A stretch of DNA of 63,206 nucleotides from Vulcanococcus limneticus LL (lineage in GTDB: Bacteria > Cyanobacteriota > Cyanobacteriia > PCC-6307 > Cyanobiaceae), in the NCBI RefSeq assembly GCF_002252705.1, contig NZ_NQLA01000012.1:1-63206 (forward strand), given 5' to 3'. The position numbers were made by a program, and so were the translations under genes. The notes under the pieces were generated by a model, which searched no databases, had not been told where the DNA came from, and was given only the letters and a program-made list of their open reading frames with translations. Numbering within the stretch: position 1 is the first letter of the stretch; each line of letters opens with the position of its first letter. Below are positions 1 through 63,206 of this stretch, piece by piece.

Positions 1-194
1 CTTCTTCTGGAGGTATGGCCATGTAAGACCGCACAGCGCACTGGGAGGCAAAACTCCCCATGAGGTCTACACTGAGACCAAACCCTGTTCTTCCCGCTCG
101 GGGTTAACGATGTCAGGGGCCGAATCTGTCCAATAAAAGCCATCCACCTCAGTGGTGGGCCTGCACGGAGCTCTACCGTCAGCCTGGAGGAACC

Positions 195-497
195 ATGCGC
201 TCAGCGATCACAGCAGCCGTCGTTCTCCTCGCCTCGCCCGCACTCGCCGATGGGTTTCCCGTTGTGGGCGGCTATGGCTTCGATTGGCTGAAACCGAAAA
301 CAACAAGCTGCCACCGGATCACCCAGGCGGAGGCGAACGCATTCAAGGCATGCAGGTATTCCGCCTCCGGCAATGCCTTTGGCCTCCCGTCCTCCTACCA
401 CTCCTGCGTGGCGCCCTGGCGAAGCGAGGTCTTGATCTATGCGTCTCAAGCCAAGTGCGCTGCAGCGTTCAACACCATGCAAGCCAATGAACCGTAG
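195..497 (+). CDS. small secreted cysteine-containing protein
   Basis: A 100-residue protein of unknown function. The first 18 residues form a typical Sec signal peptide: a basic start (MRS), a hydrophobic Ala/Val/Leu core, and an ALA-D cleavage site. The mature part of about 80 residues has four cysteines (in the contexts TTSCHR, KACRYS, HSCVAP and AKCAAA), so two disulfide bonds outside the cytoplasm are plausible. I do not recognise the family. The gene stands alone, with the hydrolase start 16 bp downstream. An overlapping frame starting at 152 lacks these features. The signal peptide supports a real gene; the function is unknown. Confidence 0.6.
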   Translation: MRSAITAAVVLLASPALADGFPVVGGYGFDWLKPKTTSCHRITQAEANAFKACRYSASGNAFGLPSSYHSCVAPWRSEVLIYASQAKCAAAFNTMQANEP

Positions 498-513
498 TGC
501 TTGATGAACCGTA

Positions 514-1389
514 GTGCCTGATGACATTCGCCCAAGCGATGGCGTCGATTCGCGCAGGTGCGCGGTGCCTCGACAACCCCTGGGTGTGCTGATCCTGCAC
601 GGCTTCACCGGTAGCGTCGATAGCGTGCGCCGCCTGGAGGCGCCGATCCAGGCCCTCGGGATTCCCACCCACATGCCGGCGCTCCGCGGCCATGGGGCGC
701 CGTCGCCGGCAGCGCTGAGGGGCGTCACCTGGCACGACTGGGTGGATGACGCGGAGACGGCCCTGCAGGCCCTGCTCATGCAAGCCGAGCGGGCCATCGT
801 CGTGGGGCACAGCATGGGCGGGCTCGTGGCCCTCACCCTGGCCGCCGAGCATCCGCAGGCGGTGGACAGTCTCGTGCTGGCGGCGCCCGCACTGCAACTG
901 GCGTCGCCGCTGGCACCAGGCCGGCCGCTGCACGGCCTGACACCGCTCATCCGTCGCTTGGTGAAGAGCTGGCCGATTCCGCACCTCTATACCAATCGGG
1001 CCCTGGCCGAAGGCGATACCAACTATCCCTGGGCTCCCATCGACGCCATCCTCTCGCTGTTCGAGTTCCTGCAGGTCACGCGGCGCCGGCTACCGGAGAT
1101 CCGGGTGCCCACGCTCATTCTGCAGAGCCACCAGGACAGCGTCGTCGTGCCGGACTGCGCCGAGGCCATCCTCCAGGCCATCGCCACGCCCGAGCCGCAG
1201 AAGCGCATCGTCTGGTTTGAGCGGACCCAACACCAACTCTTCCGCGACTGCGAACTGGACGCCACCATCGGGGCCGTGGTCGACTTCGTGCGCGGGCGAC
1301 TGGATCAAGCGGGCAATCCCTGGGCCACGGCCATCGAAGGGACGCCCCCGGGCCACAGCCCGCTGGACATCACACCTTCGCCAGCGTGA
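514..1389 (+). CDS. alpha/beta hydrolase, carboxylesterase-like
   Basis: A 291-residue protein of the alpha/beta-hydrolase fold, resembling bacterial carboxylesterase/monoacylglycerol lipase (Est30-like) proteins. An oxyanion-hole motif LHGFTGS lies near residue 29. The nucleophile elbow GHSMGG has the catalytic Ser at about residue 100. A late Asp lies in the segment LQSHQDSVV and a late His in ERTQHQLF, completing the triad. There is no signal peptide, so it should act in the cytoplasm on small esters or acylglycerols; the substrate cannot be read from sequence. The start is GTG. Its 3' end overlaps the convergent dcd gene by 20 bp. Confidence 0.85.
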   Translation: MPDDIRPSDGVDSRRCAVPRQPLGVLILHGFTGSVDSVRRLEAPIQALGIPTHMPALRGHGAPSPAALRGVTWHDWVDDAETALQALLMQAERAIVVGHSMGGLVALTLAAEHPQAVDSLVLAAPALQLASPLAPGRPLHGLTPLIRRLVKSWPIPHLYTNRALAEGDTNYPWAPIDAILSLFEFLQVTRRRLPEIRVPTLILQSHQDSVVVPDCAEAILQAIATPEPQKRIVWFERTQHQLFRDCELDATIGAVVDFVRGRLDQAGNPWATAIEGTPPGHSPLDITPSPA

Positions 1390-1963
1390 CTCGCTCCGGC
1401 TGGTGCTGATACTTGCCCTCGCGATCCCGGTAGGTGGTTTCGCAGGGATCTCCCTCGAAGAACAGCAGCTGGCAGATGCCCTCGTTGGCGTAGATGCGGC
1501 AGTCGGCCCCGGAGGAATTGCTGAACTCCAGGGTGAGGTGCCCCTCCCAGCTCGCCTCGGCCGGCGTGGTGTTCACGATGATCCCCAGCCTTGCGTAGGT
1601 GCTCTTGCCCAGGCAGATCACGGTGATATTGGCGGGCACCCGCATCCGCTCCAGCGCCACCCCCAGGCCATAGGAATGGGCCGGCAGGATGAAGTAGGCG
1701 CCGTCCTCGTCCTCATGGAGGGGGGCGGGCTCGAGATTCGCCGGGTTGAACCGCTTCGGATTCATCACCGTGCCAGGCACGTGGCGGAAGATCAGGAACT
1801 CCTTGCTCGATAGACGCAGGTCGTAGCCATACGAGGAACAGCCGTAGCTCAGCACCGGCTGGGCGGCGTTCTGCGGATCCAGGTGCCGCACCAGAGTGGA
1901 CTGGAACGGCTCCAGCATGCCGGCGGCGGCCTGCTCGTTGATCCAGCGGTCGTTCTTGAGCAT
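1370..1963 (-). CDS. dcd: dCTP deaminase
   Basis: A 197-residue enzyme that deaminates dCTP to dUTP in pyrimidine deoxynucleotide synthesis. Family hallmarks are the segment SYGCSSYGYDLRL near residues 39-51, GKSTYARLG, and the catalytic region TTPAEASWEGHLTLEFSN, which holds the Glu used for deamination. Length and ends match the family. The ATG overlaps the stop of the upstream gene by one base (TGATG), so the two are probably translationally coupled. The 3' end overlaps the convergent hydrolase gene. Confidence 0.95.
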   Translation of the reverse strand: MLKNDRWINEQAAAGMLEPFQSTLVRHLDPQNAAQPVLSYGCSSYGYDLRLSSKEFLIFRHVPGTVMNPKRFNPANLEPAPLHEDEDGAYFILPAHSYGLGVALERMRVPANITVICLGKSTYARLGIIVNTTPAEASWEGHLTLEFSNSSGADCRIYANEGICQLLFFEGDPCETTYRDREGKYQHQPERVTLAKV

Positions 1964-2574
1964 CAGAAGCCCCGGCGCAGCTGGGTCACCTGGTCTGCCA
2001 TGGCCAGCAGCGCCGCCGGCATCGCCGGGCCCGTGAGGATCACATCCACGTGGGAGGGGCGCCGCTCCAGAGTAGCCAGCACCTCCTCGGCGTCCAGGTA
2101 GCCCAGCTCCACCGCCAGACCCAGCTCATCGAGCACCAGCTGGTCCAGCTGGCCGGCCAGCAGCTGCTCGCGGCTGTAGGTCCACACCTCTTGCACCGCC
2201 GCCAGGTCGTCGAGCTCGGCTTCACCCGCCCCCAGTGGCTCCACCAGGCAGCCCACCACCGCGGGCCGCAGCCACTGCAGGCGGCCGCACAGCCACAGGC
2301 TGCGCTCCAGGCCCTGATCCACACCGCCCTTGAGGAACTGGCTGATCAGCACGCGGCTGCCCAGGCCGGCGCTGCGCAGGGCCTGGCTGAACACGCCGCT
2401 GAAACTGCCGCGGAAGGGGGCCGTGTGGATCTGCAGCAGGCCTTCCTGCTGCGCCACCAGCCGCAGGCTGCGTGCGCCGCTGGAGCGACTGGCGGCGGCG
2501 GCGGGGCGGGCGGGGGCAGCACCGCGCCGGGGGGGCTCCTGCCGGGGTTGGTGCTTGATCAGGCTGGCGGTCAT
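1963..2574 (-). CDS. cobalamin adenosyltransferase-like P-loop protein with degenerate Walker A
   Basis: A 203-residue protein related to the CobA/CobO/BtuR corrinoid adenosyltransferases. The Walker-B-like strand LVLDELGLAVELGYL, the segment ILTGPAMPAALLAMADQVTQLRR and a QFLKGG strand all align with the family. The expected P-loop (GDGKGKTTAA) is replaced near residues 51-61 by TAPFRGSFSGV, with neither Lys nor Thr of Walker A. The N-terminal 45 residues are low-complexity Ala/Arg/Pro, and the family's C-terminal extension is missing. Catalysis is therefore doubtful; a regulatory or recruited role is possible. The start at 2574 is the first ATG after an unconserved upstream extension. It is coupled to dcd and divergent from rph. 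Confidence 0.75.
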   Translation of the reverse strand: MTASLIKHQPRQEPPRRGAAPARPAAAASRSSGARSLRLVAQQEGLLQIHTAPFRGSFSGVFSQALRSAGLGSRVLISQFLKGGVDQGLERSLWLCGRLQWLRPAVVGCLVEPLGAGEAELDDLAAVQEVWTYSREQLLAGQLDQLVLDELGLAVELGYLDAEEVLATLERRPSHVDVILTGPAMPAALLAMADQVTQLRRGF

Positions 2575-2708
2575 GCGCTCGCTCGCTTGCTGCCCGGCAG
2601 GCCGTCGTGGAACCTGAATGTAGCGGTGCGAAGCCCGGTGGCAAGCCATAGGCACTACCGGTAGTGCAAACACCCGTACCATCAGGGCACCCCCACGGCG
2701 CCGTTGCG

Positions 2709-3467
2709 ATGAGCGAAGTCCCTGCCAGCGCTGGCCCGAGCGCGACCGGCCGCCGCGATGGCCGGGCCGCCGATGCGCTCCGCCCGGTGCGCTTCGACTG
2801 GGATCCGATGGGCTTCGCCCTGGCCTCGGTGACGATCCACGCCGGCCGCACGGCGGTGCTCTGCAGCGTCTGCCTGGAGGAGGGCGTGCCCCGGTGGCGA
2901 AAGGGTTCGGGCAAGGGCTGGCTCACGGCCGACTACCGGCTGCTGCCCGCCTCCACCCCCAGCCGCCAGCCGCGGGAGCTGATGAAGCTCTCGGGTCGAA
3001 CCCAGGAGATCCAGCGCCTGATCGCCCGCAGCCTGCGCGCCGCCCTCGACCTGGAGGTCCTGGGCGAACGCACCCTCCAGATCGACTGCGATGTGCTCCA
3101 GGCCGACGCCGGCACCCGCACCGCCTCCATCACCGGCGCCTGGGTGGCCCTGGCCCTGGGGCTGCGGCGCCTGGAGGCCCGCGGCCTGCTGCCGGCCTCG
3201 CCCCTGCACCAGCAGGTGGCGGCGGTGTCGGTGGGGCTGGTGGAGGGCGCCGCCCTGCTGGACCTCGACTACAGCGAGGACAGCCGCGCCGACGTGGACC
3301 TCAACGTGGTGATGGACGACCGCCAACGGCTGCTGGAGATCCAGGGCACCGCCGAGGGGGCCCCCTTCTCCCGCCCGCAGCTCAGCGCCCTGCTGGATCT
3401 GGCGGAAGCCGGCCTGGCACAGCTGCAGCAGGCCCAGCGCCTGGCCTTGGCCGAGGCCCCCACTTAG
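2709..3467 (+). CDS. rph: ribonuclease PH
   Basis: A 252-residue phosphorolytic 3'-5' exoribonuclease that trims tRNA 3' ends. Conserved blocks are [13 protein letters not shown], the [15 protein letters not shown] helix, [21 protein letters not shown], and [16 protein letters not shown], which carries the catalytic acidic residues. Length fits the family (about 240) plus a short variable N-terminus. The ATG at 2709 was chosen because residues upstream are unconserved. The NtcA-like site of the next gene overlaps its stop codon. Confidence 0.95.
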
Positions 3468-3508
3468 TGTCGATTGCTACAGGGCCGGCCTGGGGCGATC
3501 CGTAGGGT
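3467..3508 (+). promoter_or_regulatory. NtcA-type (class II) promoter of ntcA
   Basis: GTG-N8-TAC occupies 3467-3480, followed by exactly 22 bp and then TAGGGT at 3503-3508, matching the -10 form TAN3T. This is the canonical layout of NtcA-activated promoters (GTA-N8-TAC, N22-23, TAN3T) with one mismatch in the first half-site. The predicted transcription start is near 3515, about 17 nt before the ntcA ATG. Autoregulation of ntcA is known in other cyanobacteria; the site here is inferred from sequence only. Confidence 0.75.
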
Positions 3509-3531
3509 CCGAGCCACCTTGCACCGCTGCC

Positions 3532-4278
3532 ATGGTTGGCGCCACGCGCGGATTCAGCCGCTACTCCGCCAGTGGCGCCGCCGGTCCGGCCGGCACCCTG
3601 CCACCGCCGGGAGCCGGGGGGAGTCCGGTGGCCCACACCACCCTGCTGGAGGTGATCCGGGGCCTGGCCGGCAGCACCACCGAAACCGTGGAGCGGGGCA
3701 AGACGATCTTCTTCCCAGGCGATCCGGCCGAGAAGGTGTACCTGCTGCGCCGCGGCGCCGTGCGCCTCTCGCGGGTGTACGAGTCGGGGGAGGAGATCAC
3801 CGTGGCGCTGCTGCGCGAGAACAGCCTGTTCGGGGTGCTCTCGCTGCTCACCGGCCAGCGTTCGGATCGCTTCTATCACGCCATCGCCTTCACCCGGGTG
3901 GAGATGGTGACGGCGCCGGCCACCTCGGTGCGGCGGGCGATCGAGGCCGACGCCAGCGTGGGGCTGCTGATGCTGCAGGGCCTTTCCTCGCGCATCCTCC
4001 AGACCGAGACCATGATCGAAACCCTCACCCATCGCGACATGAGCTCGCGACTGGTGAGCTTCCTCCTGGTGCTCTGCCGAGATTTCGGCGTGCCTGGCAG
4101 CGAGGGCATCACGATCGACCTGCGCCTCTCCCACCAGGCCATCGCCGAGGCCATCGGCTCCACCCGCGTCACCATCACGCGCCTGCTGGGGGACCTGCGC
4201 AACGCAGGCCTGGTGCAGATCGACCGGAAGAAGATCACCGTCTTCGACCCCCTGGCCCTGGCCAAGCGCTTCAGCTGA
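3532..4278 (+). CDS. ntcA: global nitrogen regulator NtcA
   Basis: A 248-residue Crp/Fnr-family transcription factor that senses 2-oxoglutarate and activates nitrogen-assimilation genes. The cyclic-nucleotide-binding-like fold contains [39 protein letters not shown] and the dimer helix [20 protein letters not shown]. The C-terminal helix-turn-helix reads [20 protein letters not shown], a near-exact NtcA signature. It is about 25 residues longer than typical NtcA (about 223) because of a Gly/Pro/Ala-rich N-terminal extension. Its own promoter carries an NtcA-type box, and genes of its expected regulon (amt, PII) lie 22-26 kb downstream. Confidence 0.97.
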
Positions 4279-4366
4279 GCTGAGGGCCGCGCAGCTGCGG
4301 CGCTGGTCGGTCGGAGCGGGCCCAGGGGGCGGGGCACACCGATACTGACCTTTCACGCGCGATCCC

Positions 4367-5611
4367 GTGTCCGGCTGGCTGCTGATCCTGGCGTTGCTGG
4401 TGCTGGGGGGTGCCCTCTCCACCCTCGGCGACCGGCTCGGCACCCGGGTGGGCAAGGCCCGGCTCAGCCTGTTCCAGCTGCGCCCCCGCAAGACCGCCGT
4501 GCTGATCACGGTGCTCACCGGCAGCCTGATCAGCGCCCTCTCCCTTGGCCTGATGCTGCTGGTGAGCGAGCGGCTGCGGGTGGGGCTCTTCCAGCTCGAC
4601 CAGATCGAGCATCGCCTGCGCAAGAGCCGCCAGGCGCTGGGCCGCAGCCAGGAGGAGCTGCAGCGCAGCCAGGCCGAACTGGCCACGAGCCGCCAGGAAC
4701 TGCGCAGCGCCGAGAGTGGCCGGCGCCAGGCCCAGGTGCGGCTCGGCCAGGCCGAACGCCGGGCCCAGGCCCTGCGCAGTGAGCTGCAGCCCCTGGTCCG
4801 CCAGCGGGCCGCCCTGGAGCAGGAGCGCGACCGGCTCAGCAAGGACATCAGCGCCAAGGACGCCGACATCCGCCGCAACCGGGCCGAGCTGGAGAAGGTG
4901 ACCCAGCGCATCGCCGCCGGAGCCAAGGAGCTCAAGCAGCTGGAGACCAACCTGATCGCCCTGCGCCGCGGCGACGTGGTGATCAGCAGCGGCCAGACCC
5001 TGGCCACCGCCAAGATCAACCTGCAGAAGGCCTCCCAGGCCAGGGAGGTGATTGAGGCGCTGCTGCGCCAGGCCAACCTGGCGGCCTACCAGCGGGTGCT
5101 GCCGGGTGAGCAGCCCAACCGCCAGATCCTGCTGGTGCCCCGCGGCGACATCGCCAAGCTGGAGGAGATCATCAGCCGGCGCGGCTCCTGGGTGGTGAGC
5201 CTGGTGTCGGCGGCGAACGTGCTCAAGGGCGAGCGCCAGGTGCTGGCCTTCCCGGACGTGCGTCCCAATCGCCAGGTGATCCGGCGCGGCGAACAGATGG
5301 CCACCACCGTGCTGGAGGGCGAGGAGACCGGCCCCGAAGCCGTGCGCAGCCGCCTCAACCTGCTGCTGGCGGCGGCCTTCACCAAGGCCCAGCGCCAGGG
5401 CTCCCTGGCCGATGGCCTCCAGTTCGACGTGGGCAGCTTCAACCGCCTGGGGCTGGAACTCAGCAACCGGCCCGCCGGCCAGCAGGTGCGCCTGGAGGCC
5501 GTGGCCGGCCGGGACAGCGACATCGCCGATCCGGTGGTGGTGGAACTGCGCTGGAGCAACGGCCCCGCCGGCAGCAGCGCCGGCCCGATGCCGAGCCGCA
5601 GCCGACCATGA
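4367..5611 (+). CDS. DUF3084 membrane coiled-coil protein
   Basis: A 414-residue conserved cyanobacterial protein of unknown function (DUF3084). Two N-terminal transmembrane helices (about residues 3-16 and 42-64) flank a short basic loop (FQLRPRKTAV). A long coiled coil follows (about residues 75-200, rich in Gln/Arg/Glu/Leu heptads such as SQEELQRSQAELATSRQEL), then a globular C-terminal domain with VVISSGQTLATAKI and LVPRGDIAKLEEII. It is probably anchored in the inner membrane with the coil in the cytoplasm. The start is GTG. The stop overlaps the next start by 4 bp (ATGA), so the two are an operon. Confidence 0.85.
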   Translation: MSGWLLILALLVLGGALSTLGDRLGTRVGKARLSLFQLRPRKTAVLITVLTGSLISALSLGLMLLVSERLRVGLFQLDQIEHRLRKSRQALGRSQEELQRSQAELATSRQELRSAESGRRQAQVRLGQAERRAQALRSELQPLVRQRAALEQERDRLSKDISAKDADIRRNRAELEKVTQRIAAGAKELKQLETNLIALRRGDVVISSGQTLATAKINLQKASQAREVIEALLRQANLAAYQRVLPGEQPNRQILLVPRGDIAKLEEIISRRGSWVVSLVSAANVLKGERQVLAFPDVRPNRQVIRRGEQMATTVLEGEETGPEAVRSRLNLLLAAAFTKAQRQGSLADGLQFDVGSFNRLGLELSNRPAGQQVRLEAVAGRDSDIADPVVVELRWSNGPAGSSAGPMPSRSRP

Positions 5612-6102
5612 CCCCTCCGGCCGCACCCAGCCCGCCCGCCGGGCCCTGGGCCGCCCTCGACCCCGGCCGCAGCAAGTGCGGCCTGGTGCTCAGCGATCCC
5701 GAGGGGCGCCAGATCGTGGCCGCCGCTGTGCTGCCGCCGGAGGCCTGCTGGCAGCGGCTGCAGGACTGGCGCGGGCGTCCTGGGCCAGAAGGGCCGGAGG
5801 CGCTGGGCCGCCCGACCGGCCTGGCTGGTGTCGTGGTGGGCGATGGCACCGGCAGCGGCCCCTGGCGGGAGCGGCTGCGGGAGCTGGGAGTGCCCGTGGT
5901 GAGCGAGCCGGAGGCGGGCACCACCCTGGCGGCCCGCCAGCGCTACTGGCAGCTGCATCCTCCGGGGCCGCTGCGGCGCCTGATCCCCCCTGGCCTGCGC
6001 CAGCCCCCGCGGGACTGGGATGACGTGGTGGCCCAACTGCTGCTGGAGCGCCATCTGGGCCGCACCCTGAGCCGCCTGCCCGGGGCGCTGGAGCGGGCCT
6101 GA
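5608..6102 (+). CDS. RuvC/YqgF-fold (resolvase-like) protein
   Basis: A 164-residue protein with an RNase-H-like fold start: WAALDPGRSKCGLVLSD resembles the first acidic strand of YqgF/RuvC proteins (D-P-G-x-x-K-C-G). Later acidic positions occur in VVVGDGTGSG, SEPEAGTTL and DWDDVVAQLLLER. Cyanobacterial homologues are annotated as resolvase or Holliday-junction-resolvase-like, but no substrate is established. It is translationally coupled to the DUF3084 gene. Confidence 0.75.
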   Translation: MTPPAAPSPPAGPWAALDPGRSKCGLVLSDPEGRQIVAAAVLPPEACWQRLQDWRGRPGPEGPEALGRPTGLAGVVVGDGTGSGPWRERLRELGVPVVSEPEAGTTLAARQRYWQLHPPGPLRRLIPPGLRQPPRDWDDVVAQLLLERHLGRTLSRLPGALERA

Positions 6103-6124
6103 AGTGCCGGAGGGCGCAGCGGGT

Positions 6125-6382
6125 CTAAAACTTGGCCCGTACCGTGAAGGCGTAGTCGCCGCCGGGCTCGAGCTGGTAGTCGGCCCGCAGCAGGAAGCGC
6201 AGCAGGGCGTCCTGGATCAGGGCCCGGCCCAGGGACGGCTCCACCTGCAGCTCGCCACGATCGAAGAACCAGCTGAAGGTCCAGTGGAAGCCGCCGGCCA
6301 CCACCTCCCCTTCCACCAGGCGCCGGCTGAAGCTCTGGTGCAGCACCCGCAGCTGGGCGGTGGTGGAGGGCAGACGACTCAC
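6125..6382 (-). CDS. DUF3146 family protein
   Basis: An 85-residue conserved cyanobacterial protein of unknown function. It matches the DUF3146 pattern as I recall it: a variable start, FHWTFSWFFDRGELQVEPSL, LLRADYQLEPGGDY and the ending TVRAKF. No membrane segment or metal motif is visible. It overlaps the end of pth by 4 bp on the same strand and is probably the last gene of a tatA-pth-DUF3146 transcript. Confidence 0.85.
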   Translation of the reverse strand: MSRLPSTTAQLRVLHQSFSRRLVEGEVVAGGFHWTFSWFFDRGELQVEPSLGRALIQDALLRFLLRADYQLEPGGDYAFTVRAKF

Positions 6383-7044
6383 GACACGGGGGTAGCCGCA
6401 GCGGGTTTGGCGGCGTCGATCAGCTTCGCGGCAGTCGGGGCCACAAAACCGTTCAGCCGGTTACCGGCCCGCTCCAGGCCAGCACGCTGGATCAGGGCGA
6501 TTCCGGCCAGCACCTCATCGAGCACCTCCGTGAGGATCGGCTGATCAGCTGGGGCAAAGCGCCCCAGCACATGCCCCACGGTGCGCTGCTTGCGCTCCAC
6601 CGGATTGAGGGCCGGGGCGCCGATGCCGATGCGCAGGCGCGGGAAGGCCTGGCCACCCAGGTGGCTGATGGTGCTGCGCAGGCCGTTGTGACCGCCGGCC
6701 CCGCCCGAGGCCCGCAGCCGCAGCCGGCCCAGGGGCAGGTCCATGTCGTCGACCAGCACCAGCAGGTGCTCGGGCTGGAGGTCAAACCAATCGAGGGCGG
6801 CGCGGATCGAGCGACCGCTCTCGTTCATGTAGGTCTGGGGCATCAGTAGCCGCAGCCGGCTGGGGCCGTGGCCCAGCTCCGCCAGCAGGCCGTGCAGCTT
6901 GGGCTGCGAACGAAAGCTCGCGCCCTCACGGGCCGCCAGGCGTTCCAGGGCCATGAAGCCCACGTTGTGGCGGGTCCCGGCGTACTTGTCGCCGGGATTG
7001 CCCAGACCCACCAGGAGCTGCAGCGGTGCAGGGTCGGTTGCCAT
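6379..7044 (-). CDS. pth: peptidyl-tRNA hydrolase
   Basis: A 221-residue enzyme that releases peptides from prematurely dropped peptidyl-tRNA. Motifs are LLVGLGNPGDKYAGTRHNVGF with the catalytic His, PQTYMNESGRS, and VLVDDMDLPLGRLRLRASGGAGGHNGLRS with the catalytic Asp and substrate-binding loop. Family length is about 190-205; the extra residues are a C-terminal Ala-rich tail. It lies 19 bp downstream of tatA and overlaps the DUF3146 gene. Confidence 0.96.
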   Translation of the reverse strand: MATDPAPLQLLVGLGNPGDKYAGTRHNVGFMALERLAAREGASFRSQPKLHGLLAELGHGPSRLRLLMPQTYMNESGRSIRAALDWFDLQPEHLLVLVDDMDLPLGRLRLRASGGAGGHNGLRSTISHLGGQAFPRLRIGIGAPALNPVERKQRTVGHVLGRFAPADQPILTEVLDEVLAGIALIQRAGLERAGNRLNGFVAPTAAKLIDAAKPAAATPVS

Positions 7045-7063
7045 GGCCGTCTGGATGCCGCGA

Positions 7064-7459
7064 TCAGGCCGCCGGGCCGTCGGCCGCAGGCTGCACTGGA
7101 GATACGGTCACCGCCTCTGCGGCGGTCGCCTCCAGGGCCTCGGCTTCGGCGCGGGCCAGCGAGCCGGTGTCCGCGACGGAAACCTGGGCCCCGGTGACCG
7201 GAGCGGCCGCCAGCTGGCCAGCGCTGGCGGGAGCGACGGGGGAGTCAGCCACGGCGGGCTCGGAACTGTTCACCTCGGCCTCCACCGTGTCCACCACCTT
7301 GCGGAACTCCTGCTCGAACTCCCGCGAGGCCGACTGGAAGCCCTTCAGGGTGCGGCCCAGGGTGCGACCCAGTTCCGGCAGCCGCTTGGGGCCGAACACC
7401 AGAAGGCCTATGGCGGCAATGACCGCCAGCTCCGGCAGTCCGATCCCAAAAAAGTTCAT
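7064..7459 (-). CDS. tatA: twin-arginine translocase TatA/TatB-family subunit
   Basis: A 131-residue membrane protein of the Tat export machinery. It has a short N-terminal helix (FFGIGLPELAVIAAIGLLVF), the FGPKRLPELGRTLGR hinge and an amphipathic helix, then an Ala/Val/Pro-rich tail. TatA and TatB cannot be separated here; cyanobacteria often have one bifunctional type. The ATG at 7459 was chosen because the family starts directly at MNFFGIG; the 35 residues upstream in frame are not family-like. First gene of the tatA-pth-DUF3146 group. Confidence 0.9.
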   Translation of the reverse strand: MNFFGIGLPELAVIAAIGLLVFGPKRLPELGRTLGRTLKGFQSASREFEQEFRKVVDTVEAEVNSSEPAVADSPVAPASAGQLAAAPVTGAQVSVADTGSLARAEAEALEATAAEAVTVSPVQPAADGPAA

Positions 7460-7650
7460 GGGCTCCACTATGGGACAGATACGGGAACGAGCGCTACCCG
7501 CCAGGGCAGCGCTCGAAACACGCGGATAACCAGATGTTGATGACAACCCAGGGGCGGCCATCAACCTTGGACTTTTTGATCAAACGGGTTCAGCCGCCGG
7601 CAAGCGGCAGCTGAACTCGCGACCGGCCAACCTTGCCGGCTTCAGCGACG

Positions 7651-7851
7651 TCAGCCGGCGCCGTTCCAGTTGACGGTGATGCCGTCGAGCAGGAGCGACT
7701 TGTTGTACAGCTGGAGAATCACCAGCAGGAAAACCAGGAAGAGGGCCATGAACACGCCCATCACAGGGGTGGTGCCCCAGCCCGGCACGACCTTGCCGTA
7801 CTCGGAGTTCAGGGGGCGGAGCAGGTCTCCCAGTCGGGTGCGTTGGGCCAT
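7651..7851 (-). CDS. psbH: photosystem II protein PsbH
   Basis: A 66-residue thylakoid protein of photosystem II, needed for stable plastoquinone binding and assembly around CP47. It has the family pattern [23 protein letters not shown], one transmembrane helix (about residues 29-48) and the end [13 protein letters not shown]. It is transcribed opposite to psbN, whose start lies 199 bp away, the arrangement conserved in cyanobacteria and chloroplasts. Confidence 0.97.
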
Positions 7852-8050
7852 CGTGGCGCGGTCCTCTCTGGCAGGGGATCGGTCTGGGTACTGTACGGGT
7901 GTCGCCGGCCCAGGCGGCGTCCGCTGTCGAGAGTTGTGACGGAAGGCCACCGGGATGCCGGCGCCCGCGTCTGCCCCGACCGCCCAACCGCCAGCACCCG
8001 GGCCGCCGCACCGCCCACCTCCCCGACCGCATCCCCGAGCGAGCCCACCG

Positions 8051-8191
8051 ATGGAAACCAGCTCTCCGGCCCTCTCCGTGGCGCTCGCCGTGCTGGTGGT
8101 GCTGCTGGGGCTCACCGGCTTCGGCGTCTACACCGCCTTCGGCCCGCCCTCCAAGCAACTCAGCGATCCCTTCGACGACCACGACGACTGA
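8051..8191 (+). CDS. psbN: PsbN
   Basis: A 46-residue single-span membrane protein required for assembly of the photosystem II reaction centre rather than being a stable subunit. The helix covers about residues 8-29, followed by the diagnostic [20 protein letters not shown]. The ATG is the first in frame next to the helix. It is divergent from psbH. The gene downstream is on the opposite strand, which separates psbN from psbI. Confidence 0.96.
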
Positions 8192-8290
8192 GGGCGGCTG
8201 AACCGCAGGGACTGGGCACGGGGCCAGATCCCAGGGCCTGAGCTCCACAACTGAGAACAAGGACTGGGCACAGGAACTGGGCCAACGGAC

Positions 8291-11200
8291 TCAGGATCCC
8301 GGTCCCGCCGCGGCGATCCGCCAGAAGCCCAGCTGCCACGGCGCCAGCAGCGCCCGATCGCCCGCCGGGAGCGCGGAGGCGGGCAGGGGCTCACCCAGCC
8401 CATCGCAGCGCTCCAGCAGCCGCCAGCCCGGCGGCAGGGCCAACTGGTGGCGGCTGGGTCCCAGGTTCTGGACGCTGAGCTGCAACACCCCCGGCTGGGG
8501 ATCCGGCCGCAGGGCCAGGAGCTGCAGGTCGGCATGGCCCAGGTCGAGGGGCACACGCGCCGCGCCGAGAGAAGGGCCCTGACTCGGCGCGGCAGGCCGC
8601 AGCCAGAGGGGCTCGCGGAAGCGCACGGCCTGGCGGACCACCCCGGCCTGGCGCCAGCCACCCCGGCAGGGCATCAAGGCCAGGCGCAGGCGCTGCCAGC
8701 CGTTGTCGGCCGAGGGATCGGGCCAGGTGGGGCCGCGCAGCAGCGACACCCCCAGCCGCTGCGCCGTTCCCGACACCCCCTGGGGGCCATCCAGCAGCAC
8801 GGCCAGCCCGCCGCCCGCCGCCTGGGACGCCACCCAGCTGATCGCCGGCAGCTCCCAGCGGGTGCGCTCGCGGGCCGTGGCGGGCTCGGCCGGGCGCTCC
8901 AGCACCCCGCCGGAGCCATCGGCGGCGATGCGCACGGCCGGCTGGGCCAGGGGCAGCTCCAGCCGCAGCAGCTCGTGGCGCTGGCGCCAGTCGACAGACA
9001 GGGTGAGCTCCAGCCAGGGGGATCCCGCCCGCAGCTGCACATCCAGCCGCAGGGCGCTGCGGCCGCACTGGCCGCGCCACACCGCCCGGACGCAGAGGGG
9101 GCCCGCCTCCTCCAGCTGCGCTGGGCTGGTCCACTCCAGCGGCAGGGGGTGCTCGCGGAAGTCGGCGGCGATGTCCCAGGCATCCCAGAACTCGCCCTGG
9201 TCGCGCCAGCGCCGCCACTCCAGGGGCGCCGCCAGCTGGGGCAGGCCATCGGCTCCCCAGAGCTGCCGCACGCCGGCGGGCCCCAGCTCAACCACCACCA
9301 AACTGTTATCCAGCCGCCAGCCCTGGCCATCCGGCAGGGGCGCGATCCGCACGGGCGCGTTGATCTCAGGGCCAGGTTCGGCGGATGCCATCCCGGGCGA
9401 TCCTGCGGGCGCCCCCCCAGGCAGCAAGCGCTGCAGGGGCAGGGCATCCAGGCCCTGCGGTGCGGGCAGCTGCACCCAGCTGCCCCCCCCCGAGGCCAGC
9501 TGGACGGGCAGCTCCTGATGGCCAAGCCACCAGCGACCGCGGGGCAGCCGCAGGCACAGGGGCTCGCGGGGGTGGGGCTGGAACTGCACCAGCCACCAGG
9601 GCTGGGTCCCCGCTGCAGCGGGGTTTGGGCGGCTGCCCAGCCAGGCGGCCAGGGCCCGATCCCGCTGCCGGCTGGCCTGGCGCCGGGCCTGGCGCCACTG
9701 GGGCTCAGCCTGTTCGAACACCTCCGGAATCGAGGTGCCGGGAAGGATGTCGTGGAACTGCTGGAACAGCAGCGGCCGCCAGTCGACGGGGTCGTCGCCC
9801 CCTGCGACATCCGGGCCGTGGGGCTCCGCACCCCTGGCGGCCCCAGTCCGGTCCTCCACCCAGAGCAGCGCCCGGGCCACCTCGGCCTCCCGCAGCAGCC
9901 GCTCCAGGCTGCGGTTGTGGCGCTTCTGGTCGGGCCGGCTGGTGGAGCAGCCGCGGTGCAGCTCCAGGTAGAGCTCATCGCGCCACACGGGCAGCTGGGG
10001 CTCCAGCGGCTCCAGCGGCTCCAGGTAGCTGCGCAGGCTGCCGTGGCGCTGGGGGCCGGCCAGGGGCTGCTGCTGCCAGAGCTCCAGCTGCTCGAGCATC
10101 TCGGCGGTGGGGCCCCCGCCGTGGTCGCCCACCCCCGGCAGCCACAGGGCCTGCTCCACACCGCTGCCACGGCGCCACTGCTGCCGGTAGGACTCCATCG
10201 CCACCGGGTCGCCACCGGTGCCGATCGGCGCCGTCATCAGGGCCAGCAGCTCGCTGCCGCAGCGGCTGCGCCAGCGGAACAGCCGGTGCGGGAAGGGGTT
10301 GGTGGCGTTCCAGGCCAGTTTGTGGGTGCAGAACCAACGCACCCCGGTGGCCCGGGCCACGGCCGGCAGGCCCGCGCCGAAGCCGAAGCTGTCGGGCAGC
10401 CAGCAGAGCTCATGGCGCCACTCCGGGAAACGGGAGCGGCTGTAGTGCTGGCCCTCCTGGAACTGGCGCAACAGCGAGGCGGTGGCAACCAGCACGCAGT
10501 CGGTCTCGACCCAGGGCCCGTTGATCGGCTCCCAGCGGCCCTGCTGCATGGCGCGGCGGATCGCGGCGAACAGCGCCGGGCGGTGCTGCTCGATCCAGGC
10601 GTAGAGCGCCGGGGTGGAGTGGGCGAAGTGAAGCTGGGGATGGCGCTCCATCAGCGCCAGGGCCGAGGCAAAGGTGCGCTCCGCCGCCCGCCAGGTGTCG
10701 GCCACGGGCCAGAGCCAGGCCAGATCGAGGTGGGCGTGGCCCAACACGTGGAAGTCGGGGCCGGGCGCAGGCGGGGGAGCTACTGCTTCTGCGCTCTGGC
10801 GCAGCCTGGCCAGGGGACCGGAAGCCAAAGCCCGGGCCAGCTGGGCCGCGGGGGGGGGGTCGGCCGGATCCCAGGGGCCCAGGGCCGCAGCCAGCTCCGC
10901 CGGCTGGCGCAGGGCCACCAGCTCGAGGGCCGTGCCCAGGAGCACCCCTTCGGGGTCGGCGGGATCGGTGGGTTCAAGCTCCAGGCGGCTCTCGATCAGG
11001 GCCCCGTCGTCGTGGCGGGGGCTGCGCAACTCCAGCTCCAGCTCCAGAGGCCGGCCCTGCCACCAACGGGCCGGCAGCAGCCAGCGACAGGCCGTGTCAA
11101 ACAGGTCGCCCTCGTGCACCACGGCGCCATCGACCCGCAGCACCACCGCATCCGCCCACCAGGACAGCACCAGCCGGGCCTGCACCCCCGCTCGCGAGCG

Positions 11201-11440
11201 CCAGGCCTCTGGGCAGCGCAGGGTGAGCCGCAGGCGTCGCCAGCGGCCGCCGCGGGGCCAGATCAGCAGCCCCCGCGCCTGCCAGTCGGGCCGATGGCGG
11301 CCCCCCCAGGGATCGGAAAGGGCCGCCTCCCAGCCGCCCGCGGCGCCCGGGGACAGCCAGAGGGGGCGCAGATCCAGGCTGGAGCGTGACTGAAACGTTT
11401 CAATCCAGGGGCGAACCACCGCCTCCAGGCCCTCCGGCAT
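8291..11440 (-). CDS. GH38 alpha-mannosidase
   Basis: A 1049-residue glycoside hydrolase family 38 enzyme that removes alpha-linked mannose. Zinc-ligand motif HAHLDLAW lies at about residues 234-241, and the catalytic nucleophile is the Asp in [10 protein letters not shown] near residue 350. Further family segments are [14 protein letters not shown] and [15 protein letters not shown], and the C-terminal half has beta-sandwich character. No signal peptide is visible, so it is probably cytoplasmic. It may turn over mannosyl-glycans or a mannose-containing compatible solute; the substrate is unknown. It sits between psbN and psbI, genes that are usually close neighbours in related genomes. A long antisense frame across it is an artefact of high GC. 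Confidence 0.92.
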
Positions 11441-11508
11441 CGATCAGCGCCATCTGTGCCCCATAGGATGATGCCGCTGCCGCAGGGTCGCTTCGGGCCC
11501 ACCTGGCG

Positions 11509-11556
11509 CCTGTCATTGCCTGTCACCCAGGCTTGTCATCCCTGCCTGTCACCCGC
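11509..11556 (+). repeat. four short YTGTCAY repeats upstream of psbI
   Basis: The heptamer YTGTCAY recurs at about 11509, 11519, 11532 and 11544 (CCTGTCAT, CCTGTCAC, CTTGTCAT, CCTGTCAC), 10-13 bp apart, ending about 16 bp before the psbI start codon. Spacing near one helical turn could mean a protein-binding array or a structured leader; function unknown. Confidence 0.5.
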
Positions 11557-11566
11557 CGGACGGACC

Positions 11567-11686
11567 ATGCTCGCCCTCAAGATCTCGGTTTACTCGGTCG
11601 TTTTCTTCTTCATCGGGATCTTCGTGTTCGGCTTCCTGGCCAGCGATCCCAGCCGCACCCCCAGCCGCAAGGACCTGGAGGACTGA
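11567..11686 (+). CDS. psbI: photosystem II reaction-centre protein PsbI
   Basis: A 39-residue thylakoid membrane protein next to D1 in photosystem II. It shows the family sequence [21 protein letters not shown] (one helix) and the tail [14 protein letters not shown]. The ATG follows a run of YTGTCAY repeats. It is divergent from the GH38 gene and 120 bp upstream of the DUF3769 gene. Confidence 0.97.
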
Positions 11687-11806
11687 GGCGCCCCCGCCGC
11701 GAGGCGCGCAACGCAGGCAGTTCTCCGGAGGCCTGAGGAACCGGCCCCAGCACCCCTGCCCTGACCATCCAGACGTGGCAAGATCACTGCCGCTTGCGGT
11801 GCCTCA

Positions 11807-14800
11807 GTGCCCTCCCCTCAACGTGTCAGCCGTGTGATCGCGGCGTTGGGGGTCACGAGCCTGATCGGCCTGGCCCCGGCCAGAGCCTCCGAAGAGTCGA
11901 CGGACACCGGGCCCAAACCAGCCGCTGGCGACGTGCGCCCAGGGGACGGGAGCACGCTTCAGGCCGCCGCAGAGTCCGGCCAGCCCCAGATCCAGGCCCC
12001 GTCCGGAGCTGAAGCCCCGACCCCAACCCCGGATCCAGCCCTGGCTGCGGGATCCGAACCGTCCAGTGCTGGGGCAGCTGCGCCCCCGGCCCCGGCCCCC
12101 CGACTGATCCCGGCCACCCCAGCCCAGAAGCCGCCCCTGGAGCTCCAGGTTCGTGCCGATCAGCAGGGCTACGACCTGCTGCAGAACCGCTTTGTCGCCA
12201 CCGGCTCGGTGCAGGCCCTGCTCTCCGGCGGTCGCCTGCTCGCCGATCGACTCGAGTACGACCCCACCACCCGTACCGTCTATGCCAGCGGCAGTGTCCG
12301 CTTCCAACGGGGCAACCAATACCTCCAGGCCAGCCGGCTGCGCTACAACCTGATCCAGTCGTCGGGGGAGCTGGAGGAGGTCTACGGGGTCCTGGACCTC
12401 GACACCACCAGCTTCGATCTCAACCCGGAGCAGCCGCCCTCGGCGGCCCTGCTGCCCCTCAGCTACTGGGAGCGGCCCCTGCTTGCGGAGAGAAGCACCT
12501 TTGAGGTGGCGCCTGAGCCAGGCACCCCCGCGCAGACGGCGTTGCTGGCCTCGCTCGAGGCCAATCCCCTGGGAGCACCGGCGGCGGAGCCGGGCGCACC
12601 CTCCCCCTTCACCTCCGGCGTGGGGAGCGGGCTGGAGCCCGGTGCCATCGGAGCCCTTGACGGGGCCGGTGTGCCCCAGGCCCTCCCCAGCGACCGCTGG
12701 CGCATGCCGCCGATCGCGCTCTCGCCGGCGGCCCAGACCATGGCCTGCCCGCCACCCCTGCCGCCGATCCCCAACTGGCACCCCTACCCCTGGGCCGCCA
12801 CCGTGTGGGCCGGCCAGATGATCGATACCAACTTCGGCGACACCTTCCGCTTCAAGGGCCGGATGCGCCCCGAGTACCTGGTGGGCGTGGGCCTGAACCG
12901 CCGGCTGGTTCAGGCCGGCCCCCTGGCCCTGGAGTTCGACACCACCTTCATGGGCCACCGCGCCGCCAGGCAGGCCGGCGGGGAGTTCAACCAGGCCGTG
13001 CCCTTTGCCGATACCCCCGCCCAGAGCTTCGGGGAGATCACCGCGGGCTTCGGCGTGCGGGCCTGGCTGCAGCCGTGGCTGAGCGTCGGCTTCGTGGAGG
13101 GGGTGAGCCTCAACACGTCCGTGAGCAACTACGAGAAAACCTTCCGGGAGAAGTACACCCAGTTCCTCAACTACCTCGGCTTCGAGGTCGAGGCGCTGGT
13201 GGCTCCCGAGTGGTCGCTGGTGGGGCGCATCCACCACCGCTCAGGGGCCTACGGCACCTACAGCGGCGTCAGTGAAGGCAGCAACGCCTACCTGCTGGGC
13301 CTGCGCTACCGCTTCGGCAGCGCACCCGACCCGCGGCCCAAGGTGGCCATGGCGCCGCCGCTGGGCTGCCCGGATCCGGGCCGGCCGCTGCGCCAGCGGG
13401 TGAAGCCGCTGGAGGAGCGGCTCAATGCCGTGGCCATGGGCAAGCCGGGCCAGGGCAGCGGTGAAGCCAGCAGCCAGAAGGGCACGGCGCCCGGCTCGCC
13501 CTCCGGCAGCACGGGAGCCGCAGGCGCAGCCTCAGGCACCGCCAAGCTCAGCCCGCGTCAGCAGGAGGCCCTGCGCCGCCAGGCCATCGTCGCCACGGTG
13601 GACCAGCGCGTCAGCAACCTGCAGTTCCAGCAGAGCTTCTCGGCCGAGCGCCGCCGCGTCACCGGCTCCAACAGGGATTTCGATCAGCCCGCCGAGGTCA
13701 ACGTCTACGGCGCCGTACGGCCAGCGCAGCTCCAGACCCTCAAGACCAGCAGCAACAAGAAGCTGGTGACCGGCACCATCAGCCGCTGGCGCTTCCAGGC
13801 CAACACGATCACGATCACGCCGGACGGCTGGACCACGGACCGCGCTGCCCTCACCAATGACCCCTACACCCCGGCCCAGGCCTGGGTGGATGCCGAGGGG
13901 GTCGTGGCCCGCATCGAGCCGAACGGCGACACGGTGGTGGAGGCCAAGCGCAACCAGTTGATCCTGGAGGATCGGCTGCCGATTCCTCTGCAGCGCAACC
14001 AACGCTTCCAGAAGGAGCGGCAGGTGGAAAACCGCTGGGTGCTCGGCAGCGACGGCGAGGACCGGGACGGCTTCTACCTCGGCTACGACCTCAAACCCAT
14101 CAAGCTCGGGGAGAAGGGCACCCTCGCGCTGCAGCCCCAGTTCATGGTGCGGCGCGCTTTGGATGGCACCACCGACAGCTATCCCCTTCCCGGAGAGTCG
14201 GTGGGATCCGCATCCAGCTCCCAGCCCGCCCGCATCGGCGATCTCTTCGGCCTGCTGGCCAAGCTTGATGCCACCGTGCTGGGGCTGGATGCCTCCGCCA
14301 CCCTCGACATCTCCACCTTCGATCCCAGCAACTTCGCCAACGGCATGCGCAGCTGGGGCGAACTGAAGCGCCCCCTGCGTCTGCCCCTGGTGGGGAATAC
14401 CACCGCCCGTATCTTCGGCGCCTACCGCTTCCGCAGCTGGAACGGCACCCTCGGCGAGCAGGACGTCTACTCCGCCTACGGGGTGTCGTTGGAGCAGCAG
14501 GGTGACCTACCTAACTGGGGACGACTGAGCAGCAACTACTACTGGCGGGCCGGCGTGGGCAACTTCCAGGGGGATGAGTTCCAGACCACGAATCTGGCCA
14601 GCCTCTGGCGCGGCAGTATCTACGGCTCCCTCAACGCCTCCCTGCCGCTCTGGACCGGTAAGCCGCTGCCGCCCGGCCCCGAGGCGGCGAACCGCTATTC
14701 GGCGGTGCCGGTGGTTCCGGGGCTGAGGCTCAACATCAACACCACGGCAACCCTTGCCTACTACGGCGACGGCACCAACCAGAACACCCTGAGCCTCTCG

Positions 14801-15223
14801 GGCGGCCCCACCCTCACCCTTGGCCATTTCAGCAAGCCGTTCCTGGATTACACCCAGTTCACGATCACCGGCGGCGGCACCCTGCGCCAGGGGGTCAGCC
14901 CCCTCAGCTTCGATCGGGCCGTGGACCTCGGCACGCTGGGGATCGGCCTCACCCAGCAGCTGGTGGGGCCGCTGGTGTTCAGCGGCGGCATCGGCCTGAA
15001 CGTGGATCCGAACTCGCCCGACTACGGCAAGAGCACGGGCTCCTACGTGGAACTGCGCTGGCAGCGACGGGCCTACGAGCTGAGCGTGTACTACAGCCCC
15101 TACGAACAGCTGGGCGGCGTGCGGGTCAAGCTGAACGACTTCAACTTCAACGGCACCGGCGTGCCCTTCGTGCCCTATGACCCGGGGGCCGTGGACGCGA
15201 TGATGCGCCGGCGCGGCTTCTAG
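11807..15223 (+). CDS. DUF3769 outer-membrane protein, LptD/OstA-like
   Basis: A 1138-residue exported protein. The N-terminus is a signal peptide (cleavage near ARA-SE), then a long Pro/Ala/Gly linker. An OstA-like segment near residues 140-200 (LLADRLEYDPTTRTVYASG, FQRGNQYLQASRLRYN) follows. The rest is rich in alternating beta strands ending with a terminal aromatic region (LNDFNFNGTGVPFVPYDPG, ending RRRGF). This is the cyanobacterial DUF3769 family, often described as LPS-assembly or organic-solvent-tolerance like, so a role in moving lipid or LPS to the outer membrane is a family-based inference. A second low-complexity insert lies near residues 545-580. The start is GTG. Confidence 0.85.
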   Translation: MPSPQRVSRVIAALGVTSLIGLAPARASEESTDTGPKPAAGDVRPGDGSTLQAAAESGQPQIQAPSGAEAPTPTPDPALAAGSEPSSAGAAAPPAPAPRLIPATPAQKPPLELQVRADQQGYDLLQNRFVATGSVQALLSGGRLLADRLEYDPTTRTVYASGSVRFQRGNQYLQASRLRYNLIQSSGELEEVYGVLDLDTTSFDLNPEQPPSAALLPLSYWERPLLAERSTFEVAPEPGTPAQTALLASLEANPLGAPAAEPGAPSPFTSGVGSGLEPGAIGALDGAGVPQALPSDRWRMPPIALSPAAQTMACPPPLPPIPNWHPYPWAATVWAGQMIDTNFGDTFRFKGRMRPEYLVGVGLNRRLVQAGPLALEFDTTFMGHRAARQAGGEFNQAVPFADTPAQSFGEITAGFGVRAWLQPWLSVGFVEGVSLNTSVSNYEKTFREKYTQFLNYLGFEVEALVAPEWSLVGRIHHRSGAYGTYSGVSEGSNAYLLGLRYRFGSAPDPRPKVAMAPPLGCPDPGRPLRQRVKPLEERLNAVAMGKPGQGSGEASSQKGTAPGSPSGSTGAAGAASGTAKLSPRQQEALRRQAIVATVDQRVSNLQFQQSFSAERRRVTGSNRDFDQPAEVNVYGAVRPAQLQTLKTSSNKKLVTGTISRWRFQANTITITPDGWTTDRAALTNDPYTPAQAWVDAEGVVARIEPNGDTVVEAKRNQLILEDRLPIPLQRNQRFQKERQVENRWVLGSDGEDRDGFYLGYDLKPIKLGEKGTLALQPQFMVRRALDGTTDSYPLPGESVGSASSSQPARIGDLFGLLAKLDATVLGLDASATLDISTFDPSNFANGMRSWGELKRPLRLPLVGNTTARIFGAYRFRSWNGTLGEQDVYSAYGVSLEQQGDLPNWGRLSSNYYWRAGVGNFQGDEFQTTNLASLWRGSIYGSLNASLPLWTGKPLPPGPEAANRYSAVPVVPGLRLNINTTATLAYYGDGTNQNTLSLSGGPTLTLGHFSKPFLDYTQFTITGGGTLRQGVSPLSFDRAVDLGTLGIGLTQQLVGPLVFSGGIGLNVDPNSPDYGKSTGSYVELRWQRRAYELSVYYSPYEQLGGVRVKLNDFNFNGTGVPFVPYDPGAVDAMMRRRGF

Positions 15224-15233
15224 GGCCCCAGGC

Positions 15234-15860
15234 TCAGGCGGCGAAGGTCGCCAGATAGGGCAGCCGGGCGACGGTCGCCTCCAGGGCGGTGCCGTTAGCG
15301 AGCAGCTGGCTGGTGGCATCCCACTGGCCCGTGCTCAGCATCTGGCGGGGGCCGGCGGCCAGGTCCAGGGCCCAGCTCTGGTCGGCGCCGCTCAGGGACT
15401 GGGCAGCCACGTCCAGAGTGAAGGCAGCAGCCGGGTCGGCAGCGGCCGCCGCCTGGATGGCGAGCATCCCCTCATGGCTGGCGGTGAGGCAGGGGATGCC
15501 GAGGGCCAGGCAGTTGCCGTAGAAGATCTCGGCGAAGCTCTCGCCCACCACGGCGCGGATGCCCCAGCGCATCAGGGCCTGGGGCGCGTGCTCGCGGCTG
15601 GAGCCGCAGCCGAAGTTGCGGTTCACCAGCAGGATCGAGGCACCCTGGTGCTCAGGCCGGTCGAAGGGGTGGGGGCCAGCGGGGGCCTGGGCCAGCTCGG
15701 CGCGGTCATCGGCAAAGGCCGCCGGACCCAGGGCCTCGAAGGTGACGCACTTGAGAAAGCGGGCCGGGATGATCCGATCGGTGTCGATGTCGTCGCCGCG
15801 CACCACCACGGCGGTGCCGGTCACGGCGGTGATCGGTCCGAAGGGGAAGGGGGTGGCCAT
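15234..15860 (-). CDS. leuD: 3-isopropylmalate dehydratase small subunit
   Basis: A 208-residue swivelling-domain subunit of isopropylmalate isomerase in leucine synthesis. Motifs are DDIDTDRIIPARFLK and NFGCGSSREHAPQAL, both substrate-binding loops of the aconitase superfamily. It lies 47 bp downstream of leuC on the same strand and forms the heterodimer with it. The ATG at 15860 gives the standard family length. Confidence 0.96.
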   Translation of the reverse strand: MATPFPFGPITAVTGTAVVVRGDDIDTDRIIPARFLKCVTFEALGPAAFADDRAELAQAPAGPHPFDRPEHQGASILLVNRNFGCGSSREHAPQALMRWGIRAVVGESFAEIFYGNCLALGIPCLTASHEGMLAIQAAAAADPAAAFTLDVAAQSLSGADQSWALDLAAGPRQMLSTGQWDATSQLLANGTALEATVARLPYLATFAA

Positions 15861-15907
15861 GGGCACAGCGGCGACGGGATCGGGCGGGGTGATCAAGAGA
15901 AGGCGAC

Positions 15908-17317
15908 TCAGGCAGCGAGCAGCTGGCGCACGTCGGTGACCTTGCCGGCGATGGCGGCGGCGGCCACCATCGCGGGGCTCATCAGCAGGGTGCGACCCGT
16001 GGCCGAACCCTGGCGGCCCTTGAAGTTGCGGTTGCTGGAGCTGGCGCTGATCTGGCGGCCCTCCAGGCGGTCGGGGTTCATGGCCAGGCACATCGAGCAA
16101 CCGGGCTCGCGCCACTCGAAACCGGCGGCAGTGAAGACCTGATCCAGGCCCTCGGCCTCAGCCGCCGCGGCCACCTGCTCGGAGCCGGGCACCACGAAGG
16201 CCTTGATGCCGGGGGCCACGTGGCGGCCCTTGGCCACGGCAGCGGCGGCCTGCAGATCGCTGAGGCGACCGTTGGTGCAGCTGCCGATGAAGCACACATC
16301 CACCGGCGTGCCGGCGATCGGGGCCCCGGGCTGCAGGTCCATGTAGCGGTAGGCCTCCTCGGCCAGGGGCCGCTCGTCGGATTCGGTCTGCTCCAGGGTG
16401 GGCACGGTTTCATCCACACCGATGCCCTGGCCGGGGGTGATGCCCCAGGTGATGGTGGGGGCGATGGCGCTGGCGTCGAAGCGCACCTCGTCATCGAACA
16501 CAGCGTCCGGGCCACTGGCCAGGCTGCTCCACCAGGCCACGGCCCGCTCCCAGGCCTCGCCGCTGGGGGCATAGGGCCGGCCCTGCAGATAGTCGAACGT
16601 GACCTGATCGGGGTTCACGTAGCCGCAGCGGGCGCCGCCCTCGATCGCCATGTTGCAGAGGGTCATGCGCTCCTCCATCGAGAGCCCTTCGATCGCCGGG
16701 CCGGCGAACTCGTAGGCGTAGCCCACACCGCCCTTCACGCCGAGGGTGCGGATCACGTGCAACACCAGATCCTTGGCGTAGACGCCCGGCTGCAGCTGGC
16801 CATCCACCCAGATGCGGCGCACCTTGAGCTTGCCCATCGAGAGGCTCTGGCTGGCCAACACGTCGCGCACCTGGCTGGTGCCGATGCCGAAGGCGATGGC
16901 GCCGAAGGCTCCGTGGGTGGATGTGTGGGAGTCGCCGCAGGCCACGGTCATGCCGGGCTGGGTGAGGCCGAGTTCGGGGGCGATCACGTGCACGATCCCC
17001 TGGCGGCCGCTGCCAAGGCCGTGCAGAGTGATGTTGTGCGCCGCGCAGTTGGCCTCCAGGGTGGCCAGCATCTCCTCGGCCAGCGGGTCAGCGAAGGGGC
17101 GCGCCTGGCTCGTGGTCGGCACGATGTGATCCACCGTGGCCACGGTGCGCTCGGGATGGCGCACGCCCAGGCCCAGGTCCTTCAGGGCGGCGAACGCCTG
17201 GGGGCTGGTCACCTCGTGGATCAGGTGCAGGCCGATGAACAGCTGGGTGGATCCCCCTGGCAGCTCAGCAACCTGGTGCAACGCCCAGACCTTGTCGTAG
17301 AGGGTGCCGGCGCTCAC
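15908..17317 (-). CDS. leuC: 3-isopropylmalate dehydratase large subunit
   Basis: A 469-residue iron-sulfur subunit of isopropylmalate isomerase, converting 2- to 3-isopropylmalate. Cluster ligands are the Cys in FIGSCTNGR and the pair in [11 protein letters not shown]. Other signatures are [32 protein letters not shown] and the [12 protein letters not shown] end. GTG start, 29 bp downstream of cinA, followed by leuD. Confidence 0.97.
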
Positions 17318-17346
17318 GGAAGACCCCGAAACTCGAATCGGCCAGC

Positions 17347-18648
17347 CTAGGGCTGCAAGCTCCGCCGCAGGCGATCGAGGGCCTCTCCGGCCGTGAGGGT
17401 CTGGATCCAGGCACGACCGCGGGACCCACCGAAGCGCACCCCCTCGCTGCTGCTGCCGGTCGGGCCGGCAACGGCAATGTGCACCAGCCCCACCGGCTTC
17501 TCCGCGCTGCCCCCACCCGGGCCGGCGATGCCGGTCACGGCGATCGCCCAGGTGGCGCCGGTGGCGCGGCGGGCCCCCTCCGCCATGGCGAGGGCCACCG
17601 GATCACTCACGGCGCCATGGGCCGCCAGCAGCCCAGCCGGCACTCCGAGCAGCTCCTGCTTCACGGCATTCGCGTAGGCGATCACGCCCCCCAGGAACAC
17701 GTCGGAGGCGCCGGGCACCGCCGCCAGGGCCGCACCGATGCCGCCGCCGCTGCAGCTCTCCGCCACCGCCAGGGTCTCGCCCCGCTCACGCAGGCGCTGC
17801 AGCACCACTGCGGCCAGGCTGTCGCCGTCGGCGCCGTAGCAGCTCGCCCCGGCCCGCTGGCGCAACTCCGCTTCCACCGGCGCCAGCAGGGCCTCGGCGG
17901 CGGCCGCGCTGCCGGCCCGGGCCGTGATCCGCAGGGTCACCTCCCCGGCGCCGGCATAGGGGGCCACGGTGGGGTTCTCCAGGGCCAGCAGATCGGCCAC
18001 CTGCTCGGCCAGGGTCGATTCGGCCACGCCCCAAAAGCGCAGGGTGCGGCTGGCGAACACCCCCGCCGCCAGGCCGGAGGCCCGCAGCCAGGGGGCCGCC
18101 GTGGCGGTCCACATCGCCCGCATCTCGCTGGGCACCCCGGGGAAGGTCATCAGCGTGAAGCCCGGCTGCACGGGGAAGTCCAGGGCAGCAGGATCCGGCG
18201 TCCAGATCAGCCCCGGGGCCGTGCCGGTGGGGTTGGGCAGCACCTGGGCCCCGACCGGCAGCAGGGCCTGGCGGCGAAGCGAAGGCGAAGGGGACCGGCC
18301 CCGCAGCGCCAGCTTGGCCTCGATGTCGGCCCACACCTCGGGCCGCTCCGTGAGGCGAGCGCCGAAGGCGGCGGCGATGGCCTCGGTGGTGAGGTCGTCG
18401 GGGGTGGGGCCCAGGCCGCCGGTGCTGATCAGCAGCCGACACCTACCCGCCGCCGCGCGCACGGCGGCGATCAGCCGCTCGCGGTTGTCGCCCACCACCT
18501 CCTGGCGGAAATGGGGCACCCCCAGGGCCGCCAGCTGCTCAGCCAGCCAGCGGGCATTGGTGTTGGTGATGCCGCCAAGCAGCAGCTCGGTGCCGACGCA
18601 GAGCAGCTCGGCGCCGCCGTCCGACGCCCCCAGGAGCTCAGCCGCCAT
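17347..18648 (-). CDS. cinA: CinA-like competence/damage-inducible protein
   Basis: A 433-residue two-domain protein. The N-terminal MoCF-like domain ([44 protein letters not shown]) corresponds to the nucleotide pyrophosphatase side. The C-terminal CinA domain ([44 protein letters not shown]) corresponds to NMN deamidase. It is probably an NAD-salvage or nucleotide-cleanup enzyme. The first 11 bp overlap the end of the upstream transferase gene, so expression is probably coupled. Confidence 0.93.
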
Positions 18649-19738
18649 CGCCGGCCTGCTGCTCGCGGTTGAGGCTGCGGCGGCAGCCGATCACCACCCC
18701 GATCAGCACGGCGGTGGCCAGGGCCAGCCACAGGAAGCGGTTCTCGGCGTTGGCGAGCACCAGGGCCAGGGCCGCCAGCCACTGGGTGAAGGCGTAGATC
18801 AGCACCACCGTGCGGCGGTGGCTGAAGCCGGCCCGCAGCAGCCGGTGGTGCAGGTGGCGCCGGTCTGGGTAGAAGGGCGAGTGGCCGGCGCTGACGCGGC
18901 CCATGATCACCGCCGACATGTCGGCCAGCGGCAGCGAGAGGATCAGCAGCGGCAACAGCAGGCTGACGCTGGTGATCCCCTTGGCCGGGCCCACGATGCT
19001 GATCGCCGCCAGGGCAAAGCCGAGGAAGTAGGAGCCGCCATCGCCCATGAAGATGCGGGCGGGGTTGAAGTTGTGGCGCAGGAAGCCGAGGCAGGCGCCG
19101 GCCAGGGCGGCGGCCAGCAGGCCGGCGGCGGGCTGGTCGAGGCTGTAGCTCACCGAGAGGAGCCCCACGGCGGCGATGCCGCTCACGCCGGCGGCGAGGC
19201 CGTCGAGACCGTCGAGCCAGTTGATGGCATTGGTGATGCCCACCAGCCAGATCACCGTGGCGAGCAGGCTGAGGCCGGCGGGCAGGACCAGCAGCGGCTC
19301 GGCCTGGCCAAGGCCTGCAAAGGGCAGCTCAATGCTGCCGATCCGCACCCCCTGGCTCCACACGGCGATGGCCACCGCCACCTGGCCGGCCAGGCGCGGC
19401 AGGGGCGGCAGGGCGAACAGATCGTCGGAGAGGCCGATCGCGAAGTAGCAGAGCGCTCCGGCCAGGGTGGTCCAGATCAGCCGGTCCTTCTCGGGCGGCA
19501 GCGAGCCGAAGCCATCCAGCCCCCAGATCAGCCCCAGGGCCAGGGCGAAACCAGCCACGATGCCAATGCCGCCCAGCCGCACCATGGGGGTGGTGTGCTG
19601 CTTGCGGGGATCGGGAGCATCGGTGAGGCCCCAGCGCAGCCCGAGCCGGCGCACCAGCGGCACCACCAGCGCCGTCACCAGGGCCGCCGCCGCCAGGGTC
19701 ACCAGGGCCGCGACGTCCGGTCTGGTGGAGAGCGTCAC
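18638..19738 (-). CDS. MraY/WecA-family undecaprenyl-phosphate GlcNAc-1-phosphate transferase
   Basis: A 366-residue integral membrane enzyme with about ten hydrophobic segments. Family motifs include [21 protein letters not shown], the catalytic [32 protein letters not shown] and the cytoplasmic RRHLHHRLL loop. It should transfer a sugar-1-phosphate (probably GlcNAc) from UDP-sugar to undecaprenyl phosphate, starting O-antigen or other surface glycan synthesis. WecA rather than MraY is favoured by the HLHHRL motif and by the absence of peptidoglycan genes nearby. GTG start, downstream of glyA. Confidence 0.9.
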
Positions 19739-19818
19739 GGCCTGGGTGGGGGCAGGGGATCGGCGGGAAGGGCCCCGACCGGCCGCAGCTTAAGCAGGGC
19801 AGGCCAGATCCATCGGCC

Positions 19819-21108
19819 TCAGGCGGGTTGGAGCTGGCGCTGGGCGTCGTAGAGGGGGAAGCGGGCGCACAGGACCGCCACCCGCTCGCGGCAGCGCAGC
19901 TCGATGGCCGCGTCCTCGGGATTGAGCAGCCGGTCGGCGATCACATCGGCCACCTCGCGGAAGGCGGCCTCATCGAAGCCGCGGGTGGTGCAGGCGGCGG
20001 TGCCGAGGCGCAGGCCGCTGGTCACGAACGGCGACTGGGGATCGAAGGGCACCGTGTTCTTGTTGGCGGTGATGTGCACATCGCTCACCAGCAGGTCGGC
20101 CACCTTGCCGGTCATGCCGATGCCGCGCAGATCGAGCAGCACCAGGTGGTTGTCGGTGCCGCCGCTCACCACGTCGATGCCGCGCTCCTGGATGCGCTCG
20201 GCGAGCGCCTTGGCGTTGGCCACCACCTGCTGGCTGTAGATCTGGAAGCTGGGCAGCAGGGCCTCGCCAAAGGCCACGGCCTTGGCGGCGATCACGTGCT
20301 CCAGCGGGCCTCCCTGACTGCCGGGGAAGACCGCCTTATCGAACTGCTTGCCGAACTCGGCGTCGTTGCAGAGGATCAGGCCGCCGCGGGGACCGCGCAG
20401 GGTCTTGTGGGTGGTGGTGGTCACCACATGGCAGTGGGGCAGGGGGTTGGGGTGCACCCCGGCGGCCACCAGGCCGGCGATGTGGGCCATGTCGGCCAGC
20501 AGGTAGGCGCCCACCTCATCGGCGATGGCCCGGAAGGCGGCGAAATCAATGGTGCGCGGGTAGGCGGAGTAGCCGCACACGATCAGCTTCGGCTTGTGCT
20601 CCAGGGCCAGCTGGCGGATCGTGTCGAAGTTGAGCTGCTGGGTCTCGGGGTCCACGCCGTAGTGGACGGCCTTGAACCACTTGCCACTCACGTTCACGGG
20701 CGAGCCGTGGGTGAGGTGGCCGCCGTGGCTGAGGTCCATGCCCAGGATCGTGTCGCCGGGCTGCAGCAGGGCCAGGAACACGGCGAAGTTGGCCTGGGCG
20801 CCGCTGTGGGGCTGCACGTTGGCCCAGGCGGCACCGAACAGCTGCTTGGCCCGCTCGATCGCCAGGTCCTCGATGGCGTCCACGTGCTCACAGCCGCCGT
20901 AGTAGCGCTTGGCGGGCAGGCCTTCTGCGTACTTGTTGGTGAGCACCGAGCCCTGGGCCTCCATCACGGCGCGGGAGGCGAAGTTCTCGGAGGCGATCAG
21001 CTCCAGGTGGGTCTGCTGCCGCTCCAGCTCCTTGCCGATCAGAGCGGCGATGGCCGGGTCACTGGTGGCCAGGGGGGTATCGATCACTGCGCCGCTGGTA
21101 TCCGCCAT
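19819..21108 (-). CDS. glyA: serine hydroxymethyltransferase
   Basis: A 429-residue PLP enzyme converting serine and tetrahydrofolate to glycine and methylene-tetrahydrofolate. Signature segments are [35 protein letters not shown], and the PLP-lysine loop [19 protein letters not shown] at 21108 is preferred over a GTG three codons upstream. It leads the minus-strand run glyA, GlcNAc-1-P transferase, cinA, leuC, leuD, although an 80 bp gap follows it. Confidence 0.97.
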
Positions 21109-21287
21109 GGGGGCCACTGCCGCTGAAGGTGAACCGATCGTAAGAAATCAAGGTGAGACAGGTTGCGAAACCCACCCCCAGCGGACCGACAGAACTGGCC
21201 GGGGCTGGCGCAGACGTGCTTCGGAGCCCACCTGTGGGCGTCGGGCCGATCGATGGCGAGGCATCGCGGCTGGCGGCCATCAAGCAC

Positions 21288-21317
21288 AAAAAAACCGCCC
21301 CGTGAGGAGCGGCTTTG
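21288..21317 (-). terminator. rho-independent terminator of the tRNA-Arg gene
   Basis: On the minus strand a 7-bp stem, CCGCTCC paired with GGGGCGG (one G-T pair), encloses TCAC and is followed by seven T residues. It begins about 11 nt after the tRNA 3' end. Confidence 0.8.
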
Positions 21318-21327
21318 ATGTTGTAGG

Positions 21328-21401
21328 CGCGCCTGGAGAGATTCGAACTCCCGACCCTCTGATCCGTAGTCAGATGCTCTAATCCGCTGAGCTACAAGCG
21401 C
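21328..21401 (-). tRNA. tRNA-Arg (anticodon ACG)
   Basis: The minus strand folds as a complete 74-nt tRNA. The acceptor stem is GCGCTTG with CAGGCGC. The D arm begins TAGCTCAGCGG. The anticodon stem TCTGA/TCAGA encloses the loop CTACGGA, giving anticodon ACG. The T arm is GGGAG TTCGAAT CTCTC. CCA is not encoded. A clear terminator follows. Confidence 0.95.
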
Positions 21402-21565
21402 CTGCGCCTGCCCCAACATTCTCGTCATACCGAGGGCCCATCCGTCAACTGTCGGGGCCGGAGCGAGGCCGGGGCCGGGGCAGCGCAGCGGTGCGCCGCC
21501 CCGCGACGTTCCAGGGGCGCCGGCCACAATCGATCCCAGCCCCCATCCCCTTCGCACCTGAACCC

Positions 21566-21817
21566 ATGCCGATCCGCTGGTACGGCCCCGCCAACCCGGA
21601 GGACCCCACCTACCGCCACTTCGCGCGGATCGTGAACCTCTGCCTGCATGGGGGCGCCTTCGCCGCCATCAACAGCGGCCTCTGGTTCGTGCAGGGCCTG
21701 CGCCACCCCTGGAGCCACCTCGACTGGTTCACGGGCACCTGGGCCGTGCTGCTCGTGGTGCACCTGGCGGTGGTGGTGGGGCTGAGGCCCCAAACCGAAC
21801 CGCAGCGACCATCCTGA
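21566..21817 (+). CDS. 2TM-domain small membrane protein
   Basis: An 83-residue protein with two hydrophobic helices (about residues 24-44 and 55-73) separated by a loop containing LRHPWSHLDWFTGTW, the pattern of 2TM-domain proteins. The function is unknown. The ATG at 21566 follows a noncoding stretch after the tRNA gene. The DUF3181 gene starts 52 bp downstream. Confidence 0.75.
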   Translation: MPIRWYGPANPEDPTYRHFARIVNLCLHGGAFAAINSGLWFVQGLRHPWSHLDWFTGTWAVLLVVHLAVVVGLRPQTEPQRPS

Positions 21818-21869
21818 GCGGGGAGCCCAGCCCGAAGCCAGCTCCCCTCCAGCCCGTCGCCCCCTCGCC

Positions 21870-22160
21870 ATGACCCTCTCGTCCCAGGAGATCCAGGAGC
21901 TGGCCAGGGAGCTGGCCGACCGGCTCTACATCCAGATCTCCGGCTGGCACCTCTACCTGGGCGATGCGGGGCTGGCCGAACCCCTGGCGATCGAGTGCGC
22001 CGCCCGGCTGGAGCTTGGCGCCGGTGTCTGCGCCCGCCAGGCCCTGGAGGCGGTGCAGGTGCCGATCGGCGGGGGCACCACCAAGCTGCCCCTGGCCCGG
22101 CTCGTCCCCGCCGGCCAGCTGCAGGATCTCGAAGAGCTGCTGGCGGAACGGGCCAACTGA
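21870..22160 (+). CDS. DUF3181 family protein
   Basis: A 96-residue conserved cyanobacterial protein of unknown function. The sequence ELADRLYIQISGWHLYLGDAGLAEPLAIECAARLE matches the DUF3181 family as I recall it. It is soluble, with no motif that suggests an enzyme. It is in line with the 2TM gene upstream and another conserved small gene downstream. Confidence 0.85.
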   Translation: MTLSSQEIQELARELADRLYIQISGWHLYLGDAGLAEPLAIECAARLELGAGVCARQALEAVQVPIGGGTTKLPLARLVPAGQLQDLEELLAERAN

Positions 22161-22255
22161 ATCAGCCCTGGCTAGCCAGAGGCGGTGCCGGGCCAAAACG
22201 CTTGTCGCGCCAGTGTGCGCCGGATAGGGTTGCGCCTCAACGCCGCCGCGGCTCT

Positions 22256-22510
22256 GTGCTGGTCATCCAGGTCACCAACGCCCGCGAGGTGATGCGCCAG
22301 CGCATCGGCCGGCTCGGCAGCCGCCTGATCGGCAAGGTGGTGGATGCCGAGGCCCAGGTGGAGAAGGCGCTGATCCAGGAACTGGAAACGGCCTTCCGCG
22401 ACTTCGGCATCGAGGCCCGCATCTTCTCGATCGACGGCCCCGAAATGGTGGGTCGCAGCCACCTGGAGATCCCCGTGCAGGTGCGCGAGGAGCGGGTGGT
22501 GGAGCTCTGA
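22256..22510 (+). CDS. conserved small cyanobacterial protein
   Basis: An 84-residue soluble protein, not assigned to a named family. It begins VLVIQVTNAREVMRQRIGRL and has an amphipathic helix (VEKALIQELETAFRDFGIEA) and two strands (ARIFSIDGPEMV, LEIPVQVREERVVEL). The GTG start at 22256 was chosen because the reading frame upstream has no protein-like composition. It ends 3 bp from the convergent murJ stop. Confidence 0.65.
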   Translation: MLVIQVTNAREVMRQRIGRLGSRLIGKVVDAEAQVEKALIQELETAFRDFGIEARIFSIDGPEMVGRSHLEIPVQVREERVVEL

Positions 22511-22513
22511 GCC

Positions 22514-24127
22514 TCAGGCGCCACCCGGCAGCTTGCGCCGCAGCTGCAGGGCCAGATCCCGCACCTCCGGAACGCCGGCCGCCGAGGCCACCAGCCCATA
22601 GGCCAGCAGGCCCACGCCGCTGGCAAAACCGCACTCCACCAGGCGGCCCCACAGGTTGGCGGGCCAGGCGATCCCCACCGACAGCCCCCAGGCCGCCAAA
22701 GACCCCAGCAGGGCCGCCAGCAGCAGCAGCAGGCTGTCGCGGGCCCAGGCCCGCAGGGGCATCCCACCCAGCCGCCGCTGCAGGGCCAGCAGCAGGCCGA
22801 GGCAGGTGATCACATTCACCGCCACGGTGGCCAGCACCAGCCCCGGCGCCCCGAAATTCAGGGCCGGGAGCTGCAGCCCCCAGGGGGTCGGCCCGCCCAC
22901 CAGGGTCCAGTCGAAGGCCACGTTGAGGCCGATGCCGGCCATCGAGAAGCGGAACGGGGTGGTGCCATCGCCGAGTGCGTAGAACACCCGCACCAGCACG
23001 TCGCGGCCCAGGTAGGCGGGCATGCCCACCCCGTAGGCCATCAGCAGCCCCCCCACCAGGGCCGCGGCCGTGGCATCGAAGGCTCCGCGCTCATAGATCA
23101 GCGCCACGATCGGCCCGGCCAGGGCCACCATCAGCCCGCCCAGGGGCAACATCGAGGCGCTGGAGAGCATCAGCCCCTGGCGGATGCGGCCGATCAGCTC
23201 CGGCCGGTCCTCTGGGGCGGTGAGCCGGGCGAACACCGGCAGCAGCGGCACCAGCAGGGCGTTGGAGAGCAGGCCCAGGGGGGTCTGCACCAGCAGGTTG
23301 GCGTAGCCCAGGCCGGCAGCCGCCCCCACGATCCCGGAGGCGAAGAACAGGTCGGTGAACACGTTGATCTGCAGCATCCCCGAGGAGAGGGTCGCCGGCC
23401 CCATCACCTGCAACACCTCCTTGACTCCGGGGTGATGCCAGTCCCAGACCAGCTGGAACTTGTGCAGGCCCTGCTTCGCCAGGGCCGGCAGCTGGATCAG
23501 CCACTGCAGGATCGCCCCCAGCAGGGTGGTGCCCGCCAGCACGGCGCCGCCCAGCAGCGCCTGCTCGGGCAGGGCAATCGCCGGGCCCAGCTGCCACCAG
23601 AGAATCCCCAGGCCGACGATCACCGCCACGCTGGAGAGCAGCGGACTCACCGAGGGCAGCCAGAACTCATCGGCGGCGTTGAGGGCCCCGAAGCCCAGCC
23701 CGATCAGACCGGCGAACAGGGCCATCGGCGCCATCCAGCGCAGCTGCAGCACGGCGATGGCGTGGCGCGGGCCGTCCAGCCCCGGCCCCACCAGGGTGAT
23801 CAGCGGATCGGCAAACACGAACAGCAGCACGGTCACACCGATCAGCCCCGCCCCCACCAGGGTGTTGATCGCCGCCAGCACGTGGGCCCCCTCCGCCCGG
23901 GGGCGGCGCGCCAGCACGCTCACCATGGCGCTGTGGAACGGCCCGTTGATTCCCCCCAGCAGGATCAGTAGGAATCCGGGCAGCACATAGGCGTAGTTGT
24001 AGGCGTCGTAGGCGAGGCCCACGCCGAAGGCGGCGGCGATCACCTGCTGGCGCACCAGCCCGGCCACCTTGCTCAGGGCCGTGGCCACCGCCACGATCAG
24101 GGCGATGCGGCGCAGCGATTGACTCAT
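22514..24127 (-). CDS. murJ: lipid II flippase MurJ (MviN)
   Basis: A 537-residue integral membrane protein with about 14 hydrophobic helices, which flips lipid II across the inner membrane during peptidoglycan synthesis. Hallmarks are the N-terminal ATALSKVAGLVRQQVIAAAFG, the segment GFLLILLGGINGPFHSAMVSVL, and AYLGRDVLVRVFYALGDGTTPFR. Length is normal. It is divergent from sfsA. Confidence 0.95.
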   Translation of the reverse strand: MSQSLRRIALIVAVATALSKVAGLVRQQVIAAAFGVGLAYDAYNYAYVLPGFLLILLGGINGPFHSAMVSVLARRPRAEGAHVLAAINTLVGAGLIGVTVLLFVFADPLITLVGPGLDGPRHAIAVLQLRWMAPMALFAGLIGLGFGALNAADEFWLPSVSPLLSSVAVIVGLGILWWQLGPAIALPEQALLGGAVLAGTTLLGAILQWLIQLPALAKQGLHKFQLVWDWHHPGVKEVLQVMGPATLSSGMLQINVFTDLFFASGIVGAAAGLGYANLLVQTPLGLLSNALLVPLLPVFARLTAPEDRPELIGRIRQGLMLSSASMLPLGGLMVALAGPIVALIYERGAFDATAAALVGGLLMAYGVGMPAYLGRDVLVRVFYALGDGTTPFRFSMAGIGLNVAFDWTLVGGPTPWGLQLPALNFGAPGLVLATVAVNVITCLGLLLALQRRLGGMPLRAWARDSLLLLLAALLGSLAAWGLSVGIAWPANLWGRLVECGFASGVGLLAYGLVASAAGVPEVRDLALQLRRKLPGGA

Positions 24128-24244
24128 CCGGGAGGCCGCAGGCCCTCAGCTGCGGGGATTCTCCCCTCCGCTCCCCACGGCAGCATGGGCACACCGCCGG
24201 CCCCGCAGCCGGTCCTCCCCTGTGCCCCGGGCGCTGCCCCGCCG

Positions 24245-25054
24245 ATGTCGACCAGCCCCGCCAGTGCCAGCTCCCGTTCCAGCTCCGGCACCAACGCCAG
24301 CAGCAGTCCCGTGGTGGTTCTGCCGCTGGACCCCCTGCGGGAGGGAGTCTTGCTGAAGCGCTACAAGCGCTTCCTCGCCGATGTGGAACTCGACTCCGGC
24401 GAGGTCGTGACCGCCCACTGCCCCAACACCGGTCCGATGACCGGCGTGCTCCATCCGGGCGGCCGGGTGCGGCTGCGCCACGCCCCTTCCCCCACCCGCA
24501 AGCTGGCCTGGACCTGGGAGCAGGCCGAGGTGGCCGGCGCCGATGGCCAGCCGATCTGGGTGGGCATCAACACGGCCCTGCCCAACCGGCTGGTGCGGGC
24601 CACGATCGAGGCGGGGCTGCTGGGGGCCTGGCTGGGCCCGATCGAGGCGATCCGGGCCGAGGTGCCCTATGGCCCCAACCGCCGCAGCCGCATCGACCTG
24701 CTGCTGACCCCCGCGGCGGGCGCGCCCGATCCAAGGCCGATCTACGTGGAAGTGAAGAACACCACCTGGACCGATGGCGATCTGGCCCTGTTTCCCGACA
24801 CAGTGACCGAGCGGGGTCAGAAGCACCTGGAGGAACTGATCGGCCTGCTGCCCGAGGCGCGGGCCGTGCTGGTGCCCTGCCTGAGCCGCTCGGATGTGAG
24901 CCGCTTCGCCCCCGGCGACAGCGCCGACCCCCGCTACGGCGAGCTGTTCCGCCAGGCCCTGGTGGCCGGGGTGGAGGTGCTGCCCTGTGTCTACGCCTTC
25001 AGCGACGAGGCGGTGCACTGGCGGGGACTGGCGGCCGTGCAGAGCCGCGCCTAG
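24245..25054 (+). CDS. sfsA: SfsA family DNA/RNA nuclease
   Basis: A 269-residue protein matching SfsA. Conserved blocks are LLKRYKRFLADVELDSGEVVTAHCPNTGPM, VGINTALPNRLV, and the nuclease-like motif RSRIDLLL..YVEVKNTTW. SfsA binds DNA and, in some studies, has nuclease activity; an older name reflects a sugar-fermentation phenotype in E. coli. The first 30 residues are Ser/Ala/Pro-rich and unconserved, so the true start is uncertain (24245, or 24185 upstream). Its last 4 bp overlap the convergent small gene. Confidence 0.9.
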   Translation: MSTSPASASSRSSSGTNASSSPVVVLPLDPLREGVLLKRYKRFLADVELDSGEVVTAHCPNTGPMTGVLHPGGRVRLRHAPSPTRKLAWTWEQAEVAGADGQPIWVGINTALPNRLVRATIEAGLLGAWLGPIEAIRAEVPYGPNRRSRIDLLLTPAAGAPDPRPIYVEVKNTTWTDGDLALFPDTVTERGQKHLEELIGLLPEARAVLVPCLSRSDVSRFAPGDSADPRYGELFRQALVAGVEVLPCVYAFSDEAVHWRGLAAVQSRA

Positions 25055-25263
25055 GCCGGCACGGGTGCACCGTGCAGCGCCAGCCCGGCGCCACGGGCAT
25101 CGGCGCAGAGGCTGCCGATCGAGGCGGCGCTGAGCTGGACCCGGCCCTCGCAGACCAGGTCCCAGGTTTCAGGCTCGAAGTGGGTCTGCAGCCAGAGCAG
25201 GCCCAGGGCCGATTCGGGCATCACCCGATAGCCCGAGGCCACGGCGGTGAGCGAGAGATCCAT
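25051..25263 (-). CDS. conserved small cyanobacterial protein
   Basis: A 70-residue soluble protein, not recognised as a named family. The body reads LSLTAVASGYRVMPESALGLLWLQTHFE and VQLSAASIGSLCADARGAGL. ATG at 25263 was preferred over upstream in-frame residues that look noncoding. It is convergent with sfsA. Confidence 0.55.
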   Translation of the reverse strand: MDLSLTAVASGYRVMPESALGLLWLQTHFEPETWDLVCEGRVQLSAASIGSLCADARGAGLALHGAPVPA

Positions 25264-25409
25264 GCGGGGGCACCATGGTGTGGCTGGGGCCATTGAGCAC
25301 CCAGCCGGCATCGCGGCACGTAGCCGTCACTACGGATCCAACCCACGGATGCGTGAGAACGCTGTTACTGGGCCCAGGGCAGTCAGGTTGGGCCCAGGGC
25401 AGTGAGGCC

Positions 25410-25655
25410 TCAGACAGCGGCAAGATCCTGGGCGGCGCTCCGCACCTCTGCCGCCGCCTCGGCCTGGCGATGGTGATAGACGCTGCCGCGGTAGTGCAGC
25501 TCCAGAGCCGGATCCAGGGGGGCCGCCGCATGGGCGAGGGGGGCGGTGTAGTGCTGGCCGCGGTAGACGTGCTCGACCGGGGCGGGGGACTCGAGAGGGC
25601 GACGCTGGGCGGGGTCGTAGGCGACGCCGCGATAGCAAAGGGTGGGTTTGGACAC
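25410..25655 (-). CDS. DUF4278 family protein
   Basis: An 81-residue protein with three copies of the YRG-x2-Y motif characteristic of DUF4278: CYRGVAYD, VYRGQHYT and HYRGSVYHH. The function is unknown; the family is mostly cyanobacterial. The GTG start (VSKPTLCYRG) matches the usual family beginning. The first motif is immediately N-terminal and the last is followed by an Ala/Glu-rich helix. It is divergent from the ammonium transporter gene, with 428 bp between. Confidence 0.8.
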   Translation of the reverse strand: MSKPTLCYRGVAYDPAQRRPLESPAPVEHVYRGQHYTAPLAHAAAPLDPALELHYRGSVYHHRQAEAAAEVRSAAQDLAAV

Positions 25656-25865
25656 GGTTCCAGGCCTCGAAGGGTTGGGGGATGCACCGGCCAGGGGCCG
25701 GGCCCGCTTCGCGGAAAGGAGCGTTGCTTCGCCATGCGGTGGGCTACTTCCAATGGAGCCGGCGGGGCAATGGCCAGGCCGGGCACGACTCGCGCCCACA
25801 GGCCGACTCGCGCACTCCATCCAACGTTTTGTCCTTCGATGCATATTTAGCCAATCCCAAGTGTT

Positions 25866-25895
25866 CATTGCGAACATTTTCCAGGATTCGCAATG
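25866..25895. repeat. 9-bp perfect inverted repeat
   Basis: CATTGCGAA (25866-25874) pairs with TTCGCAATG (25887-25895) around a 12-nt spacer. An overlapping smaller palindrome, TGTTC-N5-GAACA, spans 25862-25876. It could be an operator or an RNA hairpin; no T-run follows on the plus strand, so a terminator is unlikely. Confidence 0.6.
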
Positions 25896-25985
25896 CTCCT
25901 TAACCGGGGGTGTAGCCCTACGAACGCCGATGGAGCGGAATGGGCGCACCGGCGCGGCCGCAGGCACCCAGCAATCGGCAATTTC

Positions 25986-26027
25986 GTAGCAAAGGGAACA
26001 TTGCGTGCGGAGCTCTTGCCGGAATCT
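25986..26027 (+). promoter_or_regulatory. possible NtcA-type promoter of the first amt gene
   Basis: GTA-N8-AAC at 25986-25999 differs from GTA-N8-TAC at one base. After exactly 22 bp comes GAATCT (26022-26027), which keeps the A and last T of TAN3T. The predicted start near 26034 would give a leader of about 50 nt. Support is weaker than for ntcA and the second amt. Confidence 0.45.
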
Positions 26028-26083
26028 TGCCCAGTCCGTGGAAGGGGCCAGCCGTTCCACACCTGAGGATTCCCCACTCACCG

Positions 26084-27535
26084 ATGTCCATTCCATTGCC
26101 AGCACCGCGCCGCTCCGGCCCGCGTCGCCTGCAGGACGCCAGCCTGCTGGAGGCGCCGCCCCTGCTCCTCGGTCGCCTGCGGGGGCTGTCCTCCCAGAGC
26201 AACCTGACCTGGCTCGCTTGCGTGCCCATTGCCTTGGCGGGCCTTGGGGTGTTCAACCTCTCGGCCCACGCGGCTGAGCTGCCTGAGCTCACCCCGGCCT
26301 TTCTGGCCAACAACATGTTCCTGTTGATCTGCGCCGCCCTGGTGATCTTCATGAACGCCGGCTTCGCCATGGTGGAAGCCGGAATGTGCCGCCAGAAGAA
26401 CGCCGTCAACATCCTGGCCAAGAACCTGATCGTCTTCGCCCTGGCGGTGACGGCCTATTGGTTCATCGGCTACAAGATCATGTACAACGCCGACTGGGTG
26501 ATTCCTGGTTGGTTCAAATTCGGCGGTCTGTTCTTTGACCCCACCGTCACCCCTGAGATGGTGACCGAGGGCAAGCTGGTCCCGAGCGTTGACTTCCTCT
26601 TCCAGGCCGCCTTCGCCGGCACCGCCGCCACGATCGTGTCCGGCCTGGTGGCTGAGCGGATCAAGTTTGGTGAGTTCGTGATCTTCTCTCTGGTGCTGGT
26701 GGGGGTCCTCTATCCGATCTCCGGCTCCTGGCAGTGGAACGTGGGTGAGGGCTGGCTCAACAAGCTCGGCTTCATCGACTTCGCCGGCTCCACCGTGGTG
26801 CACTCCTTCGGTGCCTGGGCAGGGCTGATCGGCGCCATTCTGCTTGGCCCCCGCATCGGCAAGTTCACCAACGGCAAGCCCCAGGCCATCCCCGGCCACA
26901 ACCTGGCCATCGCCACCCTGGGCTGCCTGATCCTCTGGCTCGGCTGGTACGGCTTCAACCCTGGCTCCTGGCTTTCTATGGCCCCCGAGGTGCCCTATAT
27001 CGCCGTCACCACGACCCTCGGCGCCGCTGGCGGTGGCATTTCCGCCACCCTGCTGAGCCAGTTCACCGGTGGTAAGCCCGACCTGACCATGACCATCAAC
27101 GGCATCCTGGCCGGCCTGGTGGGCGTGACCGCCGGTTGCGACGGCTTCTCGATGCCGGCCGCCTGGGTGGTGGGCTTCATCGCCGGCGTCTTGGTGGTGT
27201 TCTCCGTAGCCCTGGTCGACAAGCTGAAAATCGACGATCCGGTGGGTGCCTTCTCGGTGCACGGCACCTGCGGCATCTGGGCCACCCTGGCAGTTGGCCT
27301 TTTCAACACCGACAAGGGCCTGCTCACCGGCCATGGCTTCAACCAGCTCGGTGTTCAGATCGTGGGTGTGCTGGCCTTCGCGATCTTCGCGATCGTGAGC
27401 TCCTGGATTGTCTGGTCGATCATCGGGGCCATCTTCGGTGGCATCCGCGTCACCGAGAAGGAAGAGGTTGAAGGCCTCGATATCGGCGAACACGGCATGG
27501 AGGCCTATCCCGACTTCGTCTCCACCAGCAACTGA
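26084..27535 (+). CDS. amt: ammonium transporter (Amt family), first copy
   Basis: A 483-residue membrane channel for ammonium, with an apparent leader ending AHA-AE near residue 64, then about 11 helices. It belongs to the Amt subtype carrying NAGFAMVEAGMCRQKNAVNIL, unlike the second copy. Both pore histidines are present in GSTVVHSFGAW and FSVHGTCGIWATL. The C-terminal cytoplasmic segment (EEVEGLDIGEHGMEAYPDF) is the conserved tail that couples subunits and is where PII proteins act in AmtB. ATG at 26084 gives a long N-terminal region; the true start could be further in. An NtcA-like site lies upstream and a second amt and PII gene follow. Confidence 0.95.
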   Translation: MSIPLPAPRRSGPRRLQDASLLEAPPLLLGRLRGLSSQSNLTWLACVPIALAGLGVFNLSAHAAELPELTPAFLANNMFLLICAALVIFMNAGFAMVEAGMCRQKNAVNILAKNLIVFALAVTAYWFIGYKIMYNADWVIPGWFKFGGLFFDPTVTPEMVTEGKLVPSVDFLFQAAFAGTAATIVSGLVAERIKFGEFVIFSLVLVGVLYPISGSWQWNVGEGWLNKLGFIDFAGSTVVHSFGAWAGLIGAILLGPRIGKFTNGKPQAIPGHNLAIATLGCLILWLGWYGFNPGSWLSMAPEVPYIAVTTTLGAAGGGISATLLSQFTGGKPDLTMTINGILAGLVGVTAGCDGFSMPAAWVVGFIAGVLVVFSVALVDKLKIDDPVGAFSVHGTCGIWATLAVGLFNTDKGLLTGHGFNQLGVQIVGVLAFAIFAIVSSWIVWSIIGAIFGGIRVTEKEEVEGLDIGEHGMEAYPDFVSTSN

Positions 27536-27692
27536 TCGCACGGAGAAATAGCTGGTCCAGCTCTGTTCAACCCAGGTCCTCCGGCCACACCCGGGGGCCT
27601 GTTCCCATCGACAGATTGGGGAAAGGGGAGGCACAGAGGACTGAGCGATCACGGGGCCGAGGCCACTCCGGCCACGACCCAGCCACGGTTTT

Positions 27693-27734
27693 GTACCGAT
27701 TGTTACCGGCTGGAACCCTGGAGTCGTGGATGGT
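27693..27734 (+). promoter_or_regulatory. NtcA-type promoter of the second amt gene
   Basis: A perfect GTA-N8-TAC site at 27693-27706 is followed by exactly 22 bp and GATGGT (27729-27734), which differs from TAN3T only at the first base. The predicted transcript start near 27741 lies downstream of the ATG at 27730 and so argues for one of the later start codons of the gene. Confidence 0.75.
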
Positions 27735-27768
27735 GTCCAGGCGAACCCCCATGAGGTTGCCCCCCACG

Positions 27769-29220
27769 ATGACCCATGTCCCTATGGCGGGCGGTGGTCC
27801 CACCCCGCTCGCTGTTTTCGACCGCTTCCGCACCAAGGTACTGGCCAAGGTCCAAGAGCCTGAACTCAAGCGCTATGCCGTGATGCTGCTGGCCTTCGGC
27901 GCCGCCCTGTTGCCCCTGATGGCAGGATCCGCCAAGGCCGCTCTGCAGAAGGTCCCCACCAACGGGGCCGACACCCTGCTGATGCTGATGGGCTCGGCCA
28001 TGGTGCTGCTGATGACCCCCGGCCTGGCGTTCTTCTATGGCGGCTTCACCCGCGCCAAGAACGTGCTCAACACCATGATGATGAGCTTCTTCCTGATGGG
28101 GCTCGTCGGGGTGCTGTGGGTCGTGATCGGCTATAGCCTCTCCTTCGACACCGGCTTCGGTAGCCCCTTCATCGGGGGCCTCGGCCAGATGTGGCTCAAT
28201 GGTGTGGGTGGTGAGCTCGGCGATGCCCCCCTTGCCGATGGCTTCTCCATCTCGGCCACGTCCTTCGCCCTGTTCCAGGGCATGTTCGCGATCATCACGC
28301 CGGCCCTGATCTCAGGGGCCCTGGTAGAGCGCATCAACTTCAAGGCCTGGTTCTGGTTCTCCCTGCTCTGGAGCCTCTTCATCTACTGCCCGATGGCCAA
28401 GATGGTCTGGGGCGGTGGCTTCATCGGTCCCTTCGGTGAGATCGGTGCCATTGATTTCGCCGGTGGCACCGTGGTGCACATCGCCGCCGGTGTCGGCGCC
28501 CTCGTTGCTACGGCCATCGTTGGCCCCCGCAGCAACTTCCCCGAAAGCAAGCGGCCGCCCCATAACGTGCCCTTCATCCTGCTGGGTGCCGGTCTCCTGT
28601 GGTTCGGCTGGTTTGGCTTCAACGGCGCCAGCTACTTCGCCGCATCGGCCGCAGGCCTGTCCTTCCTCACCACCACACTCTCCGCGTCCACGGCCCTGCT
28701 CACCTGGTGCCTGATCGAATGGTTCCGGGATGGCAAGCCCACCGCCGTGGGAGCAGCCACCGGCGCCGTGGCTGGCCTGGTGGGCATCACCCCCGCCGCC
28801 GGTTTCGTCTACATACCCCAGGCCCTGATCATCGGGGCAGCCACGGCCGCCGCCTGTTACATCGCCGTCCAGATCAAGTCTGCCATCAAGTTTGACGACT
28901 CCCTGGATGCCTACGCTGTCCATGGAGTTGGCGGTACGGTGGGAGCTCTGCTGACCGGCCTGCTCGCGGTACCCGCCCTGGTGCCGGCCGACTACTTCCC
29001 CAAGTCGGCGGAAATCCTGGCCAAGAGCGGAAACGCCGGCCTGTTTGTGGCCCACATCAAGGCCGTGCTCATCTCCTATGGCTTCGTTGGCATCGGCACG
29101 GCCGTGATCCTCTGGATCGTGGGCGCCACCGTCGGCCTACGCGTCACCCCTGAGGAGGAAGAGCGCGGCCTTGACTTCGTGGCCCACGGCGAAGAGGCGT
29201 ACGACCCCATGACCTACTGA
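27769..29220 (+). CDS. amt: ammonium transporter AmtB-type, second copy
   Basis: A 483-residue ammonium channel of the classical AmtB type: after a short leader (AGSAKA) it reads NGADTLLMLMGSAMVLLMTPGLAFFYGGFTR. Pore residues include FALFQGMFAIITPALISGALVERI, the His of GGTVVHIAAG and the His of YAVHGVGGTVGALL. The tail VTPEEEERGLDFVAHGEEAY is the PII-responsive C-terminus. In-frame ATGs at 27751, 27769 and 27784 are all possible; 27769 was chosen because the promoter excludes the ATG at 27730 and a GAGG lies 12 nt upstream. The PII gene starts 7 bp after its stop, so the two are cotranscribed. Confidence 0.95.
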   Translation: MTHVPMAGGGPTPLAVFDRFRTKVLAKVQEPELKRYAVMLLAFGAALLPLMAGSAKAALQKVPTNGADTLLMLMGSAMVLLMTPGLAFFYGGFTRAKNVLNTMMMSFFLMGLVGVLWVVIGYSLSFDTGFGSPFIGGLGQMWLNGVGGELGDAPLADGFSISATSFALFQGMFAIITPALISGALVERINFKAWFWFSLLWSLFIYCPMAKMVWGGGFIGPFGEIGAIDFAGGTVVHIAAGVGALVATAIVGPRSNFPESKRPPHNVPFILLGAGLLWFGWFGFNGASYFAASAAGLSFLTTTLSASTALLTWCLIEWFRDGKPTAVGAATGAVAGLVGITPAAGFVYIPQALIIGAATAAACYIAVQIKSAIKFDDSLDAYAVHGVGGTVGALLTGLLAVPALVPADYFPKSAEILAKSGNAGLFVAHIKAVLISYGFVGIGTAVILWIVGATVGLRVTPEEEERGLDFVAHGEEAYDPMTY

Positions 29221-29227
29221 GACCCCG

Positions 29228-29566
29228 ATGAAACAGATCACCGCCGTGGTGCGTCCCTCCAAGGTCGACGCCATCAAGACCGCCCTCGTTGCCATCGACA
29301 TCCTGGGCATGACCATCAACGACGTCCGAGGCTTTGGGCGCCAGAAGGGACAGATCGAGCGCTACCGCGGCAACGAATTCACGGTGGAGTTCCTGCCCAA
29401 GGTGAGGATCACCACCGTGGTGGCCGACGACAAGGTCGACGCAGCCATCGCGGCCATCACAGAAGCCGCCCGCACGGGCGAGATCGGTGACGGCAAGATC
29501 TTCGTCACCCCCGTGGAGACGGCCATCCGCATTCGCACGGGGGACCGCGGCGAGACGGCCCTCTGA
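29228..29566 (+). CDS. glnK: PII signal protein, GlnK-like
   Basis: A 112-residue PII-family protein that binds ATP/ADP and 2-oxoglutarate and controls partners such as Amt channels. Core motifs are [10 protein letters not shown] (Gln39), the T-loop ERYRGNEF, and [13 protein letters not shown] and RIRTG near the C-terminus. The T-loop has Asn49 where cyanobacterial GlnB has phosphorylatable Ser49, and Phe51 where enteric PII has uridylylated Tyr51; position 11 is Ser instead of the Phe of S. elongatus PII. Arg45, Arg47, Lys58 and Glu85 remain. Because it follows amt by 7 bp, I infer a GlnK role in gating Amt. It is unlikely to be the NAGK-binding GlnB, which should be elsewhere. Confidence 0.93.
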
Positions 29567-29599
29567 AGCCGTTCCCCGGCGTCAACGGGCCCACCCCCA

Positions 29600-29630
29600 A
29601 GCCCCCCGGCCTCACCGCCGGGGGGCTTTC
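29600..29630 (+). terminator. rho-independent terminator after the PII gene
   Basis: A perfect 11-bp stem, AGCCCCCCGGC with GCCGGGGGGCT, encloses CTCACC and is followed by a short T run (TTTC). It lies 33 bp after the PII stop, closing the amt-PII transcript. Confidence 0.85.
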
Positions 29631-29687
29631 CACTGGGCCCAGCGCCCGCAGGGGCCCCATAGAGTTGCTCCACCGTGCTCTACCGCC

Positions 29688-30914
29688 GTGGATACCCGCG
29701 CGTTCAAGCGATCCCTGCACCACTCGGATCGCTACAACCGTCGCGGCTTCGGCCGGGCCGACGAGGTGGCCGGCAGCCTGGAGCAGGCCTACCAGAGCGA
29801 CCTGGTCGCCAGCATCCGCGAGAACGGCTACGAGCTGCGCCACGGCCGCCTGAGCGTGAAGCTGGCCGAGGCCTTCGGCTTCTGCTGGGGTGTGGAGCGG
29901 GCCGTGGCCATGGCCTACGAGACGCGCCGCCACTACCCCACCGAGCGGATCTGGATCACCAACGAGATCATCCACAACCCCTCGGTGAACCATCACCTGC
30001 GTGAGATGAACGTGCTGTTCATCCCCGTGGATGGTGGCGTGAAGGACTTTTCCGAGGTGGCCAGCGGCGATGTGGTGATCCTGCCGGCCTTCGGCGCCAC
30101 CGTGCAGGAGATGCAGCTGCTCAACGAGCGCGGCTGCCACATCGTGGACACCACCTGTCCCTGGGTGTCCAAGGTGTGGAACACCGTGGAAAAGCACAAG
30201 AAGCACGCCTTCACCTCGATCATCCACGGCAAGGTGAAGCACGAGGAGACGCTGGCCACCAGCTCCTTCGCCGGCACCTATCTGGTGGTGCTGGATCTGG
30301 CCGAGGCCCAGATGGTGAGCGACTACATCCTGGCCGGCGCCGAGACCGGCGATCCCGCCAGCCGGGCCGCCGCCCGCGACGTGTTCATGGCCCGCTTCGC
30401 CAAGGCCTGCTCCCCCGGCTTCGATCCCGACAGGGACCTGGTGCGGGTGGGCGTCGCCAACCAGACCACCATGCTCAAGAGCGAAACCGAGGAGATCGGC
30501 CGGCTGTTCGAGCGCACCATGCTGCAGCGCTTTGGCCCCACCCAGCTGAACGAGCACTTCCTGGCCTTCAACACCATCTGCGACGCCACCCAGGAGCGTC
30601 AGGACGCCATGTTCGCCCTGGTGGATGAGCCCCTCGATCTGATGGTGGTGATCGGTGGCTACAACTCCTCCAACACCACCCACCTGCAGGAGATCGCTGT
30701 GAGCCGCGGGATCCTCTCCTTCCACATCGACACCCCCGAGCGCATCGGACCGGGCAACCGCATCGAGCACATGCCCCTCGGCGGTGACCTGGAAACGGTG
30801 GAGCCCTTCCTGCCCGAGGGCCCGCTGCGGGTGGGCATCACCTCAGGCGCCTCCACCCCCGATCGGGTGGTGGAGGATGTGATCCGCCAGCTGATGGCCC
30901 TGAGCGACGCCTGA
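29688..30914 (+). CDS. ispH: 4-hydroxy-3-methylbut-2-enyl diphosphate reductase
   Basis: A 408-residue iron-sulfur enzyme of the last MEP-pathway step, producing IPP and DMAPP for carotenoids, phytol and quinones. Cluster cysteines lie in [13 protein letters not shown] (Cys66), DTTCPWVSK and [11 protein letters not shown]. Other blocks are [25 protein letters not shown] and [10 protein letters not shown]. Its length (about 400) is typical of cyanobacteria, longer than the E. coli enzyme. GTG start at 29688 ([10 protein letters not shown]). Confidence 0.96.
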
Positions 30915-31073
30915 GCGACGTCTCTGGGCCCCCGCCCTTGGAGACGGGCACCCACTCCCCCGCACACCTGCAATCCGCCGCCGCTGTCACAACGGCTGCG
31001 ACCTCACCTCCAGGCCGCCGTTACATTGGTTGATCTCCCTCGCCTGAGCAGCGATCGGACCCTTCGGAGCGCG

Positions 31074-31721
31074 TTGACCACTTCCCTCACCAGTGCCGCT
31101 CTCGACACCGACCTGCTGGGGCCCCTGCGCTCCAGCAGCGACCCCCGGGTGCGCTGCTACCGCAGCCAGTTCGCCGACCTGATGGAGATGTGGGCCGAGC
31201 CGGCACTGGTGGCCAGCTACCTGGATCGCCACGAGGGATGGTTCCGTCGTTGCGCTGCGCCGATGCAGGTGGGCGGGCTCGGGCCCAACGGCTACCAGCT
31301 CACCCTAGGCAAGTTCGGCAACTTCGGCTTCGAGGTGGAGCCCACCATTGGCCTGGAGCTGCTGCCCCAGAGCCAGGGGGTCTACCGCATCGTCACGGTG
31401 CCAGCCGAGCGCTTCCAGCCCAGCCTGCAGGAGCTCTACGACGTGGGCTTCAATGCGGCCCTGCGGCTCGACCAGCAGGCGAAAGGTGAAGGCCAGGGCA
31501 GAGGCCTCACGCTGGTGCGCTGGGAGCTGGATCTGAGCGTGTGGATCAGGCTGCCGGCCGTGATCGGCCTGCTGCCCGAAAGCCTGGTGCAGAGCAGCGG
31601 CGACCATCTGCTCCGCCAGATCGTGCGCCAGATTTCGCGTCGGCTCACCTGGAAGGTGCAGGAGGATTTCCACGCCACTCACGGCCTGGACTGCCCACCG
31701 AGGCGGCGGGCCCAGTTCTGA
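31074..31721 (+). CDS. DUF1997 family protein
   Basis: A 215-residue soluble protein resembling the DUF1997 family of cyanobacteria and plastids, whose function is unknown. Typical features are a YLDRHEGWFRRCAAP segment, GPNGYQLTLGKFGNFGFEVEPTIGLEL and a C-terminal helix (LLRQIVRQISRRLTWKVQEDFHATHG). No ATG is available. The TTG at 31074, with GGAG four bases upstream, was preferred to a TTG at 31026 that lacks a ribosome-binding site. Confidence 0.7.
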   Translation: MTTSLTSAALDTDLLGPLRSSSDPRVRCYRSQFADLMEMWAEPALVASYLDRHEGWFRRCAAPMQVGGLGPNGYQLTLGKFGNFGFEVEPTIGLELLPQSQGVYRIVTVPAERFQPSLQELYDVGFNAALRLDQQAKGEGQGRGLTLVRWELDLSVWIRLPAVIGLLPESLVQSSGDHLLRQIVRQISRRLTWKVQEDFHATHGLDCPPRRRAQF

Positions 31722-31752
31722 GCCCCCGCCCGGTCGACCACAGCCGTGACGC

Positions 31753-32217
31753 TCAGGCCGGGCGGTTTTCCCAGATCTTGTTGAGAATCTGCAACCCGGT
31801 GAAGGCCTGCCACAGGAACAGGGTCATCACGCTCATGTTCAGGCCGACGTGGACCTTGCGGGCGATCAGGTTGCCCTGCTGCATCAGCGGCGAGAGGGCT
31901 GCGGCCAGCACCAGCAGGACCGTCATGGCGATGCCCACCAGCAGGTGGGGACCCACGAACAGCTTGCCGTTGTTCAGGTAGGTGACGGCCATGCCGCCGA
32001 AGGTGCCGAGCACCATCACCGCCAGCACCGCGCTGCCGAACAGGTAATGGCGTTTGGCGAACTGGCCCTTGATCAGCTCCTTGCGGGCCTCGGCGTCGGC
32101 GGTGCGGGTCTTCTTGGCCTTGATGCCCAGCAGCATCGCGTAGCCGCTCAAGGCCAGCAGCACCCACATCGTCAGCGGGTGCACAAAGTTGAGGTTGAAG
32201 GCGAGGGCGTCCGGCAT
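31753..32217 (-). CDS. DUF4079 family membrane protein
   Basis: A 154-residue membrane protein with four hydrophobic helices (about residues 11-29, 56-79, 87-106 and 124-142), of the DUF4079 type common in cyanobacteria. It begins LNFVHPLTMWVLLALSGYAMLLGIK and has a basic charged loop after helix 1. His residues flank helices (NFVHP, KRHYLFG, VGPHLLVG, KVHVGLN), reminiscent of cytochrome-b561-like heme binding, but heme binding is inference. It is read towards the DUF1997 gene on the opposite strand and starts 83 bp downstream of purH. Confidence 0.8.
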   Translation of the reverse strand: MPDALAFNLNFVHPLTMWVLLALSGYAMLLGIKAKKTRTADAEARKELIKGQFAKRHYLFGSAVLAVMVLGTFGGMAVTYLNNGKLFVGPHLLVGIAMTVLLVLAAALSPLMQQGNLIARKVHVGLNMSVMTLFLWQAFTGLQILNKIWENRPA

Positions 32218-32299
32218 GGGGCGCAGGCGAGCGGCGGAGGCTGTGAAGCTACTGCCGGCCCGCACCCGGCCGCCGTTCAGGGCAGCGCCCCTGGGCCGC

Positions 32300-33868
32300 T
32301 CAGTGCAGGAAGTGGCGGCGGCCGGTGACCACCATCGCCAGGCCCAGCTCGTCGCAGGCCTGGATCGACTCAGCATCGCGCACGCTGCCGCCCGGCTGGA
32401 TCACGGCGCCGATGCCGTGGTCGGCCGCCAGGCGCACGGTGTCGTCGAAGGGGAAGAAGCCATCGCTGGCCAGCACGGCGCCCCGGGCCCGCTCGCCGGC
32501 GGCCTCGAGGGCCAGACGTGCTGAGCCAACCCGGTTCATCTGGCCGGCGCCGATGCCCAGACTCTGGCCGCCCTTGGCCACGGTGATGGCATTGGAGCGC
32601 ACGTGGCGCACCAGGCGCCAGGCGAAGCGCAGGTCCTCGAGTTCCTGGGCAGTGGGCTGGCGCTGGCTCACCACTTGCCAGGCGCTCTCATCCACCGGCT
32701 GATCGTCGAGCTCCTGGACAAGCACGCCGCCGAGCACGCTGCGCAGCTGCTGGCGCGACGCCCGTGCGATCGCCTCTGGGGGCAGCTCCAACAGGCGCAG
32801 GTTGGCCTTGGCGGCCAGGGCCTCGCGGGCCTCCGGGCTGAAGGAGGGCGCCACCACGCACTCCAGGAACAGGCTTGTGAGCTGGGCGGCGGTGACGCCA
32901 TCCACCGCGCCGTTGATCGCCACGATGCCGCCGAAGGCCGAGACACGGTCAGCGTCGAGGGCCCGCTGCAGGGCATCGGCGCTGCCGCTGCCGGTGGCCA
33001 CGCCGCAGGGGTTGGTGTGCTTCACCACCACGGCGGCGGGCTGGAACAGATGGGAGCCGGCCCCGGCCCCGCCATAGCCGAACTCGCGCACGGTGGCGAG
33101 GGCCGCCTCCAGATCGATCAGGTTGTTGTAGCTGAGCTCCTTGCCCTGGAGCTGAACGCCGCCAGCGAGGCCCGCGCCGGGGTCGGCGAACCAGGTGGCG
33201 CCCTGGTGGGGATTCTCGCCGTAGCGCAGGGTCTGCTTTGCGACCAGATCGAGGCTCAGGCGCTGAGCACCTGTGGCCTCGGACTCGCCCAGCTGGCCGG
33301 CCAGCCAGGTGCTGATGGCGGTGTCGTACTCGGCGGTGTGGCGGAAGGCCTGGAGGGCCAGGCGGCGGCGCAGCTCCCCGGTGATGGCCCCGGCCTGCAG
33401 GGCTCCAAGGAAGGCGCCGTACTGGCCGGGATCAGTCAGCACCGCCACGTCGGCGTGGTTCTTGGCGGCGGCACGCACCATGGCGGGGCCGCCGATGTCG
33501 ATGTTCTCGATCGCAACCTCCCAGGTCGCATCCGGGGCGGCGATGGTCTCGCGGAAGGGATAGAGGTTCACCACCACCACATCGATGGGAGCGATGCCCT
33601 GGGCCTGCAGATCGGCCTCGTGGGAGGGCTCGGAGCGCTTGGCGAGGATGCCGCCGTGGATGCGGGGGTGCAGGGTCTTGACCCGGCCCCCCAGGATCTC
33701 GGGGGCACCGGTATGTTCGGCCACCTTGGTCACGGGCAGGCCGGCGGCGGCCAGGGCCGCTGCGGTGCCGCCACTGGAGATCAGCTGGTAGCCGGCCGCG
33801 AGCAACCCCTGGGCCAGCGGCACGAGTCCCTCTTTGTTCGACACACTCAGGAGGGCCGTGGGCGCCAT
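32300..33868 (-). CDS. purH: bifunctional AICAR transformylase / IMP cyclohydrolase
   Basis: A 522-residue enzyme for the last two steps of IMP synthesis. The N-terminal IMP cyclohydrolase domain (about residues 1-190) has [17 protein letters not shown], the HPRIHGGIL loop and VVVNLYPF. The C-terminal transformylase domain contains [13 protein letters not shown] with the catalytic Lys-His, [23 protein letters not shown] and [21 protein letters not shown]. Length is standard. It is divergent from the esterase gene with 116 bp between. Confidence 0.97.
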
Positions 33869-33984
33869 GGCTGCAGCAGCGGTTCTGGGGCCAACCTACG
33901 CAGCGAGAGAGGCAGCGGCGCTCCCGCCCCGCTGGCTGCCGCCGGCTCCACCCCCTCGCTCCCGCCCACCCTCTGCCCGACGCC

Positions 33985-34614
33985 ATGGCCAACCTTCCCA
34001 GCCCCGAGCCCGACCAGATCCAGCTCGGCCCCGCGGAGGCTGAGCGGCGGCTGGTGCTGCTGCACGGCTGGGGCGCCGACGCCGACGACCTGCTGGATCT
34101 GGCCGAGCTGCTGGTGGATCCCCAGGTGAACGTGGTGGCGTTGCGGGCCCCCCATCCCCACCCCTACGGCGCCGGCCGCCAGTGGTACGACCTGCAGCCG
34201 ATCGACTGGGAGCAGCTGCCCGCCGCCCGCGCCGCCCTGCGGCGGCGGCTGGAGCAGCTGGGGGCAAGCGTGCCCCTGCAGCGGACAGTGATGCTGGGCT
34301 TCTCCCAGGGCGGGGCCATGGCCCTCGATGCCGGCAGCGGTCTGCCCCTGGCCGGCCTGGTGGCCTGCAGCGGCTATCCCCACCCCGACTGGCGTCCGCA
34401 GCCACCCCTGTGCCCGGTGCTGCTCAGCCACGGTGAGCAGGATCCGGTGGTGCCGTTCGAGGCCAGCCTGGAGCTGCAGCGGCTGCTGGAGGCGGCGGGC
34501 CAACCGGCCGAGCTGCTGGCCTTCGCTGGCGGCCACACAATCGATGCCGGGGCGCTGCCGGCGATCCGCCGGTTCGTGCAGGCGTGCCTGGGGGCACCCG
34601 ATCCGAGGGTCTGA
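33985..34614 (+). CDS. phospholipase/carboxylesterase family hydrolase
   Basis: A 209-residue alpha/beta hydrolase of the acyl-protein thioesterase/YpfH type. Motifs are LVLLHGWGADADDLLDLAELL, the nucleophile elbow GFSQGG (Ser107), the Asp of EQDPVVP (Asp153) and the His of AGGHTI (His184). It is cytoplasmic with no signal peptide. The physiological ester or thioester substrate is not known. Confidence 0.9.
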   Translation: MANLPSPEPDQIQLGPAEAERRLVLLHGWGADADDLLDLAELLVDPQVNVVALRAPHPHPYGAGRQWYDLQPIDWEQLPAARAALRRRLEQLGASVPLQRTVMLGFSQGGAMALDAGSGLPLAGLVACSGYPHPDWRPQPPLCPVLLSHGEQDPVVPFEASLELQRLLEAAGQPAELLAFAGGHTIDAGALPAIRRFVQACLGAPDPRV

Positions 34615-34644
34615 GCGCGGGAGGGCCGCCGGGGCTGGGCCAGC

Positions 34645-34671
34645 AAAAAGCCGGCCCCATCCGGGGCCGGC
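34645..34671 (-). terminator. rho-independent terminator downstream of the DUF3155 gene
   Basis: On the minus strand a perfect 9-bp stem (GCCGGCCCC with GGGGCCGGC) with a 4-nt loop is followed by TTTTT. It lies about 80 bp after the DUF3155 stop and may also slow transcription from the convergent esterase gene. Confidence 0.85.
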
Positions 34672-34750
34672 GAGGGAGTTGAACGCGAGCGAGAGGCAGG
34701 GAGGAAAAGCCGGTCAGGAGCCGCTCTGCCAGCGCTCGACGCGAGGTCGA

Positions 34751-35122
34751 TCAGACGAAGGCGTATTCGTACTCCTCCATTTCCTCCCAGTCGTCGGCGG
34801 CCATGGACTCCAGGCCGGCAAACAGGGTGTCCTCGCCGATGCGATCGACGATGGCGCGCAGGGAGGGGAACAAGAAGTGGTTCTCCTCGGCGTACTGGGC
34901 GCTGAACAGGCCCTTCTCGCCCCAGAAGAAGCGATCGGTGGTGTGCTCGTTGCGACGCACGTTCAGCAGCGCCGGCGGCACGATGGTCTGCTCGGCGATG
35001 TAGCGACGGGCCGCGGTAACGGGCTTGTGGTCGCCGGTTTCGATGTTGTGGGTCACAACATGGGCCAGAACCCGCTGGCCCGCCAGGCGACGGCGACTGA
35101 TCCGCTTGCGCTTCTTGGACAT
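34751..35122 (-). CDS. DUF3155 family protein
   Basis: A 123-residue conserved cyanobacterial protein of unknown function. It has a strongly basic N-terminus (SKKRKRISRRRLAGQRVLAHV), a central part with NIETGDHKPVTAARRYIAE, and a very acidic C-terminus (DDWEEMEEYEYAFV). The basic start could bind nucleic acid, but that is speculation. The gene is monocistronic with a strong terminator. Confidence 0.85.
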   Translation of the reverse strand: MSKKRKRISRRRLAGQRVLAHVVTHNIETGDHKPVTAARRYIAEQTIVPPALLNVRRNEHTTDRFFWGEKGLFSAQYAEENHFLFPSLRAIVDRIGEDTLFAGLESMAADDWEEMEEYEYAFV

Positions 35123-35555
35123 GGAGTGAAGCTCCCCGAGGGGAGGCTGAGGAACGGAGGGATGGGGACGGCTGTGTCGGAGAGGATCGCAGCGGTCGGC
35201 AAGGGTCGGCGTGTCGCGGGAGCGGCAGCCGGAGTCGGCAACGCCCATACGTCTGAGAACCGGGAGCGGAGTCGCCACCGAGGGTCTGCGGGCAGGGGGC
35301 CTGCGGGCAGGAGAACTCGGAACAACGGCGCCATCCCATCAGGGCGCCCAAGTCGAAGAGACCCGAAGGGCCTAGCCGACGTGGAACACCCCGAGAGGGA
35401 GTGGCCAAAGACACGGGTGATCGCGGCGCGCAAGCACGCCGTTGGGACCGCCCGGCAGCAGAGGAACGAGACTTCTCCTGCTGTAGCCTTGTTTGCAGAA
35501 AACCGCAAGCAGGGCCATCGGGTCGACGCCGCGCCGCCCGCTCCCGGGCTGCGAG

Positions 35556-35569
35556 GTATTGGTCGATAC
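35556..35569 (+). promoter_or_regulatory. NtcA-like site upstream of the histidine kinase
   Basis: A perfect GTA-N8-TAC palindrome (half-sites GTAT and ATAC) lies 90 bp before the kinase ATG. The best -10 match (CAGATT, 35591-35596) is 21 bp away and weak, so NtcA control is possible but unproven. Confidence 0.4.
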
Positions 35570-35605
35570 AGGCATCTTAAGACTTTTTCCCAGATTTCGA
35601 ACGCG

Positions 35606-35627
35606 GATTCCGAAAACTTTCGGGATC
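35606..35627. repeat. inverted repeat in the kinase leader
   Basis: GATTCCGAAA and TTTCGGGATC pair at 10 positions (one as G-T in RNA) around a 2-nt spacer, ending 32 bp before the ATG. It may be an operator or a leader hairpin. Confidence 0.4.
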
Positions 35628-35659
35628 AGGGCCGAGGCCCAGCTCTGACACCGCCCCAG

Positions 35660-36859
35660 ATGCAAGTCTCCAAGCGGTTTCTGGTCCTGCTTGACCAGCA
35701 GCTCGCCCAGTTCACCGATCGTCCGGATCTGCTGGCGCTGGTGGTCTACCTGGCCCTGCCGGGCGAGGACGGCAAGCCGTCGCTGGTGCCAATCGGCCAG
35801 TGGCCGCACCAGCCGACCCTGCCGGCGGACCCGAGGCCGAGCCCCGGCGGCGGAACCAGCCCCAGCCCCGCCAGCGATACCGCCCAAGGACAAGCCCGGC
35901 GCTGGCTGGCCCTGCGCGATGACCGCCTTCTGCTGGGGGCCCTGCGGGTGGATGCGGAGCACTGGCCCTGGCCCCGGGATCTGGGGGACCGGCTCGACGC
36001 CACCGCCCGCTGCCTCACCGAGGCCCTGCGGCTCGACCTGGAACAGCAGCGCCTGGGCCGGGAGCTGGACCGCCGCGACGAACAGCTGCGGCTGCTGGTG
36101 CACCAGCTGCGTAACCCCCTGGCGGCCCTGCGCACCTTCGGCCAGCTGCTGCTGCGGCGCCTGGAGGGGGACCCGGGCAACCGCACCCTGGTGGACCAGC
36201 TGCTGGGCGAGCAGCGGCAGCTGAACCGCTACGTGGATGCCATCGACCTGCTGGCGGCCCCGGCCGTGGAGCCGGCCGCACCCTCAGGCGCCCTGATGGT
36301 CGCCGCTCCCGAAGGCGCTCGCCTGCTGCTGCCCGCCGGCCTCGCGGGCGAGACCCCCCAGTCGCTGCCGGCCATCCTCACGCCGCTGCTGGAGCGGGCC
36401 AGCGCCACCGCCAGCCTGCAGGGACGGCCCTGGCACGGCCCCGCCGCCCTACCCAGCTGGCGGGGCGATGGCGGCGCCGTGGGCGAGATCGTGGCCAATC
36501 TGCTCGAGAACGCCTTCCGCTACAGCCCCGCCGGCTCCGCCATGGGGCTGCACTGCAGCACGTCGGACAGCGGCACATCCGAGAGCAGGACACCCGGGGG
36601 AGCTCAGGCGCGGCTGAACCTGACGGTGTGGGACGGTGGCCCGGCCATCCCGGTGCTGGAGCGGGACGCCATCTTCCAGCGGGGGGTGCGGGGCAGCAGC
36701 GGCCAAGGGCTCAGCGGCAGCGGCCTGGGGCTGGCGCTGGCGCGGGACCTGGCCCGCAGCCTGGGCGGCGACCTCAGCCTGGTGGTGCCGCCCGCGGCCC
36801 TGGATCCGGCCCTGCCAACCGAGGGCAACGCCTTCCAGCTGAGCCTGCCTGGAACCTGA
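35660..36859 (+). CDS. sensor histidine kinase, Hik2/CSK-like
   Basis: A 399-residue soluble kinase. The N-terminal 140 residues look like a small sensor domain (possibly GAF) interrupted by a Pro/Ser/Gly-rich insert near residue 60. The phospho-acceptor helix is LVHQLRNPLAALRTFGQLLL. The ATPase domain has EIVANLLENAFRYSPAG (N box), VWDGGPAIP (a weakened G1 box), IFQRGVRG and the G2 box GSGLGLALARDLARSLGG. The H-box wording resembles cyanobacterial Hik2/chloroplast sensor kinase, which senses redox or salt state; that assignment is from memory and moderate. No response regulator is adjacent. ATG at 35660; the longer upstream frame is noncoding. Confidence 0.85.
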   Translation: MQVSKRFLVLLDQQLAQFTDRPDLLALVVYLALPGEDGKPSLVPIGQWPHQPTLPADPRPSPGGGTSPSPASDTAQGQARRWLALRDDRLLLGALRVDAEHWPWPRDLGDRLDATARCLTEALRLDLEQQRLGRELDRRDEQLRLLVHQLRNPLAALRTFGQLLLRRLEGDPGNRTLVDQLLGEQRQLNRYVDAIDLLAAPAVEPAAPSGALMVAAPEGARLLLPAGLAGETPQSLPAILTPLLERASATASLQGRPWHGPAALPSWRGDGGAVGEIVANLLENAFRYSPAGSAMGLHCSTSDSGTSESRTPGGAQARLNLTVWDGGPAIPVLERDAIFQRGVRGSSGQGLSGSGLGLALARDLARSLGGDLSLVVPPAALDPALPTEGNAFQLSLPGT

Positions 36860-36901
36860 ACCCGGCCAGTCCAGCCACCCGGCCGAGACAGCACCACTCC
36901 A

Positions 36902-37681
36902 CTACCCCAGCCTCAGCCGCGCCAAGGCGAACAGCAGCAGGCTCCAGCTGGTGGTCCACTCCACGCAGGCGCCATAGCTATCACCGCTGTGGCCGCCCAG
37001 GCGCCGCCCCAGCCGCCAGGGCACCAGCAGGGCCGGCAGCAGCCCCAGCCAGCCCTGCCACCACCAGCCGCCTGCGGCCCACGCCAGGGCTGCAGCCGTG
37101 AGCGACCCCAGCAACAGCGCGGCCGGCACCAACTCCAGCAGCAGGCCCCGCCAGTGGCGGCGGTGGAAACCGGCCGTGCCCTGGGCGCGCAGATAGGGAA
37201 ACGCCTGCATCGCCACCAGCGGCGCGATCCGGCCCCATACCGCCGCCCATGCCAGCGCCCAGGGGGCCGCCGCCGCCAGCATCGCCAGGGCGGCCACCCG
37301 CAACAGGAGCAGCTGGACCATGGCCTGCACGCCGCTGGCCCCAACGCGGCTGTCGTCCATGGCCTCAAGGCAGCGCTCGCGGCCGGCGGCCAGGCCATCG
37401 GCAGTGTCCATGGCGCCATCGAGGTGCAGACCGCCGCTGATCCAGATCCCGAGGGCCAGCACCAGGGCCACCTGGGCCAGCCGGGGCAGCCGCCCCTCGC
37501 CCGCCGCCCAGAGCAGGGCCTCCAGTCCACCGATCAGCAGACCGATCCAGGGCGCGAAGCGGGCGATGCGCTCAAAGCGGGGCCGCAGCCCCGGCGGCAG
37601 GGGCAGCACCGAATAGAACACCCAGGCTCCCGCCAGGTCCGCCAGCCAGGACGGGGCGCTGGGCTGGGGCGATCGGGCCAT
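36902..37681 (-). CDS. cobS: adenosylcobinamide-GDP ribazoletransferase (cobalamin synthase)
   Basis: A 259-residue membrane enzyme joining adenosylcobinamide-GDP and alpha-ribazole late in B12 or pseudocobalamin synthesis. Signatures are [27 protein letters not shown] (acidic Mg-binding motif), [13 protein letters not shown], and [13 protein letters not shown] near the C-terminus. About six hydrophobic helices are visible. ATG at 37681 gives family length. It is divergent from tgt. Confidence 0.95.
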
Positions 37682-37764
37682 GGGGCGCGGGGGCCGGGGG
37701 TGCGGGGGAATCCTGCCGCGACCGGCACCTAGGGTCGCCGCAGACCCTGCCCCCAGCCGGCCCC

Positions 37765-38988
37765 TTGAGCGCGAGCGGCACCACCTCCCCCGACGGCGCC
37801 GCCGCTCCGGGTCCCACGAGCGCCAGCCGCGCACCAGCCGCCACGGAGGCAGCCAGCCCAGATGGCGCTGCGTTCCCCTTCACGATCACGGCACAGTGCC
37901 CCCGCACCCGGGCCCGCTGTGGCTGCTTCCACACCCCCCACGGCGTCGTCACCACGCCGCGCTTCATGCCGGTGGGAACCCTGGGCACGGTGAAGGGAGT
38001 CACGGCGTCCCAGCTGCGGGACACCGGCGCCCAGATGGTGCTCTCCAACACCTATCACCTGCACCTCCAACCAGGTGAGCAGATCGTGGCCGAGGCCGGT
38101 GGGCTGCACCGCTTCATGGGCTGGGACGGCCCGATGCTCACCGATTCCGGCGGCTTCCAGGTGTTCAGCCTGGGGGCCATCAACACGATCAACGACCAGG
38201 GCGTGGTGTTCCGCTCCCCCCGCGACGGTGCCCGGATCGCGCTCACCCCCGAGCGCTCGATGGCAATCCAGATGGCCCTGGGGGCCGATGTGGCCATGGC
38301 CTTCGACCAGTGCCCGCCCTATCCCGCCAGCGAGGCCGACGTGGCCACAGCCTGCCGCCGCACCCACAGCTGGCTGGAGCGCTGCATCGCCAGCCACAGC
38401 AAGCCCGATCAGGCCCTGTTCGGCATCGTGCAGGGGGGCTGCTTCCCCGCACTGCGGGTTGAATCGGCCCGGGTGGTGGCCTCCATGGGCCTGCCGGGCA
38501 TAGCCGTGGGCGGGGTAAGCGTGGGCGAGCCCGCCGAGGAGATGCACCGGATCGTGCGCCAGGTGGGCCCCCTGCTGCCGGAGGCCGTGCCCCACTACCT
38601 GATGGGGGTGGGCACGCTGCGGGAGATGGCGATCGCCGTGGCCAACGGCTTCGACCTGTTCGACTGCGTGATCCCCACCCGCCTCGGGCGCCATGGGGCG
38701 GCCCTGGTGGGTGGGGAGCGCTGGAACCTGAAGAACGCCCGCTTCCGGCACGACCACACGCCCCTCGATGCCGGCTGCCCCTGCCCGGCCTGCCAGAACC
38801 ACAGCCGCGCCTACCTGCACCACCTCATCAAGAGCGAGGAACTGCTCGGCAAGATCCTCCTGAGCCTGCACAACATCACCCAGCTGATCCGCTTCACCAC
38901 GGCCATGGGCCAGGCGATCCAGGACGGCTGTTTTGCAGAGGATTTCGCTCCCTGGGAACCGGAGTCTCCAGCCGCTCACACGTGGTAG
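37765..38988 (+). CDS. tgt: queuine tRNA-ribosyltransferase
   Basis: A 407-residue enzyme exchanging guanine-34 of target tRNAs for a queuine precursor. Motifs are [86 protein letters not shown] and the zinc site [21 protein letters not shown] start gives an extra Ala/Ser-rich stretch of about 35 residues before the conserved core; no better start is present. psbK begins 29 bp downstream. Confidence 0.95.
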
Positions 38989-39017
38989 CGTCCGCCTCAC
39001 GCTCAGTGAATTCCGGG

Positions 39018-39161
39018 ATGGCCGCCTACGCCCTGCAGACCCTGGCCCAGCTCCCCGAGGCCTACCAGGCCTTCGGCCCCCTGGTGGACATCCTGCCGAT
39101 CATCCCCCTCTTCTTCCTGCTGCTGGCCTTCGTGTGGCAGGCCTCCGTCGGCTTCCGCTGA
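39018..39161 (+). CDS. psbK: photosystem II protein PsbK
   Basis: A 47-residue precursor of a one-helix photosystem II core subunit near CP43. The mature part begins [19 protein letters not shown] and continues through the helix to [10 protein letters not shown], as in all PsbK. About ten N-terminal residues are a leader removed on maturation. It lies 29 bp after tgt and may be cotranscribed. A GAGACT-CTCC-AGTCTC hairpin lies 127 bp downstream but has no T run. Confidence 0.96.
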
Positions 39162-39382
39162 GCCACGAGAGCCCCAGGCAGGAACGCGTTCTGGCCGAAG
39201 TCTGGCTGCGCTCAGCCCCTGCCTGATGGCCGATCCGAGGGAGGGCAGGTCGCTCCTAATCCGATCGCCTGATGCAGTCCGGTCGGCGGAGACTCTCCAG
39301 TCTCAACCCCCCCCAACCTGAACCTCCCCAGCGGTGTGGCGCCCAGCCCACCGCTTTTCTTGTGGCCGCCCAGAGGCTCGCC

Positions 39383-40192
39383 TCAACCGCGACGCAGCAC
39401 CTGCCAGGCGAAGGCCGGCAAGGCCAGCATGCGCCGCCAGCGGCTGGGTTCCTGGATCAGGCGATAGAGCCACTCGATCTGCAGGCGGCCCATCCAGGCC
39501 GGGGCCCGCTGCTTGGTGCCCGCCCACACGTCGAAGCTGCCGCCCACACCCATCCACAGGCCCGGCTGACCCTGGTGCAGGCGCTGGATCCAGGTCTCCT
39601 GGCGGGGCACCCCCAGGGCCGCCAGCACCAGATCGGGGCGCTGGCCGCACAGCCCCGCCTCCAGGGCGGGCCAGAGGGCCGGATCCTGGTAGCCATGCAG
39701 CGTGAAGACCAGATTCAGCCCGGGAATTTCGGCGCCGAGACGCTCACGCAGGCCAGCCATCACCTCAGGGCTGGCACCCACCAGGGCCACCCGCCAGCCA
39801 TGGCGGGCGCCGTACTCCAGCAGGGCCCGGGCCAGCTCGATACCGGGACTGCGCCGCACCCGGTAGCCCTGCCGCGCCAGGGCCCAGACCACGCCGGCGC
39901 CGTCGGGGATCACCAGGTCGGCAGCGGCAATGGCCGCCCCCAGCCCCGGGTTGGCCCGGGCCGCCATGGTCATCTCGGCGTTGAGTGTGACGATCTGACC
40001 GCCGCCGCGCTGCTTGAGTTCCAGGGCCGCCGCGAACACATTGGCGCAGACGGCCACCGGCACCCCCAGCACCCGGGTGATCCGCCAGGAGGGCGGGGCA
40101 CCGGCGGCCCCGCCACCGGAGCGGTTGCTGGAGCCCTGGCCTGCGCTGGAGCCGCTGCCCGCCCCGGGGCCGTTGGTCGCCATGGATGCCAT
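39383..40192 (-). CDS. WecG/TagA/CpsF family glycosyltransferase
   Basis: A 269-residue GT26 enzyme. Conserved segments are VLGVPVAVCANVFAAALEL, QIVTLNAEMTMAAR, AADLVIPDGAGVVWALARQGY, RVALVGASPE, and LGVPRQETWI with GVGGSFDVWAGTKQRAP. The family adds a sugar (ManNAc-type) to a lipid-linked precursor in surface polysaccharide synthesis and could act after the GlcNAc-1-P transferase at 18.6 kb, though they are far apart. The first 30 residues are Gly/Ser/Ala low-complexity; start at 40192 or 40183. Confidence 0.9.
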   Translation of the reverse strand: MASMATNGPGAGSGSSAGQGSSNRSGGGAAGAPPSWRITRVLGVPVAVCANVFAAALELKQRGGGQIVTLNAEMTMAARANPGLGAAIAAADLVIPDGAGVVWALARQGYRVRRSPGIELARALLEYGARHGWRVALVGASPEVMAGLRERLGAEIPGLNLVFTLHGYQDPALWPALEAGLCGQRPDLVLAALGVPRQETWIQRLHQGQPGLWMGVGGSFDVWAGTKQRAPAWMGRLQIEWLYRLIQEPSRWRRMLALPAFAWQVLRRG

Positions 40193-40281
40193 CTGCCGGT
40201 CGGGCCGCGCGGGAGAATCTATGGCCGGCGCCCCGCCCAGCCGCGCCCCCAGGCAACCCGCGCCCCCCGGTCCTCCGCGCC

Positions 40282-43200
40282 ATGACCTCCACCAGCGCCT
40301 CCCTGCCCGCCCCGCTGGCCCCAGGCGACGCGACGCCGATCCCGCCCCTGGCCTGCGGCGCCGACGCCCCCCGCCCGCTGGTCCCGGCAGAGGCCCGCCG
40401 CGTGCTGGCGCAACTCGACAGCCAGATCGAGCGGGTGGTGCTGCAGCGCCAGCATCCGATCACAGGCCTGCTGCCCGCCAGCACCGCCCACACGGTGCAT
40501 GGCAACTACGGCGACGCCTGGGTGCGCGACTGCGTCTATTCGATCCAGTGCGTCTGGGGACTGGCCCTGGCCCACCGGCGCCTGGACGGGCCCAGCACGC
40601 GGGTGTTCGAGCTGGAGCAGCGGGTGCTGCAGCTGATGCGTGGCCTGCTCAACGCCATGCTGCGCCAGGCCGCCAAGGTGGAGCGCTTCAAGCACAGCCT
40701 GGCGCCGCTCGATTCCCTGCACGCCAAGTACGACACGGGCTCCGGCAACCCGGTGGTGCCCGACGACGGCTGGGGGCACCTGCAGCTGGATGCCACGGCC
40801 CTCTACCTGCTGCAACTGGCCCAGCTGACCCGCTCCGGCCTGGTGGTGGTGCACAGCTCCCACGAGCGGGACTTCCTCCAGAACCTGGTGTACTACGTGG
40901 CCCGGGCCTATCGGGTGGCGGACTACGGCATCTGGGAGCGGGGCGACAAGGGCAACCACGGCCTGCCGGAGCGCAACGCCAGCTCGATCGGCCTGGTGAA
41001 GGCGGCCCTCGAAGCCCTCGACGGCCTCGACCTCTATGGCCCCCACGGCGACGGCCGCAGCCGCCTGCACATCCCCCACGACGCGATCGTGCGCCTGCGA
41101 CGGGCCCTGAACGGTCTGCTGCCACGCGAATCGGCCAGCAAGGAGGTGGATGCGGCCTGCCTGTCGGTGATCGGCTACCCGGCTTGGGCCGTGGAGGATC
41201 CGGCCCTGGTGGAGCGCACCCGCGCCAAGATCCGCCGCGAGCTGGGGGGGGCCTACGGCTACAAGCGCTTCCGCCGCGATGGTCACCAGACGGTGGTGGA
41301 AGACCACGCCCGGCTGCACTACGAGCGGGAGGAGCTGGCCCAGTTCGAGGGGATCGAGTGCGAGTGGCCGCTGTTCCTGGCCTACGAGCTGATCACCGCC
41401 TGCTGCGAGGAGCGCTGGGGGGAGGCCTGGATCTGGAAGGCTCGCCTCGACAAGCTGGCGGTGCCCGTGGAGGGCGTGCCGCTGCTGCCCGAGCTGTACC
41501 TGGTGCCGGAGGGCGCCATCGCCGCCGAGCGCCGCCAGCCCGGCAGCCAGCCGCGGGTGCCCAACGAGAACGTGCCCCTGCTCTGGACCCAGAGCCTGAC
41601 CTGGCTGGCGGAGCTGCTGCTCAACGGTCTGCTGCTGCCGGAGGATCTCGATCCGAGCGGCCGGCGCCTGGGCGCCAGCCTCGGGGCCGAGCAGGTGCTG
41701 GTGGCCCTGGTGCCCGCCACCGCCGCCATCGCCGAGCGCCTGGCCGCCGCGGAGCTGCCGTTGACCCAGCCGGACGCCGCTGGCGACAGGCTGCGGGTGG
41801 TGCCCTCCCGCGACCTGGCCGAGCGGATGGCGGCGGTGGGAACCAACCCCAGGCTGGGGCTCAGCGGCCATCCGCCCGTTCGGATGGAGAGCATGGCCAC
41901 CGCCCGCCTCTACCGCCAGGGTGGGGAGCTGCTGGCCGTGCTGCCGGCGGTGCTGGAGGAGGGCACCTTCTACCTCTCCGACGACCCGGAGCAGTTGGTG
42001 GACGCGGTGGCCACTGAGGTGAGCCAGCTGCAGCGCCACTGGCGCGGCGGCGGCGCGCCGCTGCTGCTGATCCCGGTGGCGGAGGCACCGTTCCGCCGCA
42101 ATCCGGAGACGATCCTGCGGCTGGGCCAGCAACTGCGCAGTGGTCGGCTGGAGGGCGTGCCGGTGCAGCTCGCCCCCCTGGGTGAGCTGCTGGATCAGGC
42201 GGTGTGGGTGGACTTGCCCGCGGCCGCTGCCCTGCCCCAGCCGCCACGGGAGCCCGATGCCCGGCCGCTGCTGCGCTCCAGCACCAGCGTGGCGCCGCTC
42301 ACGGCGGCCGAGGAACAGGAGCTCGAGGAGATCCCGATCAGCGACCTGGCCGAGCGCCTCTGGCGCAGCACCTCGCTGCCGGAGCAGGCGGAGCTGCTGG
42401 AGCAGCTGGTGCGGCGCCTGGGGCCGGAGGCCCAGCTGCAGGGCCCCGGCGCCCGGGTGAGCCTGCAGGCCCTGCTCGATGAGATCTACCGCCGCGCCCT
42501 GGCCGAGGGCGATTGGAACGTGGTGCGCCGCTGCGCCGGCTCCCTGGGCCTGATCCACCCCCAGCTGGAGGATGCCCTCACCGACCTGCTGGTGCGCCAG
42601 AAGCAGGTGGTAGTGGGCCGCAACTACACGAACGAGTCACTGATCACCCAGCCCCAGGGCAGCCAGGTGATCGCGGCGATGATCCAGCGCTTCAGCGGCG
42701 AGGACGGGCGGGAGTGGGTGCTGCAGCAGGAGCTGCTGCTGGCCCTCGACGGCCTGGCCCGCCAGGAGCCGGCCCTGCTCAGCGGCAGCCTCACCCTGCA
42801 GCTGGGCCAGCTGCTGCTTCTGCTCACCAGCGAACTGGCGGGGGAACGGGATCTGGCACCCGATGAGGCCTTCGAGGCCCTCTGCGACCTGCCCCCCCAC
42901 GCGATCCGCCGCCAGCTGCGGCGCGTGATGGCGGATGTGGAGCACGCCAAGGCAGCGCTGCAGCGCAAGGAGCAGCTGCATGTGAGCGGCCGGGTGCGCT
43001 GGGAGGTGCCCGATCCCCTCGACGAGCTGCCGCGCGGCAACTGCTGGCTGCAGCACCGCCAGCGGCTCGGCGCGCTGCAGCAGGTGCCGCGCGACTTCTA
43101 CCCCGGCATCTGGGATCTGCTGCACCACTGCCGCGGCCTGGTGATCGGCGACAAGCTGGAGCGCCGCAACCGGCTGGACAGCGCGCCGCTTCTGAGCGAG

Positions 43201-43536
43201 AAGACACCGGGGGAGCGCAACTTCGCCAGCCTGGTGGAGCACCTGCTCAGCAAGATCGAGGCCGCTGAATACCGCCAGCTCTGCACCGAGACCCTGGTGA
43301 CCCTGATGGCCTTCGTGGGCGCCAACCCTCAGGTGCACTTCAACGACTACCTGGCCCTCGACGTGGTGATCGGCCACGCGGTACGGGTGGGCTGGGAGCA
43401 GGAGCACCCCCAGCAGCCTCGGGATCTCTACCCGCTGCACAAGGCCGAGGCTTGGGAGCGCTTCTACCGCTCCTCCCCAGCCCTGTGCCGCCGCTGGCAA
43501 CTGCAGGCCCTCCGGGAGCTGGCGGAGGCGGGCTGA
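40282..43536 (+). CDS. GH15 / phosphorylase-kinase-alpha-beta-like protein
   Basis: A 1084-residue protein. The N-terminal half has the (alpha/alpha)6 features of glycoside hydrolase family 15: HTVHGNYGDAWVRDCVYSIQCVWGL, PVVPDDGWGHLQLDATALYLLQLAQL, DYGIWERGDKGNHG, SSIGLVKAALEAL. The C-terminal half has no motif I recognise except Leu-rich helical repeats, similar in order to eukaryotic phosphorylase kinase alpha/beta subunits. A role in glycogen metabolism or its regulation is plausible but not shown. There is no signal peptide. ATG at 40282 starts just before a low-complexity region; it is divergent from the GT26 gene. Confidence 0.85.
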   Translation: MTSTSASLPAPLAPGDATPIPPLACGADAPRPLVPAEARRVLAQLDSQIERVVLQRQHPITGLLPASTAHTVHGNYGDAWVRDCVYSIQCVWGLALAHRRLDGPSTRVFELEQRVLQLMRGLLNAMLRQAAKVERFKHSLAPLDSLHAKYDTGSGNPVVPDDGWGHLQLDATALYLLQLAQLTRSGLVVVHSSHERDFLQNLVYYVARAYRVADYGIWERGDKGNHGLPERNASSIGLVKAALEALDGLDLYGPHGDGRSRLHIPHDAIVRLRRALNGLLPRESASKEVDAACLSVIGYPAWAVEDPALVERTRAKIRRELGGAYGYKRFRRDGHQTVVEDHARLHYEREELAQFEGIECEWPLFLAYELITACCEERWGEAWIWKARLDKLAVPVEGVPLLPELYLVPEGAIAAERRQPGSQPRVPNENVPLLWTQSLTWLAELLLNGLLLPEDLDPSGRRLGASLGAEQVLVALVPATAAIAERLAAAELPLTQPDAAGDRLRVVPSRDLAERMAAVGTNPRLGLSGHPPVRMESMATARLYRQGGELLAVLPAVLEEGTFYLSDDPEQLVDAVATEVSQLQRHWRGGGAPLLLIPVAEAPFRRNPETILRLGQQLRSGRLEGVPVQLAPLGELLDQAVWVDLPAAAALPQPPREPDARPLLRSSTSVAPLTAAEEQELEEIPISDLAERLWRSTSLPEQAELLEQLVRRLGPEAQLQGPGARVSLQALLDEIYRRALAEGDWNVVRRCAGSLGLIHPQLEDALTDLLVRQKQVVVGRNYTNESLITQPQGSQVIAAMIQRFSGEDGREWVLQQELLLALDGLARQEPALLSGSLTLQLGQLLLLLTSELAGERDLAPDEAFEALCDLPPHAIRRQLRRVMADVEHAKAALQRKEQLHVSGRVRWEVPDPLDELPRGNCWLQHRQRLGALQQVPRDFYPGIWDLLHHCRGLVIGDKLERRNRLDSAPLLSEKTPGERNFASLVEHLLSKIEAAEYRQLCTETLVTLMAFVGANPQVHFNDYLALDVVIGHAVRVGWEQEHPQQPRDLYPLHKAEAWERFYRSSPALCRRWQLQALRELAEAG

Positions 43537-43569
43537 GCGCCCTGCCTCCAGGCAGACACCGCAGGCGGG

Positions 43570-44562
43570 TCAGATCGGGTTGTCGAGGGTCATGCAGAGG
43601 GTGGGCTGCTCCACGCACTGCTCGATCAGGTCAGCCAGCAGCAGGGCGCGGGTGGCCTGGGGGCCATCCACCGCCGGCTGCTCCTCGCCCCGCACGCACT
43701 GCAGGAAGTGCTCCAGCTCAGCCACCAGCGGATCCACCGGCGAGGTGCTCACCTCCTCAATGAAGCCGTCATTGCGGTAGAGGAGTTCGCCGTGATCGGC
43801 GCTGAAGGAGAGGTTGGAGCGGCGGTGGATCTGCAGGCTGCGGTTGAGGAAGTCCGTCTCCACCAGGCTGCCGCGGCAGTGGGCGCTGAGGCTGCGGATC
43901 TTGCGGTGGGCCATCTTGCTGGCCGTGAGGCTCGCCACCACCCCGTTGGCGAAGCCCAGGGTGGCGTTGACATAATCAATCGGGCCCTCGGCGCTACGGC
44001 CACCGGCCGCCGCCAGGCGCACCACCGGCGCGGCAGCCAGCTCGAGCACCAGGTCGATGTCATGGATCATCAGATCCAGCACCACGGACACGTCGTTGGC
44101 TCGGTCGGGGTTGGGGCTGTGGCGCCGCGCCTCCAGCACCACCACCTCCTCATTGGCCACCACCTTCACCAGCTCGCGGAAGGCCGGGTTGAAGCGCTCG
44201 ATGTGGCCCACCTGCAGCAGGCGACCGGCGGCATCGGCGGCACCGATCAGCTCGGCCGCCTCCTCCTGGCTAGCGGCGATCGGCTTCTCGATCAGCACGT
44301 GCAGGCCCGCCTGCAGACAGGCCATCCCAACCCGGTGGTGCAGCAGGGTCGGCACGGCGATGCAGACCGCCTCCACTTCCGGCAGCATCGCCTCGTAGGA
44401 GGGGAACCAGCGGCAGCCGAACTGGTCTACCGCCAGCTGGCCGCGCGCGGTGTCGGGGTCGGCCACGCCCACGAGCTCGGCGTCGCGCAGCAGCCGCAGC
44501 ACCCGGGCGTGGTGCCACCCCATGTTGCCGATGCCGATGACACCAACGCGGACGGGCTTCAT
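43570..44562 (-). CDS. Gfo/Idh/MocA family oxidoreductase
   Basis: A 330-residue NAD(P)-dependent oxidoreductase of unknown substrate. The N-terminal Rossmann domain has VGVIGIGNMGWHHARVLRLL, VCIAVPTLLHHRV and the EKPIA motif (VLIEKPIAAS) with the conserved Lys. The C-terminal dimer domain has GHIERFNPAFREL and MIHDIDLVLEL. Sequences like this often act on UDP-sugars in surface glycan synthesis. It lies 35 bp downstream of the CBS-domain protein gene. Confidence 0.9.
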   Translation of the reverse strand: MKPVRVGVIGIGNMGWHHARVLRLLRDAELVGVADPDTARGQLAVDQFGCRWFPSYEAMLPEVEAVCIAVPTLLHHRVGMACLQAGLHVLIEKPIAASQEEAAELIGAADAAGRLLQVGHIERFNPAFRELVKVVANEEVVVLEARRHSPNPDRANDVSVVLDLMIHDIDLVLELAAAPVVRLAAAGGRSAEGPIDYVNATLGFANGVVASLTASKMAHRKIRSLSAHCRGSLVETDFLNRSLQIHRRSNLSFSADHGELLYRNDGFIEEVSTSPVDPLVAELEHFLQCVRGEEQPAVDGPQATRALLLADLIEQCVEQPTLCMTLDNPI

Positions 44563-44597
44563 GGCGTCGGTCTCTGGGCGCTGGGAATTATCGGCGA

Positions 44598-45869
44598 TCA
44601 GGCGACCTCCTCGGAGCTGCGGCGGGTGATCTGAACCCGATCGATGCGAGGCCCGTCCATGGCCGTGATGAGGTACTGGTGGCCCTTCCAGCGCAGGCTC
44701 TCGCCGGAACTGGGAATGTGCTGCAACCGTTCCAGCAGGAAACCGGCCAGGGTGTGATGGCCATCGGCCTCGGGCAACTGCAGGCCCAGCTGGCGGTTCA
44801 GCTCGAAGATCTCCAGATCACCCGCCACCAGCCAGCTGTCGTCCTGGAGCTGCTGCAGGTCGTCCTCGTCGCCCTCCGGATCGTCCTCGTCGCCCACGAT
44901 CTCGCCGGTGAGGTCGGCCACGGTCACCAGCCCCTCGGTGCCGCCGTGCTCATCCACCACCACCAGCAGGGGCTGACCGCTGCGGATCAGGGGCAGCAGC
45001 TCCGCCAGCGACGCGGTCTCCTGCACCCGCGGCACCGGCGCAACGAAGGGGACCAGGGGGGAGTCGCTCTGCAGCAGGCCACGGGCGATCGGTTCGGCCA
45101 GGCGACGCAGGTCCAGCACACCGCGCACGTCGTCGAGGGAGCTGCCGATCACCGGGAAGCGGGCGTGATGGGTTGTGTGCACCGCCTCCATCAGCTGGGA
45201 AAACCGCACGTCCAGCGGCAGGGTCACCATGCCGGAGCGGGGAACCATCACCTCGCGCACCTGAGTATCCCGCAGCGAGAACACCCCCTCGAGGATGCTG
45301 CGCTCATCGGGCATCAGGCCGGTGACCCCACCGGTCTCGATCAGGGTCTCCAGCTCGCCGGCGGAGAGGGCCGGCACCAGCTGATCCCAGTTGCGCGGCA
45401 GGCCCAACAGCCGCAGCAGGCCGTCGCCGAGGCGCTCCAGCACAAGCAACAGAGGTGCCAGGCTGCGGCTCACGGCCTCCAGCAGGGGCGCCAGCCGCAG
45501 GGCTGAGGCCTCGGGCCGGTGCAGCACCCAGGCCTTGGGCACCAGGCCGCCCACCAGGGTGGCCAGCACCACCAGCGCCAGGAACACCGACAGATCGATC
45601 CAGGGCCGCTGCACCGCGGGATCCAGGCGCACCGCCAGGCCCCGGCCCAGCCAGCCCAGGGCCACCAGGGCCAAGGCACTGCCCAGCTGAGTGGCGACGA
45701 GAGCCCGCCGCAGCCGCTGCTGCAGCCGCGCCACCGCCCGGGCGCCGGGATGGCCATCAGCCTGGAGCTGCTGCACCCGGCTGGGGCGCAGCCGGATCAG
45801 GGCGAATTCACCAGCTGCGAAGAAGGCCAGCAGCAGCAGCAGCAGGGCCGCCAGGGCCAGATAGCGCAT
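44598..45869 (-). CDS. CNNM/HlyC-CorC-type membrane protein with CBS domains
   Basis: A 423-residue protein of the hemolysin C/CorC/CNNM family, linked to magnesium or cobalt efflux. Three to four hydrophobic helices form the DUF21 part (about residues 1-130). The CBS pair includes VFSLRDTQVREVMVPRSGMVTLP and HHARFPVIGSSLDDVRGVLDL. The corC_HlyC domain at the C-terminus includes LLVVVDEHGGTEGLVTVADLTGEIVGDEDD and HTLAGFLLERLQHIPSSGE. The topology and order match the family. Confidence 0.92.
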   Translation of the reverse strand: MRYLALAALLLLLLAFFAAGEFALIRLRPSRVQQLQADGHPGARAVARLQQRLRRALVATQLGSALALVALGWLGRGLAVRLDPAVQRPWIDLSVFLALVVLATLVGGLVPKAWVLHRPEASALRLAPLLEAVSRSLAPLLLVLERLGDGLLRLLGLPRNWDQLVPALSAGELETLIETGGVTGLMPDERSILEGVFSLRDTQVREVMVPRSGMVTLPLDVRFSQLMEAVHTTHHARFPVIGSSLDDVRGVLDLRRLAEPIARGLLQSDSPLVPFVAPVPRVQETASLAELLPLIRSGQPLLVVVDEHGGTEGLVTVADLTGEIVGDEDDPEGDEDDLQQLQDDSWLVAGDLEIFELNRQLGLQLPEADGHHTLAGFLLERLQHIPSSGESLRWKGHQYLITAMDGPRIDRVQITRRSSEEVA

Positions 45870-45955
45870 GGAGTGGCGGGCGGCGCGGGGTCAGGGGCAA
45901 ACTGTAGACAGGGAACCAGGGGCCAGCCGCCGGGGGGCAGAACGACGCGCTCCGA

Positions 45956-46028
45956 TGGGGGTCGCGGGGATCGAACCCGCCTCAGGCGAATTATGAGTTC
46001 GCTGCATTCACCAGATTGCTAGACCCCC
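45956..46028 (-). tRNA. tRNA with CAU anticodon (Met elongator or Ile2)
   Basis: A complete 73-nt cloverleaf on the minus strand: acceptor GGGGGTC/GACCCCC with A73, anticodon stem GCGAA/TTCGC enclosing CTCATAA, T arm GCGGG TTCGATC CCCGC. CCA is not encoded. The anticodon CAU does not by itself separate elongator Met from lysidine-modified Ile2. It is not the initiator type, which lacks a G1-C72 pair and has GGG/CCC pairs in the anticodon stem. Confidence 0.9.
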
Positions 46029-46040
46029 GGTGGCGGGGTT

Positions 46041-46634
46041 TTACCACAGGCCCCGGACAGGGGTGCGGTAGGTGATCCGGGGCTGAGGTTGTTGGGTGAC
46101 AGGGACCGCGCAACTGCCTTGGGGAAGCCCGCTGCAAAAACCATTGTTCACGTCGTCAGTCCGCCACGGGAGCGGATTGCTCTGGCGATCGAGCAGAGCT
46201 TGGTAGGTGTTGTGGAGAGCTGAGCCGTCCCAGACGATCGTCTGATCAGGGAAACCGAGGCCAACGACTCTGGTGCCATCACCGCCGCCCATGGCGATTC
46301 CGAGGATGTCGGTGATCTGGTGGGTGATGTCGACCCCGCGGGCAAAGGGCGCTGTGTAGGAGTAGAAGCGCTGCTCCACCATCTCGGGTGTGGTGGTGAC
46401 AGGACCGCAACGGGTGACTTCCACCGGACCGAAGGCGTTCATGCCGGCCGGCCCAGATCCAGCGAGCGGCGCCTCCAGCGTGGTGGTGCAGACCACCGGA
46501 CCTGCCTCGGCGCTTGGCGGCTGGGCCAGACACAGGCTGCCCACACAAGCTGCGGCGGCCAGGGCCGAGGCCATCGGCAGACCACCCGGCAGCCCACTCG
46601 GCAGCCCAAAGGTGCGGGGCATGACGCGGGTCAT
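46041..46634 (-). CDS. putative secreted protein of unknown function
   Basis: A 197-residue protein. A signal peptide is suggested by a basic start, a hydrophobic Ala/Leu/Cys stretch (MASALAAAACVGSLCLA) and an AEA-GP cleavage site. The mature part carries Cys in VVCTTT, TRCGPV, GFCSGL and GSCAVP, so disulfides are likely. It contains RFYSYTAPFARGVDITHQITDILGIAMGGGDGT and a tail RITYRTPVRGLW. I do not recognise the family. ATG at 46634 was preferred; a second ATG is at 46622. It is divergent from pyrE and next to the CAU tRNA. Confidence 0.65.
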   Translation of the reverse strand: MTRVMPRTFGLPSGLPGGLPMASALAAAACVGSLCLAQPPSAEAGPVVCTTTLEAPLAGSGPAGMNAFGPVEVTRCGPVTTTPEMVEQRFYSYTAPFARGVDITHQITDILGIAMGGGDGTRVVGLGFPDQTIVWDGSALHNTYQALLDRQSNPLPWRTDDVNNGFCSGLPQGSCAVPVTQQPQPRITYRTPVRGLW

Positions 46635-46701
46635 GACAAGGACATCCTGATGTAGGCGCAAACTAGACAACCTCCCCCCGCTTTGCCAGAGGCACCGGCC
46701 C

Positions 46702-47340
46702 ATGGTTGTGACCCCGGCCCCGATCCAGTCCCTGCCGCAGCCCCTGCCGGCTGGGGCGGTGGAGCAGCGCCAGCAGTTGCTGCAGCTGCTGGCCGAGCGC
46801 GCCTACCGCCACGGCCAGTTCACCCTGGCCTCGGGCCGCACAAGCGACCACTACGTGAACTGCAAGCCGGTGAGCCTTAGCGGTCTGGGTCTCGCCCTGC
46901 TGGCGGCCAGGATGCTGGAACTGGTGGAGCCGGAGGCGGTGGCCGTGGCCGGCCTCACCCTCGGCGCTGACCCGCTGGTGAGTGGCGTAGCCCAGGCGGC
47001 AGCCCTGGCGGGCCGCCAGCTCGATGCCCTGATCGTGCGCAAGGAGGCCAAGGGCCATGGCACCGGCGCCTGGCTGGAGGGCCCACTGCCAGCGGCCGGC
47101 AGCCGCATCACCGTGCTCGAGGACGTGGTGACCACAGGCGGCTCCTCGCTCAAGGCGGTGCGGCAGCTGCGCGAGGCCGGCTACGTGGTGGAGCGGGTGG
47201 TGACGATCGTGGACCGCCAGGAGGGCGGCCTGGAGGCCATGACCGCCGCCGGCCTGGAGCTGCAGAGCCTGTTTCTGCTGGAGGAGGTGGCCGCAGCGGG
47301 TGCCGCCGGCACCGCCGCCGCCGCCGCAACCCAGCAATGA
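46702..47340 (+). CDS. pyrE: orotate phosphoribosyltransferase
   Basis: A 212-residue enzyme making OMP from orotate and PRPP. Conserved elements are [18 protein letters not shown], the LTLGADPL region, [13 protein letters not shown] and the PRPP loop [18 protein letters not shown]. Length is normal plus an Ala-rich C-terminal tail. The start overlaps nothing on its strand; its stop overlaps the ygfZ start by 4 bp (ATGA). Confidence 0.96.
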
Positions 47341-48263
47341 GCACCTCCGCCCGCTGGTCCAGTCCCGTCAGCCTGATCCGGCTGGAGGGTGCGGACGCGC
47401 GCCGCTTCCTGCACGGCCAGAGCAGCCAGGCGATCGAGCAGGCACGCCCGGGCGACTGCCTGGCCACCTGCCTGATCAGCCCCACCGCCCGCATGCGCGG
47501 CCTGGCCCTGGTGCTGGTGCACGAGGGCGGCGCCGAGCTGGTGCTGCTGGCCGGCGAGGCCACCACCATCCACCAGGCCCTCGATCGGGTGTTGTTCCCC
47601 GCCGACCAGGTGCGGCTGGGGCCACCCCAGCCGGCCACCCTCGTGCGGCTGCTGGGGCACGCTCCGGTGCCCACCCCGGGCCCCAGAGAGCTGCTGCGGC
47701 CGCCGGTGGACCTCGGGGGCGGCCCCGGCCAGCCGGTACTGCTGCTGCGCAGTGGCGAGGCCCTGCCGGCCTGGGCCGAAGCCCTGCCCGAGCTGCCGCC
47801 GTCGGAGGCGGAGCGGCTGCGCCTGCGCCATGGCATCGCCGCTGCCCCCGGCGAACTCAACGACGACACCAACCCCTTCGAGCTGGGTCTGGAGCCCTGG
47901 GTGAGCCTCAACAAGGGCTGCTACGTGGGCCAGGAGACCCTGGCCAAACTGGCCAGCACCGGTGGGGTCAAACAGCAGCTGCGGCACTGGATCTGGCGGG
48001 CTGGCGCACGCGGCCCCGCCGGCCCTGCGGCGGCCGACGCCCTGAGCCCAGGCTCACCCCTGCGCACGGCGGAAGGCGAACGGGCCGGCTCGATCACTTC
48101 GGTGCTGCGCACCCCCGAGGGAGCCGAGGGCCTGGCCCTGGTCCGCCGCCAGGCCCTCAGCGAGGCCCAGCTGCTGGCCAGCGATGCCGATCTGCCCCTC
48201 GAGATCCAGGTGCCCGAAGGCTTTGTGGCGCCCCCGGCGGGGACGGTGAAGTCAGCCCTCTGA
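47337..48263 (+). CDS. ygfZ: YgfZ/GcvT-like folate-binding protein
   Basis: A 308-residue tetrahydrofolate-binding protein of the YgfZ/Caf17 family, used in iron-sulfur enzyme maintenance and tRNA modification. The diagnostic motif KGCYVGQE lies at about residues 192-199 (here [13 protein letters not shown]), and [12 protein letters not shown] is in the N-terminal domain. It overlaps pyrE by 4 bp and is probably co-translated with it. Confidence 0.9.
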
Positions 48264-48288
48264 TGGGTCCCGGGGGAGCGGCCTCCCC

Positions 48289-49752
48289 TCAGGCCTCCCC
48301 GTCCTGGTCGAGCAGCCATCGGGCCACAGCCCAGGTCGCCAGTCCATCGTCTTGGTTGTAGCGGAAGATCTGGCGGAGGTTCTGGCGACTGCCGCGGCCC
48401 GTGCCATCGGCGATGCCCAGGCGCCACTGGCGCCACCACAGCAGCGCCCGGGCCCCATCCACACCCTTCTGGCGCCAGCGGAAGCCCAGCCAGCTGGCCA
48501 CGGGCTTGAGGCCGTAGCCGTTCACCGGTAGCCACCAGTGGCGGCGGATGCGCTCGTGCACATCCACCAGGCGGACCCGCAGCGCGGCGATCTCGGCCTC
48601 CGACGCCCCCTGGCGCTCGGCCATGCGCCGCAGGGCCAGCGATTCGGTCTCGCCGAAGTGCAGCACCGGCCAGCCGGGATGGCGCTCCAGCAGCCCCCGC
48701 AGGCGGCGCCACAGGTGGGCCTCGCCGTGCTCCTGCAGCGCCAGCAGGGGCTGATAGGTGGCCTGGAGAGGGTCGCCCCAGGCGCCATCGGCGCCGCGGG
48801 CCAGCCGCACGAAGCCGTGCAGGAAGTCGTCGCGGGCGTCGGGGTCGGATTCGATGTCGTAGAGCAGCACCCCTGGGGCGCCGGCCAGCTCCGGCAGGGC
48901 CGGGGCAGGATCGCGGCGGCGGGGAACGCCGTCGTGCTGCACCCGGGCCTGGGTCACGAGCTGAGCCGCGATCTCGGCGTGCTGCTCGCCCCAGGCTCCA
49001 AGCCGCTCCACCAGCCGCTCCGGGTCGCTGGCAGCCAGCTCCGGCAGGCTGGACACCCCCAGTTCGAGCAGCATCTCGCGGCGCTTGGCGCCGATGCCGC
49101 TCACCTCGCTGAGGTGGCCCTCGCTGGCGGCCACCTGGTCGCAGAGGCCGCGCCAGCTACAGAGCACGCACTTCTTGCGGTCCGCCACCAGCGGTGGTGC
49201 GACGGTGCGGGCCAGGTCGTCAGCCAGGCGCGGCAGCACATCCTCCAGCTGGCGCGGCAGGCTGCCGGTGAGCGCGAGTTCCTCGCGGCTGAGGCGCCAG
49301 CCGGCCCCGGCCAGCACCAGGGCGCTGGGCACGGCACTGCCCTGCTCGGCCGCCAGCAGGCGGCCCCAGTAGGCCAGCACCAGCCGGTGCTCGCGGGTGA
49401 GGTTGCGGCCCTGGCGCACCAGCACCGGCCGGTAGGCGTAGTCGCCCCAGCGGCTGCGGCCCTCAACCCGCTGCAGCAGGGGCGGGTGGGCCTCCAGCCG
49501 CAGGCCCCGGGGCCCCTCGCTCTTCAGGCGCAGGCCCACCACCGCCGCGGCACCGGCGCTGGCGGCGGCCTCGCCGCGGCCTGGACGCGCGGGGAACAGG
49601 CTGGAGAAGCTGCGGCGCTGGTCGTCGAGCTGCAGGGCCCGGTGGGCGCTCCAGATCCGTTGGTCGGGGTCGCCATGGCGATCGAGCCAGGCCCGCCGCT
49701 TGCAGCGCAGCCAACTGCGCAGCAGCCGGTCGGTGAGCGGGGGGGCGGCCAC
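48289..49752 (-). CDS. TM0106-type RecB-like putative nuclease
   Basis: A 487-residue protein. The N-terminal part (about residues 1-190) looks like the PD-(D/E)xK RecB-type domain, with CKRRAWLDRHGD at the front and a Cys motif (KCVLCSWRGLCDQV) that may bind an iron-sulfur cluster as in AddB/Cas4-like proteins. A helix-hairpin-helix region follows (VSGIGAKRREMLLELG). The C-terminal RNase-H-like domain begins LLYDIESDPDARDDFLHG and includes HFGETESLALRRMAE and NQDDGLATWAVARWLL. Such proteins occur widely in cyanobacteria; the role is unknown. GTG start. Confidence 0.85.
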   Translation of the reverse strand: MAAPPLTDRLLRSWLRCKRRAWLDRHGDPDQRIWSAHRALQLDDQRRSFSSLFPARPGRGEAAASAGAAAVVGLRLKSEGPRGLRLEAHPPLLQRVEGRSRWGDYAYRPVLVRQGRNLTREHRLVLAYWGRLLAAEQGSAVPSALVLAGAGWRLSREELALTGSLPRQLEDVLPRLADDLARTVAPPLVADRKKCVLCSWRGLCDQVAASEGHLSEVSGIGAKRREMLLELGVSSLPELAASDPERLVERLGAWGEQHAEIAAQLVTQARVQHDGVPRRRDPAPALPELAGAPGVLLYDIESDPDARDDFLHGFVRLARGADGAWGDPLQATYQPLLALQEHGEAHLWRRLRGLLERHPGWPVLHFGETESLALRRMAERQGASEAEIAALRVRLVDVHERIRRHWWLPVNGYGLKPVASWLGFRWRQKGVDGARALLWWRQWRLGIADGTGRGSRQNLRQIFRYNQDDGLATWAVARWLLDQDGEA

Positions 49753-49897
49753 GGGGCGGGGCGATCAACCCCGACGCTAGGGCGCGGCACCACGCGGGGC
49801 CGGACGGACGGGGGTGGCCTGCCCGCCCGCCGGCACCCGGGAGCCCGCAGGCCGCCCGGCCGGCTGCTAGCACCATCGTCAATCGCCAGCGCCGCCG

Positions 49898-51364
49898 ATG
49901 GCCTCTGCCCCCCTGCCCCTGGAGGCCAGCCCGATCGCCTTCGGCACCGATGGCTGGCGCGGCATCCTCGGGGTGGACATCACCGTGGAGCGCCTGCTGC
50001 CGGTGGCGGCCGCCGCGGCCCGGGAACTGGAGTTCTCGGCCCCCGAGGGCCTGCGCAGCCGCGAGGTGGTGATCGGCTACGACCGCCGCTTCCTGGCGCC
50101 CGAGCTGGCCGAGGCCATCTGCAGCGCCGTGCGCGGGGCCGATCTGGTGCCGGTGCTGGCCGACGCGCCGATCCCCACCCCCGCCGCAAGCTGGGCCGTG
50201 GTGGAGCGCGGCGCCCTGGGGGCCCTGGTGATCACCGCCAGCCACAACCCGCCCGAGTGGCTGGGCCTGAAGATCAAAGGCCCCTTCGGCGGCTCGGTGG
50301 AGGGCGACTTCACCCAGCGGGTGGAGCGGCGCCTGGAGGCCGGCGGCATCACCGTGCCGATCCCCGGAGAGACCCTGCGCTTCGACGCCCTTGGCGCCTA
50401 CCTGGCAGGCCTGCGGGCCAAGCTGGACACCAGCCCCCTCAGCGCCGGCCTGCAGCGCCTGGGCTGGCAGGTGATCGTGGATCCGATGCACGGCTCGGCC
50501 GCCGGTGGCCTGAGCCGGCTGTTGCCGGAGGCCGCCGCCAGCGACCACCTGCGCGAGATCCGGGCGACCCGTGACCCCTTGTTTGGTGGCAACCCGCCGG
50601 AACCGCTGGCGCCCTACCTGCAGGAGCTGATCGCCGAGGTGCGCGCCTCCACCCTGGCGGGCCGGCCGGCGGTGGGCATCGTCTTCGACGGCGACGGCGA
50701 CCGCATCGCCGCGGTGGACGAGCAGGGCCGCTTCTGCAGCACCCAGCTGCTGATGCCCCTGTTCATCGACCACCTGGCCGGCGCCAGGGGCCTGGGCGGC
50801 ACGGTGATCAAGACCGTGAGCGGCTCCGACCTGATGCAACTGGTGGCCGAAGGCCTGGGCCGGCCAGTGCTGGAGAAGCCCGTGGGCTTCAAATACATCG
50901 CCGCCGAGATGCTGGCGGGTGAGGTGTTGGTGGGCGGTGAGGAGTCGGGTGGGGTGGGCTTCGGCAGCCACCTGCCGGAGCGCGACGCCCTCTATGCGGC
51001 CCTGCTGCTGATCGAGGCCCTGGTGGAGGGCGGCCAGCCCCTGGGCGAGCGCCTCGATGCGCTGCAGGCCCGCTGCGGGGGCGCCGCCGCCTACGACCGC
51101 CTCGATCTGCGGCTGCGGGACATGGCCACCCGCCGGCGACTGGAGGAGTTCCTGGCGGCCACGCCACCGGCAGAGGTGGCCGGCGCGCCGGTGCAGGAGG
51201 TGATCACCACCGATGGCGTCAAGCTGCGTCTCGGCCCGAGCCACTGGCTGATGCTGCGCTTTTCCGGCACCGAACCGCTGCTGCGGCTCTACTGCGAGGC
51301 CCCCAGCGGCGAGCGGGTGGGCGATGTGCTGCACTGGGCGCGGCAGCTCGCCGAGTCGATCTGA
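49898..51364 (+). CDS. phosphoglucomutase/phosphomannomutase family protein
   Basis: A 488-residue alpha-D-phosphohexomutase interconverting sugar-1- and sugar-6-phosphates. Motifs are FGTDGWRGIL, the phosphoserine loop LVITASHNPPEW (Ser115), the metal loop VFDGDGDRIAAVD, GGEESGGVGFG (sugar-binding) and RFSGTEPLLRLY (phosphate-binding). Whether it acts on glucose or mannose phosphates cannot be told. Transcribed outward from the divergent RecB-like gene. Confidence 0.95.
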   Translation: MASAPLPLEASPIAFGTDGWRGILGVDITVERLLPVAAAAARELEFSAPEGLRSREVVIGYDRRFLAPELAEAICSAVRGADLVPVLADAPIPTPAASWAVVERGALGALVITASHNPPEWLGLKIKGPFGGSVEGDFTQRVERRLEAGGITVPIPGETLRFDALGAYLAGLRAKLDTSPLSAGLQRLGWQVIVDPMHGSAAGGLSRLLPEAAASDHLREIRATRDPLFGGNPPEPLAPYLQELIAEVRASTLAGRPAVGIVFDGDGDRIAAVDEQGRFCSTQLLMPLFIDHLAGARGLGGTVIKTVSGSDLMQLVAEGLGRPVLEKPVGFKYIAAEMLAGEVLVGGEESGGVGFGSHLPERDALYAALLLIEALVEGGQPLGERLDALQARCGGAAAYDRLDLRLRDMATRRRLEEFLAATPPAEVAGAPVQEVITTDGVKLRLGPSHWLMLRFSGTEPLLRLYCEAPSGERVGDVLHWARQLAESI

Positions 51365-51480
51365 GCCTGCCAGCGCCCGCGCCGCTCGCCCAAGCCACGC
51401 CCCACCCCCGTGGCCGTTCCTTCACTGCTTCAGCCTCAGCGACCGCTGCGTCAGCGTCTCCGTCTGCCCGGCCCAGCCCG

Positions 51481-52131
51481 ATGACCCTCCCCTCCACCAC
51501 AACCACTGCTGCCGCAGCTCCCACCGTGCTGGTGATCGCCAGCGGCAACCCCGGCAAGGTGCGCGAGTTCGCGGCGCTGCTGGCGGATCTGGGGCTGGAG
51601 ATCCGGCCCCAGCCCGAGGGCCTGGAGGTGGAGGAAACGGGCCAGAGCTTCGCCGAGAACGCCCGCCTCAAGGCCGAGGCGGTGGCCCGCGCCACCGGCC
51701 ACTGGGCCCTCGCCGACGACTCGGGCCTCTCCGTCGAGGCCCTCGGTGGGGCGCCGGGCATCCACTCGGCCCGCTACGCCGATAGCGACGCCGCCCGCAT
51801 TGCCCGACTGCTGGAGGAGCTGGAGACGGCCCAGACCGGGCCCGGCAGCAGCGGCACAGCCCCCAACCGCAATGCCCACTTCACCGCCGCCCTGGCCCTG
51901 GCCGATCCCAGCGGCGCCGTGGTGCTGGAGGTGGAGGGCCTGTGCCCCGGCACGATCCTGGAGGCCCCCCGCGGCGCGGGCGGCTTCGGCTACGACCCGG
52001 TGTTCTCCGTGCCGGAGGCCGGCCAGACCTTCGCCGAGATGGACCACGCCCGCAAGGCCGAGCTGGGCCACCGCGGCCGCGCCTTCGCCCTGCTGCGGCC
52101 CAAGCTGCAGGCACTCCTGGCCAGGGTCTGA
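51481..52131 (+). CDS. rdgB: non-canonical purine NTP pyrophosphatase (RdgB/HAM1)
   Basis: A 216-residue enzyme that hydrolyses ITP, XTP and dITP to cleanse the nucleotide pool. Conserved blocks are VIASGNPGKVREFAALL, ETGQSFAENARLKAEA, ADDSGLSVEALGGAPGIHSARYA, and FGYDPVFSVPEAGQTFAEMDHARKAELGHRGRA. Length is slightly above the usual 195-200 because of an N-terminal Thr/Ala stretch. Confidence 0.96.
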   Translation: MTLPSTTTTAAAAPTVLVIASGNPGKVREFAALLADLGLEIRPQPEGLEVEETGQSFAENARLKAEAVARATGHWALADDSGLSVEALGGAPGIHSARYADSDAARIARLLEELETAQTGPGSSGTAPNRNAHFTAALALADPSGAVVLEVEGLCPGTILEAPRGAGGFGYDPVFSVPEAGQTFAEMDHARKAELGHRGRAFALLRPKLQALLARV

Positions 52132-52259
52132 GAGCCATGGGAAGCCGCTGAACCAGGGCCAGCCAGCCTCGACAGCCCGTCGCACAGCCCGTCCAGAACC
52201 CTGGACACTCCGGTGGGTTCAACGGCTCCATGAACGCCATGGCTTCGCTGGGGGGCCGC

Positions 52260-52565
52260 TCAGCCCCCCAGATCCGTGGCCAGATCGCCAACGGCGGGGA
52301 GCCAACCCTGCAGCTGCCAGTCCACGCAGCCGCTGGCCACGATCGGGTCCTGCCGCACCAGGGCGGCAGCACTGGCATAGTCCGGCGCCTGCAGCAGCAG
52401 CAGGCCGCCGCCACCGGGCCTGCCCTCGCCATCCACGAGGTAGCCGCTGCTGAGCCGCACCCCCCGGGCCCGCTGCTGTGCCACCCAGGCGCGGTGGGCC
52501 TCGAGGTGGGGGCGGGCCTCGGCGTGGGGAACCCGGAAGGTCTCGGTCTTGATGAACCAGGGCAT
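52260..52565 (-). CDS. YciI-like protein
   Basis: A 101-residue YciI-family (dimeric alpha/beta barrel) protein. It begins PWFIKTETF, contains the HLEAHRAWVAQQRARGVRLSSGYLVD segment with the family His-Arg pattern, and ends LQAPDYASAAALVRQDPIV and WLPAVGDL. Family members act as chlorodienelactone-like or unknown-function enzymes; no pathway is implied here. It is convergent with rdgB. Confidence 0.85.
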   Translation of the reverse strand: MPWFIKTETFRVPHAEARPHLEAHRAWVAQQRARGVRLSSGYLVDGEGRPGGGGLLLLQAPDYASAAALVRQDPIVASGCVDWQLQGWLPAVGDLATDLGG

Positions 52566-52629
52566 GGCCCGCGTGCTGCGCTCTGCCTAGCCTGCAGGCC
52601 CCGGGCGCAGAGCAGCGAGGGCGGCCGCG

Positions 52630-54039
52630 ATGGGCAGCAAACCGGGCAGCGAACCGAGCCGCACCCCCGGCCGCCGCCCCAGCCTTGAGCCCCGCTTCGA
52701 CGCCATCCCGGAGAACCCCTTCGTGGCGCCGCTGCCTGCGGACTTCCTCTGGGGCGTGGCCACCTCCGCCCACCAGGTGGATGGCGGCACCACCAACAAC
52801 GACTGGGCCCGCTTCGAGCGCCGGCCCGGCGTGATCCGTGATGGCACCGTCAGCGGCCCGGCGGCCGACCACTGGAACCGCCTGGCGGAGGACACGGCCC
52901 TGATCCAGGAGCTGGGGGCCAACGCCCACCGGCTCTCGATCGAGTGGAGCAGGCTTGAGCCCGAGCCCGGCCGCTGGGACGCGGCGGCCTGGGAGCACAG
53001 CGCCGCCGAACTCGCCCTGCTACGGGCCGCCGGCATCGAGCCGATGGTGACTCTGCTGCACTTCACCCTGCCCGCCTGGCTGGCGGAGCACGGCGGCCTG
53101 ACGGCGCCGGACTTCCCCCAGCGGCTGGAGGTCTTCGCCGCCGAGGCCGGCCGGCGGCTGGGCCCCCAGGTGCGCTTCTGGTGCACCGTGAATGAGCCGA
53201 ACGTGCAGATGCTCTTTGGCTACGTGACCGGCCAGTGGCCACCTGGACTGAAGGATCCCGCCCGGGCCGTGCGAGCGTTCGCCGGCCTGGTGCGGGGCCA
53301 TGCCCTGGCGGCGCGGGCCCTGCGGGCAGCCAGGCCCGATGCCCGCATCGGCGCGGCCGTGCACCTGGTGCTGGTGGAGCCGCTGCGGCGCTGGTGGGCC
53401 CTGGACCGGCTCGCCGCCAGCCAGGTGGAGAAGGGCTTCAACTGGCCCTTCTACGACGCGGTGCGCGACGGGGTGGCCCGGCTGCGGCTGCCGGGCTTCC
53501 CGCCGCTGGAGGAGCCCATGGCGAAGCTGCTGGACTCCGCCGACTTCGTGGGAATCAACTACTACCGGCGCAACCTGGTGGGCTTCGATCCGGGCGAGCC
53601 TGGCTGGGCGGGCCTGCACCAGGGGCCGGGACTGCGCAGCGACGCCGGCGCGGAGATGCACCCCCAGGGGCTGCTGCAGCTGCTGCGCCGGACCTGGATG
53701 CGCTACGGCCTACCGCTGATCGTTACCGAGAACGGCGTGGCCGACGCCAGCGGCCAGCTGCGGCCCACCTACCTGCGCTCCCACGCCTACGCCCTGGCCT
53801 GCGCCGCCGCCGAGGGCATCCCAGTGCAGGGCTACTTCCACTGGTCGCTGATGGACAACTTCGAGTGGACCGACGGCTATGCGCTGCGCTTCGGGCTCTA
53901 CCGGGTGGACTTCACCAGCCAGCGGCGCATCCCGGGTCCGGGGGCCGAGGAGTTCCGGCGGCTGGCGGGCCTGCTGCGGGCAGGCGCCGCTCCGGGGGGC
54001 GTCGCAGCGGGAGCCCAGGAGGCCGGCCCTCAGGCCTGA
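52630..54039 (+). CDS. GH1 family beta-glucosidase
   Basis: A 469-residue family 1 glycoside hydrolase. Motifs are FLWGVATSAHQVDGG, HRLSIEWSRLEPEPG, the acid/base TVNEPN, FVGINYYRRNLVG, the nucleophile VTENGVAD, and YFHWSLMDNFEWTDGYALRFGLYRVD near the C-terminus. It has no signal peptide, so it should act on small beta-glycosides in the cytoplasm. Its last 10 bp overlap the convergent carotenoid oxygenase gene. Confidence 0.95.
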   Translation: MGSKPGSEPSRTPGRRPSLEPRFDAIPENPFVAPLPADFLWGVATSAHQVDGGTTNNDWARFERRPGVIRDGTVSGPAADHWNRLAEDTALIQELGANAHRLSIEWSRLEPEPGRWDAAAWEHSAAELALLRAAGIEPMVTLLHFTLPAWLAEHGGLTAPDFPQRLEVFAAEAGRRLGPQVRFWCTVNEPNVQMLFGYVTGQWPPGLKDPARAVRAFAGLVRGHALAARALRAARPDARIGAAVHLVLVEPLRRWWALDRLAASQVEKGFNWPFYDAVRDGVARLRLPGFPPLEEPMAKLLDSADFVGINYYRRNLVGFDPGEPGWAGLHQGPGLRSDAGAEMHPQGLLQLLRRTWMRYGLPLIVTENGVADASGQLRPTYLRSHAYALACAAAEGIPVQGYFHWSLMDNFEWTDGYALRFGLYRVDFTSQRRIPGPGAEEFRRLAGLLRAGAAPGGVAAGAQEAGPQA

Positions 54040-55637
54040 GCCCAGCTGCCGTGCAGGCCATGGGGGACCGCCAGGGGCAGCTCCAGCACGGCCACCTCCG
54101 CCAGGGAAGCGGCATCCAGGATCACCAGATCGCTCGCACAGCGGGCCCCGTTCCACACCAGGCAGAGCACCCAGCCACTGTCTTCGGCGGCGCTGGCTCC
54201 GGCGGCGCTGTCTTCGGCGGCGCTGGCTTCAGCGGAACTCACCTGCGTGGAGCTGGCTCCGGCCGTTGCACCCGGCCGCGGCACCATCACCGGCTCGCTC
54301 ACGAAGCCCCGCGGCGCGGCGCTCCAGAGGCGCCGCTCCCCCGTGGCCAGATCCAGCTTCTCGATCGCCTGCAGGGGGGCGTTGCCCTGCTCGGCTTCCG
54401 TCACGGCCATCCAGGCATAGCGGGCTTCCAGGCCCACCCGGGCCGGGTTCACCATGGCGAACTCACAGGTGCGTGGCTCAAGCAGCTCGCTGCGGGCGGT
54501 GCCGGCGGCCAGGTCGAGGCGACAGCGCAGCAGCTGGCCAGCGGGGATCGTGTCGAAGTCCACGGCGCGGAAATCCACGCCCGGGGCGATGGAGGGGAAA
54601 TCGGGATAAACGATCGAATCCACCACCAGCTCGCCCGTGGCCGCGTCTTCGAAGGCATTGAGGTGGTGGAACACGAAGCCCTCGGGGGCGGGGATCTGCA
54701 GGGGCTGGCGACCGGCCTGGGTGCCGCCCTCGCGGGGAATCAGCCAGAACTGGCCCGCCTCGCCGGGCTTGGAGCTCAGGCACTGGGCCGCCCCCTTCTG
54801 GCCCAGCACGAAGCCGGTGGGGTTGAAGGCCACGGCGTTCTGCAGGAACACCGCCCAGTTGGGGGTGATGGCGAAGTCGTGCAGGAAGGCGAAGCCCTTG
54901 AAGCGGTGGCTGGAATCGGCCAGCACCTGGCCGGCCTTCACGGAGGCCTGGCCCGCGGTCCCCGGCTGATCGGCGCTGGCGAACTCCAGCAGCCGGATCG
55001 TGCTGCTGGGGCCGGTCTTGACGCCGAAGGTCACCATCCGGGGGCCGCCGTGGTGGCCGGGATCGAAGCGGGGGTGGGCGCTGAAGGCCTCCCCCGGCTT
55101 GAGCAGCCCATCCAGCCGCGAGAGGCCGCGGGTGCGCAGGCTGTCGGGATCGAGGGCATGGGGCTCGGCCGCCTCCCAGAGCGCCAGCAGCTGCTCGCCC
55201 AGGCGCACCACGTGGGTGTTGGCGATGTTCTTGAGCCGCAGGTCGAAGGCGTTGGCCAGCACGCCGCCGGGCTTCTGGGTGCCGAACACGCCGCGGTAGA
55301 GAACGCGATCGGCCTGCTCCTCCGCCAGCCAGCCCTCGGTGCGCACGAAGCGATTACGCAACTGCGCCTGCCCGCCCGCAAAGCGCAGGGCGGTGATCAT
55401 CCCGTCGCCATCGAAGGGGTGATGCACCCAGTGGCCGCCACGCTCAAGCCGACCGGGGCCATTGCGGTAGAGGGTGCCACGCAGCTCCGGCGGAATCGCG
55501 CCGCGGGCGGTTGTGAGTTCCACCCCGTCGAGCTCCACACCCACGTTGCGGAAGGCACTGGCCCAGTCGTCGCGGTCGTAGGCGGGCGCTGCAGCCCGGG
55601 CAGCAGCGTCGACCTGGGCGGTACCTGCAGCGGTCAT
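54030..55637 (-). CDS. carotenoid oxygenase (RPE65/CCD family)
   Basis: A 535-residue non-haem iron oxygenase that cleaves carotenoids or apocarotenoids. Features are the N-terminal YRNGPGRLERGGHWVHHPFDGDGMI, FDPGHHGGPRMVTFGVKT, FAFLHDFAITPNW, the HHLNAFEDAATGELVVD segment, and a C-terminal PHGLHGSWAQA carrying the last His. The expected four iron-ligand His occur in family order. A repeated Ala/Ser/Glu insert near residues 465-490 is unusual. ATG at 55637. Confidence 0.92.
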   Translation of the reverse strand: MTAAGTAQVDAAARAAAPAYDRDDWASAFRNVGVELDGVELTTARGAIPPELRGTLYRNGPGRLERGGHWVHHPFDGDGMITALRFAGGQAQLRNRFVRTEGWLAEEQADRVLYRGVFGTQKPGGVLANAFDLRLKNIANTHVVRLGEQLLALWEAAEPHALDPDSLRTRGLSRLDGLLKPGEAFSAHPRFDPGHHGGPRMVTFGVKTGPSSTIRLLEFASADQPGTAGQASVKAGQVLADSSHRFKGFAFLHDFAITPNWAVFLQNAVAFNPTGFVLGQKGAAQCLSSKPGEAGQFWLIPREGGTQAGRQPLQIPAPEGFVFHHLNAFEDAATGELVVDSIVYPDFPSIAPGVDFRAVDFDTIPAGQLLRCRLDLAAGTARSELLEPRTCEFAMVNPARVGLEARYAWMAVTEAEQGNAPLQAIEKLDLATGERRLWSAAPRGFVSEPVMVPRPGATAGASSTQVSSAEASAAEDSAAGASAAEDSGWVLCLVWNGARCASDLVILDAASLAEVAVLELPLAVPHGLHGSWAQA

Positions 55638-55709
55638 GGGGGAGGGGCGGGTCCTCCATCATCTCGTAACGGAGTGTTAAGCAGCGAGTGGGATGCCCGC
55701 CGCCGGCCC

Positions 55710-56312
55710 TCAGGCCCCGGCCCGCTCCAGCACTCCCTTGCTGCTCGGCACCGCCCCGGCCCGGCGTGGATCGATCTCCACCGCCAGCCGCAGGGCCCGG
55801 GCGAAGGCCTTGAAGGCCGCCTCCACGATGTGGTGCGAGTTGGCCCCATCCAGCTGGCGGATGTGCAGGGTGAGGCCGGAGTTGTTCACCACAGCCACGA
55901 AGAACTCCTTCACCAGCTCCGTGTCGTAGCGGCCGATCTTCTGGCTGGGAATCTGCAGGCTGTAGCTGAGGTGCGGGCGGCCGGAGCAGTCCAGCGCCAC
56001 CTGCACCAGGGCCTCATCCAGGGGCGCCACGAAGTGGCCGAAGCGGTGGATGCCGCGCCGGTCGCCCAGGGCCTGGGCCAGGGCCTGGCCGACGGCGATG
56101 CCCACGTCCTCGTTGGTGTGGTGATCGTCGATGTGGGTGTCGCCCGTGGCGCTGATCTCCAGATCGATCAGGCCGTGGCTGGCGATCTGGTGGAGCATGT
56201 GGTCGAGGAACGGCACGCCGGTGCTCGCCTGGCAGCGGCCGCCGCCATCGAGGTTGAGCTGCACGCGCACATCGGTTTCGCCGGTGACGCGGTGGATCGT
56301 GCCGGTGCGCAT
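55710..56312 (-). CDS. hisB: imidazoleglycerol-phosphate dehydratase
   Basis: A 200-residue Mn-dependent enzyme of histidine synthesis. Motifs include [61 protein letters not shown] and [17 protein letters not shown], all with metal-binding His. ATG at 56312 gives the family length (about 197-203). Divergent from the Nif11 peptide gene. Confidence 0.96.
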
Positions 56313-56415
56313 GGCTGCCTCCGCCCTTGGGGCGCTGGATCGCAGGCCTTGATCATGCCGGGACACGGAGCGGCAACGGGGGTCTAGGGTTAAACCAAAC
56401 TTATTGGTGGCCTCG

Positions 56416-56580
56416 ATGTCAAAAGCACAACTGATCGCTTTTCTGGCCAAGGCTGAGGCCAGCCCAGCCCTGCAGCAGCGGATCGATGCCGCCGCCGATG
56501 CCAGCGCCGTGGCAGCCCTCGCCCGCGACGAGGGCTTCCTGTTCTCCCCCGCCAGCCTCGCCCGTCACCTGCGGGGCTGA
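56416..56580 (+). CDS. orphan Nif11-type small protein
   Basis: A 54-residue protein consisting almost only of a Nif11-like domain: [34 protein letters not shown] and the ending LARHLRG. Elsewhere such domains are leader peptides of ribosomal peptide natural products. Here no Cys/Ser-rich core or cleavage (Gly-Gly) motif follows, and no modification enzyme is in the window, so it is probably a stand-alone or remnant Nif11 protein. It is easy to miss because of its length. It ends 4 bp from the convergent fabI stop. Confidence 0.75.
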
Positions 56581-56584
56581 GCCC

Positions 56585-57367
56585 TCACATCCCGGTGATG
56601 CAGTAGCCGGCGTCCACGTAGATCACCTGCCCGGTGATCCCCGAGGCCAGGGGGCTGGCCAGGAAGGCCGCCGTGCCGCCCACCTCCTCCTGGGTCACGG
56701 TGCGGCGCAGCGGGGCCTTCTCCTCCACGTTGTGGATCATGTCGAGGATGCCGCCGATGGCGCTGCTGGCCAGGGTGCGGATCGGGCCGGCGCTGATGGC
56801 GTTCACCCGCACCTGTTGGTCGGGGCCCAGTTCGGCGGCCAGGTAGCGCACGGAGGCCTCCAGGGCCGCCTTGGCCACGCCCATCACGTTGTAGTTGGGA
56901 ATGGCCCGCTCGGCGCCCAGGTAGCTGAGGGTGATCACGCTGGCGCCGGGGTTGAACAGGGGCTTGGCGTGGCGGCAGAGGGGCGCCAGGGAGTAGGCGC
57001 TCACCTCCAGGGCGCGGGCGAAGCCCTCAGGACTGATCGCGCTGTAGTCGCCGATCAGCTCCTCCTTGCCGGCGAAGGCCAGGCAGTGCACCAGCACGTC
57101 GATCGAGCCCCACTGCTCCTTGACCCGGGCGAACACGGCCTCGATCTGGGCCGGGTCCTGCACGTTCAGGGGCTCGAACAGGCTGGGGGCGAGAGGGGCG
57201 GTGAGATCGCGCACCTTGGTCTCGAAGCGGCCCTTCTCATCGGGCAGGTAGGTGACGCCCAGCTCGGCTCCGGCCGCATGCAGCTGCTGGGCGATGCCCC
57301 AGGCGATCGACTTGTTGTTGGCGATGCCGGTGACGAGGGCCTTCTTGCCGCGCAGATCGAGGAGCAT
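56585..57367 (-). CDS. fabI: enoyl-[acyl-carrier-protein] reductase
   Basis: A 260-residue NADH-dependent reductase of the last fatty-acid elongation step. Signatures are KKALVTGIANNKSIAWGIAQQL, LVHCLAFAGKEEL, the catalytic Tyr/Lys region YLGAERAIPNYNVMGVAKAALE, NAISAGPIRTLAS, and the end VIYVDAGYCITGM. ATG at 57367 was chosen at the usual family start. Divergent from the photolyase-like gene. Confidence 0.97.
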   Translation of the reverse strand: MLLDLRGKKALVTGIANNKSIAWGIAQQLHAAGAELGVTYLPDEKGRFETKVRDLTAPLAPSLFEPLNVQDPAQIEAVFARVKEQWGSIDVLVHCLAFAGKEELIGDYSAISPEGFARALEVSAYSLAPLCRHAKPLFNPGASVITLSYLGAERAIPNYNVMGVAKAALEASVRYLAAELGPDQQVRVNAISAGPIRTLASSAIGGILDMIHNVEEKAPLRRTVTQEEVGGTAAFLASPLASGITGQVIYVDAGYCITGM

Positions 57368-57535
57368 CGGAGGAGCGGAGGGGGTGAGGTCGTCCAGCCG
57401 GCTGGCCGGACGGACGGTGCAATCGGGCGATTCTCCCCCAACCCGGGCCCCCAGCTCCTGAGCCAAGTCGTCACCGCCAGCCCCCCTTCGTCAGGGTCCG
57501 GCCGCCAGGATCGGCCGCGACGCCAGTGCGCCGCC

Positions 57536-59014
57536 GTGCCGGAGTTCCCCCAGCCCGATCGCCCCACCGTGCCGGCGCCGCCGACCCTGCAGGGGGTCCC
57601 ATTGGCCTGGCCCACCGCCGCCGGCGACCTGCCGCGCCAGTTCCCCTCCCGGGCCGCCCTGGCCGCCGAGCTGCAGCGCCAGTTCCCCGCCGCCCTGGGC
57701 CCAGGCCCCGACCAGCCGGCGGAAGCCGGCCTGAGCCCGATCCCGGGGGGGCGCCGGGCCGCCGAGGCACGCCTGGCCGCCATCGAGCCGGGGCATTACG
57801 GCAGCAGCCGCAACCACATGGATGGCGCCGTGACCCGCCTCTCCCCCTACATCCGCCACGGCGTCCTGACCCTGGCGGAGGTCCGCGACGCCGTGTTCGC
57901 CTGGCTCCAGCGCAGCGGACGCCCCCGCCGCGAGGCTGAGAAGCTGATCAACGAGCTGGGCTGGCGCGACTACTGGCAGCGCCTCTGGCGCCAGCACGGC
58001 GAGGCCATCTGGCACGACCTGGAGCCGCTCAAGACCGGCCACGCCCCCAGCTCCTATGCCGCCGAGCTGCCCGACGACCTGCGCCAGGGCCGTACGGGCC
58101 TGGCCTGCATCGACGGCTTCAGCGCCGAGCTCAGCGAAACCGGCTGGCTGCACAACCACGCCCGGATGTGGCTGGCGGCCTACGTGGTGCACTGGCGCCG
58201 GGTGCGCTGGCAGGCGGGCGCCCGCTGGTTCCTGCAGCACTTGCTCGACGGCGACCCCGCCAGCAACAACCTCAGCTGGCAGTGGGTGGCCAGCTGCTTC
58301 AGCACCAAGCCCTACCTCTTCAACCGCGCCAATCTGGAGCGCTACGGCGGCGATCGCTTCTGCCGCGGCTGCCGTGCCGCCGCGGCCGGCACCTGCCCGT
58401 TCGAGGCCAGCTACGAGCAACTGCAGGCCCGGCTGTTCGGCGAGCAGGCCCCGGCCAGGTCCCCGTCCGATTCCGTTGGTCCGCCGGTCAAGGGCGGCGC
58501 AGCACCCGCCGCAGCCCTGCCCTCCCCCGCCCGCCCGGTCCTCTGGATCCACGGCGAGGCGCTGGGCCCCGCCAACCCCGCCCTACGGGCCCACCCCGGC
58601 AGGCCGGCCCTGTTCGTGTTCGACGACGCCCTGATCGCCGGCCACACCACCACCACCAGCGGCGATGGCGCTGCCGCCGGTGGGGCCGCCAGCCCCCTGA
58701 ACCTCAAGCGCCTGGCCTTCCTGCAGGAGTGCCTCCTGGAGCTACCCGTGACGATCCGCCGCGGGGATGGGGCCGCCGAGCTGCTGGCCTTCGCCCAGCG
58801 TCACGGGGCCGACGCCATCGTCACCAGCGCCGGCGTGGACCCGCGCTTCGAGGCGATCCGCGCCCGGCTGGCAGCCGCGCTGCCGGTGCAGGTGCTGACC
58901 CCGGAGCCCTTCGTGGCCCTGAAGGAGGAGGAGACGGATCTGGGGCGCTTTGGCCGCTACTGGCGCCGCGCCGAAGCGAAGGTCTGGGCCGGATTCCCCG
59001 GGCACGGGGCCTGA
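57536..59014 (+). CDS. photolyase/cryptochrome-like flavoprotein with swapped domain order
   Basis: A 492-residue protein. The FAD-binding domain comes first (about residues 70-300): RLSPYIRHGVLTLAEVRDAVF, INELGWRDYWQRLW, IDGFSAELSETGWLHNHARMWLA, LLDGDPASNNLSWQWVASCFS and FNRANLERYGG. A Cys motif CX2CX7C lies at 276, 279 and 287. After a linker, residues 333-460 look like the Rossmann half normally found at the N-terminus: ALGPANPALRAHPGRPALFVFDD, LNLKRLAFLQECLL and VTIRRGDGAAELL. Ordinary photolyases have the opposite order. DNA repair or blue-light signalling are both possible. The GTG start is the first plausible one; no ATG lies before the FAD domain. Confidence 0.85.
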   Translation: MPEFPQPDRPTVPAPPTLQGVPLAWPTAAGDLPRQFPSRAALAAELQRQFPAALGPGPDQPAEAGLSPIPGGRRAAEARLAAIEPGHYGSSRNHMDGAVTRLSPYIRHGVLTLAEVRDAVFAWLQRSGRPRREAEKLINELGWRDYWQRLWRQHGEAIWHDLEPLKTGHAPSSYAAELPDDLRQGRTGLACIDGFSAELSETGWLHNHARMWLAAYVVHWRRVRWQAGARWFLQHLLDGDPASNNLSWQWVASCFSTKPYLFNRANLERYGGDRFCRGCRAAAAGTCPFEASYEQLQARLFGEQAPARSPSDSVGPPVKGGAAPAAALPSPARPVLWIHGEALGPANPALRAHPGRPALFVFDDALIAGHTTTTSGDGAAAGGAASPLNLKRLAFLQECLLELPVTIRRGDGAAELLAFAQRHGADAIVTSAGVDPRFEAIRARLAAALPVQVLTPEPFVALKEEETDLGRFGRYWRRAEAKVWAGFPGHGA

Positions 59015-59087
59015 AGCCCAGCCCCCGCAGCTCCCCAGCCGACCTGCCGGAGCGACCCGCCACCCCGTCGCAACGCCCCCCAGCCGC

Positions 59088-59735
59088 TCAGGGCTGGGCC
59101 TGGCCAGCCGGAGCGCCGCCCCCCCGCAGCAGCGCCTCCTCCTGCTCACGCACCTCGGCCGCCGGCGGCAGCAGATCGGATTCCTCGAGCAGCGGGAAGC
59201 GCTCCACCTTCACCTCGGCGGCGCTGCGGGGCGGCTCCGTCCACTGCCAGCTGCTGCGTGGCGCTCGGGCCCGGCAGAGGGCCTCCAGCTCGCGGCGCAG
59301 GGCACGGCGCACATCCGCTCGGGCCACCGCCTCGAAGAACTCGGCGCGGCTGGCCACCCCCGAGCTGAAGGGGGCCGTGCCGTTGCCGTTGAACAGCCGG
59401 GCCGGATCCACCAGCCAGCGCGGCCGGCAGGTGCCCCGCTGGCTGGTGTCGGTCTCGAGCCAGAGGTGCAGGCCGTAGCCGTCGGGCTGGCTCACCACCG
59501 CCAGGCCGTCGTGGGGCTGGACGCGCTGCAGTGGATAGATCGCCCAGCTGGCGCGGCGATGGGCCGGCACGCAGCCCGCCAGCAACAGCCCCGCCAGGGC
59601 AAGGGGCAGCAACGGCTGGGGCCGTGCGGGCCCTCGGGCGGTCGGTGCTGGCGGCACGGCGGGAGAGGCAATCGCAGGGATCCTGACGGAGTGCCCCCGA
59701 CGACTTGGCTCTCCAGGCGACAATCCGCTCCCCAT
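59088..59735 (-). CDS. putative lipoprotein
   Basis: A 215-residue protein with a lipobox-like end of signal peptide (LALAGLLLAGC, Cys at about 55). The stretch before the hydrophobic core is unusually long, about 40 residues of Pro/Ala/Arg, so the start may be wrong; no better ATG, GTG or TTG was found between 59735 and the core. The mature part contains YPLQRVQPHDGLAVVSQPDGYGLHLWLETDT, FEAVARADVRRALRRELEALC and a C-terminal acidic helix. Function unknown. Confidence 0.65.
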   Translation of the reverse strand: MGSGLSPGEPSRRGHSVRIPAIASPAVPPAPTARGPARPQPLLPLALAGLLLAGCVPAHRRASWAIYPLQRVQPHDGLAVVSQPDGYGLHLWLETDTSQRGTCRPRWLVDPARLFNGNGTAPFSSGVASRAEFFEAVARADVRRALRRELEALCRARAPRSSWQWTEPPRSAAEVKVERFPLLEESDLLPPAAEVREQEEALLRGGGAPAGQAQP

Positions 59736-59828
59736 GCCGGGCCATCCCATACCGCCGGGAGCGCTCCGCCGCGTCCCCAGCACCCCTCTGCCGCGCCGGC
59801 CCCGCGCCGCCGCACCCACCTGTCGCCC

Positions 59829-60455
59829 ATGGTCCTCACTCCCTCCACGATGCTGCCGCTGGGCACGCCCCTGCCCGCCTTCCGCCTGCCGCGGGTGAAC
59901 GGGCCCGCCAGGCCCACCGGCCAGGGCCCCGCCGCCGCCGACCCGGCCCTCTCAGCCGGCGCTCCGCTCGACTCCCGCGACCTGGCGGGCCGGCCGCTGC
60001 TGGTGCTGTTCCTCTGTGCCCACTGCCCCTTCGTGAAGCACATCGAGCCCGAGATCGGCCGCCTGGAGCGCGACTACGGCGATCACCTGGGGATCGTGGC
60101 CATCGCCAGCAACAGCATCCTCACCCACCCCCAGGACGGCCCCGAGGGCCTGCGGCGCCAGGCCGAGCACCAGGGCTGGCGCTTTCCCTACCTGTTCGAC
60201 GCCGACCAGCACATAGCCCGGGCCTTCCGGGCGGCCTGCACGCCGGATCCGTTCCTGTTCGACGCGGCGCAGCGGCTGGTGTACCGGGGCCAGCTGGATG
60301 CCAGCCGTCCCGGCAATGGGCTGGCCTGCGACGGCCGGGACCTGCGGGCCGCCCTCGACGCCCTGCTGGCCGGCGATCCCGTCAACCCGGAGCAACAGCC
60401 CGCGATCGGCTGCAACCTCAAGTGGCACCCGGGCCAGGCACCCGCCTGGGGCTGA
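59829..60455 (+). CDS. thioredoxin-family peroxiredoxin-like protein
   Basis: A 208-residue thioredoxin-fold protein of the AhpC/TSA-redoxin type. The active-site-like motif is LVLFLCAHCPFVKHIEPEI (CAHC at about residues 63-66). The rest follows the fold: YGDHLGIVAIASNSI, FPYLFDADQHIARAF, TPDPFLFDAAQRLVYRGQLD. Related proteins carry the same C-x-H-C pattern. A low-complexity insert (GPARPTGQGPAAADPALSAG) sits before the active site. No signal peptide. A role in thiol redox or peroxide defence is likely, with unknown partner. Confidence 0.85.
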   Translation: MVLTPSTMLPLGTPLPAFRLPRVNGPARPTGQGPAAADPALSAGAPLDSRDLAGRPLLVLFLCAHCPFVKHIEPEIGRLERDYGDHLGIVAIASNSILTHPQDGPEGLRRQAEHQGWRFPYLFDADQHIARAFRAACTPDPFLFDAAQRLVYRGQLDASRPGNGLACDGRDLRAALDALLAGDPVNPEQQPAIGCNLKWHPGQAPAWG

Positions 60456-60490
60456 AGCAGCTCCCGAACGCGGGGCTTAAGGTTGCCTTC

Positions 60491-61729
60491 ATGCAGGTGC
60501 CTCCCTTCAGTCTCACCGAACAGCTTCATCACCTGGGTGAGGCCCTCGATGACGCCGTGCTGCAGGTGTTGCGCAGCGGCCAGTACATCGGCGGCGGGGT
60601 AATCGCCGCCTTTGAGGCCGCCTTCGGCGAGGCCACCGGCTCCCCCCACGCCATCGGCTGCAACAGCGGCACCGATGCCCTGATCCTGGCCCTGCGGGGC
60701 CTGGGCATCGGCCCGGGCGACGAGGTGATCACTTGCTCCTTCAGTTTCTTCGCCACCGCCGAGGCCATCAGCGCCGTGGGCGCCACGCCGGTGTTCGTGG
60801 ATGTGGAGCCCAGCTCCTATCTGATCGATCTGGATCAGCTGGAGGCCGCCATCACGCCGGCCACCAAAGCGCTGCTGCCGGTGCACCTGTTCGGCCGGCC
60901 GGTGGACATGGAGCGGGTCTGCGCCATCGCCAACCGCCACGGCCTCAAGGTGGTGGAGGACTGTGCCCAGGCGAGCGGCGCCAGCTGGGCCGGCCGGCCG
61001 GTGGGCAGCTGGGGCGACGCGGGCTGCTTCAGCTTCTTCCCCACGAAGAACCTCGGCGGCGCCGGTGATGGCGGCGCCGTCACCTGCCGCGACGAGGGCC
61101 TGGCCCGGAAGATCCGTGAGCTGGCGGTGCACGGGATGCCCCGCCGCTACCTGCACACCTCCCTCGGCTACAACAGCCGCCTCGACGCCATCCAGGCGGC
61201 GGTGCTGAACGTGAAGCTGCCGCACCTGGAGCGCTGGATCAGCCAACGCCGGGCCGTGGCCGAGCGCTACCGCCAGGGGCTCCAGACCGCCGCGGCCATC
61301 CAGCTGCCGGAGGCCGGCCCCGATGGCCACAGCTGGAACCAGTTCGTGGTGAGGGTGCCCAGTTGTCCAGGCGGTGCGGCCAGCTGCGGCGGCGGCTGCA
61401 CCCCCTCCGCCGACAGCGCCGCCTACGGCCTGCCGGAGGCCGCCTGCCGCGACTGGCTCAAGCAGCGCCTCCAGGACGCCGGCGTGACGACGATCATCTA
61501 CTACCCAATCCCCATCCACCGCCAGCCGGCCTACGCGGAGCTGGGCTATGGGCCGGGCTCCCTGCCCGTCACCGAGCGCCTGTGCGGCGAGGTCCTGAGC
61601 CTGCCGATCTTCCCGGAACTGAGCGAGGCCCAACAGCAGCGCGTGATCGAGGTCCTGGGAGAGCTGGCGGGAGCCTGCGCCAGCGCCACCCCGGTCGGCC
61701 AGCCGGCGGGAGCCGCCGTCGCGGCCTGA
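60491..61729 (+). CDS. DegT/DnrJ/EryC1/StrS-family aminotransferase
   Basis: A 412-residue PLP enzyme that aminates keto-sugars in nucleotide-sugar synthesis. Motifs are QYIGGGVIAAFEAAF, AIGCNSGTDALILALRGLG, VITCSFSFFATAEAI, VVEDCAQASGASW, the PLP lysine in FSFFPTKNLGG (Lys186), NSRLDAIQAAVL, and YYPIPIHRQPAYAELGY. An insert of about 30 residues near 291-320 contains four cysteines (292, 299, 303, 319). It probably makes an amino sugar for surface polysaccharide. It starts 35 bp after the thioredoxin-fold gene. Confidence 0.93.
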   Translation: MQVPPFSLTEQLHHLGEALDDAVLQVLRSGQYIGGGVIAAFEAAFGEATGSPHAIGCNSGTDALILALRGLGIGPGDEVITCSFSFFATAEAISAVGATPVFVDVEPSSYLIDLDQLEAAITPATKALLPVHLFGRPVDMERVCAIANRHGLKVVEDCAQASGASWAGRPVGSWGDAGCFSFFPTKNLGGAGDGGAVTCRDEGLARKIRELAVHGMPRRYLHTSLGYNSRLDAIQAAVLNVKLPHLERWISQRRAVAERYRQGLQTAAAIQLPEAGPDGHSWNQFVVRVPSCPGGAASCGGGCTPSADSAAYGLPEAACRDWLKQRLQDAGVTTIIYYPIPIHRQPAYAELGYGPGSLPVTERLCGEVLSLPIFPELSEAQQQRVIEVLGELAGACASATPVGQPAGAAVAA

Positions 61730-61891
61730 GCCCCCGCGGCCGCGGTGCGCCCATCAGCTCCCACGGCGTAACCCCGACTACCGGAGCGTTCAGCCAGGCG
61801 TGTGTGGCGGAACATCGCCGCCCCGAGACCTCGCCATAGGGTCCGGCTGTTCCGAAAGGCCCCCTCTGCGGCAGCGGAGGCGCCCCACGCC

Positions 61892-62224
61892 ATGACCCTT
61901 CCCACTCCGCGCTTCGGGCGCCGTCGCGCGATCCGGGTGAGCCTCGCGGCGATCCCTGGCATCGTTTCCGCAACGGGGATCTGGTGGGCACTCAGTCCCA
62001 GAGGCCGTGATCATCGGCCTGATCGATCGCCATGCCGCTCGCGACTGGGGCGATCTCAACGCCGAGGACAAGAGCGCCAATGACGCCGATCACAGCCACG
62101 CAGAAGGCTGGCTCTTCTCCAGCTACGACACCGAGGAGCACGGGACCATCTGGGCGATCACAGAAGGCTGCGCGGCGATGGCGGCGGTCCCCTCACCACG
62201 GTTCTGTTCCCTGAGGATTACTGA
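61892..62224 (+). pseudogene. frameshifted remnant of a small phage/plasmid-type protein
   Basis: Three frames together read like one small protein of a family I recall from bacterial accessory genes (pattern ending GDWGDL..ED..AND ... ITEADRS.TTVLLPEDY). Frame A has PGIVSATGIWWALSP (about 61955-62000). Frame B has LIDRHAARDWGDLNAEDKSAND and GWLFSSYDTEEHGTIWAITE (about 62010-62170). Frame C has LTTVLFPEDY ending at TGA 62224. Two frameshifts separate the parts, so it is probably inactive. The family name is not certain. Confidence 0.6.
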
Positions 62225-62437
62225 GACTCGACGCTCTGACTCCAGCTGAGGCAGCCGCGATTGCCTCACTGCTGCAGCTGATCTTGGATCCACAGTGGAG
62301 GCTTGAAGGCCCTCAACAACCGTCCGAAGAAAAGGTTGCCCCCCTGTTTGGGCATGCCGGAAACCAGCAGAGGCCTGGGGGGGGGGGTGTTGCTGTCCCA
62401 AAGGTAGAAGGCGGATCAACCGGCGCGCCCCCCAAGG

Positions 62438-62632
62438 TCAGCGCTGCAGCAGCCAGCGCAGCAGCGACAACCCGATGATCATCCCGATGCCGGTGTTCCA
62501 GAACCAGGAGGGGCGCTCTGCCAACCGCTGCAGCCAAGCCGGCAGCTGATCGCGCCACTGCTCCAGCGCCAGCACAGCCAGCAGCAGCACGAGCAGGGGG
62601 ATGCCGATGGCCAACACGAGTTCGCTGAGCAT
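62438..62632 (-). CDS. small two-helix membrane protein
   Basis: A 64-residue protein with two hydrophobic helices (about residues 5-23 and 45-61) joined by an amphipathic stretch (EQWRDQLPAWLQRLAERPSW). The predicted topology would leave the loop on one side. No family recognised. It sits in the gene-poor end of the window with no partners. ATG start; composition is consistent with a real gene. Confidence 0.55.
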   Translation of the reverse strand: MLSELVLAIGIPLLVLLLAVLALEQWRDQLPAWLQRLAERPSWFWNTGIGMIIGLSLLRWLLQR

Positions 62633-63084
62633 CGGCGCCTCTCCTCTGCGCGAACCCCATCCAGCCCTGTGGGCCAGAACAGCCAGCCCGTCGAACCTGC
62701 GCTAGTACAAGTGTGCGCATCTGGAGCGGTTCATGGGCGTCCCTCTCCCCCGGCCTGCGCTCCTGGCGGCGCAACTTGAAACCCCAGTCCAGGACTGGCC
62801 TTATCTCGATGAAGGCGTGCTACTCAAGACCCGCAGCCCAAGGGCTGCATGACCTGATAAGGGTTCCAGCACCACGCCGGGGCGAACTGCATCCCGGTGC
62901 TCACCTGCCAGCTGCACCAGGGTCTGACCGCCCATGGTTCGCACTTCACCAGCCGCTGCCAGGGCCGGACCGATGACATTGTGCGCGTGCAGATCTGGGC
63001 ATCAAGTTCTCCGCAGTGGCGAGCAACAGCGGTTTGCCATACAGGCCTTGGGGAGAGGAGCGATGGCGCGGAAGCCCAACCCAG
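62633..63084. other. gene-poor, degenerate region
   Basis: Over about 450 bp I see no gene that I can support. A 39-residue open frame (62733-62852, containing LETPVQDWPYLDEGVLLKTR) and a following frame (NCIPVLTCQLHQGLTAHGS, about 62886-62942) look like fragments of protein-coding sequence, but stop codons break them. It may be decayed coding sequence. Confidence 0.4.
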
Positions 63085-63206
63085 TCAGGATGGAGGGTTA
63101 GGCGGCAGATCATGGAGCGCCTGCACCACTTCAGGTTGCAGCATGACCAAGGTCGTGCCCTCTTGATTGTCGGTCGGCACCTCCAGTTGCAGCGGCAGCA
63201 CTTCGC
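63085..63206 (-). CDS. C-terminal end of a protein cut by the window edge
   Basis: The minus strand reads from the window end through 39 codons (EVLPLQLEVPTDNQEGTTLV, then MLQPEVVQALHDLPPNPPS) to a TGA at 63087-63085. Its composition is protein-like and not simply GC-driven. The start lies outside the window and I do not recognise the family. Confidence 0.45.
   Translation of the reverse strand, partial: EVLPLQLEVPTDNQEGTTLVMLQPEVVQALHDLPPNPPS

Follow-up and report, generated by a model that had tools for sequence, protein, structure and literature searches.

Vulcanococcus limneticus LL encodes a protein in which an FAD-binding domain of the photolyase type is followed, rather than preceded, by a photolyase alpha/beta domain. 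We read it, with a probability of roughly 70%, as a single-chain, reverse-order photolyase of the Phr6 type that carries Fe-S cysteines, has its alpha/beta domain docked, stems from a fusion of phr4 with phr5, and more likely acts on CPDs. The gene lies in a window of 63,206 nucleotides, positions 1 to 63,206 of contig NZ_NQLA01000012.1, which is the whole stretch of DNA that was analyzed. Computational comparison establishes the identities of the domains, the conserved residues, the co-occurrence of the two units, and their split or fused distribution. The reversed arrangement itself was published by Haney et al. (2022; PMC9426592), who define Phr6 of Cyanobium/Synechococcus as a reverse-order photolyase and also describe it as split phr4/phr5. 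Our analysis adds the pairing of Phr4 with Phr5, the repeated change between fused and split states, and a predicted CPD-type active site.

In the mechanism we propose, the N-terminal domain would hold FAD and bind a pyrimidine dimer, and electron transfer from light-excited, reduced FAD would split the dimer. Four cysteines in and after the FAD domain may coordinate an Fe-S cluster, as their counterparts do in FeS-type photolyases, and the C-terminal alpha/beta domain would dock on the FAD domain as a putative antenna, with its cofactor, or as a structural cover. In split relatives, a separate Phr5 protein would do the job of the C-terminal domain, and the LL gene would have originated when phr4 was joined to phr5.

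The frame translates into its 492 residues without an inner stop, and the same GTG start is retained in Synechococcus sp. GreenBA-s, which supplies the nearest row to the LL protein (90% over 404 tree columns). A longer frame opening at 56486 would overrun the opposite-strand fabI gene (56585-57466).

Table 1. Features of the phr6-type gene and its divergent neighbor, in window positions
Feature	Residues	Position	Strand	Remarks
phr6-type gene, Vulcanococcus limneticus LL		57536..59014	+	492 aa, GTG start, TGA stop
N-terminal FAD/catalytic domain (Phr4 unit)	~15-310	57578..58465	+	Pfam FAD_binding_7 138-258; VIA rows span 16-310
Active-site E140 to W143 (E. coli E274, W277)	140-143	57953..57964	+	alignment to 1dnp; E 81/81, W 80/81
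First candidate Fe-S ligand, C191	191	58106..58108	+	81/81; aligned with Cys of own-genome Phr2
N207 to M211 (E. coli N341, M345), CPD-type lesion contacts	207-211	58154..58168	+	N 81/81; M 73, L 8
W248-Q-W250 (E. coli W382, W384)	248-250	58277..58285	+	each W 81/81
Other candidate Fe-S ligands, C276, C279, C287 (CX2CX7C)	276-287	58361..58396	+	81/81 each; 62/62 in partly overlapping set
Linker	~303-331	58442..58528	+	low model confidence; variable among fused relatives
C-terminal photolyase alpha/beta domain (Phr5 unit)	~332-490	58529..59005	+	Pfam, model, VIA, Foldseek, profile match
RFGRYW, strongly conserved in Phr5 unit	471-476	58946..58963	+	R471, F472, W476 each 62/62
fabI (enoyl-ACP reductase), divergent neighbor, outside the system		56585..57466	-	

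The C-terminal half is a photolyase alpha/beta domain

The sequence-only reading of this gene had placed the FAD domain first, and the Pfam FAD_binding_7 match (E 5e-24) within residues ~15 to 310 confirms that placement. The C-terminal half is weak by single-sequence search, because its match to DNA_photolyase (PF00875; residues 358-452) stays under the curated cut-off, at E 0.0024 with the whole protein and 0.00019 with the half alone. A profile (A4) of 33 Phr5 domains was used in profile comparisons with local alignment. It matched the N-terminal domain of the own-genome class I-type photolyase L001 with 95.9% probability over 88 columns, that of L002 with 94.7% over 134 columns, and own-genome Phr2 with 60.3% over 141 columns, whereas four unrelated window proteins included as controls reached at most 0.6%. 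L001 is itself closest to the NCBIfam model of 8-HDF photolyases (E 2e-186, below that model's cut-off). Against PDB sequences, the Phr5 profile gave a single weak match (E 0.23).

Modeled alone from 33 relatives, the C-terminal half reached a pLDDT of 85.1 and a pTM of 0.76. The first 15 VIA rows for this model are all photolyases or cryptochromes (Z 11.9 to 9.9), led by CryB (3zxs; Z 11.9, 146 aligned) and including PhrB (4dja and 5kcm; 11.5), the Thermus photolyase (1iqr; 11.2), and the Anacystis enzyme (1owl; 9.9); the first 44 Foldseek rows are likewise photolyases or cryptochromes. Universal stress proteins have a similar fold, and one could take the half for a domain of that kind instead of a photolyase antenna domain, given VIA Z scores of up to 9.8 over 112 residues and weak Pfam Usp matches in the LL protein (E 0.098) and its relative L087 (E 0.0051). 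Photolyases nevertheless come first with both aligners and across more residues, the two strongest profile matches are to photolyase N-terminal domains, and Phr5 co-occurs with Phr4, so that we consider a stress-protein domain highly improbable.

Model, aligner, and profile matches thus identify the C-terminal half as a photolyase alpha/beta domain placed behind the FAD domain. The resemblance originally noted for residues 333-460 held up on superposition, where photolyases rank best, and extends over residues ~333-490. The model of the full fused protein has a pLDDT of 90.7 and a pTM of 0.91, with ten-residue means of 57 to 78 across residues 301-330. The usual beta-1 motif of photolyases is WxRRDLR; beta-1 of the Phr5 unit is without the Arg of this motif, so the antenna may be absent.

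Phr4 and Phr5 occur in the same genomes

We searched 292 genomes of the phylum for Phr4 (match to the query P0001 at E ≤ 1e-25) and Phr5 (profile match at E ≤ 1e-15). P0001 matched in 64 genomes, six of which were set aside as non-Phr4 (G017, G056, G117, G136, and G352, Phr7-like; G176, Phr4-like and without the cysteines); G360, which has a Phr5, was kept despite missing cysteines. The remaining 58 Phr4 genomes are exactly the 58 genomes that have a Phr5. This pairing depends on the cut-offs, becoming 58 of 59 with G176 counted and 58 of 64 with all six counted, and the 58 genomes are related to one another, hence not independent events. For comparison, the control Phr2 (PF04244) occurs in 34 of the 58 paired genomes versus 54 of the 234 others.

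Outside the family of LL, all 42 paired cyanobacteria carry Phr4 and Phr5 in separate gene-size frames. The two lie within 2 kb of each other in 24 pairs, far apart on one contig in 10, and on different contigs in 8, so that 18 pairs are not neighbors, although for the 8 on separate draft contigs the real distance is possibly smaller. Genes that lie far apart can yield only two polypeptides; the ten far-apart Phr5 genes are open reading frames of 136-143 aa. In four genomes the adjoining gene encodes a TldD/PmbA-type peptidase (three by Pfam, the rest by similarity), and in three it is an LptF/G gene (two by Pfam, the rest by similarity). At L189, L190, L191, and L197, the unlinked Phr5 gene is directly upstream of the TldD/PmbA-type peptidase gene. 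One genome (G407) has a second, incomplete phr4-phr5 pair, L187, beside an intact one.

The LL protein appears to be a fusion of the two parts of what looks like a two-subunit enzyme, Phr4/Phr5, and not a circular permutation. We lean, by a little, toward the broader view that Phr4 and Phr5 would constitute an obligate two-protein photolyase of several phyla, a Fe-S catalytic subunit with an antenna subunit in trans, that has repeatedly been fused in reversed order and would combine a CPD-type active site with a (6-4)-type Fe-S site; these short photolyase-like proteins would then not be single-domain relics. Photolyases are regarded as enzymes with two domains on one chain, and an always-present, often distant partner gene would, if this view is true, turn the alpha/beta domain into a real subunit.

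Fused and split forms have changed repeatedly

Among 62 parsed loci, 20 are fused and 42 split; the family of LL accounts for 20 fused and 33 split, and the 9 loci outside it are all split. In a named-genome scan, from which we used the best 80 of 392 relatives, 35 are fused and 45 split. By their labels, these best 80 of 392 comprise 29 fused and 38 split in Cyanobacteriota, 1 and 4 in Chloroflexota, 4 and 0 in Acidobacteriota, 1 and 0 in Vulcanimicrobiota, and 0 and 1 each in Planctomycetota, Pseudomonadota, and the unassigned. Some MAG labels are doubtful: a Singulisphaera MAG (L151) clusters with Roseiflexaceae, and a Tatlockia MAG (L154) falls among cyanobacteria.

The state changes at least five times on a tree of 79 of the 81 rows (a quick search without bootstrap or AU test, leaving out L142 and L166, where the core motif was not located), with three changes forced by well-supported branches; on a 62-row tree it changes at least four times, two of them forced. 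The fused or split state has therefore switched at least three times. A further FAD-domain tree with the own-genome Phr1-3 and Phr7-like rows (75 of 96 rows, 21 judged close to others having been dropped) had long branches and an outgroup that did not fall on one side, and was unusable for rooting.

On unrooted trees, the split relatives that lie beyond the family lead us to infer fusion of phr4 and phr5, not fission, as the probable direction. Had a single ancestral photolyase gene undergone a true circular permutation and later been split in relatives, the final order would be identical, and this course of events could accommodate both the unsettled root of the family trees and the four Acidobacteriota rows among the best 80 of 392, all fused. 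The sampled pairs outside the family are, however, split in all 42 cases, and the linkers of fused rows vary in length and composition; we consider such a permutation unlikely. Of the proposal in the sequence-only reading, the reversed order and the photolyase nature of both halves stand, whereas a circular permutation or domain swap fits less well than fusion of two genes.

At the 42 split loci of the 62, Phr5 lies in frame +2 in 27, in the same frame after a stop in 11, and in frame +1 in 4. In the 22 of these rows where a Phr5 start could be placed, its offset from the Phr4 stop is between -4 and +24 for the 18 that belong to the family and -1, -1, 291, and 356 for the 4 outside it. A programmed frameshift joining Phr4 to Phr5 (an idea of Haney et al., PMC9426592) is not favored as a general explanation, since the junction varies; in single species it may operate. 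The C-terminus of several split Phr4 proteins (e.g., L017, L019, L030, and L093) is a basic tail, LARPKR or GKKGKK for example, at the place taken in fused proteins by a linker that is rich in Pro and Ala or otherwise variable. A single-sequence query with P0001 returned no viral copies from viral_contigs.

Four invariant cysteines mark a candidate Fe-S site

The CX2CX7C motif reported earlier is present as C276, C279, and C287, and a fourth invariant cysteine, C191, which that report lacked, joins it: all four are conserved at 62 of 62 loci and likewise in a second set, overlapping the first in part, where all 81 rows have them. The three had been called unexplained; with C191, they align with cysteines of the own-genome Phr2, an FeS-type photolyase that in the PDB matches the S. 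elongatus (6-4) photolyase 8ijy best and PhrB 4dja as well. Haney et al. 2022 (PMC9426592) found four such cysteines in every Phr4 and Phr6 of theirs. We regard the four as candidate ligands of a putative Fe-S site resembling the one in FeS-(6-4) photolyases. Two Phr4-like proteins, L188 (G360) and L186 (G176), miss all four together, the pattern that one cluster site would show, and ten Phr7-like rows lack the last three in 10 of 10 and the first in 6 of 10. The L188 genome keeps a Phr5 downstream, and L186 has a different C-terminal region, with a similar FSQFW motif at its end; the 13.8% match of this region to the Phr5 profile is a hint only.

Active-site residues favor CPD repair

Aligned to 1dnp with an offset of 134, E140, W143, N207, M211, and W250 of the LL protein correspond to E274, W277, N341, M345, and W384 of E. 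coli photolyase, which we take to have active-site roles in CPD repair. They are conserved in 81, 80, 81, 73 (plus 8 Leu), and 81 of the 81 rows, in which W225, W248, and W250 vary little or not at all. No Trp aligns with E. coli W306; a conserved Tyr, Y174, is nearby. The own-genome L001 has the identical set E, W, N, M, W, whereas the corresponding residues of own-genome Phr2 are I, W, H, L, W, and His at the position of N207 is presumably an active-site feature of prokaryotic (6-4) photolyases. Because these residues match L001, unlike Phr2, they favor a CPD-type active site, contrary to the published (6-4) prediction, and the lesion would more likely be a CPD than a (6-4) product.

Haney et al. 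(PMC9426592) predicted (6-4) repair from the Fe-S cysteines. They report that disruption of phr4 in RS9916 cuts UV-C survival 20-30 fold, that the mutant is sensitive to UV-C and not to UV-B, which they take as consistent with (6-4) repair, and that protection of E. coli by phr4/phr5 shows no significant difference between light and dark. The UV-C-only phenotype and the light-independent protection count against CPD repair. A reversed-domain (6-4) photolyase, as these authors propose, would also fit the cysteine set, which is that of FeS-(6-4) enzymes, and the structural search with the FAD part, where PhrB 5kcm is best (Z 16.4) and a Vibrio (6-4) enzyme fills rows 2 and 3. It sits poorly with Asn in every row where Phr2 has His and with Met in 73 of 81 at M211, as in the CPD-type L001; class I photolyases, moreover, supply the nearest PDB sequences (1tez, E 2e-30), with PhrB at only E 1e-4, and PF04244 (DPRP) is unmatched in the LL protein at E 10 (E 0.33 in the relative L118). 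We judge (6-4) repair somewhat unlikely.

The lack of a significant light-dark difference in protection could also mean that repair has been lost and that the protein is a light sensor or a light-independent DNA-damage protein. The CPD-site residues and W225, W248, and W250 are too nearly invariant to sit easily with this, and Phr7, the nearest kin according to Haney et al. (PMC9426592), who equate it with an ssDNA CPD photolyase, shares these residues; loss of repair is decidedly unlikely. A CPD-type active site beside cysteines of the FeS-BCP type would separate two features formerly read together, and exposes the published (6-4) prediction for Phr4 and Phr6 to direct test.

Relation to known photolyases

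NewPHL, or short photolyase-like, proteins were reportedly described by Emmerich in 2020 and Xu in 2021. PMC13274461 (2026), which cites Emmerich et al. 2020, ascribes to NewPHL/SPL both an inverted topology and the repair of CPDs in ssDNA; by the accounts in PMC13274461, PMC9178010, and PMC9426592, this group, including Prochlorococcus Phr7, has the inverted topology in common with the LL protein. In 10 of 10 Phr7-like rows, the CPD-site residues and the HNH motif agree with those of the LL protein, but the rows are without the four-cysteine set; in a profile comparison, the Phr7 C-terminal domain did not match the Phr5 profile (0.3%). The Phr6 proteins of Haney et al. (Cyanobium NS01 and PCC 7001; PMC9426592) have the same FAD-then-photolyase order, four cysteines, and a single open reading frame, and, going by their published description, show no difference in kind from the LL protein. 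In a literature search conducted mostly at the level of titles and abstracts, we recognized no further publication describing the reversed order.

FeS-BCP, or prokaryotic (6-4), photolyases such as PhrB and the own-genome Phr2 share the four aligned cysteines and the FAD-domain fold, but differ in having the usual domain order, a PF04244 N-terminal domain, and His in place of N207. Class I CPD photolyases (own-genome L001; 1owl and 1dnp) share the active-site residues and give the best sequence matches, but have the alpha/beta domain before the FAD domain and are without the Fe-S cysteines.

Gene neighborhood

The neighboring GH1, carotenoid oxygenase, hisB, fabI, and DegT aminotransferase genes are also retained in Synechococcus sp. 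GreenBA-s. The carotenoid oxygenase gene (54030-55637, minus strand), of RPE65 type, adjoins hisB. Adjoining phr6 is an open reading frame (59088-59819, minus strand) that has no Pfam match and is kept at 85% identity in GreenBA-s, which also retains the AhpC/TSA-type redoxin gene at 59790-60452 (plus strand).
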